A stretch of DNA of 42,558 bases from assembly GCA_029246985.1 (NCBI GenBank), contig JAQWMC010000101.1, positions 1-42,558 on the forward strand, in the 5' to 3' direction. Below the pieces are notes generated by a model, which had not been told where the DNA came from, made no database searches, and was given only the letters and a program-made list of their open reading frames with translations. This document shows, one piece after another, positions 1 through 42,558 of the stretch. Source of the DNA: Pirellulales bacterium (GTDB taxonomy: Bacteria; Planctomycetota; Planctomycetia; Pirellulales; UBA1268). The position numbers were made by a program, and so were the translations under genes. Positions within the stretch are counted from its first letter, which is position 1. Each line of letters starts with the position of its first letter.

Positions 1-257
1 TCGTATCGCTCAGGAGAGAAAACCTTGAGAGCAACCGGCAGTGTAAACCCATCGGTTCCTTTTCGAGTGGTCAAGAAGACTACGCCCTGCCCTCCGGACC
101 CAAGACGTCGTCCAAGATTATGGTACTGAGTCCAATTGAGCCGGCCGCCGTCAAGAACATCGCCGTATCGAGAAAGAAGAGCATCTGGGCAGCGGCCGCC
201 TCCTACACCTGCCGCAGGTAAGGTTGGTTGGCCATCTTGGAAAATCGTGGTTGACAT
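1..257 (-). CDS. Serine/threonine protein kinase, N-terminal part (runs off left edge)
   Basis: Reading the minus strand from an ATG at 257 gives an open frame to the window edge, beginning MSTTIFQDGQPTLP. It continues through LGRRLGSGGQGVVF, a glycine-rich nucleotide-binding loop, and then PVALKVFSPERY, whose VALK matches the VAIK strand carrying the ATP-positioning lysine. This order and spacing are those of Hanks-type Ser/Thr kinase lobes. The catalytic loop and any C-terminal domains lie outside the window. An AGG 9 bases before the ATG could serve as ribosome binding site. The gene follows the hydroxyacid dehydrogenase on the same strand after about 100 bases, so cotranscription is possible. 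The ORF track omits it because it has no stop inside the window. The kinase family is fairly sure; its target is unknown. Confidence 0.85.
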   Translation of the reverse strand, partial: MSTTIFQDGQPTLPAAGVGGGRCPDALLSRYGDVLDGGRLNWTQYHNLGRRLGSGGQGVVFLTTRKGTDGFTLPVALKVFSPERY

Positions 258-358
258 GTGTGGCGACCTAAGGCCGGAAGTGGGTTGTTGGTTGGAGAAG
301 GGGTGCTCTTGTCTGGTCTTCTCAGAAAGTTCTACGGTCGGAGATCTCGAATTGATAG

Positions 359-1321
359 TTAAGAAGCAGGCGGAGGAAAGCCCAACGTCTTATCAACAGA
401 ATTGATCAGTGCCCTACCGCTTCTATATCGTATGATGTTTTCGCAAAAGAGATCAGTCATTCGGTCAAGTCTTTTTTCAGATTGTCCACCAACGTGCGGA
501 GTAATGATGAGTCCTGGTGCAGTCCACAGAGGGCTATCCGCCGCAGGGGGTTCCTCCGGAGTAACATCAAATCCAGCAGAGTCGAGATGACCTGATTCCA
601 GCGCATCAACGACTGCCTGCTCGACTACAAGATCGCCGCGGGCAACATTTATCAGCATGGAGCCTGGCTTCATGGCAGAAAAGGTAACGGCATCGAACAT
701 CTTTCGTGTCTTGTCAGTCAGAGGTGCCGTGAGGAAAACAAAATCGGCTTGTGGCAGAAGGTCATGTAATTCATCTGGTGAACCAAGATGGTCCACAAGA
801 GGAGCAGATCGATTCGGAAAGTAATCCGTGGCGATTATGCGGGTCTTCAGTGGGCGGAGAACCTCTGCTAATCGCTGTCCATTGCCGCCAAATCCAACAA
901 TGAGAACAGTTGATTCGGTAAGGTCGCGAGTTGGCCTTCGTACAAATTCTTTCTGGTGCTGTTGCTGGAGAAACAAGGGGATTCTTCTGGAACATCCCGT
1001 TGCCAAAGCGAGTGCATGTTCTGCGACCTGGTCAGCAAGAACACCCGATGCGCTCGATACAACAATGTCTGAATCGACAACGCAGGGGACAAGACAATGA
1101 TCGAGTCCAGCTGCTGATGACTGAATCCAACGCAGGCGTTGAGCTTTGACGGTATCTTCCCACGGTACCGGTACCTTGGCATGTCCGCAGAAGATATCAG
1201 CGTTCGGTAGTTCTTCCGCGATTCGCTCTTGCCCAGCAGAAACCACAGTCGCGTCTGGATAGACAGCTTGAATCTGTTCGATATGTCGAGATTCAACCGG
1301 GTAGCAGAGAACGATTCGCAC
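359..1321 (-). CDS. D-2-hydroxyacid dehydrogenase (NAD-dependent)
   Basis: The 320-residue protein is a typical length for the D-isomer-specific 2-hydroxyacid dehydrogenases, which interconvert 2-hydroxy and 2-oxo acids with NAD(P)H. The Rossmann fingerprint is seen as VGFGGNGQRLAEVL near residue 142. The three catalytic elements are also visible: Arg in NVARGDLV, Glu in GFDVTPEEP and His in ITPHVGG. The split N-terminal substrate domain (CYPVESRHIEQIQ onward) precedes it. The actual substrate (glycerate, phosphoglycerate, glyoxylate or other) cannot be told from the sequence. SerA is unlikely because no ACT regulatory domain follows. It is transcribed toward the left edge, upstream of the kinase gene, and divergently from the DoxX-like gene. 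Confidence 0.87.
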   Translation of the reverse strand: MRIVLCYPVESRHIEQIQAVYPDATVVSAGQERIAEELPNADIFCGHAKVPVPWEDTVKAQRLRWIQSSAAGLDHCLVPCVVDSDIVVSSASGVLADQVAEHALALATGCSRRIPLFLQQQHQKEFVRRPTRDLTESTVLIVGFGGNGQRLAEVLRPLKTRIIATDYFPNRSAPLVDHLGSPDELHDLLPQADFVFLTAPLTDKTRKMFDAVTFSAMKPGSMLINVARGDLVVEQAVVDALESGHLDSAGFDVTPEEPPAADSPLWTAPGLIITPHVGGQSEKRLDRMTDLFCENIIRYRSGRALINSVDKTLGFPPPAS

Positions 1322-1626
1322 GCAGAATTTCTAAGGGCTCAAGTAAAGTGAAAGAATTGGAGTGCTGAGAGTTTTCAAAGCATCCACTCGGTACATTCGT
1401 AGACCGATCGAAAATCAACCGAATACGTTATTATGAGGTATAGCGATCAATCGCGGAAAGCGCAATATAGGAATTGAGACCGGATATCTAAAGATATTTG
1501 TTGTAAAAGTACGAGATACCTGAAAAATAGGATATTATTGAATTATTCGCCCGCACAGGCGTCTGCTAGTCATAGACTGCAGGTGGCGACATTTATATCC
1601 CAGAACCATTTTTCTTTGGACGTACA
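1322..1626. other. Divergent intergenic region with two dyad symmetries
   Basis: These 305 bases separate the minus-strand dehydrogenase from the plus-strand DoxX-like gene and must hold both promoters. No ORF of note was found. Two perfect inverted repeats are present: GCGAT-CA-ATCGC at 1443-1454 and ATATCT-AA-AGATAT at 1484-1497. Either could be an operator or simply part of AT-rich promoter DNA. No convincing paired -35/-10 was found in either direction, although TATTAT occurs at 1533-1538. Confidence 0.4.
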
Positions 1627-1632
1627 TTGAGC

Positions 1633-2595
1633 ATGAGTTGTATGCGAACAGCGGTGGTGGTGACAGCCGCTCTCACCTTTTTACGAATAGTCATTGGTCT
1701 TCATTTTTTTCTCGAAGGCTCCAGTCACTTGAGAGATCCTTCGTGGTCAAGTGTGGGCTTTCGGAAAGCAGCAGTTGGGCCGCTCTCTTCTTTCCTTAAG
1801 GCAGATCTTCCTGAAACTGGTGACTGGAAGAATACGCTGGGGAAAGTCCAAGACGCTGATCCCGTGCTCGTTGCGAATGCAGCAGAAAGCTGGCGGTCAT
1901 CTCTTGTTGAACAGTGGAAGAAACTTGGTGCGCGACGCGAAAACGTTCTGAGAGCCTCTGGGTGGACGCCTCCAGAAAAATGGTCGGACACGTCATCAGC
2001 AGCAATTGATGCCGCCGACAAAAAACTCACAGCGATGCTTGATTATGCCCAGCCAGACCTTGTGGATTATTGCAGGGAAACCATTCGACTTCGAGAGACT
2101 GAGAAATCAGCGATGGCTCGAGACGTTCCATTCATGCGAGACCGAGTCTCCACCAAGCAGCGGGAGCTAGCAGTGCAGAAGACAGGGTGGATGGAAGAAG
2201 CAGACGCCGTTGGTCGAGAATTGGTATCAACGTGGAATGAAAAGTTGTCGGCCCAAGACAGGCGAAGAGCTGCTACCGCAGTTCAGCCGACCCGGCTTTG
2301 GAAAGCAGATCAATTTGTAAGTTGGTCACTCACAACCATTGGTGCGTGTCTGGTCATCGGAGTACTGACGAAATTCAATGCAATGGGAGGTGTCTTTTTT
2401 CTCCTCTCGGTTGTGGCATCACAGCCATTTTGGCTACCAGCAGCGCAGAGTACATACGAGCAATGGGTCGAAATTGCAGGGCTTCTTGTCTTGGCGTCGG
2501 CACCACTTGGGGCATGGGCAGGTATTGACGCATTTCTGATGCCTATACTTCAGAAGTACTGTCCAATGAAAATGTGCTGCAACGCCAAGAAATAG
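1633..2595 (+). CDS. DoxX-like membrane protein with long soluble insertion
   Basis: The first hydrophobic segment (about residues 8-28 of the track protein) carries the RIVIGLHFFLEGSSHL pattern of the DoxX/DoxD family, small four-helix membrane proteins linked to quinone or thiosulfate oxidoreduction. About 195 mostly charged, helix-prone residues follow, and then three more hydrophobic segments from about 232 to 310. The insertion makes this protein about twice the length of a standard DoxX. The C-terminus ends in a Cys-rich tail, YCPMKMCCN. The track starts at a TTG; the in-frame ATG at 1633 is preferred, with a third ATG at 1642 also possible. It sits 64 bases before the Tat-exported oxidoreductase on the same strand, so the two may be cotranscribed. 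Function is inferred from family only. Confidence 0.65.
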   Translation: MSCMRTAVVVTAALTFLRIVIGLHFFLEGSSHLRDPSWSSVGFRKAAVGPLSSFLKADLPETGDWKNTLGKVQDADPVLVANAAESWRSSLVEQWKKLGARRENVLRASGWTPPEKWSDTSSAAIDAADKKLTAMLDYAQPDLVDYCRETIRLRETEKSAMARDVPFMRDRVSTKQRELAVQKTGWMEEADAVGRELVSTWNEKLSAQDRRRAATAVQPTRLWKADQFVSWSLTTIGACLVIGVLTKFNAMGGVFFLLSVVASQPFWLPAAQSTYEQWVEIAGLLVLASAPLGAWAGIDAFLMPILQKYCPMKMCCNAKK

Positions 2596-2659
2596 TATGT
2601 TTCAGGAATCGAACAAAGAAAATTTTACCACGAAGTCAGTGAAGCGGAGATAATATTTG

Positions 2660-4345
2660 ATGAACCTAACTCCAGAACAGCAAAAAGTGGGTAAGGAAAA
2701 TTTTGATGAAGCTGTTGCCGTTACGCGGCGCGACTTTCTGTCCGGTACTGTTGCTGCAGGCTTGGCAACAGGTGCTGGTCTCGGATCAATCTATTTCGGG
2801 TATGGAGCGAGTGTTGGCGATCCTCTTCGGGTTGGCTTTATTGGAACGGGGGATGAAGGGAGTGTGCTGATTGGTGCACATAACCCCGACTATCTCAAAG
2901 CTGTCGCGATTGCAGATATTCGACCCTACAACGTATTTCGTGCCTTTCACGGTGATGTATCCAGTCCGAATGCGCAGCGAGTGCGGCCTGGTCTCATGGC
3001 GAAGTATGGCTGGAAGACCGAGGACGAAGCCCGTAAACAGGTCAAGGTGTACGGTGCGTATGAAGAATTGCTCGCCGATAAAAACATTGAAGCTGTTATT
3101 ATCGCGTTACCATTGCATCTGCATGCCGAGGCAGCCATTAAGGCCATGCGAGCTGGCAAGCACGTGCTGACGGAGAAGCTCATGGGGCACTCGATTTATG
3201 AGTGCAAGGAGATGGGTCGAACCGCTCGTGAGACTGGGAAGATTCTAGCGACCGGTCATCAGCGTCACTACAGCGTTTTGTATGACAACGCTGTGCACAC
3301 AATTGGCGATGCTCGTCTCATTGGTGACCTGCATTCGATTCGTGCCCAATGGCATCGTGGAAATTTGCCAGGCAAGGATAGCTGGAAGCCGCCATTGCCT
3401 GCCGACGAGTCGCTTCTCAGTAAAATGGCTAGCTGGAAACGAAGGCTTGAGGAGTCAAAACCGTCAGAAGTTGATGTATGGGCCAAGCGAGTTGCCCAAT
3501 TAGAAGCGCAGTTAGCTGACAGTGATGTTGCTGCCGAGATGTTTGGCTATACCGAAAAGCAGTTGCCAGACGGGTCGCCTCGTACACCCCTTGAAGAACT
3601 GATTCGTTGGCGGCTCTGGAATCGTACCGGTGGTGGGTTGATGGCAGAGTTGGGGAGTCATCAGCTCGATGCCGCTGGCATTTTCATTTCGGCCATGCAT
3701 GGAAAAGGTAAAAAAGTGAAGCCTCTGACGGTGACTGCTGTAGGGAATCGCAGTATCTTCCCTGACGACCGTGAGGTTGATGATCACGTCTATTGCATGT
3801 ACGAGTACCCGGCGCCCGATTACGTAGAGAATCCAAACAAGAAAATTGTAGTCACATACTCATCAATTAATGGAAACGGGTTTGGTGGGTACGGTGAAGT
3901 GGTTATGGGAACCGAAGGCACCCTTATTCTCGAGCAAGAACAGAATGTAATGCTCTACAAGGGATCGTCGCGGGACACTCGTGTGACAGTCTCAAAGTCG
4001 AAAAGTGGTGAGGCCGTCCTTGACACAACAGAAAGTGGTGGCGCTGGAAGTGTTGCTGCTGTTCCAACGGAGTCATCAGGGAAAGCCCCACCTTCCCGCG
4101 GCTATACTGAGGAAATGGAGCACTGGGCGTGGTGTGTTCGGAATCCTGATCCTGCGAACCAGCCTCGATGCAAGCCAGAAGTTGCAATTGCTGATGCAGT
4201 CATCGCTTTAGTGAGCAATATGGCATTGAAGAATTCAGATGGCCAGCCTCGCGTTGACTTTAAAGAAGAGTGGTTTGATATCGAAAGTGATGTCACTCCA
4301 GAAGGGGTCAAGCCAAATCTACAGCGCGAGCAATACAGGATATAA
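2660..4345 (+). CDS. Gfo/Idh/MocA-family oxidoreductase with Tat signal
   Basis: This is an NAD(P)-dependent sugar or inositol-type dehydrogenase. The N-terminus has a twin-arginine motif, TRRDFLSG (Arg 24-25), followed by a hydrophobic AAGLATGAGLG stretch, so export in folded form is predicted. The Rossmann strand VGFIGTGDEG starts near residue 59, and EKLMGHSIYE occupies the place of the family EKP motif, with Leu for Pro. The C-terminal part includes GGGLMAELGSHQLDAAG, the expected substrate-domain region. At about 561 residues it is longer than the usual 350, with a charged insertion around residues 240-310. The start is the ATG at 2660 rather than the TTG at 2657, because GGAG lies 10 bases upstream. 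The substrate cannot be predicted. Such exported family members are common in Planctomycetota. Confidence 0.85.
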   Translation: MNLTPEQQKVGKENFDEAVAVTRRDFLSGTVAAGLATGAGLGSIYFGYGASVGDPLRVGFIGTGDEGSVLIGAHNPDYLKAVAIADIRPYNVFRAFHGDVSSPNAQRVRPGLMAKYGWKTEDEARKQVKVYGAYEELLADKNIEAVIIALPLHLHAEAAIKAMRAGKHVLTEKLMGHSIYECKEMGRTARETGKILATGHQRHYSVLYDNAVHTIGDARLIGDLHSIRAQWHRGNLPGKDSWKPPLPADESLLSKMASWKRRLEESKPSEVDVWAKRVAQLEAQLADSDVAAEMFGYTEKQLPDGSPRTPLEELIRWRLWNRTGGGLMAELGSHQLDAAGIFISAMHGKGKKVKPLTVTAVGNRSIFPDDREVDDHVYCMYEYPAPDYVENPNKKIVVTYSSINGNGFGGYGEVVMGTEGTLILEQEQNVMLYKGSSRDTRVTVSKSKSGEAVLDTTESGGAGSVAAVPTESSGKAPPSRGYTEEMEHWAWCVRNPDPANQPRCKPEVAIADAVIALVSNMALKNSDGQPRVDFKEEWFDIESDVTPEGVKPNLQREQYRI

Positions 4346-4500
4346 TCCCTGAGGGCATGTTCATGCGGCGGCCAAATTGATTTGAAAATGATCTATTGTG
4401 AGGCAGCATGGTAAGGTCTTGACTGAGCAAGCATGTAGGGATTTTGCTGTGCACATGACTGCCGGCCCGTAGAAATAAAATGGTACGCGAGGGAACGATC

Positions 4501-6759
4501 ATGCTGAGGGAATTGTGTAGTGTTTCGGATGGACGTGGCGTGGTTGGCCAGAGTCTCCTGATGGTCTGCGCTCTAATGATCGGGTGTAGTGAACCACCAC
4601 CGCCACCACCAGTTGTTGAGGCACCGGTTCCCGTTGAAGAACCAAAAGTCATTGAACTTGCTGAAATGGCTGACGTCGTGTTAGATCCAGCCGGCAAAAG
4701 CGAACTCGCAGTGCGAGTGACGAGGAATGGTCATGAAGGGAGTATTACGGTCTCTTTTCAAGGCTTTCCAGACGGAGTCAAGCCATCTCCGAAATCACTC
4801 GTCATAAAGGAAGGATCTTCAGCTGGAAAAGTCGTTTTGCAGGCGTCACCAAGTCTTGGTGATAAAATTGTAAAAACGGCCGTTTCGGTAAAAGCGGAAC
4901 TGAAAAAGATGTCTGCTGCACGTTCGCTGAACGTTGTTGTGAACAAGGTTTCGCGTCCTGAGTTCGGAAAAGTTGAGATGGTCGTGCTTCAACCTGGTGC
5001 GAGCAAAACTGTTTCAGTTTCTTTAAAGCGGAATGGCTTTTCTGGGCAAACACCTGTTGCCGTATCTGGAGGGGGCACATCACTCACTGCCAAAATTGAG
5101 TCTCCAGCCAACGGCAAGACTGCCGAGGCCGTAAAGGTAGTTGTATCTGCCAATACAATTGCCGTTGATGGCGTTGTCAATTTAGAGGTTTCGACAAATG
5201 CGTACGGGCGAAAGGTTGCAGGAAAAATTCCAATTGAGATTTCCCGGTATCCGTTTCGGGTCGAGTCCTTCCGTGTCATTGATTTGAAGCCAAGTTCCAA
5301 AGAGGTCATTCGACTGCCAGTCAAACGAGAGAAATATAGTGGCCCCCTGGATTTTGTGTTGAAAAATCTTCCTTCCGGAGTTGATGCCTCAGTCATGTCA
5401 ATTCCAGCAGGTGGCCAGGAGATTTCCCTTGCTCTCTCGGTATCCTCGACTGCCAAACCACAAGTTCGGTCAAGTCTGATTGAGGCAACTGGTGGTGGTT
5501 TACAAACAACGAATTACATCATTTTACGTGTTCTCGCTGATGATACTGAGAAATTACCAGCGGGGATAATCAACGTTTCTGCAATCAAGAAGATTTTTTC
5601 AGATCCGGCAGCGTCCGCTCCTCTGCGAAGAAAAGGTTCCATTGGTGGTCGGCTCACCCTCGCAAGTAAGCAGGCGCTTATTGATTTCTATGGGGCAACT
5701 CCTCGGTCATTGGAGTCGATTCGTGAAGGTATCGACTGGCTAGCAGATTGCCAGCGTGGTGATGGGTCCTGGGCGCTCGATGGGTCTCTTGAGGACGCCG
5801 AGGAAGGCGAAGCGAATGAGGGTCCAAGCCCAAATCCGATTGGCGCTACTGCACTCGCATTACTGCCGTTTCTTAGTGAAGGTATTGCCCACAGTCGTGT
5901 GCCTGAAGGACAAGAAGAACTTGAGCAGTATCAAGGAGTCGTTGAGCGAGGCCTGGTCTATCTTGCGCTCAGTCAGCAACGAAGTAACGACATTAATGAC
6001 GGACGTCTCGATGGCGGGATGTATGCTCACGCACTGGCAACCATTGTGTTTTGTGAAGCGTATGGGTTGTCTGGTGATGAGCGACTTCGGGGGCATGCTC
6101 AATTAGCTTTGAAATATCTACTAAATGCACAGCATCAGGCTGGTGGTGGATGGCGCTATTCACCGAACCAGCCCGGCGATCTCTCTGCAACTGGCTGGGT
6201 TTTTCTTGCAATTCGCAGCGCACAACTCACAGGAATAAATGTGCTTTCTCAGTCACTTGAACGCGCGGGACGTTTTGTGGATTCATGCGGAGTTGGTCCA
6301 GAAGACATTCCGCTGTCCCGGTATTGTTACCAGCCGAGTGGTACTGAAAGTACTGAAAAACAAAGTATGACAGCGGCAGGCCTCCTGACCCAGCAGTATC
6401 TTGGGTGGAAAAAAGACGACCGAAATCTCATAGCAGGCAGTACGTATTTGATGGCAAAGCAGCCGCCGGAGCAAAGCACTAATTTAGGAGACATTTATTT
6501 CTATTATTATGCGACCCAGGTTCTTCATCATCTTGAGGGGAACAACTTCGATCTGTGGAATCATCGCATGCGAGAGCATCTTATTCGCACGCAAGAAAAA
6601 GACGGTGAGTTCAAGGGTAGTTGGCGGCCAGACGGCGTTCCACATGGGAATACAGGTGGCAGAGTGTACGTGACGAGCCTTTCGATGCTGACACTCCAAG
6701 TTCCCTACCGTCACTTGCCGATGTACCGACTTTTTAAAATTGGTCGAAGTTCGGACTGA
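4501..6759 (+). CDS. Lipoprotein with Ig-like repeats and prenyltransferase/squalene-cyclase-type toroid
   Basis: The start is placed at the ATG at 4501, not 4480, because GAGGGA ends 6 bases before it. The protein opens with a lipoprotein signal ending LLMVCALMIGC, and a Pro-rich linker SEPPPPPP follows. Residues of about 50-350 look like three or four beta-rich repeats, each with phrases such as LKPSSKEVIRLPVKR or LQPGASKTVSVSLKR, resembling bacterial Ig-like domains. From about 395 to the end are repeated helical units with QRGDGSWAL, QHQAGGGWRYSP and DGEFKGSW. These are the QW-like signatures of the terpene cyclase/prenyltransferase alpha/alpha toroid. The acidic DXDD motif of true squalene-hopene cyclases was not seen, so a structural or binding role on the cell envelope is more likely than cyclisation. 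This architecture is frequent in Planctomycetota. Confidence 0.75.
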   Translation: MLRELCSVSDGRGVVGQSLLMVCALMIGCSEPPPPPPVVEAPVPVEEPKVIELAEMADVVLDPAGKSELAVRVTRNGHEGSITVSFQGFPDGVKPSPKSLVIKEGSSAGKVVLQASPSLGDKIVKTAVSVKAELKKMSAARSLNVVVNKVSRPEFGKVEMVVLQPGASKTVSVSLKRNGFSGQTPVAVSGGGTSLTAKIESPANGKTAEAVKVVVSANTIAVDGVVNLEVSTNAYGRKVAGKIPIEISRYPFRVESFRVIDLKPSSKEVIRLPVKREKYSGPLDFVLKNLPSGVDASVMSIPAGGQEISLALSVSSTAKPQVRSSLIEATGGGLQTTNYIILRVLADDTEKLPAGIINVSAIKKIFSDPAASAPLRRKGSIGGRLTLASKQALIDFYGATPRSLESIREGIDWLADCQRGDGSWALDGSLEDAEEGEANEGPSPNPIGATALALLPFLSEGIAHSRVPEGQEELEQYQGVVERGLVYLALSQQRSNDINDGRLDGGMYAHALATIVFCEAYGLSGDERLRGHAQLALKYLLNAQHQAGGGWRYSPNQPGDLSATGWVFLAIRSAQLTGINVLSQSLERAGRFVDSCGVGPEDIPLSRYCYQPSGTESTEKQSMTAAGLLTQQYLGWKKDDRNLIAGSTYLMAKQPPEQSTNLGDIYFYYYATQVLHHLEGNNFDLWNHRMREHLIRTQEKDGEFKGSWRPDGVPHGNTGGRVYVTSLSMLTLQVPYRHLPMYRLFKIGRSSD

Positions 6760-6783
6760 GACACGCGATACGGATGCATCATT

Positions 6784-6813
6784 AAAAAGGGTTAGGGTGT
6801 TTGCTGCCTAACC
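6784..6813 (-). terminator. Intrinsic terminator for the caspase-like gene
   Basis: Read on the minus strand, GGTTAGG pairs perfectly with CCTAACC across a 10-base loop and is followed by C and then TTTTT. The TAG stop codon of the caspase-like gene (6810-6808) lies inside the 5' arm. It also sits between two convergent genes. Confidence 0.7.
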
Positions 6814-7935
6814 GATATCTAGGAATGGATCACACGTGGCCTCTTCCTGTAACCCAAGTGCTTTTCTTAGTGCATCAAGATCGGCGTTACTCAGAGGAAC
6901 GAATACAACTGGGTCTTGGACCATTTCTGGATCAATGAGTCGGTAGCCAATAACATGAGATCCTTGGATGATTGGTCTTCTTCCATACCCAAACATCATG
7001 TTGTCGACCTTTTCAAAAAAGTCACCCAAAGTAATTTTTGTTGGGCGTGGCCGTCGGATGTAAAAAAGTTCAATAACATCTCGCCAGAAGTGTGGCACGA
7101 ATTTCTGTCCAACGTCGGCATGACCAACGCAATCTCGATTCGTGCCAGCAATGAGCGTCGGTAATTGTTTCAAATGAATAGACTGCGCCCGGCAGGAGTC
7201 GGTTATTGTCGTAGCGAGGTTGATCATAAAGTCGGCACTGTAGCAGTCGTCACATATGATTGTCAGATGACTGAGGTCGATACTAGAAGAATTGTTTATG
7301 TGTACCGCAGCAGTTAGAAGTGTTTTTGCAAGTCGATCAACTGGTATATGGTAGCTCTGAATTTCTTTCGGCAGCCCATGCCCCAGAACAATTATGGTTG
7401 TCGGTATGTTTTGTGACTCAACAGCAGCAGCGACTGACTGAAGAAATGCATTGCCCACTTCTTCAAGGGTTTCTGAAGGGCTGGTCTTCTTAAAAATTGT
7501 GGAAGTGCAATCATAGGCTGCAGCAAGCGATGAAATTTCTTTGGGGTCCAGGCCATGATCAGGATCGAGTAACCCGATTAAGTTACAACCGGGCCCAATG
7601 ACTGGAGCATCTGCAACAGCAGTTCTCTTCATGTCAATAAATTGTGCAAGAGCGACAAGCCGCGCGTGTCGTTGTGTTGAGGAGAGCCCACTTAAACTGT
7701 CAGAATATCGTTGCGACAGGTAATACAGAGACGGCTCAAGCTGGCGGTAGTGTTTTGGCGTGACGCCTAGTGTCTTGGAAACAGCAGGAGAGTCGGCTTG
7801 CTGGAATTCAGTGAATTCTTCGGCGGAAAGGTGCGTTGATGTGGGAGTGAAAAGGAGCGGGATGCATCCGGTTATGAGGAGGCAAGAAAGTCTGGCGAGT
7901 GCAGCCTGACGGTGACGTGTTTGCTGAGTTTGCAT
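6808..7935 (-). CDS. Exported protein with caspase-like (clan CD) His/Cys dyad
   Basis: The product is 375 residues with no close family recognised. The N-terminus is a secretion signal: the hydrophobic stretch LSCLLITGCIPLLF contains an ITGC lipobox, and LSA-EEF would be an alternative signal peptidase I site. The core matches the order of a caspase-type fold: a strand CNLIGLLDPDHG (about 117-128), TTIIVLGHGLP with His186-Gly, and LTIICDDCYSADF with Cys231 after two Asp and followed by Tyr-Ser. A His-Gly turn followed about 45 residues later by D-x-C is the catalytic signature of clan CD peptidases (caspases, metacaspases, C13/C14). It is transcribed divergently from imuA, and its likely promoter overlaps the LexA-like palindrome. 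Peptidase activity is inference; the fold could also be a degenerate relative. Confidence 0.6.
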   Translation of the reverse strand: MQTQQTRHRQAALARLSCLLITGCIPLLFTPTSTHLSAEEFTEFQQADSPAVSKTLGVTPKHYRQLEPSLYYLSQRYSDSLSGLSSTQRHARLVALAQFIDMKRTAVADAPVIGPGCNLIGLLDPDHGLDPKEISSLAAAYDCTSTIFKKTSPSETLEEVGNAFLQSVAAAVESQNIPTTIIVLGHGLPKEIQSYHIPVDRLAKTLLTAAVHINNSSSIDLSHLTIICDDCYSADFMINLATTITDSCRAQSIHLKQLPTLIAGTNRDCVGHADVGQKFVPHFWRDVIELFYIRRPRPTKITLGDFFEKVDNMMFGYGRRPIIQGSHVIGYRLIDPEMVQDPVVFVPLSNADLDALRKALGLQEEATCDPFLDIG

Positions 7936-8008
7936 GGGTAATACTCGCAGGTGAGAGTGGAAGAGTCATCGATTATACGACCAGACAAAGGTGTGCTGAA
8001 TTACAGTC

Positions 8009-8037
8009 TTGACGGTGCCGGTAAGATACAATACTGT
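8009..8037 (+). promoter_or_regulatory. Candidate imuA promoter (TTGACG / TACTGT)
   Basis: TTGACG at 8009-8014 matches the sigma-70 -35 box in five of six positions. A 17-base spacer leads to TACTGT at 8032-8037, which keeps the key T, A and final T of a -10 box. The -10 overlaps the palindrome, as expected for a repressor-controlled promoter. It also shows that the track start at 8009 lies in promoter DNA. Confidence 0.45.
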
Positions 8038-8048
8038 ACATCAGTACA
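8035..8048. promoter_or_regulatory. LexA-like operator palindrome TGTAC-N4-GTACA
   Basis: TGTAC ATCA GTACA is a perfect 5+4+5 inverted repeat about 75 bases before imuA. Its geometry (five-base arms, four-base spacer) is like that of LexA boxes of the GAAC-N4-GTTC and TGTTC-N4-GAACA types, and imuA-imuB-dnaE2 cassettes are classically LexA-controlled. The arm sequence differs from those known classes. Assignment to LexA is inference. Confidence 0.5.
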
Positions 8049-8053
8049 TTATA
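8048..8053 (-). promoter_or_regulatory. Perfect -10 hexamer TATAAT for the divergent caspase-like gene
   Basis: On the minus strand the sequence reads GTGTATAATG, giving a consensus TATAAT that touches the end of the palindrome. Transcription would start inside the palindrome, about 105 bases before the start codon at 7935. No good -35 hexamer is seen at 16-18 bases. Confidence 0.4.
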
Positions 8054-8122
8054 CACTTTTGCCGGTTTTGCATTGTGACGAAGCATACCCCCCCACATCA
8101 TCTGTGTACGGAACTTCACCAG

Positions 8123-9049
8123 ATGGTTGATCATGCGCAGTTGCAGCAACTTTCTCGCATGGTTTCAGAAGGTTCCTCATTGCCGGGATGCATTGAAGAG
8201 GGAGCCGGCCCAACGGTCGTGAGTAGTGGACTGCCATCACTCGACCGCCTTCTGAGATATAGAGGGGTGCGGCTGGGCACTCTTATGGAATGGCTTGAGT
8301 CCGAGGATGAGAGTGTGGCATCAGCTTCTGGGGCAACAACGTTCGCTCTAGCCGTGGCTATGCATTTGCAGAATACGAACGTATTAACTGGGTGTCGTCC
8401 TGTGGTGCTTGTGGATCGTGGCAGAAGTTTTTATCCACCATCTGTCATGCCTTGGCTGGAACAGTCAGTACACGTTACTTCAGTGAAAGATTCTTCACCA
8501 ATTCGTAATCGTCATAGCAGGGGGAATGTAATAACTGGTAGAGAAGAACACCTGCTTTACATTGTATATCCTGCGAATGAAGCCGATGAATTCTGGTCAA
8601 TTGATCAGCTCCTGCGTTGCCCAAGCGTTGCAGCAGTGGTTGGATGGCCAAAAAATGTTTCATCTACAGTAATGCGTCGATGGCAAATGGCTGCAAAGTC
8701 AAGTGGTGCTGTGGGGTTGCTCGTGCGACCATCCCATGCCCGTCGAGAGCCAACATGGGCAGAAGCACGAATTCAAGTGGAGCCGTCCCCTGCTCTTCAA
8801 AGCAGATGTCAGCATGCAGCATCGTGCAAGACGTGTGGTCCAGGAATGCATCAACCGGCCTCGGGTCGCTGGATTCATTCTCGTGCCTTCACGCTGATGC
8901 AAGTTGGTGGTCAATGGGACGCAGTGACTGCCGTGCCTGAACCCTCGGTAAAGTGTGTTCTTGATCTTGCTAGAGGAAAAGAACACGTTGGTTTTCATGA
9001 GACAATGGAGCGGCCGGAATGTCAGGAAAAAATACGTTGCGCATCATGA
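8123..9049 (+). CDS. imuA: ImuA, RecA-like mutasome accessory protein
   Basis: ImuA works with ImuB and DnaE2 in translesion synthesis and induced mutagenesis. The protein shows the family layout: VVSSGLPSLDRLLRYRGVRLGTLMEWL (RecA-type N-terminal strand and loop), a central LLYIVYPANEADEFWSIDQLLRCPSVAAVVGW and the late motif GLLVRPSHARREPTWAEARIQVEP. The track start at 8009 is rejected because it lies in the promoter. The in-frame ATG at 8123 is chosen, with GGAA 9 bases upstream; a GTG at 8075 is a weaker option. The resulting length, about 308 residues, is plausible although family members are often shorter. A run of seven C (8088-8094) lies in the leader. The gene overlaps imuB by 31 bases, which indicates translational coupling. 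Confidence 0.8.
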   Translation: MVDHAQLQQLSRMVSEGSSLPGCIEEGAGPTVVSSGLPSLDRLLRYRGVRLGTLMEWLESEDESVASASGATTFALAVAMHLQNTNVLTGCRPVVLVDRGRSFYPPSVMPWLEQSVHVTSVKDSSPIRNRHSRGNVITGREEHLLYIVYPANEADEFWSIDQLLRCPSVAAVVGWPKNVSSTVMRRWQMAAKSSGAVGLLVRPSHARREPTWAEARIQVEPSPALQSRCQHAASCKTCGPGMHQPASGRWIHSRAFTLMQVGGQWDAVTAVPEPSVKCVLDLARGKEHVGFHETMERPECQEKIRCAS

Positions 9050-10824
9050 CAATATCGCTACCTCGTTGGCCTGTGCAGCGGCAGTTGCTTCAGCAGCCAG
9101 GCTTTCGTGAGTCCCCCATTTTTGTTTGTCGACAGAATGCACGTGGTGTTCTGTCAGTTGTATCCTGGGCTTGGGTTATGTCGCCTACGAAACGCAAGAG
9201 ATCTCAGCCAGTTATTCAGCCAGGCTTTTCATTATCAGAAGCATTGGCGGTACTCGCTTCGGTGTATGGCCAGCGGGCTTCTCGTGTGGCGCGTGTTATT
9301 CCGGAAGATAGTATTGGAGATGTTCGTGTACTTGAGGCGCTGGGTCGCTGGTGTCACAGATTTTCTCCACTTGTTGCAATTGGTCCGGAGGTTATTCGTG
9401 GTGCGGACCACGGGAAGGCAAGAAGACAAAGCGTTTGTTCTGCCAGGAGCCTGCAAGTTGATATTTCGGACACAGCTCGCTTTTTTGGTGGTGAGTCGTC
9501 ACTTCTTCGTACAGTGGTTTGGACGTTAGCCGCTCGTGGAATCCATGCTCGTGCAGCCATTGCTGATACTTTAGCAGCCTCTTGGGCAGCGGCTCTTTGT
9601 GCTGACCGAATTGCTGCAACGAGCCGGCATTCATTGGATGAGTTACAGAAATTGCCAAGGAGCAATCCACGTCGTTCTGCTCTTTTGAAAAATAGAGTAG
9701 TTCGTGGCTCCCGTCATGGGCATTGGTTGGATCGTCAGCAACGATGGGTTCTTGTACCTCCAGGTCGGCAGCGGCAATCTCTTCAGTCACTACCGCTTCA
9801 GTCACTGCAGTTGCCGGTCGATATCGTTGATTCGTTGACTGAAGTGGGTGTCAATTCAATTGGGCAGTTGTTGCGTTTGCCAAAAGTAAGTCTTCAGGAG
9901 CGTTTCGGATCAATTGTTCCCTTGCAGGTGTCTCGTTTTCTTGGTGATGTGTCAGACCCGCTCACGCCATTGCATGGAAGTGAGCTTTTGGTAGCAAACC
10001 ATTCATTTGAAATGCCAGTTCTTGGTCGTGATATTGATTCCACATACTTCCGTGCATTGATTGAAAGACTAGTTCGTCAATGTCTTCAGCCACTAGTGAA
10101 TACAAATCGTGGAGTAAGCAGTCTGCAAGTAAGGCTTGATACGAATGAAGGTCATCGCCCAACAGTCATTGAGGTTGGTCTTTATAAACCAACGGTACAA
10201 GTGAGGCACCTTGTTGATCTTATAATGTTGCGATTTGAGAGGGTGCGGCTTCCCAGAGAAATTGTTGATGTGTCAATAGAAGTCATGTCAGCAGGTACGT
10301 TGCCCTATCGGCAGCAGAATCTTTTTCGCGGTCCAACGGAATCGGGTGCGTCACGGTTTGAGACACTTCTTAATCGCCTGGTCAGTCGCTTGGGGAGTGG
10401 TGCAGTTGTTGAGCCTCGGTTGCTTGCTGATATACAGCCAGAAGCATCGTGGGTCGCAGCACCAGTAGTTGGTGTGATAGGTCTTTCAAAGTCGCATCGT
10501 TCAGGCCATCTGCTTGGATCAAGCAGGCCTCATTTCTCGAAGCCTGTTGTAGGACCTAGCCGTCCAACTTTTTTGCTTTCCAGCCCGCGTTTGATCGACG
10601 TGCCTTCGTTAAGCGCAGACGGACTCCCAGTGCATTTCCGTTGGAAAGGGCAGTTCCATGTAGTGATGCGGTCTCGTGGGCCAGAGCGAATTGAAACGGC
10701 TTGGTGGCGAGGTCCAACCGTTCGTCGAGACTATTACATCTTCGAAACTGATCGCGGAGGTCGTTTCTGGATGTTCCGTGGCCTTCGGAAACGATCCTGG
10801 TTTCTTCATGGAACATATGGATGA
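9019..10824 (+). CDS. imuB: ImuB, catalytically inactive Y-family polymerase homologue
   Basis: ImuB is the hub that links ImuA, DnaE2 and the beta clamp. It has the Y-family polymerase fold without the catalytic acidic residues. The N-terminus reads MTISLPRWPVQRQ in place of the Asp-containing first motif of active polymerases. The palm segment is LQVDISDTARFFGGESSLL, and no SIDE-type motif is seen. The C-terminus ends RRDYYIFETDRGGRFWMFRGLRKRSWFLHG, the typical ImuB tail. GGAG lies 9 bases before the ATG at 9019, which supports that start. The alternative ATG at 9046 overlaps the imuA stop as ATGA and begins closer to the usual N-terminus. The clamp-binding motif could not be assigned with confidence. 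Confidence 0.85.
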   Translation: MSGKNTLRIMTISLPRWPVQRQLLQQPGFRESPIFVCRQNARGVLSVVSWAWVMSPTKRKRSQPVIQPGFSLSEALAVLASVYGQRASRVARVIPEDSIGDVRVLEALGRWCHRFSPLVAIGPEVIRGADHGKARRQSVCSARSLQVDISDTARFFGGESSLLRTVVWTLAARGIHARAAIADTLAASWAAALCADRIAATSRHSLDELQKLPRSNPRRSALLKNRVVRGSRHGHWLDRQQRWVLVPPGRQRQSLQSLPLQSLQLPVDIVDSLTEVGVNSIGQLLRLPKVSLQERFGSIVPLQVSRFLGDVSDPLTPLHGSELLVANHSFEMPVLGRDIDSTYFRALIERLVRQCLQPLVNTNRGVSSLQVRLDTNEGHRPTVIEVGLYKPTVQVRHLVDLIMLRFERVRLPREIVDVSIEVMSAGTLPYRQQNLFRGPTESGASRFETLLNRLVSRLGSGAVVEPRLLADIQPEASWVAAPVVGVIGLSKSHRSGHLLGSSRPHFSKPVVGPSRPTFLLSSPRLIDVPSLSADGLPVHFRWKGQFHVVMRSRGPERIETAWWRGPTVRRDYYIFETDRGGRFWMFRGLRKRSWFLHGTYG

Positions 10825-10901
10825 CGCGAATGAGTCGCTTTTGTGTCGTGCTTTGAAGACTTGACCGAACAGGTTATTGATTTAGGGATTGAGGTCATCA
10901 G

Positions 10902-13900
10902 ATGCAGGGTTGTAGCCGGTATGCAGAACTTCACTGCACGACAAATTTTTCCTTTTTGCAGGCAGGTTCACATCCAGAGGAATTAGTTTCACAAGCTGCT
11001 TCTCTAGGGTATGCGGCACTTGCGATAACAGACCGAGTGAGTCTATCTGGTGTCGTACGAGCGCACGCTGCGGCCAAAGAAGCTGGTGTTCACCTGATAA
11101 TAGGTGCTGTTGTAGAGCCAATAGATGCTGCACCACTTGTTCTATGGGTAACAAACAAGAAGGGGTATGAGAATCTGTGTCGTTTGTTGACAACGGGGCT
11201 TTTGAAGCAGGATTGTTTGAAGAAAGATGGAGAAATTGATGGAAGTGAATTACGAGATCACGATCCCCGATGTTGTCTGACTGCTGATGAGGTGGCTGCT
11301 CATGCAGATGGTTTGCTAGCAGGCATTCCGTTATCTCAACTACATGGGTCTGTCGAATCAGCAACTGTTTCTATTCGTGCATGGCAGGACAGGCTTGGTA
11401 AGCAACTCTATGGGTTAGCAGAAGTTGCAATGGAAGGAGATGATCAAGAACGTCTGGAAAATTATGCAAGGCTTTCTTATGAAACTCATATACCTTTGGT
11501 AGCAGCCGGTGACGTTCGCTATCACAGTCGTGATCGCCAGCCACTGCATGATGCTCTTGCTGCAGTGCGATACGGCAGGACGGTCGAGTCAATTCAGGAA
11601 AAGTTGCTGTCGAACGGCGAGCGGCATCTGCAGGACATCAAGCATGTTGTTGAACGTTTTTCCATCTTGCCAGGTGCGGTAGACCGCACGCTTGAGATTG
11701 CCAGCCGCTGTACTTTTTCACTGGATGATATTTCGTATGAATATCCTCATGCAGTTGTGCCATCTGGTTGGACGCCAATAGATTACTTGAGCAACCTGGC
11801 CTGGAAGGGAGCTCGAAAGCGTTATGACAATAAAGTTCCTGGAAAAGTAGCTGGTCTTTTGAAGTATGAACTATCGCTTGTTCATGAGCTTGGCTATGAG
11901 GCGTATTTTCTTACCGTATTTGATTTAGTTCGGTTCGCCCGTCAGCGAGGTATTCTTTGTCAGGGGCGAGGGTCTGCAGCGAATTCAGCTATTTGTTATT
12001 GCCTGGGTATTACATCAGTTGATCCTGCTCGGACAAATGTGCTTTTTGAACGGTTTGTGAGCCGTGAGCGACAAGAGGCACCTGACATTGACGTTGATTT
12101 TGAGCATCACCGACGGGAAGAGGTACTGCAATATATTTACACAACATATGGTCGTATGCGTTCGGCAATGACAGCTGAAGTAATCTGTTACCGTTTGCGA
12201 TCGGCCGTTCGGGATCTGGCAAAAGTACTTGGCTTCTCACTTGATCGAATCAATCAATTAGCACGAATTCTTGATGTCGGTGATCGTGCAGAGCAGCTGC
12301 CTGAAAGATTGGCTGAGTCGGGCATTGATCCATGTAGTGAATCAGGCCAACGACTTATTGCGCTTGTGAATCAATTGATCAGTTTTCCTCGCCATCTTGG
12401 GCAGCATGTGGGGGGCATGGTAATAACTCGAGGAGATCTCTGTGAATTAGTACCGATCCAGCCGGCCAGTATGGACGGCCGTACAGTCATTCAATGGGAT
12501 AAAAACGATCTTGATGAAATCGGAATATTGAAAGTTGACTGTCTCTCGCTAGGAATGCTCTCAGCCATTCGTCGTGCATTTGATCTTGTGAAACAAGGTG
12601 GCGGGCCGTGTCTCACATTAGGGACAGTGCCAGCTGAAGATCCGCGTGTTTACGAAATGATTTCTAAGGCAGATACGGTAGGAGTATTTCAAATTGAGAG
12701 CCGTGCGCAGCGAAGCATGTTGCCACGTTTAAAGCCAGCCTGTTTTTATGACTTAGTTATAGAAGTAGCCATTGTTCGTCCGGGGCCAATACAGGGGAAT
12801 ATGGTGCACCCATATCTTCGGCGACGTCAAGGAAAAGAATCTGTTTGTTATCCGAATCAGGCAATTCGAGAGGTGCTTGAAAAAACACTTGGTGTACCTT
12901 TGTTTCAAGAGCAGGCAATGCGGCTTGCGGTAGTGGCTGCAGGATTTACTCCCGGTGAGGCTGATCAACTACGACGAGCAATGGGTGCTTGGCGCCGAAC
13001 AGGGGTGATTCAGGAATTTCATCAACGGCTAGTAGATGGAATGGTGTCACGGGGGCTTTCGTTGACTTTTGCGGAACAAGTCTTTCAGCAGTTGAAAGGC
13101 TTTGGTGAATACGGGTTTCCAGAGTCACACGCCGCTAGCTTTGCATTGTTGGTGTATGTCTCTGCTTGGCTCAAGTTCCATTATCCGGCGGCATTTACAG
13201 CTGCACTGCTCGGTAGTCAGCCAATGGGTTTTTATGCCCCAGCCCAGCTTGTTCGCGATGCCCAAGAGCATGGGGTGACTGTTTTGCCTGTGTGTATCCA
13301 GAGTAGCGGATGGCATGCAGGGCTTGAGCCTTCTGGTGAATCCTTGCCTGCTCTTCGACTTGGACTCGAGCAGGTTCATGGGCTTGGCCAAACAAGTGGT
13401 CATCAAATTGAAGAGGTTAGGAATTCAGGTCGATTCAAGAGTATTTATGATCTCACGAAGCGGTGTCAGCTAACACAGCCTCAAGTCCTTTCATTAGCTC
13501 GTGCCGGAGCTTTAAAGAGCTTGTCCGGAAGTCGAAGGCAGGCAGTATGGAATTCAATGGAGCGCACGCCAGAACCAGGGAGTATGCCATTGTTTGAAGG
13601 GTTGGCTGGTAATGGTTTTAATGAAACAGAAAGTAGTTTTGATGAGACGGCGTATTTGCCGACGACATCACCCCTTGAAGAAGTGCTATCGGACTATCGT
13701 GCATCAGGGCTGTCTCTCAAGGCTCATCCGCTGCAGTTTATTCGTTCACGTCTTATACAAAACGGAGTCGTGACTGCTGCAGGTGCCTGTTCTCGTCCGG
13801 AAGGTAGCAGGGTCGTAGTTGTGGGTATTGTGTTGTCACGTCAGTGTCCAGCAACAGCGAAAGGCACAATTTTTTTGACACTCGAAGATGAAACAGACAT

Positions 13901-14105
13901 TGTTAATGTAGTTGTTCCAAAAGCTGTCTGGCAGCACTGTGATCCAAAAAATAGACGGGTGCCTGTATTAATGGTCAAAGGTCGAATTCAGCGACGTGGG
14001 AAAGTTGTTCATCTTTTGGCAAGGCGTCTGGAAGCATGGAGTGGAGATGATACGAATGAACTCTCGCTTGTTGATTTACCAAGAATGTCACGGGACTTTT
14101 GTTAA
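10902..14105 (+). CDS. dnaE2: DnaE2, error-prone DNA polymerase III alpha subunit
   Basis: This is a C-family polymerase used for lesion bypass. The 1067-residue length is right for DnaE2 and shorter than the replicative DnaE. The N-terminal PHP domain begins ELHCTTNFSFLQAGSHPEELV, with Thr where metal-binding PHP domains keep His, as is common in DnaE2. The polymerase catalytic motif APDIDVDFEHHRREE is at about residues 393-407, the palm and fingers follow, FGEYGFPESHAASFALL carries the helix-hairpin-helix region, and an OB fold (VVVVGIVLSRQCPATAKGTIFLTLEDE) lies near the end. GAGG is 7 bases before the ATG. It is the third gene of the imuA-imuB-dnaE2 set, 77 bases after imuB, and likely shares the upstream operator. 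Confidence 0.93.
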   Translation: MQGCSRYAELHCTTNFSFLQAGSHPEELVSQAASLGYAALAITDRVSLSGVVRAHAAAKEAGVHLIIGAVVEPIDAAPLVLWVTNKKGYENLCRLLTTGLLKQDCLKKDGEIDGSELRDHDPRCCLTADEVAAHADGLLAGIPLSQLHGSVESATVSIRAWQDRLGKQLYGLAEVAMEGDDQERLENYARLSYETHIPLVAAGDVRYHSRDRQPLHDALAAVRYGRTVESIQEKLLSNGERHLQDIKHVVERFSILPGAVDRTLEIASRCTFSLDDISYEYPHAVVPSGWTPIDYLSNLAWKGARKRYDNKVPGKVAGLLKYELSLVHELGYEAYFLTVFDLVRFARQRGILCQGRGSAANSAICYCLGITSVDPARTNVLFERFVSRERQEAPDIDVDFEHHRREEVLQYIYTTYGRMRSAMTAEVICYRLRSAVRDLAKVLGFSLDRINQLARILDVGDRAEQLPERLAESGIDPCSESGQRLIALVNQLISFPRHLGQHVGGMVITRGDLCELVPIQPASMDGRTVIQWDKNDLDEIGILKVDCLSLGMLSAIRRAFDLVKQGGGPCLTLGTVPAEDPRVYEMISKADTVGVFQIESRAQRSMLPRLKPACFYDLVIEVAIVRPGPIQGNMVHPYLRRRQGKESVCYPNQAIREVLEKTLGVPLFQEQAMRLAVVAAGFTPGEADQLRRAMGAWRRTGVIQEFHQRLVDGMVSRGLSLTFAEQVFQQLKGFGEYGFPESHAASFALLVYVSAWLKFHYPAAFTAALLGSQPMGFYAPAQLVRDAQEHGVTVLPVCIQSSGWHAGLEPSGESLPALRLGLEQVHGLGQTSGHQIEEVRNSGRFKSIYDLTKRCQLTQPQVLSLARAGALKSLSGSRRQAVWNSMERTPEPGSMPLFEGLAGNGFNETESSFDETAYLPTTSPLEEVLSDYRASGLSLKAHPLQFIRSRLIQNGVVTAAGACSRPEGSRVVVVGIVLSRQCPATAKGTIFLTLEDETDIVNVVVPKAVWQHCDPKNRRVPVLMVKGRIQRRGKVVHLLARRLEAWSGDDTNELSLVDLPRMSRDFC

Positions 14106-14201
14106 GTTGTACCGCGGTAGTTTTGAGTGTCCTTGGCGTTTTCTGTTCTTGTTTTGGTATCGTCATAGTATCTCGTACACCGTTTCCAATGCACAAGAAA
14201 A

Positions 14202-15131
14202 ATGGCCATGATGTCATTCAATCAGTCCGCCGTTATAGAAACTAATTTGCCTATAGGAAAACCAATTCGTGGCAAGGTTCGAGACTGTTACAGACTGGAC
14301 GTATCAGATGAACCGCACATGCTCATTGTCAGTACAGATCGAGTGAGTGCTTTTGACTGGGTTCTGCCAACGCCGATACCGGGCAAAGGCAAGGTGTTAA
14401 CAACAGTTTCAAAATTTTGGTTTGATTGGTTGTCAGAGCAATCTCCACCCGTTTCACACCATCTCGTTACAACAAATGTTGATGAGATGGGCCTTCCGTC
14501 AACTATTGATCTAGAACCACTTCGTGGTCGTTCCATGCTCGTAAAAGCAGCCAGCGTAATTCCTTTTGAATGTGTAGTACGCGGGTGGCTTGCAGGATCA
14601 GGCCTGCTGGAGTATCAGAAGGCAGGTACGGTCTGCGGTATTCCGCTTCCACCCGATTTACATCCAGGTGACAGGCTGCCCTGTTCTATTTTTACTCCTG
14701 CTACAAAAGCAACTGAGGGACATGATGAAAATGTTTCGTTTGGCACGATGGCTGAATCATTGGGCGACGTGCTCGCTTCGGAACTTCGAGAGAAAAGTAT
14801 TGCCGTGTACGATGCGGCGATAGGTTTAGCAGTTGAAAAGGGGATTGTTCTTGCTGATACAAAATTTGAGTGGGGGCATGATAGTGATGGGCAATTAATG
14901 TTAGTTGATGAAGTACTCACGCCAGATAGTTCTCGGTTTTGGCCGGCTGAGCTCGCGTGTAAAGGTGAAGTTCCTGAATCTTTTGATAAGCAATTCGTAC
15001 GCGATTGGCTGGCGTCCTCTGGCTGGGACCGAATGAGCACCCCCCCTCCTCTGCCGCCGGAAATAGTGGATGGTACGAGGCAAAAATATCTTGATGTATG
15101 CCAAAGACTTACAGGAAGCCTGCCTTGTTAG
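14202..15131 (+). CDS. purC: Phosphoribosylaminoimidazole-succinocarboxamide synthase (SAICAR synthetase)
   Basis: PurC joins aspartate to CAIR using ATP, an intermediate step of purine synthesis in the cytosol. The N-terminus shows the expected GKVRDCY nucleotide-binding segment, then LIVSTDRVSAFDWVLPTPIPGKGKVL. The signatures ECVVRGWLAGSGLLEYQ and LADTKFEWG also match the family. The 309-residue length fits the longer PurC class found in yeast and many bacteria. The start ATG at 14202 is followed closely by two more in-frame ATGs (MAMMS), and no strong ribosome binding site discriminates between them. A seven-C run (15040-15046) occurs near the 3' end. It follows dnaE2 after 96 bases and probably has its own promoter. 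Confidence 0.93.
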   Translation: MAMMSFNQSAVIETNLPIGKPIRGKVRDCYRLDVSDEPHMLIVSTDRVSAFDWVLPTPIPGKGKVLTTVSKFWFDWLSEQSPPVSHHLVTTNVDEMGLPSTIDLEPLRGRSMLVKAASVIPFECVVRGWLAGSGLLEYQKAGTVCGIPLPPDLHPGDRLPCSIFTPATKATEGHDENVSFGTMAESLGDVLASELREKSIAVYDAAIGLAVEKGIVLADTKFEWGHDSDGQLMLVDEVLTPDSSRFWPAELACKGEVPESFDKQFVRDWLASSGWDRMSTPPPLPPEIVDGTRQKYLDVCQRLTGSLPC

Positions 15132-15277
15132 AGGCTGGATGTCGCTCTATGGTCAAAACGATCTGGTGATTAGACTATGGAAGAGAAACAGGCGTTATTG
15201 ACTATAGATTCGATTGTGCTTCTGATTCGCTGTTTCGTTACTTGAGTTTTACATACCCTCAGACTACAGATTGCCTC

Positions 15278-16417
15278 ATGCTTCGATATTGGACTGCTGG
15301 TGAATCCCATGGGCCGGCCCTGACTGCTTTGGTAGACGGTTTTCCAGCGGGTCTCACTATTGATACTGAGAGTATCGACAGTGAGTTGCAACGACGCCAA
15401 GGGGGGTATGGCCGCGGTGGACGGCAACGGATTGAGACAGATACAGTCACTTTTTTATCGGGCCTTTGGAAAGGCAAGACTCTTGGCAGTCCACTTACGT
15501 TACAGGTAATTAATCGTGATGCCAAAATCGAGCAGATGGATGATATCGAGCGGCCTCGACCTGGGCATGCCGACTTGCCCGGCGCGATAAAGCACCTTGG
15601 TGGTGTACGTCCTGTTCTGGAGCGGGCAAGTGCTCGTGAAACAGCCGCTCGTGTTGCGGCGGGTGCTCTTGCGCGGCAGTTACTGTCATTGTTTGGCATT
15701 GAGGTAGCAGGCTGGGTAACTGAGTTGGGAGGTGTTGTTCTTGGTGGCCGAGAGGGCACTCTTCCTGAGTTACGAGACATTCGTAACTCGAGTGAGATTT
15801 ATTCACTTCACCCGGAGCAAGATGACCACGTTAAGGATCTTATCGACCGTGTTGGGAAAGACGGTGATACGCTCGGAGGAATTGTCGAAGTTCGTGTGGA
15901 CGGACTACCAATCGGTCTTGGTACTCACACCCAGTGGGATCGTAAACTCGATGGTCAATTAGCGCAAGCTGTAATGGCGGTGCAAGCCATAAAAGGTGTT
16001 GAAATCGGAATGGGCTTTGAGACAGCAAGACGGCCGGGTTCGGAGGTGCACGATCCGATCCATTATGACGAGAGCGCACGAGCGCAACCGACGCTGGGGT
16101 TTGTTCGTCCTACGAATAATGCTGGGGGCTTAGAGGCTGGAATTACCAATGGGCAGCCTCTTGTCATTCGCGCTGCTATGAAGCCGATCAGCACACTGCG
16201 AAAGCCTCTTGATTCCGTTAATCTCAGGACAAAGCAACCTGAGTCTGCAGCATATGAACGAAGCGATGTATGTGCGGTCAGTGCTTGTAGTGTCATTGTT
16301 GAAAATGTTGTGGCGTTTTCAATGGCAGCAGCACTAGTCGACAAGTTCGGGGGCGACAGCATCGAGGAAATGCGTGCCCGTTGGAAACTTTACCAACAAT
16401 TAGTGGCGAGTCGATAG
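15278..16417 (+). CDS. aroC: Chorismate synthase
   Basis: AroC converts EPSP to chorismate with reduced FMN as cofactor, the last step of the shikimate pathway. The protein starts MLRYWTAGESHGPALTALVDGFPAG, the classical family N-terminus, so the ATG at 15278 is chosen and the TTG at 15242 proposed by the track is rejected. Further signatures are RRQGGYGRGGRQRIETD, GHADLPGAIKH, ERASARETAARVAAGA and the late RPTNNAGGLEAGITNGQPLVIRAAMKPI. Length (379 residues) and conservation indicate a functional enzyme. The other shikimate genes in this window, aroDE and aroK, are about 10 kb away, so the pathway genes are scattered. Confidence 0.95.
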   Translation: MLRYWTAGESHGPALTALVDGFPAGLTIDTESIDSELQRRQGGYGRGGRQRIETDTVTFLSGLWKGKTLGSPLTLQVINRDAKIEQMDDIERPRPGHADLPGAIKHLGGVRPVLERASARETAARVAAGALARQLLSLFGIEVAGWVTELGGVVLGGREGTLPELRDIRNSSEIYSLHPEQDDHVKDLIDRVGKDGDTLGGIVEVRVDGLPIGLGTHTQWDRKLDGQLAQAVMAVQAIKGVEIGMGFETARRPGSEVHDPIHYDESARAQPTLGFVRPTNNAGGLEAGITNGQPLVIRAAMKPISTLRKPLDSVNLRTKQPESAAYERSDVCAVSACSVIVENVVAFSMAAALVDKFGGDSIEEMRARWKLYQQLVASR

Positions 16418-16456
16418 ATCTCAGACTTTGATACATAAGCCGGGAGGTGAACAAGG

Positions 16457-17689
16457 ATGTTCGTCGAACAGTCAGCCGTAAAGATTTGGCGGGTCAGGTC
16501 AGCGTTTATCCTGCTTTGTATTGCACCTACGCTATGCCTCTCCTATTGGGCTGTCATTCGTCAATCGGGAGCACATCGAGAGCACATCGCCGACAAGGCT
16601 TCAATGCTGCTTGGTAGGCGAGTTCACATTCAGAGCATGACCTATCCCCAGCTTGGGTGTTTGATGCTCTCAGAAGTAACAGTTGCCGGGCAGTCCTTTA
16701 CGGATGTATCTGTTGTAACCTCTGGAAATGAGGTTCGGCTCACAGTTGATAGCTTTGTTCCAAGAGGAGATACGGTTGCATTTGTTGTTGGCCTCGTGAG
16801 GCGATGGCTTTCTGAGCCAGTTCAATTCAATAAAAACTATCTGATCGATATTGAGAAGTTTTCTTGGCATAAAACGAATTCTGATGAAGAGGAGAATATG
16901 TGGCCACTTCGTATTGAATGTGTGTCTGCCGGATCAGGACGTGCCATTCGATTCTTTAAAAGAGAGAGTAGCCAAGATGAAATACGGATTGTGCGGACGG
17001 TGAATTCTCAAAAAACTGGAGGACATGCAACGGGTCATGTAACTGAAGTTGAAGTGAGTGCAGTTGATCCGATACCCGTTCCTTTAATTAATGCTGCGTT
17101 GAGTGAGTGTGGTTCTTCGCAATGGCCGCTGGGAGAAAAAGCCACGTTCACAGGTCATGCTCACATCTCCAATGGAGGTGGCGACTTGACGGCAGAATGC
17201 GTTGGAATAATCAGACAAGTTGACTTAGCTACAACGACATCATTATTGCCTTCATATATTCAAGGTGATGGAGAAATCACGCTAAACAGGTTTGTGTGGT
17301 CGCATGAGCGTATGGAATTGTGTGATTGTGTATGTGTTGCTGAACGAGGTGAGATTGAACAAGTCTGGATAGATCGTCTTGTCACTATCTTGGGATGCCG
17401 AGTCGAAGACGCCTATCACCAACTCAGCGGGAGTCATGTTCGAGCATTTCAGCGTCTTGGCTTTGGTCTGGTGGTCGATTCAAAAGGACTGCAACTGCGT
17501 GCTTTACCCGGTCGATCTGGGTGTTTGTTAGAGTCTCAGGGATTGCCAGTTATCCTTGAGCCAACCGAAACGGCAACACTCGATCGTCTTGCTTGGCTTC
17601 TTTCAGGAACAACTCCTCCGGCTGTTCCGGGGACAGATATAACCGCTTGGCTCCTCTCTGTCTTGCCGAGAGATACCATCGTTCACTGA
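16457..17689 (+). CDS. Membrane-anchored protein of unknown function (weak AsmA-like look)
   Basis: No family was recognised with confidence. The start ATG at 16457 has a strong GGGAGG site upstream. One hydrophobic segment, AFILLCIAPTLCLSYWAVI (about residues 16-34), should anchor the protein, with the rest outside the cytoplasm. The following region, ASMLLGRRVHIQSMTYPQLGCLMLSEVTVAG, resembles the pattern after the anchor of AsmA/DUF-type envelope proteins (a G-R-x-V strand followed by a description of a derivative layer). Later repeats such as FTGHAHISNGGGDLTAECVGIIRQVDL and QGDGEITLNRFVW are consistent with beta-rich structure. It follows aroC by 39 bases, so the two may be cotranscribed. 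A role in envelope lipid handling is only a guess. Confidence 0.6.
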   Translation: MFVEQSAVKIWRVRSAFILLCIAPTLCLSYWAVIRQSGAHREHIADKASMLLGRRVHIQSMTYPQLGCLMLSEVTVAGQSFTDVSVVTSGNEVRLTVDSFVPRGDTVAFVVGLVRRWLSEPVQFNKNYLIDIEKFSWHKTNSDEEENMWPLRIECVSAGSGRAIRFFKRESSQDEIRIVRTVNSQKTGGHATGHVTEVEVSAVDPIPVPLINAALSECGSSQWPLGEKATFTGHAHISNGGGDLTAECVGIIRQVDLATTTSLLPSYIQGDGEITLNRFVWSHERMELCDCVCVAERGEIEQVWIDRLVTILGCRVEDAYHQLSGSHVRAFQRLGFGLVVDSKGLQLRALPGRSGCLLESQGLPVILEPTETATLDRLAWLLSGTTPPAVPGTDITAWLLSVLPRDTIVH

Positions 17690-17870
17690 CATTTTTTCTC
17701 AAAAAAACGCCATCATAGAGGCACGAAAGCGATGTTTTGACGCAGTTTTGACATTTCTCCAACGGGTCTTCGACCGAGTGAGATAGCCGAATCCATGCAT
17801 TTGGTAAGACTATAGTGATTCAGAGTGTCCCGCCGTGGGAAGTTAGATCCACCGACAATTAGGAAGTCCT

Positions 17871-18932
17871 ATGACCCCGAGTACTCTTTCGCCATCTCCT
17901 TCGTCTGATCAGGCACACGGATCAGCCAATCTGCTCGAAGACGAAGCGTGTCAGTTCAGTCGCACCGCGATTCACGGGCCTGATGCTGAACAAGTAACGA
18001 CAGATGCAAGCCTGCAAGACTCACCCGTTGAGCCACGATCAGATGGAAAAGAAGCGGGACAAAATGGTCTTGATTGGCCGACACTCATCTGGATTGCTGG
18101 CATGCATGTAGCTGCCTTAGCGGCCCCGTTTTACTTCTCTTGGTCTGGTCTCGCTATTTGTCTTGTTTTGTGTTGGGTGACCGGGTGCCTTGGCGTAACT
18201 CTTGGCTATCATCGTCTACTCACTCACGGGAGCTTTGTTACCTCAAAGCCAGTGCGATGGTTTTTTGCCTTCGTAGGTGGAATTTCTGGTGAGGGCTCCG
18301 CGATTGTGTGGGTAGCAAATCACCGGAAACATCACGCATTCAGTGATCAGGAGGGTGATCCACACAGTCCTCGAGACGGAGGCCTCTGGAGCCATATGCT
18401 TTGGCTCTTTCCTCAACATACTACTGCTGAGGTTGATGCTCATGTCAAGCGTTGGGCACCTGATTTAGCCAAAGATTCTGGTGTTTTATTTTTTCACAAA
18501 ACATTTTTGCTTTGGCATTTTGTAATTGGCGGTGGATTGCTTGCAGCTGGTTGGGCACTCTATGGTCCTGAGATTGGAGTTTCATGGTTGCTTTGGGGAC
18601 TTGCTGTGCGAATGGTCTACGTCTTTCACGTAACGTGGTTCGTGAATTCAGCCACTCATATTTGGGGTTACAGAAACTACGAAACCACTGATGACTCTCG
18701 AAATCTCTGGTGGGTTGGCCTTCTTGCCTTTGGGGAAGGATGGCATAACAATCATCACGCATTCCAGCGAATGGCTGCCCATGGTCACAAATGGTGGGAA
18801 TTTGATATGACGTACTGGGTTATTCTGGCAATGGAACGCTTAGGCCTCGTATGGAACGTTGTTCACACGCCTCGTGGTGCGGGGCAAACCGCTTCGCCCG
18901 AAAGAGGTGCGTCTGCTGTCAAAGGTGCGTAG
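17871..18932 (+). CDS. Membrane fatty acid (acyl-CoA delta-9 type) desaturase
   Basis: This enzyme introduces double bonds into acyl chains using a di-iron centre held by histidines. The three His boxes are all present: HRLLTH (residues 114-119), HRKHH (151-155) and HNNHH (291-295), with the order and spacing of the stearoyl-CoA desaturase/DesC group. Hydrophobic segments around 72-112, 128-150, 208-232 and 236-258 fit its four membrane helices. The first 65 residues are a hydrophilic extension without recognisable motif. TTAGGAAG sits just before the ATG and supports the start. The gene stands alone between the unknown protein and rpsO. Its likely role is adjustment of membrane fluidity. Confidence 0.9.
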   Translation: MTPSTLSPSPSSDQAHGSANLLEDEACQFSRTAIHGPDAEQVTTDASLQDSPVEPRSDGKEAGQNGLDWPTLIWIAGMHVAALAAPFYFSWSGLAICLVLCWVTGCLGVTLGYHRLLTHGSFVTSKPVRWFFAFVGGISGEGSAIVWVANHRKHHAFSDQEGDPHSPRDGGLWSHMLWLFPQHTTAEVDAHVKRWAPDLAKDSGVLFFHKTFLLWHFVIGGGLLAAGWALYGPEIGVSWLLWGLAVRMVYVFHVTWFVNSATHIWGYRNYETTDDSRNLWWVGLLAFGEGWHNNHHAFQRMAAHGHKWWEFDMTYWVILAMERLGLVWNVVHTPRGAGQTASPERGASAVKGA

Positions 18933-18950
18933 GTGCCTATATGGGGCTGG

Positions 18951-18974
18951 ATGCAGGCCTCTTGTTGCATTTTT
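18951..18974 (+). terminator. Weak candidate terminator after the desaturase gene
   Basis: ATGCA pairs with TGCAT over a 10-base loop, and a run of T ends the structure. The stem is only five base pairs, so this is a tentative call. Confidence 0.3.
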
Positions 18975-19055
18975 ACTGCCGAAAGGTAGACTCTCGTTCG
19001 AAACAGTTTTAGAGAAAATAACCTATTGATCGCCCACGGAGGGCGAATAACGAAG

Positions 19056-19325
19056 ATGACGCTGACTAAGGAACGCAAGCAAGAACTCATAGGTGCCCAT
19101 CGTCGCGGGCAGGAAGACACTGGCTCTGCAGAGGTGCAGATTGCTCTGCTTACTGCTCGAATTACTCATTTGACTGGGCACTTTAAAAAGCATTCGAAGG
19201 ACTTTGCAAGTCGTCGAGGCCTTTTACTGATGGTTAGTCGACGTAGACGACTACTCGATTACCTTAAGCGTGTCGCTCCACAGCGATATCTCGAAATTAT
19301 TCGAAGTCTTGGTATTCGAAAATAG
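19056..19325 (+). CDS. rpsO: 30S ribosomal protein S15
   Basis: S15 binds 16S rRNA early in assembly of the small subunit. The product from the ATG at 19056 is 89 residues, the standard S15 length, starting [36 protein letters not shown]. It includes [34 protein letters not shown], the conserved rRNA-binding region. The track start at 19026 is a TTG and would add ten non-family residues. The ATG has GGAGGG about 12 bases upstream. It is followed by pnp, the usual bacterial rpsO-pnp order, across 290 bases that contain two hairpins. Confidence 0.95.
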
Positions 19326-19349
19326 TCTTAAGCGGTCCGCCATGTCTGC

Positions 19350-19406
19350 CAGCTTCGGCTGAGGCTTTCGGGTGGAGTGAAAAGCGATCAACTTCTTTCG
19401 TTGATC
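19350..19406 (+). promoter_or_regulatory. rpsO-pnp intergenic hairpins
   Basis: Two inverted repeats follow rpsO. CAGC-TTCG-GCTG at 19350-19361 is a short stem closed by a UUCG tetraloop. GATCAAC-N7-GTTGATC at 19386-19406 is a perfect seven-base-pair stem. Neither is followed by a T tract. In enterobacteria this intergenic region carries an RNase III processing hairpin that controls pnp; a similar role here is inference. Confidence 0.4.
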
Positions 19407-19615
19407 ATTAGGCTTGGTTCTCTTTATTCTGTTGCGATAGAAATACGGCTCTCGCATCTTAAGTCGGTGGGTCGCAGTTGTAGTGTTCATAATTTGAGTG
19501 AAATAAATTAAAGAATTTTAGTGAAATACTCCTGAGTAGATTCTGCCAACGCCATCAGAAAACTGGTGTACAGGAATTTAGGAGTACCGACTGAAGAAGG
19601 AAGGAATTAGAAAAA

Positions 19616-21736
19616 GTGAAGCATCGTGTTGAACGGCAAGTTGGACAAGAGGTATTAGGTATCGAAACTGGTCTGCTGGCAAAACAAGCCGCAGGCAGCG
19701 TATTGGTTTCTTATGGGGAAACCACAGTGCTCGTTGCTGCGGCGACGGGATCACCCCGTGCGGGGATCGATTTCTTTCCATTAACGTGTGATTATCGGGA
19801 ACGAACTGCAGCGGCAGGCAAGTTTCCAGGTGGCTTTCTAAAGCGAGAAGGCCGGCCAACAATGAAGGAAACGCTTACAAGTCGTCTTATTGACCGACCG
19901 ATCCGGCCCTTGTTCCCAGAGGGGTTCCACGATGAGGTGCAAGTTCAGGCGCAGACGCTCTCGAGTGATCGGCAAAATGATCCTGATATTTTGGCCATGA
20001 TTGGTGCATCTGCTGCCCTTTGTATCTCTCCCCTACCTTTTGAGGGTCCTCTCGGCAGTGTTCGGCTCGCTCAGGTCAACGGAGAATTCGTACCGTTTCC
20101 TACGCAGGATCAACTTGAAGAGAGTGATCTAGATCTTATTGTTTCAGGTAGTAAGACGGCTATTCTCATGATCGAGGGTTTTGCCCGTGAGATGCCTGAA
20201 GAGCGCATGCTTGAGGCTCTGGAAGAAGCTCATCGTGTCATCATCACAATCTGTGAGATGCAAGATGAACTTGTCGCAAAGGCCGGAAAGCCGAAGAAGG
20301 AATGCGAGCTGCCCGACTATGCCCCACTCAAGAGCCGAATTAAGGGTACCTATTATTCCGAACTCTTGAAGGCTACGGGAATTACAGGCAAGCTTGAGCG
20401 AGGCGAGGCTGTGAAGGCTTTGAAGGTACGTGCTAAGGAAGAAATTTGTCCTGCAGATGCTGCAAGTAGTGACGACGCTGTTAATGAAGGTGATTTTTCA
20501 CACGTATGGCATGGTCTTGAAGAAGAAGCAATTCGAGAATTGATTCTTGGTGGGACGCGTCCAGATGGCCGGGATTCCAAGTCACTTCGAGCCATTGATT
20601 GTGAAGTTGATCTGTTGCCTCGCGTTCATGGATCAGCTCTTTTTCAGAGAGGTGAAACTCAGGCTCTTGTTACTGTTACGCTTGGAACTGGCAAGGACGA
20701 GCAGAGAGTAGATGGCTTGTTTGAGGAATACTCAAAGAAGTTCATGCTTGACTATTATTTCCCCTCTTTTTCTGTTGGTGAGGTTCGACCGATTCGAGGT
20801 CCAGGCCGTCGAGAGATAGGCCATGGTGCCCTTGCCGAACGAAGCGTCAAGCCAATCCTGCCTGATCCCGATGTTTTCCCTTACACAATTCGTGTGATCT
20901 CGGACATCTTAGAGTCAAATGGGTCCAGTTCGATGGCATCGGTTTGTGGTGCCACCCTTGGGTTAATGGCTGCTGGTGTGCCGATTACGAATCCTGTGGC
21001 TGGTATCTCGGTTGGTCTTGTGAAGGAGTCGGAAGATAAGTGGACGCTCCTTACCGATATCATCGGTGATGAGGATCACTTTGGTGATATGGACTTCAAG
21101 ATTGCCGGTTCACAAAACGGCATTACTGGGATTCAACTCGACTTGAAGATAAACGGTATATCTGCTTCTATCATCAAGGCGACACTCGAGCAGTCTCGAG
21201 AGGCTCGGCTCGAAATTCTTCGGTCAATGCTCTCGGCAGTTCGCAGACCTCGCGAAGAGATTTCTGGATGGGCGCCACGTTTGTTGCGCACGCACATTGA
21301 CCCTGAAAAGATAGGATTGCTTATTGGTCCGGGAGGAAAAACAATTCGCTCCATTCAGGAAACGACTGGTGCCAATGTAGAAGTCGATGATGACGGAACA
21401 GTTACTGTTGCAAGTCATGATGCGGAAAGTGCAACATCGGCTTTGGCAAAAATTGAAGCGCTTACGGCTTCGATTCAGATTGGTCGAATCTATGAGGGGC
21501 GCGTAACAAGCGTCAAAGACTTCGGTGCATTCATAGAGCTTGTGCCCGGAAAAGATGGTCTGTGCCATATCAGCGAACTCTCAAATGAGTACGTTGGAAA
21601 TGTTGGTGACGTTTGTCGCGTTGGTGACACAATGCGGGTCAAAGTTATTGCCGTTGACGAGCAAGATCGCGTAAAATTAAGCCGTCGAGCGGCCATGGAA
21701 GAAGCTACCGCTGAGGCGGAACCAGCAACTGAATAG
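19616..21736 (+). CDS. pnp: Polynucleotide phosphorylase
   Basis: PNPase degrades RNA from the 3' end using phosphate and is a core part of mRNA turnover. The 706-residue protein has two RNase PH-like domains: the first covers ETGLLAKQAAGSVLVSYGETTVLVAA and onward. The second begins around GGTRPDGRDSKSLRAIDCEVDLLPRVHGSALFQRGETQALVTVTLG. A KH domain with the GPGG loop (IGLLIGPGGKTIRSIQETTG) and an S1 domain (GRIYEGRVTSVKDFGAFIEL) follow. The start is a GTG at 19616, preceded by GGAAGGAA; the sequence MKHRVERQVGQEVLGIETG fits the family N-terminus. The C-terminal tail is short and acidic, with no RNase E-type extension visible. Confidence 0.96.
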   Translation: MKHRVERQVGQEVLGIETGLLAKQAAGSVLVSYGETTVLVAAATGSPRAGIDFFPLTCDYRERTAAAGKFPGGFLKREGRPTMKETLTSRLIDRPIRPLFPEGFHDEVQVQAQTLSSDRQNDPDILAMIGASAALCISPLPFEGPLGSVRLAQVNGEFVPFPTQDQLEESDLDLIVSGSKTAILMIEGFAREMPEERMLEALEEAHRVIITICEMQDELVAKAGKPKKECELPDYAPLKSRIKGTYYSELLKATGITGKLERGEAVKALKVRAKEEICPADAASSDDAVNEGDFSHVWHGLEEEAIRELILGGTRPDGRDSKSLRAIDCEVDLLPRVHGSALFQRGETQALVTVTLGTGKDEQRVDGLFEEYSKKFMLDYYFPSFSVGEVRPIRGPGRREIGHGALAERSVKPILPDPDVFPYTIRVISDILESNGSSSMASVCGATLGLMAAGVPITNPVAGISVGLVKESEDKWTLLTDIIGDEDHFGDMDFKIAGSQNGITGIQLDLKINGISASIIKATLEQSREARLEILRSMLSAVRRPREEISGWAPRLLRTHIDPEKIGLLIGPGGKTIRSIQETTGANVEVDDDGTVTVASHDAESATSALAKIEALTASIQIGRIYEGRVTSVKDFGAFIELVPGKDGLCHISELSNEYVGNVGDVCRVGDTMRVKVIAVDEQDRVKLSRRAAMEEATAEAEPATE

Positions 21737-21748
21737 GTCTATGTTGTT

Positions 21749-21790
21749 CCTCTCCGCAGGGCTATCGCGACGATGGCCCTGCGGGCGAGG
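21749..21790 (+). terminator. Strong hairpin after pnp (terminator-like, no T tract)
   Basis: CCGCAGGGC (21754-21762) pairs perfectly with GCCCTGCGG (21776-21784) over a 13-base loop. Outer CCTC/GAGG arms extend the stem. No T run follows, so it may stop transcription inefficiently or protect the pnp transcript 3' end. Confidence 0.5.
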
Positions 21791-21831
21791 TTGCATTCCA
21801 AAGAGTCCAGCATATCTCGGGCGCTGTGATT

Positions 21832-22599
21832 ATGGGACAATCAGCATTGCTCAACGATCAACTTCCAAGTGAAGGTGGTACGTACGCCGAGTTGGTCAAG
21901 CTTGTTAGCGAACTTGCTCACGAAATCCGAAATCCGTTGTCGAGCATCCGATTAAATATGGAATTGCTGGGTGAGGACGTTGGTTCACTTGGCGATGACT
22001 CCGCAGCCAACCAAACTGCTCGGAGAGCCAAGGCGAAGATTGATTTGGTTCGTCAGGAATGTGATCGTCTACAGAAGCTTCTCGATGATTTCCTTGATTT
22101 CTCTCGACAGGAGGGTATCGATCCGGAGCCAGGCAATCTCAATGTCGAACTCGAGCAGTTGTTGGATTTCTTCCAGCCACGAACTGATGACGCTGGTGTC
22201 GAGCTTGTGAGATATTTGGATCCAGAATTGCCTGCAGTGCGGATTGATCGTGAGACGTTTCGATCGGCGATACTCAATCTCTTAATCAACGCGACTCAGG
22301 CAATGCAAGAAGGCGGGCAGTTGATGGTCAGGACACGTGCTGCTGGTCTCGGTGTATTGATCGAATTGATCGACACCGGTCCAGGCATGAGTTCTGAGAC
22401 ACTCGCTCGGGTGTTTGAGGCTTTCTATTCAACCAAACAAGGCGGCTCAGGACTCGGGCTTCCCACTGCTCGGAAAATTATTGAGGCCCATGGCGGCTCA
22501 ATTGACATAGAAAGTGCTCCTGGTCGCGGGACAAAGTTGGCAATATGGCTGCCGGCGCCCCCGCGTTTGCCAACAGAATCAACTGAGAAAAAATCATGA
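21832..22599 (+). CDS. Soluble sensor histidine kinase (NtrB/ZraS-like core)
   Basis: The protein is nearly only a kinase core of about 255 residues. The dimerisation/phosphoacceptor box is ELAHEIRNPLSSIRLNMELL with the phosphorylated His near residue 30. The ATP-binding domain shows the N box LNLLINATQAM, G1 DTGPGM, the F box FEAFYSTKQGGSGLGL and the G2 region. There is no membrane helix or recognisable PAS or GAF input domain, so the signal must come from a partner or from the short N-terminus. A GTG at 21826 is an alternative start. The gene lies 37 bases before an NtrC-type regulator and almost surely forms a two-component pair with it. The controlled process is unknown. Confidence 0.88.
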   Translation: MGQSALLNDQLPSEGGTYAELVKLVSELAHEIRNPLSSIRLNMELLGEDVGSLGDDSAANQTARRAKAKIDLVRQECDRLQKLLDDFLDFSRQEGIDPEPGNLNVELEQLLDFFQPRTDDAGVELVRYLDPELPAVRIDRETFRSAILNLLINATQAMQEGGQLMVRTRAAGLGVLIELIDTGPGMSSETLARVFEAFYSTKQGGSGLGLPTARKIIEAHGGSIDIESAPGRGTKLAIWLPAPPRLPTESTEKKS

Positions 22600-22636
22600 A
22601 TTATGTTTCCAGCCCTAAAATAGTTTTTGGTGTGTG

Positions 22637-24076
22637 ATGTCGACAAGCCCGATAGAAACTAGCTCTTCTCCGAAAAGTGTTGACGGAATTTCCAGATCCG
22701 TTCGTGTTCTTGTGGTGGACAATGACATTGTGCATGCACGGACAATGGGTGAGGGGCTTGAACGGCTTGGTTATAAAGTGATTGTGGCTGGAGGCGGTAA
22801 TGAAGGTGCCCAGCAGATCCGTGAGGATTCGTTCGATGTTGTTGTTACTGATCTTATGATGAATGACATCGGCGGTTTGGAAATTCTTAAAGTGGCGAAA
22901 ACATCATCTGCCGAGACGGAAGTTATTGTCGTAACGGGGCATGGAACAGTGCCATCAGCAGTTGAAGCGATGCAACAGGGTGCGTTTACGTACCTGCAGA
23001 AGCCTCTTGAGCTTGCTCAGTTAAGGGTTGCTGTTGAGAAGGCGTCTGCTGGAGTTCGTTTGCGGCTTAAGAATCTCGAGCTGAATCAGCGGCTTGATGA
23101 ACGATTTGGTTTTGAAGGTGTTGTGGGGTCTAGCACTCAGATGCGAGGCGTGATTGAGCGACTGAAACGGATTGCACCAACGGATGCAACTGTTCTGATT
23201 CAAGGTGCAACTGGTACCGGAAAGGAACTTGTTGCTCAAGCAATTCATCAAAACAGCCCACGAAAGAAAAAGCCTTTTGTTGCACTCAACTGCGCTGCGC
23301 TCAGTGAGAATATCCTTGAAAGTGAGCTTTTCGGCCATATCAAAGGTGCTTTCACTGACGCGTCTTCAGACAGAGTTGGGAAGTTTGAATACGCCGATGG
23401 CGGGACGCTTTTCCTTGATGAGGTTGGTGACATGCCTCTGGCGACGCAAATCAAACTGCTTCGAGTTCTCGAGTCAGGAGAGATAACAAGGGTTGGTTCG
23501 AATCAGCCTGTTCGAGTGAATGTTCGAATTCTCTCTGCAACAAATCGGAATCTTGAGGATGCAGTTGAAGATGGTAGTTTTCGTAGTGACCTCTATCATC
23601 GGCTTAAAGTCGTTACGATTCTGATCCCAAATCTGCAAGAACGATCCGCGGATATACCATTGCTTATTGAGCATTTCATAAAGCAATTTGCGAAAAGGCA
23701 TCAAAAGCCTATCAAAGGAATGTCACGTGCTGCGCGAGTTAATCTGCTGGCATTTTCATGGCCAGGGAATGTGCGTCAGCTTCGTAATGTTATTGAAAGT
23801 ATGGTGGTCGTTGATTGTGATGAGACGCTCGATGTTGATGATCTGCCAGCCGAACTGGAGCCAGAGTCTGGCCGCGTACAGGCAGTCGTCTCAGACAATG
23901 TTGAGGAGAATGTCGGTATTACATCTCTTGTTGGCAGGCCTCTTGATGAAATTGAAAAGATATTTATTGGAGAGACGCTCAAGCTGGCTGGAGGAAACCG
24001 GGAGCAGACCGCAGAAATGCTTGGTATTGGCGAACGAACACTTTATCGCAAGATAAAAGAGTACAAGCTTCACTAG
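22637..24076 (+). CDS. NtrC-family sigma-54-dependent response regulator
   Basis: The layout is REC, AAA+ and Fis-type HTH. In REC, the phospho-acceptor is Asp in VTDLMM (residue 73 of the track protein) and the Lys is in YLQKPLE (123). The first acidic pair reads VVDND rather than VVDDD. The AAA+ domain has Walker A GATGTGKE (191-198), Walker [13 protein letters not shown] and the sigma-54 contact loop as GAFTDA (238-243) instead of GAFTGA. The C-terminal HTH is [27 protein letters not shown]. An ATG at 22637 is preferred over the GTG at 22634. Partner of the preceding kinase. Use of sigma-54 is implied, but no -24/-12 promoter was identified in the window. Confidence 0.9.
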
Positions 24077-24167
24077 AGAGTTGTGCGAGACCATGTATGG
24101 TCGATTTCGTATTCACCTTGTGACTCAATTATGGCTGACAATCTGAAGAAGTAAGTAGGAAAAAAGT

Positions 24168-25988
24168 ATGGGGAAGATTCAGACACTGCCCGTCTCTGTG
24201 ATTAATCGTATTGCAGCTGGCGAGGTGGTGGAACGGCCAGCAAGTGTCGTGAAAGAGCTCCTTGAGAATGCACTCGATTCCGGCCCTACTCGTGTTGATG
24301 CAGAGCTCGAGCAAGGTGGCATTGCCTTAATACGTATTGTTGATGATGGCTGTGGAATCGAAGCTGAAGATTTACCTCTCGCTGTTTCGCCGCATGCAAC
24401 CAGTAAACTTCATCGTGCAGATGATCTTGAGGACATCAAAACACTTGGCTTTCGTGGCGAAGCGCTGGCATCGATTGCTGAGGTGTCTCGCGTAGTGATA
24501 AGGACAAGAACTGCGTCTGGCACCGGCAGTCGTCTTGAGGTTGATGGTGGCCTGAACCGAGGAGTCATGCCAGAGGGTTGCAGACCTGGGACATCGGTCG
24601 AGGTGCATCAGCTGTTTTCAAAGATTCCAGCGAGGCGAGCGTTTCTCAAGACGCCAGCTACAGAGTGGTCTCACGCATCAGAGGCTTTTGTGAAAACAGC
24701 TCTTGCTCATCCTGAGATTGCATTCTCACTTACACACAATCGCAGGCGAGTGCATGAGTTGCCAGCAGTGGATGACTGGCGGCAAAGGATCGCTAATCTT
24801 TATGGAGTCCAGCTTGCTGATCGGCTACTTCATGCAAAGGAAGTCGACGATGATATTTCAGTAGTAGCTCTGATTGGGCGACCTGAAGACGATATGGCGA
24901 GTGGACGGTTCCAGCACTTCTTTATTGGTGGAAGGCCATTCCGTGATCGTTCGATCCTGCATGCAGTCCAAGAGGGGTATCGCGGACGGCTCCTTTCGGG
25001 GCGACAGCCGATTGTTTTTTTACAACTTCATGTTCCTCTTACGCACGTTGATGTGAATGTTCATCCAGCCAAAACAGAAGTGCGATTTCGTGATCCTGGT
25101 CGTCTGCACAGGCTTGTTTTACTCGCCGTACGAAGTGCTCTAGGTGGGATCAGTACCCCAACTGCTTTCGATCCACCAAGCAGCAGTTCGTCGACTGTAC
25201 CAGGCCTAGCTGCAGCAGAGGCTATTTGGAACCGACAGCAGTTGGTGTCTGGAAGTAATGAGAGTGATAGGAATAGCCCTCAGCACGTTACCCCTCATAA
25301 TCAGGAAAAATCAGAACGCAGACTTGATTCATCAGAGCCAAAACTTTTCGATGAAGACAATGAGATCGCAATAAAGCAGGAGAACTTGCCAGGTACTGAT
25401 GATGGTGGTGTTCCTGAGGAGCGTGCATTTCAGCTGCATCAACGTTATCTTGTGGTGGAAACAAAGGAAGGTATAGAGGTTATCGATCAGCATGCTCTGC
25501 ACGAACGAGTGCTTTATGAACAACTTCGTGAACGGATGTCGAATGGTGCAGTTGAAGTGCAGCCGTTATTAATTCCGGAGCAAGTTGAGCTTTCATCTCC
25601 AGAATTTGAGGCAGTCACTAGTCACCTTGATGTGCTGTCAGAGGCTGGAGTGAAGGTTGAGTCGTTTGGGGGAACTACTGTTGTGGTCCGAGGGAAGCCA
25701 GCGTTAGTCGGAAGAACATCAGCATCAGACATCATTCGAGAGGTAATTGATCGTCTGGCTGCTTTAGATGCAGATGGCGGTGATCATCGGGCTGTGGTTG
25801 ATGAGGTGCTCCATAGTCTTTCTTGTCGTGCAGCTATTAAAGCGGGAGATTCCCTTTCTCAGGCAGAAGTCGATACACTTGTTGCAGATCGGCATCGATA
25901 TCCTGGGACTCGTCACTGCCCTCATGGTCGCCCGACATCACTCATACTGTCGAGGCGAGAACTCGATAAACAATTTCGACGGACATAG
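24168..25988 (+). CDS. mutL: DNA mismatch repair protein MutL (endonuclease type)
   Basis: MutL couples mismatch recognition by MutS to strand incision. The N-terminal GHKL ATPase begins IQTLPVSVINRIAAGEVVERPASVVKELLENALDSG, then has DDGCGI, TSKL and GFRGEALASI. A variable linker of about residues 340-410 follows. The C-terminal domain has DQHALHERVLYE at about 440-451, an exact match to the DQHA(X)2E(X)4E metal-binding motif of nicking MutL proteins, plus SCRAAIKAGD and CPHGRPT. The protein should therefore nick DNA itself, as in organisms without MutH. AGGA lies 8 bases before the ATG. It is unrelated by position to the two-component pair upstream and about 10 kb from the imu cassette. Confidence 0.94.
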   Translation: MGKIQTLPVSVINRIAAGEVVERPASVVKELLENALDSGPTRVDAELEQGGIALIRIVDDGCGIEAEDLPLAVSPHATSKLHRADDLEDIKTLGFRGEALASIAEVSRVVIRTRTASGTGSRLEVDGGLNRGVMPEGCRPGTSVEVHQLFSKIPARRAFLKTPATEWSHASEAFVKTALAHPEIAFSLTHNRRRVHELPAVDDWRQRIANLYGVQLADRLLHAKEVDDDISVVALIGRPEDDMASGRFQHFFIGGRPFRDRSILHAVQEGYRGRLLSGRQPIVFLQLHVPLTHVDVNVHPAKTEVRFRDPGRLHRLVLLAVRSALGGISTPTAFDPPSSSSSTVPGLAAAEAIWNRQQLVSGSNESDRNSPQHVTPHNQEKSERRLDSSEPKLFDEDNEIAIKQENLPGTDDGGVPEERAFQLHQRYLVVETKEGIEVIDQHALHERVLYEQLRERMSNGAVEVQPLLIPEQVELSSPEFEAVTSHLDVLSEAGVKVESFGGTTVVVRGKPALVGRTSASDIIREVIDRLAALDADGGDHRAVVDEVLHSLSCRAAIKAGDSLSQAEVDTLVADRHRYPGTRHCPHGRPTSLILSRRELDKQFRRT

Positions 25989-26084
25989 GAAGGCAAGGAG
26001 TTGGCTGTTGTGGAGATTGGAAGGCATCTTTGCCATACATAAAAAAACGCATTTTTTCTTAAACCAAGTAAAAGTTGAATTTGT

Positions 26085-27587
26085 ATGATTTGTGTCAGCC
26101 TAGCCAGAGGTCGCCATCGATATCTTCTGACTGAACTACGACATCTTGGCCAGCAGGGTGTAGATCTTGTGGAATTGCGGTTGGATTGTATTCAGCGAAA
26201 GGTGCAAGTTAAACGTCTTTTGGCCGACCGTCCTTGCCCTGTGATCGCAACATGCCGCCGCAAGCAGGACGGAGGTCACTGGGAGCGAACGGAAGAAGAG
26301 CGATTGACAGTGCTTCGGACAGCGATCGCAGAGGGTGTTGACTACGTCGATCTTGAAGACGACATCGCAAAATCGATACCTCGTTTTGGTTCAACGCGTC
26401 GCATTATCAGTTTTCATGACTTCAAGAGAACTCCTGATGATCTCAAGGGTCTTCATGCCTATTTAGCTGACCTGGATGCGGATGTTGTCAAAATTGCAAC
26501 ACTCGCCAATCATCCGAATGACAACCTGCGAATGCTCGAACTGGTACGTTCAAGTACCACTCCCACGGTTGGGCTTTGTATGGGTGAAATTGGGACACCA
26601 AGCCGAGTGCTCGCGGGTCAATTTGGTGCAACGTTTACATTTGCACCGTTCAATCCCGAGAAAATTCTTGCACCAGGACAGATTCCGTGGAGGCAGCTAC
26701 GGGAAATGTATCGATATGAGGCGATTACACCTTCAACAAAGGTTTACGGTGTCATTGCAGATCCGGTAGGCCATAGTCTCAGTCCGGTGGTTCATAATGC
26801 TGCTTGTGAAGCCGCTGGAATTGATGCGGTATATCTGCCATTCCTCGTTCCAAAAGGTCATCTTGGAGACTTATTAAAAAAAGCAAAACGTTGGCCACTT
26901 GCCGGTTTGAGTGTGACGATTCCCCATAAAGAAAATGTTGTAGGATTTGCATCCTCACAGGGTGACCTGGTGGAAGAGATCGGCGCTGCAAACACGATTT
27001 CTTTCGATGCTGAGACAAGGGCAATGAAAGTATTCAATACGGACGTTACCGCGGCTGTTGCAGCGATCCAAGAGTCTCTTGAAGCACAGGATGTTGGTTT
27101 CGGTGGACGTCTTGGTCTAAAAACTGCACTCATTCTCGGAGCAGGTGGTGCTGCTCGAGCAATCGCCTTCGGATTAAGAAAACAAGGAGTTGAAGTGACG
27201 ATTGCTTCCCGTACAGTAGGACGCGCTCACACACTGGCAGAATTAGTAAATGGTAAGGTGGTCGAGTGGTCAGGACGACATCGACTACCGTATGATTGTG
27301 TTGTGAACGCAACACCAATCGGAATGCATCCAAAGGTGAATGAAACACCATTTGAGGCAAAGCATTTGCGACCATATATGGTAGTTTTTGATACGGTTTA
27401 CAACCCGGAAAACACAGTGCTCGTCAAAGAGGCACAAGACGTCGGGTGTAAGGTGGTGACAGGGGTAGAGATGTTTGTCCGTCAGGCTGCTGAGCAATTC
27501 AAGATATGGCACGGTAAAGAGCCACCAGAGGGTGTAATGCGATTGGCGTTAAAGCAGGCAACGTCCTCTGTAAGGATTATTGAATAA
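26085..27587 (+). CDS. aroDE: Bifunctional type I 3-dehydroquinate dehydratase / shikimate dehydrogenase
   Basis: Two consecutive shikimate-pathway enzymes are fused in one 500-residue chain. Residues 1 to about 215 are a type I dehydroquinase: VDLVELRLDCI, the catalytic His in ISFHDFKR and the Schiff-base Lys in ADVVKIATLA. Residues of about 222-500 are shikimate dehydrogenase: YGVIADPVGHSLSPVVHNAA, VTIPHKENV with the catalytic Lys, and the NADP Rossmann loop ILGAGGAARAIAFGL followed by ASRT. The order AroD-AroE is the same as in the plant fusion enzyme and has also been seen in some bacteria such as Planctomycetota and Chlamydiae. Shikimate kinase follows by 31 bases, so three pathway steps are likely cotranscribed. 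Confidence 0.92.
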   Translation: MICVSLARGRHRYLLTELRHLGQQGVDLVELRLDCIQRKVQVKRLLADRPCPVIATCRRKQDGGHWERTEEERLTVLRTAIAEGVDYVDLEDDIAKSIPRFGSTRRIISFHDFKRTPDDLKGLHAYLADLDADVVKIATLANHPNDNLRMLELVRSSTTPTVGLCMGEIGTPSRVLAGQFGATFTFAPFNPEKILAPGQIPWRQLREMYRYEAITPSTKVYGVIADPVGHSLSPVVHNAACEAAGIDAVYLPFLVPKGHLGDLLKKAKRWPLAGLSVTIPHKENVVGFASSQGDLVEEIGAANTISFDAETRAMKVFNTDVTAAVAAIQESLEAQDVGFGGRLGLKTALILGAGGAARAIAFGLRKQGVEVTIASRTVGRAHTLAELVNGKVVEWSGRHRLPYDCVVNATPIGMHPKVNETPFEAKHLRPYMVVFDTVYNPENTVLVKEAQDVGCKVVTGVEMFVRQAAEQFKIWHGKEPPEGVMRLALKQATSSVRIIE

Positions 27588-27618
27588 CCGATAGGGTTCA
27601 TGCCAGGAGGAAAAGTTC

Positions 27619-28191
27619 GTGGTTCGTCTGATACTTGTGGGTTACCGAGCTTCTGGAAAGACAACTATCGCTCGCGCTTTATCAAATCATTTTGACTGCC
27701 CTGCTATCGATGCGGATGAGGTATTTGAACAAAAGCATTCATGTTCAGTTGGGGAATTCATTCAGAGTCAAGGTGAGTTGTCCTTTCGAGATGCAGAAAC
27801 GCTCGTGTTACAAGAACTCCTCAGGATTTCGGATGGTGTGTTGTCGACGGGTGGTGGAATTGTTTTGCGAGAAGAAAATCGCAGCATAATGGGAAATGCT
27901 GGGCTGCCCATAGTATGGCTGGTGGCTCCCGCGGATGAAATTCGACGGCGACTTGCAGCGGACATAACAACAGCCAGCCGTCGCCCAGCGCTTGAAGGAA
28001 AAGATGTTTATTCTGAAGTTGATCAGGCACTGATCGATCGAGAGCCGTACTACGCTGATGTGGCCCATTTTCGTATAAATACAGACGGAGTATCAGTACC
28101 AGCCATTGTGGGGGAAATTATTGAATGGCTGGCCTCGTGGAAAGGTTGCGAGTCACGGCCTGGTGACGCATCTGCAGGAGCTAATTCATGA
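27619..28191 (+). CDS. aroK: Shikimate kinase
   Basis: AroK phosphorylates shikimate using ATP, the step after AroE. The N-terminus is MVRLILVGYRASGKTTIARAL with the Walker A GYRASGKT at residues 8-15. DADEVFEQ provides the shikimate-binding Asp, and LSTGGGIVLREENR carries the GGG motif. The lid region RRPALEG follows. The start is a GTG with a strong AGGAGG 8 bases upstream. The stop overlaps the start of the next gene as ATGA, so the downstream membrane protease is translationally coupled, which is an odd functional pairing. The C-terminal 15 residues are low-complexity and probably dispensable. Confidence 0.92.
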   Translation: MVRLILVGYRASGKTTIARALSNHFDCPAIDADEVFEQKHSCSVGEFIQSQGELSFRDAETLVLQELLRISDGVLSTGGGIVLREENRSIMGNAGLPIVWLVAPADEIRRRLAADITTASRRPALEGKDVYSEVDQALIDREPYYADVAHFRINTDGVSVPAIVGEIIEWLASWKGCESRPGDASAGANS

Positions 28192-29366
28192 ATAGTGGCA
28201 ATACTCTTGTCGCTCTTGTGTCTGCAGGATTAGCCGGAGCTCTGGCAGGCTTTGTACTGCATCGTTTTGTGAGTTGGTTACTTGATGAAATTGAGGTTGC
28301 CGAAGGCACGCAAGACAGTCAGGTCCAAAGTCTTGGAAAGTCTGCACCTCGGTATCGCAGTGTGACAATTGTGGCTGGTTGTCTCGTGGTAGTGGGAATC
28401 GTATGGTGGGAAGTCATCTACGAGGGGCTTTTGCCACACAATGTGGTGCGTACTACTGCAAGCTCCTCTGCTCTTTTGATACGGGCGTGGGGGCACTCAA
28501 TTTTTTTCTGGTTCCTTGCTGCTGCTGCTTGGGTCGATATTCGCTATCGAGTTATACCCGATGTCATCACAACGCCCGGTGTATTGTGCGGCCTCATTGC
28601 CTTGGCGATCTTCCCTGAAATTCTTCTTCCTGTTCCGGTCATTACTGAGCGATCTTTTGCAGCCGCTACTCTGACCGAAGATTTTTTGGTTGCCTGGGGA
28701 CCACTCAACGTGTCAAAAGCTGTTGATTCATCGGTACAACATCTGGCTACAACCATGGCTTTATTTATGTTGTGGTGGGCTCTGTGCACAGCTCGTTGGA
28801 CTCCAAAAAATAAAGGACGTTCAAAAGATCTGGTGCAGAGGATGAGCCAATGTGTCAGTGAGCCCCGTAATGTTGTTTTGGTGCTTGGTGTTGCCGTTCT
28901 TTGCATTGTGAATTGGTTGGGGGGGGTGCGTTTGGCAGCAATCGAGAGTGGGATGATCGGGCTGGCTGTTTCGGCAGGTATTGTCTGGTTTACTCGGGGG
29001 GGGGCTTCACTTGCTCTCGGTCGTGAGGCAATGGGTATGGGAGATGTCACCCTCATGGCAATGGTGGGTATTTGGCTTGGTTGGCAGCCTGCCGTATTGA
29101 TTTTTTTCCTAGCCACGTTTCTTGGATTAGTTCACGGGCTCTTTCAGCTCGTTATGCATCGTGAGAATGAACTGCCGTTTGGTCCAAGTCTGTGCTTGGC
29201 GGCGGTACTGGTTACTCTGTTCTGGCAGCCGGTATGGGCCTGGGCCTCAGTGTTCTTCGATGATGTCGTGCAACTGGGAACAGTTCTGGGGCTCGTTGTT
29301 CTACTCACCGCGGTGACCCTTTTCCTGTGGCGGTGGATGCGAGGAAAGATGCAGTCGATCGTTTGA
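28188..29366 (+). CDS. Prepilin-peptidase-like (A24) membrane aspartic protease, no methylase domain
   Basis: Type IV prepilin peptidases cut the leader of pilin-like proteins using two Asp in the membrane. Both are visible: Asp117 in WVDIRYRVIPD and Asp286 in GMGDVTLM (GxGD motif). ELPFGPSLCLAA also fits the family. The N-terminal region GALAGFVLHRFV resembles the leader helix, but the cytoplasmic methyltransferase domain with its paired Cys motifs is missing. About 165 residues, including a hydrophilic loop at about 200-228, separate the two catalytic Asp, more than usual. Two long G runs lie in the coding sequence (8 G at 28919-28926, 9 G at 28996-29004). It may process pilin-like proteins or another substrate; none is encoded nearby. 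Confidence 0.8.
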   Translation: MNSGNTLVALVSAGLAGALAGFVLHRFVSWLLDEIEVAEGTQDSQVQSLGKSAPRYRSVTIVAGCLVVVGIVWWEVIYEGLLPHNVVRTTASSSALLIRAWGHSIFFWFLAAAAWVDIRYRVIPDVITTPGVLCGLIALAIFPEILLPVPVITERSFAAATLTEDFLVAWGPLNVSKAVDSSVQHLATTMALFMLWWALCTARWTPKNKGRSKDLVQRMSQCVSEPRNVVLVLGVAVLCIVNWLGGVRLAAIESGMIGLAVSAGIVWFTRGGASLALGREAMGMGDVTLMAMVGIWLGWQPAVLIFFLATFLGLVHGLFQLVMHRENELPFGPSLCLAAVLVTLFWQPVWAWASVFFDDVVQLGTVLGLVVLLTAVTLFLWRWMRGKMQSIV

Positions 29367-29503
29367 TTTCAACAGATCTTCCTGAAATTTGCCTTGAAAT
29401 ACGGAAATTCCCAAGAAAACAACAGGCCGACGGCCTTGCTTGGGGTGGGTGTCTTCTCTATTCTCCGCATGTTCATGTCTCCTTTCATGATTGCTTTGTG
29501 GGT

Positions 29504-30349
29504 ATGTACAGATACCGTGTGCTAATAGTTTGTGTGCTTTCAGCATCAGCCGTTTCTATAGGCTGTTCGAATCTCATGCGCCGAGAGCCAGCCCCGGCTA
29601 CGATAAGTCTTGAACCCCCACCTGGCGTTGCTGCACCCGCGCATACCCTTCCTCAGACATTGCCAAGTTTGCCGCAGACGCCGTCGTACAGTTCCTTGGG
29701 GAGTGCTCAATTGGAAGCTGCCCTGACTCGGAGTCAGACCGAAAATCAGATCATGCAAGAAGAGCTCTCAGCGATTCGAGAGCAGTTAGCCAGTACTACA
29801 ACTCAACTGGCTGCAAGCCGAGTCGTTGGTCGTCCAGGAACTTCTGGAGACATCATAAGTCCATTAGTTTCGCCTTCGGCTGCAGGTGCTATTGCAGCGA
29901 TGCAATCAGCGATGGGGGAGTTGTCTTTTGAGAATCTTCAAGTTCGCTTGGATGGGGGGGTTGTTCGTGTTGAAGTACCATCTGAACGCTTATTTGAATC
30001 TGGAACACCGAACCTTTTACCCGCAGGTGCATCATTGCTGACTCAGTTAGCAACAGAACTAGAAAGAGTTTTTCCTCGTCATTATCTTGGAATCGAGGGA
30101 CATCTTGATACTGATCCGCTGACAGGATCTTCGTGGCAGTCTGCGCACCAGTTGACAACTGCTCAGGCCTCTGCTGTTTTTGATTTCCTGACCACTCGAA
30201 CGCCGTTGAGTGACAGGCAGATGTTCCTCGTTGCACACGGGTCGAATCATCCAGTCGTCTCAAACGCAACAACTGCGGGTAGGCAGCGAAATCGTCGGAT
30301 TGAATGCGTCATTTACCCGGAGCAGGCCTCGGTTCCGGGTACTCAATAA
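29504..30349 (+). CDS. Lipoprotein with coiled coil and C-terminal OmpA-like domain
   Basis: The track start (29327) overlaps the preceding gene and gives 59 residues of unlikely sequence. From the ATG at 29504 the protein begins MYRYRVLIVCVLSASAVSIGC, a lipoprotein signal with lipobox SIGC, so this start is preferred. A Pro-rich linker and a coiled coil (LEAALTRSQTENQIMQEELSAIREQLAS) follow. From about residue 140 there is an OmpA/MotB-like peptidoglycan-binding domain: LFESGTPNLLPAGASLLTQLATEL, IEGHLDTDPL and the late GRQRNRRIECVIYP. The likely role is anchoring the envelope to peptidoglycan. A run of seven G is at 29954-29960. Not to be confused with a porin, as there is no beta-barrel part. 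Confidence 0.8.
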   Translation: MYRYRVLIVCVLSASAVSIGCSNLMRREPAPATISLEPPPGVAAPAHTLPQTLPSLPQTPSYSSLGSAQLEAALTRSQTENQIMQEELSAIREQLASTTTQLAASRVVGRPGTSGDIISPLVSPSAAGAIAAMQSAMGELSFENLQVRLDGGVVRVEVPSERLFESGTPNLLPAGASLLTQLATELERVFPRHYLGIEGHLDTDPLTGSSWQSAHQLTTAQASAVFDFLTTRTPLSDRQMFLVAHGSNHPVVSNATTAGRQRNRRIECVIYPEQASVPGTQ

Positions 30350-30429
30350 GTGTCGGATGGAATGACGAAACGGGCTTCAGTGGGTTCTGGTGTCGGTCGG
30401 ATTTGACTGAACAGCGTCAGACGTTTGGG

Positions 30430-30452
30430 GAAAAAGTGCCCCCCCCTTTTTC
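30430..30452 (+). terminator. A/T-stem hairpin with C8 loop before hisH
   Basis: GAAAAAG (30430-30436) can pair with CTTTTTC (30446-30452) around a loop of TG and seven C; the C run is eight bases in total. The preceding GGGG could pair instead with the C run. It may end the OmpA-like transcript, but no T tract follows. Confidence 0.33.
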
Positions 30453-30480
30453 TTGTCGTGCGGCGGCTTACACTCCGGAT

Positions 30481-31101
30481 ATGCTCAGGATTATAGATTA
30501 CGGAAGTGGCAATCTTCGAAGTGTTCAAAAAGCTTTTGAAAGGCATGGCGTTACTGCAGAAATAACGTCAGACCCGAACTGTGTCGCCGAGTCCGACAGG
30601 CTTGTTCTTCCGGGCGTAGGTGCTTTTTCAGATGCAATGGCAGCACTGCGTGAACGTGGACTTGTTGAGCCAATTCAGGGGCACATTTACGCTGATCGGC
30701 CATTCCTTGGAATCTGCATGGGCCTGCAGCTCCTCTTCGAAACGGGTTGGGAGGGTGGCCGGCACGATGGATTAGGAGTGTTTGCTGGTGATGTCACCCG
30801 GTTTAATTGTTCGGATGATTTGAAGGTTCCGCACATGGGTTGGAATCAAGTGAGATGGCGTGAGGGGAGTCATGTGTCGCAAGTAATTTGTGAGGATATA
30901 CAACAGCCCGACTTTTTTTACTTTGTACACTCGTACTGTGTTCAGCCTTCAGACCCGAGTGTTGTTGTTGCCGAGACCGACTACGGCGGAATGTTTTGTT
31001 CCGGGGTAGCGCGAGGACGTTTGTTGGCGACGCAATTCCACCCCGAAAAGAGTCAATCAATAGGGATGCGATTACTGAAGTATTTTATCGAACACGTTTA
31101 A
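30481..31101 (+). CDS. hisH: Imidazole glycerol phosphate synthase, glutamine amidotransferase subunit
   Basis: HisH hydrolyses glutamine and passes ammonia to HisF in histidine synthesis. The start is the ATG at 30481 (MLRIIDYGSGNLRSVQKAFERHG), because the longer track form begins inside the previous gene. The class I glutaminase elements are present: VLPGVGAFSDAM, the nucleophile in PFLGICMGLQLLFE and the catalytic His-Glu in ATQFHPEKSQ. Length is about 206 residues, normal for the family. hisF is not in the window, but hisA follows after 26 bases, the usual neighbour. Confidence 0.94.
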   Translation: MLRIIDYGSGNLRSVQKAFERHGVTAEITSDPNCVAESDRLVLPGVGAFSDAMAALRERGLVEPIQGHIYADRPFLGICMGLQLLFETGWEGGRHDGLGVFAGDVTRFNCSDDLKVPHMGWNQVRWREGSHVSQVICEDIQQPDFFYFVHSYCVQPSDPSVVVAETDYGGMFCSGVARGRLLATQFHPEKSQSIGMRLLKYFIEHV

Positions 31102-31127
31102 TGGTCTGTTATATAAAGGAAGACACG

Positions 31128-31850
31128 ATGGAGCTTTGGCCAGCAATCGATCTCCGTGGAGGCTGTTGTGTACGCCTGCAGCAAGGCGACTACAATCGCG
31201 AAACAGTCTTTGGAGAAGAACCTGTCAAGACTGTGAAGAAATTCACTTCTTCTGGTAGTCGCCGGCTTCATATTGTTGATCTTGAAGGCGCAAAAGATGG
31301 AGCTGCTATACAGGCCGATTTGATTCGTCAGATGGTAGCGGCGGCCGGGGTGCCTTGTCAGGTAGGAGGGGGTATACGTTCCAGGCAGATAATAGAATCC
31401 TACCTTGGGGCAGGAGTTTCACGACTCGTTATTGGAAGTGTTGCGATTGAGCAGCCAAAACTGTTTGCTGAGCTTGCGCATGCATTTCCTGATACGCTTG
31501 TCCTTGGTCTCGATGCCCGGGAAGGAAAGCTCGCAGCGCGAGGTTGGATTGAGACCAGCACACAGCGAGCTGTCGACGTAGCTGTCCAGTCGGCTGAACT
31601 TCCGCTTGCAGCTATTGTGTATACAGATATTGCCCGTGACGGTATGCTCCAAGGTCCAAACCTTCCCGCTCTAGAGGCAATGGTGCAAGCGTCCCCCCAT
31701 CCCGTTGTGGCATCCGGGGGTATCGCTGATGCAGATGATCTGCGGGCAGTCGCAGCAACTGGTGCGTCTGGATGTATTGTTGGGCGAGCACTTTATGATG
31801 GTGGCCTGACTCTTGCAGCAGCCATTGAAGCATCAGGTGAGGCACTGTAA
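31128..31850 (+). CDS. hisA: ProFAR isomerase
   Basis: HisA opens the ribose ring of ProFAR by an Amadori rearrangement, the step before HisH/HisF. The protein from the ATG at 31128 is 240 residues, beginning MELWPAIDLRGGCCVRLQQGDYNRETVF with the catalytic Asp in PAIDL. The second catalytic Asp is in YTDIARDGMLQGPN. The phosphate-binding loops are seen in PCQVGGGIRS, VASGGIADADDL and GCIVGRALYDG. AAAGGA lies 7 bases before this ATG. The track start at 30996 overlaps hisH and is rejected. It is likely in one operon with hisH. Confidence 0.94.
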   Translation: MELWPAIDLRGGCCVRLQQGDYNRETVFGEEPVKTVKKFTSSGSRRLHIVDLEGAKDGAAIQADLIRQMVAAAGVPCQVGGGIRSRQIIESYLGAGVSRLVIGSVAIEQPKLFAELAHAFPDTLVLGLDAREGKLAARGWIETSTQRAVDVAVQSAELPLAAIVYTDIARDGMLQGPNLPALEAMVQASPHPVVASGGIADADDLRAVAATGASGCIVGRALYDGGLTLAAAIEASGEAL

Positions 31851-31996
31851 AGGCGGAAAAGTTGCCCGCAGACCTTACCCTGCTTCCCGTTTGTGATGCG
31901 TTCGAGAAGTTCAATTCAACTTTGACCTAGGGGTGGGTCGAATCTCTCGAATGGGTACCTATTGAGGTCAAGCAACTGCGCTGCTGGACAAAGAAC

Positions 31997-32998
31997 ATGG
32001 CAACTGATTTACGGTTAAAAGAACAGCTACCGAAGCTGACGCAACGAATTGTTGACACCTATCGAGAGGTGCCAGCAACGAACTATCTCGGGCATTGTCC
32101 CCTCCCTAATTATGAGTCGATTATTACCGTGTGCGAGGACCTGAAAGAAATCCTCTATCCAGGATATCGCCGTAGAGAGAATCTTCATTTTGGGAATGTT
32201 ACGTATCACGTTGGTGATCTAATCGATGGATTGCACGATAAACTTACGATACAGATTGGTCGTGCGTTGCGTCATAGTCTTGCAGCAACGCAGGTTGCCG
32301 CGGCTGCCGGCCGCCGTACCCCTTCGCTGCCAGATGCTGTTCAGGAGTGTGTTGACGAAGCTGACTTTGAAGCATTAGGTCAAGCGAAAGCGGTCGAGTT
32401 TTTGGAGCAGATTCCAGATCTTCGAAGAGTTCTTGCCACGGATGTTAAGGCAGCATATGATGGTGATCCTGCGGTGCGGAATCTCGAAGAAATTATCTTC
32501 TGCTATCCAGGGCTTGAGGCGGTGACCATACACCGTCTTGCTCATTTACTACAACGACTTTCCGTACCCCTGATTCCGAGAATGATGGCTGAGTGGGCAC
32601 ACTCTCGTACCGGTATTGACCTTCATCCTGGTGCAACGATTGGAGATCATTTTTTTATAGATCATGGTACGGGTGTGGTGGTTGGTGAAACCTGTGAAAT
32701 CGGCAGTCATGTAAAACTGTATCAAGGTGTCACGCTTGGCGCCGTGTCGTTTCCAACCGATGCTGAGGGGCAGTTGGTGCGAGGCGCAAAACGCCACCCA
32801 ACCATAGGCGATCGGGTTGTTATCTATGCCAACGCAACAGTCCTTGGTGGTGCGACAGTTATTGGGCATGATTCCGTAATTGGTAGTAACGTGTGGATCA
32901 CACGGTCTATTGAGCCACACACGACTGTTGTTCTAGAAAAGCCAAAACTGCGTATGCGGGGAGAAGCACCCTCGCCTGAGGCGGACTACCAAATCTGA
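31997..32998 (+). CDS. cysE: Serine O-acetyltransferase
   Basis: This enzyme acetylates serine from acetyl-CoA, the first step of cysteine synthesis. The C-terminal half is a left-handed beta-helix of hexapeptide repeats: [44 protein letters not shown], followed by [37 protein letters not shown]. The His of HPGATIG and the Asp-His of FIDHGTG are the catalytic pair. The helical N-terminal domain is long (about 200 residues), giving a 333-residue protein against about 270 in the common type. Longer serine acetyltransferases occur in several phyla. It ends 61 bases before the convergent atp operon. Confidence 0.88.
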
Positions 32999-33026
32999 CC
33001 GGTGCAAACGGTAACGAGCCAGCTAG

Positions 33027-33054
33027 AAAAAATTTGGTATTTGAGAAACCAAAT
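33027..33054 (-). terminator. Terminator of the atp operon
   Basis: On the minus strand ATTTGGT pairs with ACCAAAT over nine bases, and T residues follow directly (plus-strand A run at 33027-33032). It lies just after the atpC stop and between convergent genes. The stem is AT-rich, so strength is uncertain. Confidence 0.5.
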
Positions 33055-33059
33055 CAGTT

Positions 33060-33497
33060 CTATTTTCTTTTTTGTCGGGCGGCCCTGAGTCGAGCACGAG
33101 CAGCCGACTCCGCCTTCAGAAGAGCATCTATTTGATCGTCGCCAACTGCCTTTTGTTGGTACAAATTCTCAAGTTCGGCCTGTATTTCTGGTGCTTTGAT
33201 TGATCCGGAATCGATCGCACCCTGAGTGATGACGGTTACTTCGTTATTGCCAACCTCGACGAATCCACCTTCAACAAAGGTACAAATGGTTGTTTCAGTC
33301 CCTGTTCCTCCTGCGACACCGTGTAACTGTACCTCGCCTGCTCCGAGGCGTCCGATGAAAGGAGCATGTCCCGCGGCGATTCCCCGGCTTCCGTCATCGA
33401 GAGGGAGTGATACCCCTGCAGCTTTCGTGTCGAGAACTGTCTGTTCAGGTGTGACAATAACGCAGTGAATAAGTTTCTGTGATGTCGTGGTTGCCAT
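33060..33497 (-). CDS. atpC: ATP synthase F1 epsilon subunit
   Basis: Epsilon is part of the central stalk and can inhibit ATP hydrolysis. The protein starts MATTTSQKLIHCVIVTPEQTVLDTKAAGVSLPLDDGSRGIAAGHAPFIGRLGAGEVQL, the typical beta-sandwich with GxxGIAAGHAPxI. TFVEGGFVEVGNNEVTVITQGAI follows, and then a helical C-terminal domain (AELENLYQQKAVGDDQIDALLKAESAARARLRAARQKRK). Length of 145 residues is standard. It is the last gene of the operon, 29 bases after atpD. Confidence 0.93.
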   Translation of the reverse strand: MATTTSQKLIHCVIVTPEQTVLDTKAAGVSLPLDDGSRGIAAGHAPFIGRLGAGEVQLHGVAGGTGTETTICTFVEGGFVEVGNNEVTVITQGAIDSGSIKAPEIQAELENLYQQKAVGDDQIDALLKAESAARARLRAARQKRK

Positions 33498-33526
33498 GAT
33501 ACTTTTTACGAGAGGTTGCTTTCTGA

Positions 33527-35951
<2,425 letters not shown>

Positions 35952-35968
35952 AGGAATTCTTCTCTTTC

Positions 35969-37513
35969 TCAGTTCGAGCCGGCAAGAGAGGGTTCAGGTT
36001 GCTTTGCACCTTGAACCTGACGCTTGTATTCCGCAATCGCAGCCTCCAGCAACCGTTCTGTCTCATCGTCAAGGGCTTTTGTTTCCTCAAGCCTTGAGCG
36101 TACCTCTGGTGTCTGGTCCCGCACAAAAGTCAGGAAACCAGATTCCCAGGCAGCGACTTTGTCTCGTTCGACGTTGTCGAGATGTCCACGTGTTCCTGCA
36201 TAAATGCTGAGAACCTGATCGACAATATCGAGAGGCTGGTACTGGCCCTGTTTTAGTAGTTCAACCATGCAATAGCCACGGTCAAGTCTCGACTGCGTCG
36301 CGGCGTCGAGATCTGTTCCGAGTTGTGCGAATGCTTCGAGTTCACGGAACGAAGCGAGGTCCAGCCGAAGCCCCCCCGAAACCTTCTTCATCGCTTTTGT
36401 TTGGGCGGCTCCACCAACACGAGAGACAGAGATGCCAACGTTCATTGCTGGACGCTGGCCGGCAAAGAACAAATCGGGCTGAAGATAGATTTGGCCGTCG
36501 GTGATCGAAATTACATTGGTGGGAATGTAAGCTGACACTTCACCCTCAAGTGTTTCGATAATTGGTAGAGACGTGAGCGAGCCCCCGCCATGTTCATCAG
36601 AAAGCTTTGCAGATCTTTCGAGAAGACGACTATGTGCATAGAAAACGTCACCAGGATAGGCCTCACGTCCCGGTGGGCGACGCATGAGAAGTGATAGTTG
36701 TCGGTAGGCGGTTGCTTGCTTCGAGAGATCATCATAAACGATTAACGCATGTTCGCCGTTGTACATGAACTCTTCTGCCATTGCAGTTCCAGAATAGGGT
36801 GCAATGTACTGAAGTGGTGCAGCAGTAGATCCTCCTGCGACAATCACCGTCGTGTAATCCATAGCGCCATGCTTACGTAGCACGTCAATGGCGACAGCGA
36901 CAGAGGAGTCTTTTTGTCCAACGGCGACATAAAAGCATTTTACGCCACTGTGTTTTTGATTGATGATTGCATCAATTCCGATGGCTGTTTTTCCAGTTTT
37001 ACGGTCACCGATAATCAATTCTCGTTGACCGCGGCCGATAGGAGTCATCGCATCGATTGCTTTAATGCCCGTTTGAAGAGGCTCGCGTACGGGTTGACGA
37101 TCAGCGACACCCGGTGCAAGAGTTTCAACAGGCCTTCTTTTGTCAGTGGTGATTGGTCCTTTTCCGTCGAGTGGATTGCCAAGTGGGTCGAGAACCCGAC
37201 CAATGACCGCATCACCGACAGGTACACTGAGAAGCTTTCCAGTGCTTCGTACTTCATCACCCTCGTTTACCTTCAGGTAATCACCAAGAATGATGACACC
37301 GACAGAATTTTCTTCGAGGTTAAATGCCAGCCCAGTAACGCCACCTGGAAACTCGACCATTTCGCCGGCCATTACGCCAGATAGCCCCCAGACGCGAGCA
37401 ATGCCGTCACCAACTTCGAGTACTTGCCCGACTTCTCGGACATCAATACCAGTCTGATAGCGGTCAATTTCTTCACGCAGAACCGAGGCGATCTCGTCGG
37501 TGTTGAATTTCAT
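35969..37513 (-). CDS. atpA: ATP synthase F1 alpha subunit
   Basis: Alpha carries the non-catalytic nucleotide sites. The product is 514 residues. Walker A is [15 protein letters not shown], and [46 protein letters not shown] is the family signature with the Arg finger region. AGGAG sits 5 bases before the ATG. The gene overlaps atpH by 41 bases, an unusually long overlap that implies tight coupling. A seven-C run on the plus strand at 36371-36377 lies in the coding sequence for a Gly-Gly pair. Confidence 0.97.
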
Positions 37514-38111
37514 GGATACTCCTCTGCTTCAAACGCTCCGCGAGCGACACTAAGCTCGTGGAGACGGAATGGTCGTAAACTGTATCTTCGATCCGAACGA
37601 CAAGGCCGCCGAGCAGATCTGGATTAACGGAAAAATGAGCGGTAAGCGACTCGCCTAGTGATTCTTCGACTGACTTAAGAATTGCAGCCTGTTCATCTGG
37701 GGTAATCGAGTTGGCAGTTGTAAGGACGGCTTCTCGTCGCCCTGCCCTCTGGTCTAAATCACGGCGTAGTGCGATCACCAATTCTGGCAGAAGCCCAAGC
37801 CGTTCATGGTTTGCAAGCACCAGCAGCGTGTTGAGCGTAATGGTCGATACTCTTCCGGAAAAGGTTTTGCTGACAAGAGCAGTCTTATCCGATGGCGTTA
37901 TTCGAGGTGATTCGAGAACGTTTGTGAGACTTTCAACGCGAGGAAGCACGTCTTCTACAATGTGCGTTAATTCTTCGACTACTTCCGACTGGCATTGGTG
38001 GCGATCAGCAGCTTCAACAATTGCCTGAGCATAGACCTTCGCGAGTCTCGCTGACCCAATGTCACGAGGTGCATCCAGCGGTGATGAACGATTTAATTCG
38101 TCGGTAGTCAT
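37473..38111 (-). CDS. atpH: ATP synthase F1 delta subunit
   Basis: Delta (OSCP in mitochondria) fastens the peripheral stalk to F1. The protein is 212 residues. The N-terminal helical bundle has [20 protein letters not shown], the usual A-x-x-Y-A-x-A-L-like start. [42 protein letters not shown] is the central signature, and [34 protein letters not shown] is the C-terminal signature. The N-terminus carries about 20 extra residues ([18 protein letters not shown]). The 3' end overlaps atpA. Confidence 0.93.
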
Positions 38112-38137
38112 GCGATTTTTATTGTTTTTCCACAGTC

Positions 38138-38842
38138 CTAGTTGGCACTTGGCGATGTTGAAAGACTTGCGACAGATTCACGTACAAGACGATTTTTATC
38201 TTCAGGGCTGATCTTCTCTCGAATGAATTTCTCAGCCACGCCGACGGCAAGGTCACCTGCTTTTTCAGCGAGTTGCGAGATGGCATCGTCTCGTGCCATT
38301 TCGATTTCTTTTTTGGCTCGTTGCTTCTCTTCGTCAGCCGCTTGCCGTGCCTCAGTTACTATTGTTTGTTTCGTTGTTTCAGCGTCCCGGCGAGCTTCAT
38401 CAAGCATTCCCTTGACTTCTTCTGCTGCTTCAGCAAGCCGCCGTTCGTATGAGGCGAGTTGGTTTTTTGCATCGTCATGCGCGTTTTGTGTTGCAGCGAT
38501 CATGTCGGCAATCCCCTGTTCGCGAGCATCGAGTCCCTTCATGATGGGTTTCCAGGCAACTGCAGAAAGCAAGAGCATGAGCATGAAGAAAACAGCAAAT
38601 GACCAGATCGCCAGATCTCTCCTCAATTCTGCAGGACTCTCGAAGTCTTCAAGAGATGTGCCTGGAGGTGGATTTGCACCGATTTCGGAATGATGCGCCC
38701 CATGTTTTTCATTCTGTCCATCAGCGGCGTGAGGTGTCTCTGAACCCCATGCGCTGCTTGTTGAGGATGACACAATCAGTATCACCATTAGAGCAAGAAG
38801 ACATGAGTGCCCAAGCCGGCAAGCTGTGTGTAAATACGACAT
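38138..38842 (-). CDS. atpF: ATP synthase Fo b subunit with N-terminal signal sequence
   Basis: The b subunit forms the peripheral stalk. The start is set at 38842 because GGAG lies 6 bases upstream; the longer track start at 38956 has no support. The N-terminus MSYLHTACRLGHSCLLALMVILIVSSSTSSAWGSE looks like a cleavable signal peptide. A charged spacer with several His follows, and then the true membrane helix LAIWSFAVFFMLMLLLSAVAW with the WKPIMKGLDAREQGIADMI start of the long helix. The rest is coiled coil (about residues 110-225). The signal-like extension makes the protein about 234 residues, longer than the 156 of Escherichia coli. Confidence 0.88.
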   Translation of the reverse strand: MSYLHTACRLGHSCLLALMVILIVSSSTSSAWGSETPHAADGQNEKHGAHHSEIGANPPPGTSLEDFESPAELRRDLAIWSFAVFFMLMLLLSAVAWKPIMKGLDAREQGIADMIAATQNAHDDAKNQLASYERRLAEAAEEVKGMLDEARRDAETTKQTIVTEARQAADEEKQRAKKEIEMARDDAISQLAEKAGDLAVGVAEKFIREKISPEDKNRLVRESVASLSTSPSAN

Positions 38843-39016
38843 CTGTGTCTCCTGTGGCAGACCGCTTCGTGTGAACATTTTGACGGCGTGTGGTTGCAAG
38901 CCTTTTGTAATGATCGCTGGGTTGATGCGATGCCTTGTGGTCGTAATGAAGGTCATATCAAGGGTGTCGCTTCAACAGGTGTGAAATCATTCCAAATGTA
39001 TTCGTAGACTCGTTGC

Positions 39017-39057
39017 CAGATGACAGATACGCGGAAGATTCCCGTATCCGTCATCTG
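39017..39057 (-). promoter_or_regulatory. Long hairpin upstream of atpF
   Basis: CAGATGAC pairs with GTCATCTG, a one-base mismatch follows, then GATACG pairs with CGTATC and a short GGA/TCC stem with one bulge closes a four-base loop. The total is 17 pairs in 41 bases. There is no T tract on the minus-strand side, so it is better explained as mRNA stabilising or processing structure than as terminator. Confidence 0.55.
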
Positions 39058-39089
39058 ACGAATTACCTTGCCACATATCTTAAAACTGG

Positions 39090-39132
39090 AAGTACTGTTC
39101 TCGTTCGCCCTTGGCGATGTAAGGCAGTACTT
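39090..39132 (-). promoter_or_regulatory. Composite hairpin just after atpE
   Basis: AAGTACTG pairs with CAGTACTT, a symmetric 7x7 internal loop follows, and TCGCC-CTT-GGCGA closes the top. It begins about 42 bases after the atpE stop. On the minus strand CCAGTTTT follows, so leaky termination or a 3' stabiliser is possible. Confidence 0.5.
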
Positions 39133-39173
39133 GTAACCAGATTTCTTGAAACACAGCAGTGGACGAAGGAGAA

Positions 39174-39491
39174 CTACTTTCCTGAGCAGATGAACAGTGC
39201 GTAGAACGTAAAACCCTCAATCAGTGCTGCAGCAATAATCAAAGCAGTCTGAATGCTACCTGATACTTCGGGCTGGCGAGCCATGCTTTCATAAGCTGCT
39301 GCAGCAAGTTTACTGATGCCCATGGCGGCACCAATAACAACAAGGCCAACGCCAAAAGAGGCTGAAAGATCAATAAGTGCTCTACCACCAACTGCTTCTT
39401 GAGCACTGGCAACATCAGCACAGAGAAGCGTGAGCAAAACGACGGCAAGTGTGCTGGCCGAGCGGGCTGAGAAAAACGAGCGAAGCATCAC
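39174..39491 (-). CDS. atpE: ATP synthase Fo c subunit with N-terminal signal sequence
   Basis: The c subunits form the proton-driven ring. The mature part starts near residue 31 after SARSASTLAVVLLTLLCADVASA-QEA, a clear signal peptide-like extension not found in standard c subunits. Helix 1 is FGVGLVVIGAAMGISKLAAAAYESMA, the polar loop is RQPEVSG, and helix 2 is TALIIAAALIEGFTFYALFI with the ion-binding Glu92. The residue after Glu is Gly, not the Ser of sodium-binding rings, so protons are the likely coupling ion. The track start is a GTG with AAGGAG 9 bases upstream; an ATG follows at 39488. Hairpins lie on both sides of this cistron. Confidence 0.93.
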   Translation of the reverse strand: MMLRSFFSARSASTLAVVLLTLLCADVASAQEAVGGRALIDLSASFGVGLVVIGAAMGISKLAAAAYESMARQPEVSGSIQTALIIAAALIEGFTFYALFICSGK

Positions 39492-39516
39492 GGGCTGGAA
39501 CTCCTTGAAAGCGTGA

Positions 39517-39540
39517 GTCTGGAAACCGTTGTTTCCAGAC
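39517..39540 (-). promoter_or_regulatory. Perfect hairpin before the atpE ribosome binding site
   Basis: GTCTGGAAAC-CGTT-GTTTCCAGAC is a perfect 10-base-pair stem with a four-base loop, about ten bases upstream of the AAGGAG of atpE. Read on the minus strand it lies in the atpB-atpE spacer. It may block nucleases, mark a processing site or tune translation of atpE. No T tract follows. Confidence 0.6.
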
Positions 39541-39677
39541 GGGATGAAACGAGATCTGTTTGTTGGAATTGTGCTGAACGACCTAAGACGTCGGCCCGCA
39601 TCCTATAGAGGCATGTTTTAAGCAATTTTGAGAGGTTTTGAAGGGTCTCGAAAGTTTTTTTTGTGTGGTTTATGTCA

Positions 39678-40667
39678 TTAATGATGGTGGACCGCCGCGC
39701 CAACGAAAAGCGCCGACAAAAACGTGAATATATAGGCCTGCAGGAAAGCGACAAAAAGTTCCAGAACGCTAAAAAGAGTCGCACTGAGGACACTAATTAC
39801 GGTAACAGTTGCCCACGTACCTGTCGAAGCTGAGGCGGCCGCCGTAATAAGTCCCATAATACCGAGAAGTACGAGATGACCAGCAACCATGTTCGCTAAC
39901 AGACGAACCGCCAGGATCAAGTGTTTGATGCACAATCCCAGTATTTCAATCAAGAAAAGCCCAAAGGAAATAATAATTTTAAGTGGCAACATATATGTGG
40001 GCATGTCAATTGGTGGAACCTGATTTAAAAAAAATCCGATTACACCGAACTGCTTCATGCCTGACAGCAAGCCAGTAAGAAAGGTCACAGCGGCTAAAGC
40101 GAGAGTGACTGAAAACGATGCTGTTGGCGAGCCTGCCCAAGGGACCATCCCAAGCAAATTGCACCCTAGAACAAAAAAGAAGAGCGTCCACAGCATGGGA
40201 ACAAAGGTATCCCCACGATGTACGGGTACTGCGGTTCCATCATCATGGCCATGGCCCGGTGGGTCATCAATCGCTGGACGCGCGACATTGTCACGAATGA
40301 ATACGAGAAAAGCTTCAAAAAGATTTGCGAATCGACCTTTTGGAGCTGCCCCGGAGGACAGTTGTTTCGCAACTCGTGTGAATATCAGCACCATGACGGC
40401 AGCTACAACGAGTTCAAGAATCATGTACTTAGAGATTGCAAATCCCGATTTTGGTGCATAGAGACTGTGGAGTTCCGCGAATGGTTGCGGAATAAGAACT
40501 TTGCCATCAAGCGCTCGATTAAATTCATTCACGTCAGTAACGGCAGGATGACCATCTGTCAGAAACGAAGGCACTTCACTCAATGACTTCCAGTCATAAC
40601 GCCACAGACTCTTTGGTACTTCGAAAAAGTAGGCATCCTTAAGATGATAGATGGGGTTTGCTGACAT
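39678..40667 (-). CDS. atpB: ATP synthase Fo a subunit
   Basis: Subunit a forms the proton half-channels with the c-ring. The 329-residue protein is longer than the usual 270, mostly because of its N-terminal extension (MSANPIYHLKDAYFFEVPKSLWRYD) and a hydrophilic loop (DDPPGHGHDDGTAVPVHRG). The conserved helix reads LIEILGLCIKHLILAVRLLANMVAGHLVLLGIMGLI, with the essential Arg in AVRLLANMVAGH. FFVLGCNLLGMVPW and a late FVAFLQAYIFTFLSALFVG complete the signature. Ends HH at the C-terminus. It lies 46 bases after the atpI-like gene. Confidence 0.94.
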   Translation of the reverse strand: MSANPIYHLKDAYFFEVPKSLWRYDWKSLSEVPSFLTDGHPAVTDVNEFNRALDGKVLIPQPFAELHSLYAPKSGFAISKYMILELVVAAVMVLIFTRVAKQLSSGAAPKGRFANLFEAFLVFIRDNVARPAIDDPPGHGHDDGTAVPVHRGDTFVPMLWTLFFFVLGCNLLGMVPWAGSPTASFSVTLALAAVTFLTGLLSGMKQFGVIGFFLNQVPPIDMPTYMLPLKIIISFGLFLIEILGLCIKHLILAVRLLANMVAGHLVLLGIMGLITAAASASTGTWATVTVISVLSATLFSVLELFVAFLQAYIFTFLSALFVGAAVHHH

Positions 40668-40713
40668 CAGATGGATTTATTACTTTTAAAGTAGAGTTGG
40701 TTTGTGTTCGGTC

Positions 40714-41178
40714 TTATTCGGGAGCGTGGTGTTTGACCGACCGAACACCTTCACCATAGCCGACTACGTGGAGAAGGATATCAAGTAAAAGCAAAACTAG
40801 GTAGGAGGCAATGAGAGTTTCTCTTACAAAATTTTGAAGTGGCCCGCTCCAGTGCACCTCCGCGGCACTGGTCTGGAAGAAACCGAGTGCTAAAAGTGGC
40901 ATTATGAGTCGTATTAAATTTGCCGTGAGAGTACCGGCAATGCCCAGGGCAGGTTGATGTGAGGCCACCTTTTTTGTCCGGCATGTGACATACCAAGCCA
41001 AAAAAGCCCCGCTTAGCGTGATAGCGCTCACGACTGCGACAGTTTTCGCTCGAAGTTCAGCGTCCAGGTTCGGTATATTTCTGGAAATCATGACGGCAGC
41101 GATGAGAACCTGGCCTGCAGAGAGAACTGCAAACCCAAACGCAACAGATTTTACAATGGATTGTTGGTTGTTCTGCAT
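40714..41178 (-). CDS. Small membrane protein in atpI position
   Basis: The 154-residue protein has four predicted membrane segments: SVAFGFAVLSAGQVLIAAVMI, AVVSAITLSGAFLAWYV, LGIAGTLTANLIRLIMPLLALGFF and FVRETLIASYLVLLLLDILLHVVGYG. It occupies the place of AtpI/UncI, the chaperone-like protein that helps c-ring assembly in many operons. Sequence similarity to AtpI is only general. AAGG lies before the ATG. The gene follows the AtpZ-like gene by 18 bases, so both should be made with the synthase. Confidence 0.6.
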   Translation of the reverse strand: MQNNQQSIVKSVAFGFAVLSAGQVLIAAVMISRNIPNLDAELRAKTVAVVSAITLSGAFLAWYVTCRTKKVASHQPALGIAGTLTANLIRLIMPLLALGFFQTSAAEVHWSGPLQNFVRETLIASYLVLLLLDILLHVVGYGEGVRSVKHHAPE

Positions 41179-41196
41179 GGATAGACCTTTTTACAG

Positions 41197-41412
41197 CTAT
41201 TTCTGCCGTTTTGCAGCGGCTAATCGGACAACGGATGTGAGTCCTAGGACAAAACCAAGCAGAAATCCCACCGGCTCGAGCAAGGTTGTGTCGAGTTGGC
41301 GGTCGAGCCAGCCCCCAGCGATACCCGGGAGCACCATGACTAACCCTATAGCGGTGATACGGCCAACCCAGGTGAACGCTGCTCCGATAGGAGAAATTTT
41401 CGGTTCTGTCAT
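41197..41412 (-). CDS. AtpZ/AtpI-like small membrane protein
   Basis: A 71-residue protein with two helices (AFTWVGRITAIGLVMVLPGIAGGWLDRQL and PVGFLLGFVLGLTSVVRLAA). The GGWLDRQLDTTLLEPVGFLLGFVLG pattern fits the F0F1-ATPase accessory family (AtpZ, predicted magnesium-related partner of AtpI). It is first in the atp operon. Position and pattern support the call; the exact activity is not established here. Confidence 0.7.
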   Translation of the reverse strand: MTEPKISPIGAAFTWVGRITAIGLVMVLPGIAGGWLDRQLDTTLLEPVGFLLGFVLGLTSVVRLAAAKRQK

Positions 41413-41502
41413 ATCCGAGTCTCTATGAAACCAAACCGTGCTGAGTATTTTCTATTTCCGGCAAGATACGGTATTGAAACGTGTGCGGTCCAGCGTGAGT
41501 TT

Positions 41503-42558
41503 CTATGACGGATTTTCATTGCGTCCAAGAAGGAAATATGTCTGCTGCATGCCTTTTCCTTTGATTTGCATTTCACCTCGATCTGTAAATCGGTAACGAT
41601 CTTTTAGCAACATATATGTCGCTTGAGATACATGCACTCGAGATGGTTCACCGTGAGACTCCATACGGCTGGCTGTATTGACAGTGTCACCCCATAAGTC
41701 GTACGAAAATTTGTGTTTGCCGATGACCCCGGCAACAACAGGACCAGAATGAATGCCAATACGAACTTCCATGGAAAGCCCTCGGTTGCGCATCACACCC
41801 CTGAATGCCTCGAGCATTCCAAGTCCCATGCCGGCAACAGCTTCAGCGTGGTCATCACGAGCTTCGGGAAGTCCTGCAACAGCCATGTATGCGTCACCAA
41901 TAGTTTTGATTTTCTCAACTCCGTATGCATTTGCTAAGTGGTCAAACGCAGAGAAAATGTCATCGAGTAGATCGACAAGTTGGCTTGCATCCACACGCTC
42001 CGAAAAAGTCGTGAAACCACAGAGATCGGCAAATAAGACGCTGACTGACGAGAAGGACTCAGCAATCGTAGAGACATTGTTCTTCAAACGTTCGGCGATT
42101 GTATCCGGGAGAATATTACGAAGCAGTCGCTCTGACTTCTCTCGTTCTCGTGTCAAGTCTGCGAGTGATCGTTCAAGTGCACTAAAGGCGGCATCACGTT
42201 CAAGGAGTCTTTTATAGGCTTCTGAGTGAACACGGATTCGAGCAATCAGTTCAATCTGATGAGGGAGTTTGATGAGATAGTCATTTGCACCCGCTTCCAG
42301 CAGTTGGGCCTTTGTTGCTGCTTCTTCGGTAGCCGAAAGCATGATGACAGGGATTTTTTCTGTGCTGGCATGTGAACGAAACTGGCCTACAAGATCCAGG
42401 CCGTCGATATCTGGCATAACAAGGTCTTGTAAGATGACAGTTGGTTGGAATTCTTCCGCGGTCGTTACTGCCTTGGACCCATCTTTGCAAAATGCAAATG
42501 TCATATCAGCTTGATCAGCAAGAAGGCGTCTGACTGCTTCGCCGATCATTGGCTGGTC
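41503..42558 (-). CDS. Response regulator with class III adenylate cyclase domain (5' end outside window)
   Basis: The frame continues to the right edge: codons before the track ATG read Asp-Gln-Pro, so the gene starts beyond the window and DQPMIGEAVRRLL is the normal start of a REC domain. Its phospho-acceptor is Asp in VILQDLVMPDIDG, and the Lys is in YLIKLPHQ. A coiled linker (SALERSLADLTREREKSERLLRNILPDTIAERL) leads to the cyclase domain: metal Asp in LFADLCGFTTFSE and TIGDAYMAVAG. The substrate-choosing residues are Lys in EKIKTIGDAYM and Asp in YDLWGDTVNTASRM, the pattern of adenylate rather than guanylate cyclases. TVNTASRM carries the transition-state Asn and Arg. It lies 90 bases before the atp operon on the same strand. 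Confidence 0.9.
   Translation of the reverse strand, partial: DQPMIGEAVRRLLADQADMTFAFCKDGSKAVTTAEEFQPTVILQDLVMPDIDGLDLVGQFRSHASTEKIPVIMLSATEEAATKAQLLEAGANDYLIKLPHQIELIARIRVHSEAYKRLLERDAAFSALERSLADLTREREKSERLLRNILPDTIAERLKNNVSTIAESFSSVSVLFADLCGFTTFSERVDASQLVDLLDDIFSAFDHLANAYGVEKIKTIGDAYMAVAGLPEARDDHAEAVAGMGLGMLEAFRGVMRNRGLSMEVRIGIHSGPVVAGVIGKHKFSYDLWGDTVNTASRMESHGEPSRVHVSQATYMLLKDRYRFTDRGEMQIKGKGMQQTYFLLGRNENPS

Follow-up and report, generated by a model that had tools for sequence, protein, structure and literature searches.

The caspase-like peptidases of family C14 (PF00656), comprising the metacaspases and orthocaspases (C14B) and the caspases (C14A), are characterized by a hydrophobic strand and then His-Gly, followed by a second strand and then D-x-C-[YFH]-S, so that His precedes Cys. 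In metacaspases an Asp lies two residues before the catalytic Cys and may favour a basic residue at P1. Some prokaryotic metacaspases bear an N-terminal transmembrane helix or signal, as 46 of 398 single-domain sequences consist of the domain behind a single N-terminal hydrophobic helix (PMC3501461). Peptidase C25 (gingipain, PF01364) and CHAT (PF12770) likewise belong to clan CD and are common in planctomycetes. The imuA-imuB-dnaE2 mutasome cassette, where present, is reported to be persistently under LexA control (PMC3323433). No paper in the literature searched names both 'metacaspase' and 'imuB'.

The window analysed here, a stretch of 42,558 nucleotides from a Pirellulales bacterium, carries both an imuA-imuB-dnaE2 cassette and, divergent from it, a gene for a 375-residue protein (Table 1). 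We conclude that this protein is probably an exported C14-like cysteine endopeptidase, transcribed from its own promoter, likely outside the SOS response, and held beside the mutasome by old synteny.

Table 1. Features of the peptidase-mutasome locus, in coordinates of the window.
Feature	Position	Strand	Basis
Exported caspase-like (C14-like) peptidase, putative	6808..7935	(-)	ORF, 375 aa, ATG start; family-wide conservation; profile match to Peptidase_C14
Asp229-Asp230-Cys231, putative catalytic Cys (Cys codon 7243-7245)	7243..7251	(-)	DDC in 53/53 homologues; aligned to D-x-C of C14
Codon of putative catalytic His186 (LGHG)	7378..7380	(-)	53/53 homologues; aligned to HG of C14
Predicted export signal at the N-terminus (residues 1 to about 37), with hydrophobic core LSCLLITGCIPLL and likely cleavage between LSA and EE	7825..7935	(-)	Core in 50/51 homologues; pLDDT <50 for residues 1-35
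Likely peptidase -10, TATAAT	7972..7977	(-)	Conserved in aligned g1 intergenic regions; TACAAT/TAGAAT in g8
Likely imuA promoter: TTGACG 8009-8014, N15, AATACT 8030-8035	8009..8035	(+)	TTGAC and ATACTGTAC conserved across genera
LexA-type operator, putative, TGTACATCAGTACA	8035..8048	.	Sole other exact assembly copy precedes lexA; conserved upstream of imuA
imuA	8123..9049	(+)	ORF; start ATG 8123
imuB	9019..10824	(+)	ORF; cassette position; DUF6504 and RNA_pol_A_CTD matches sub-threshold only
dnaE2 (C-family polymerase)	10902..14105	(+)	Pfam PF07733 1.5e-82, PF17657 4.3e-58

Orthologues with 40-95% identity occur in 12/12 genera of the GTDB family to which the organism belongs within the Pirellulales, and both residues of the putative dyad are present in all 53 homologues covering the region, which together indicate that the reading frame is a real gene. 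Homologues were found in 55 of the 72 genomes of this family, many of which are fragmented assemblies in which some absences may be gaps, and in 30/34 of the high-quality genomes. The peptidase was not found in the 293 other planctomycete genomes sampled, where one weak match of 50 positions was taken as spurious. Identical peptidase sequences (L070 in G368 and L047 in G027) occur in genomes assigned to different genera, reflecting either a misbinned contig or a recent transfer.

His186 lies within VLGHGLP and Cys231 within DDCYSAD, 45 residues apart, and in a 27-member alignment His186 and Asp229-Asp230-Cys231 are among 32 invariant columns. The motifs [VIL]GHG and DDC[YF]S are kept throughout the 53 homologues, and their spacing varies from 40 to 73 residues because the intervening loop differs among them. 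His-Gly thus precedes Cys, and each is preceded by a hydrophobic strand, the arrangement that marks C14 and clan CD. The preliminary description had proposed an intact His-Cys dyad in a caspase-like clan CD peptidase; the dyad is confirmed, free variation of the two residues among homologues was not seen, and the family assignment gains support from the invariant dyad together with an in-register similarity to the C14 profile.

This similarity lies beneath the reach of standard models. Scans of Pfam, NCBIfam and PADLOC left the peptidase unrecognised, the PDB yielded no usable match by sequence or profile search, all 27 members tested lacked a C14 match (PF00656) at E <= 1, and a PF00656 search of the organism's own genome found none at 1e-5. 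In hhalign, comparison with a profile built from 31 C14 domains of the GTDB family and its order, Pirellulales, returned P 5e-4, and over the peptidase runs P ranged from 5e-4 to 2e-3 with probabilities of 14-32%, which are weak in absolute terms. The register places the peptidase HG on the C14 HG and DDC on D-x-C, and 0/400 column- or block-shuffled decoys scored as high against the C14 profile. With 51 members the C14 score was 30.3; the highest score reached by any of 110 unrelated alignments, drawn from the same set of genomes, was 21.2. Those 110 are a rough null, as some include shadow frames. C14 gave the best profile score among the families tried; the scores for C25 (20.4) and CHAT (15.9) fall within the range of unrelated families. 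With a profile of just six C14 domains no match appeared, whereas the 31-domain profile gave one; for C13, planctomycetes offer too few seeds to make a profile.

The peptidase differs from C14 in falling below the detection threshold of the C14 model, in a unique N-terminal helical region, in a conserved C-terminal QDPVVFVPL/LDIG segment, and in using DDC where C14 usually has DSC or DAC. A nearly invariant [LF]D[IVA]G ending lies at the C-terminus (6811-6825 in the window), also in the homologues. It shares an N-terminal hydrophobic helix with the prokaryotic metacaspases described above (PMC3501461), but those are detected by C14 models, and the new peptidase, unlike them, is present in almost all of its lineage, mostly as a single copy. 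Judged from these alignments, it appears to be C14-like, with Peptidase_C14 its nearest family, while not a proven member of C14.

The preliminary description had left open a secretion or a lipoprotein signal. The signal-peptidase-I-like site follows the N-terminal hydrophobic core, and although start codons are uncertain in several homologues, such a core lies ahead of the mature region in 50 of the 51 surveyed, usually with an A-x-A-like site next to it. A lipobox-like string occurs in just 10/51, and one homologue (L003) has Tyr in place of Cys. The export signal therefore stands, and lipoprotein export, for which a conserved lipobox is missing, was rejected.

Neither imuA nor imuB has a Pfam match above the cut-off, and both names derive from cassette position and from gene order conserved over loci. 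The ATG is the more likely imuA start, since the alternative TTG at 8009 would place the operator within imuA. Divergence of the peptidase from the cassette, as first described, is confirmed at this locus, and neighbouring of imuA extends to homologues: the two genes are directly divergent in 25 genomes of 8 genera, and 7 further genomes keep the orientation across a gap of 0.9-3.2 kb. Fourteen peptidase loci have no imuA in the 2-3 kb examined; one is the second copy in G381, whose two copies (L080 and L081) comprise one that adjoins imuA with an operator and one elsewhere without an operator. A quick tree is consistent with old peptidase-imuA linkage and several losses, and genera g2, g6 and g10, which are unlinked, fall outside; parsimony on it gives five linkage changes, several inner branches being poorly supported. 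In many imuA-linked loci the other flank of the peptidase holds a Gfo/Idh oxidoreductase gene with no evident repair role, which indicates that the peptidase and imuA belong to a syntenic block instead of forming a pair of their own. Between oxidoreductase and peptidase here lies a 759-residue protein (4480-6759) with weak squalene-hopene-cyclase-like matches, which is present in most g1 loci and was not detected in L004. Inherited synteny is the most likely reason why the peptidase lies next to imuA.

The exact sequence TGTAC-N4-GTACA occurs at two sites in the 2.45 Mb assembly, one before imuA and one before lexA (L104, 1030-1043). About 2.3 copies are expected by chance, so that the number shows no enrichment and weight falls on the positions of the sites and their conservation. 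On these grounds TGTAC-N4-GTACA is likely the LexA operator of this Pirellulales family, and the two exact sites suggest a small core SOS regulon. The operator fronting imuA fits the LexA control known for the cassette (PMC3323433), to which the peptidase is an extra divergent neighbour seen in one Pirellulales family only. The operator, with at most one mismatch, lies between peptidase and imuA in 22/25 adjacent loci; the remaining three, all of genus g8, have TATAC-N4-GTATA.

Whether the protein is of caspase type at all depends on weighing these profile results against structure prediction. It is unlikely, in our estimate, that it is instead an exported alpha/beta protein with a different fold or from a different enzyme class, using HG and DDC for other chemistry, a reading with which the lack of family-library matches and the marginal E-values throughout would agree. 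AlphaFold2, working from an alignment of six sequences, gave pLDDT 73-76 over two models. In the first (pLDDT 73.4, pTM 0.75), strands at residues 179-184 and 224-228 lead up to His186 and Cys231, ordered as in caspases, and just three PDB matches in Foldseek reached E <= 0.001, namely caspase-11, Raptor and caspase-4, the top caspase match having E 4.7e-4 and TM 0.33/0.47, below 0.5 and from that six-sequence alignment. Dropping the signal region for the second model did not improve the fold match: caspase-8 fell at rank 21 and Foldseek preferred other alpha/beta folds. Caspases thus headed the matches in one of the two models, weak support for a caspase fold, and a BFVD search gave only a marginal match, to a viral caspase-domain protein. 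Because the models are shallow, the fold assignment rests mainly on profile comparison, and there the strand-HG and strand-DxC elements, which follow the caspase order and align in register with C14, speak against another fold, as do the caspases heading the first model's PDB matches. A caspase fold without catalysis, serving as a binding or scaffold protein, is conceivable in that members without the dyad are common in some groups, and among Planctomycetes metacaspases only 64% keep it (PMC3501461). Retention of both His and Cys in every homologue covering the region, unlike pseudo-enzymes in which they vary freely, makes this a highly improbable account.

The same divergent arrangement admits a regulatory alternative, in which both genes would answer to LexA at the operator between them, and damage would increase an envelope protease for remodelling or killing. 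The presence of a LexA-type operator inside the divergent pair in 25 genomes of 8 genera, and the age of the arrangement within the family, would suit such an SOS effector. However, the operator abuts the imuA promoter at its -10 but is separated from the peptidase -10 by about 60 bp, and no LexA operator overlies the peptidase's own promoter, as a place in the SOS (LexA) regulon would entail. Where the genes have separated, the operator remains with imuA: it lies near imuA in 7/7 separated loci and upstream of 0/14 unlinked peptidase loci within the 2-3 kb examined, and in G370, G371 and G355, whose imuA is located elsewhere, it was found at imuA and not at the peptidase (in G370 over the 904 bp of readable upstream sequence). 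Two genomes of genus g4, G012 (92% complete) and G022, have the peptidase and no imuB match at 1e-10, which points to a possible loss of the mutasome, or to incomplete assembly; and the Gfo/Idh gene is kept on the other flank. We consider an SOS effector quite improbable on this evidence, and still more doubtful the fuller proposal that a divergent operator shared across eight genera ties the SOS mutasome to an exported protease of caspase-like type, so that damage would trigger envelope proteolysis during cytoplasmic mutagenesis. The link put forward in the preliminary description, by which damage might evoke a death or envelope response, is accordingly unsupported, given the operator's attachment to imuA, the operator-free unlinked loci and the g4 genomes, and a damage-to-envelope role for the peptidase is unlikely. 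Even at some 60 bp from the peptidase -10, a LexA dimer bound upstream could have an effect on the peptidase in vivo.

For the preferred reading, an exported C14-like endopeptidase, we infer the following course. The protein would leave the cytoplasm by the Sec pathway, and cleavage by signal peptidase I would release it into the periplasm. There His186 would activate Cys231 for cleavage of peptide bonds in secreted or envelope proteins. A preference for a basic residue at P1 may come from Asp229, whose position two residues ahead of the Cys matches that in metacaspases. Transcription would proceed from the peptidase's own promoter, probably constitutively and most likely outside the SOS response; the LexA-type operator would control imuA-imuB-dnaE2.

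The present locus illustrates how a damage operator that lies between two divergent genes may hint at a functional link which unlinked loci then fail to support. The likely operator TGTAC-N4-GTACA makes the SOS regulon of this lineage testable. The peptidase itself would represent a new conserved exported caspase-like family that the libraries searched (Pfam, NCBIfam and PADLOC) leave unrecognised; it is near-universal in a single planctomycete lineage, in which few C14 peptidases are otherwise found.
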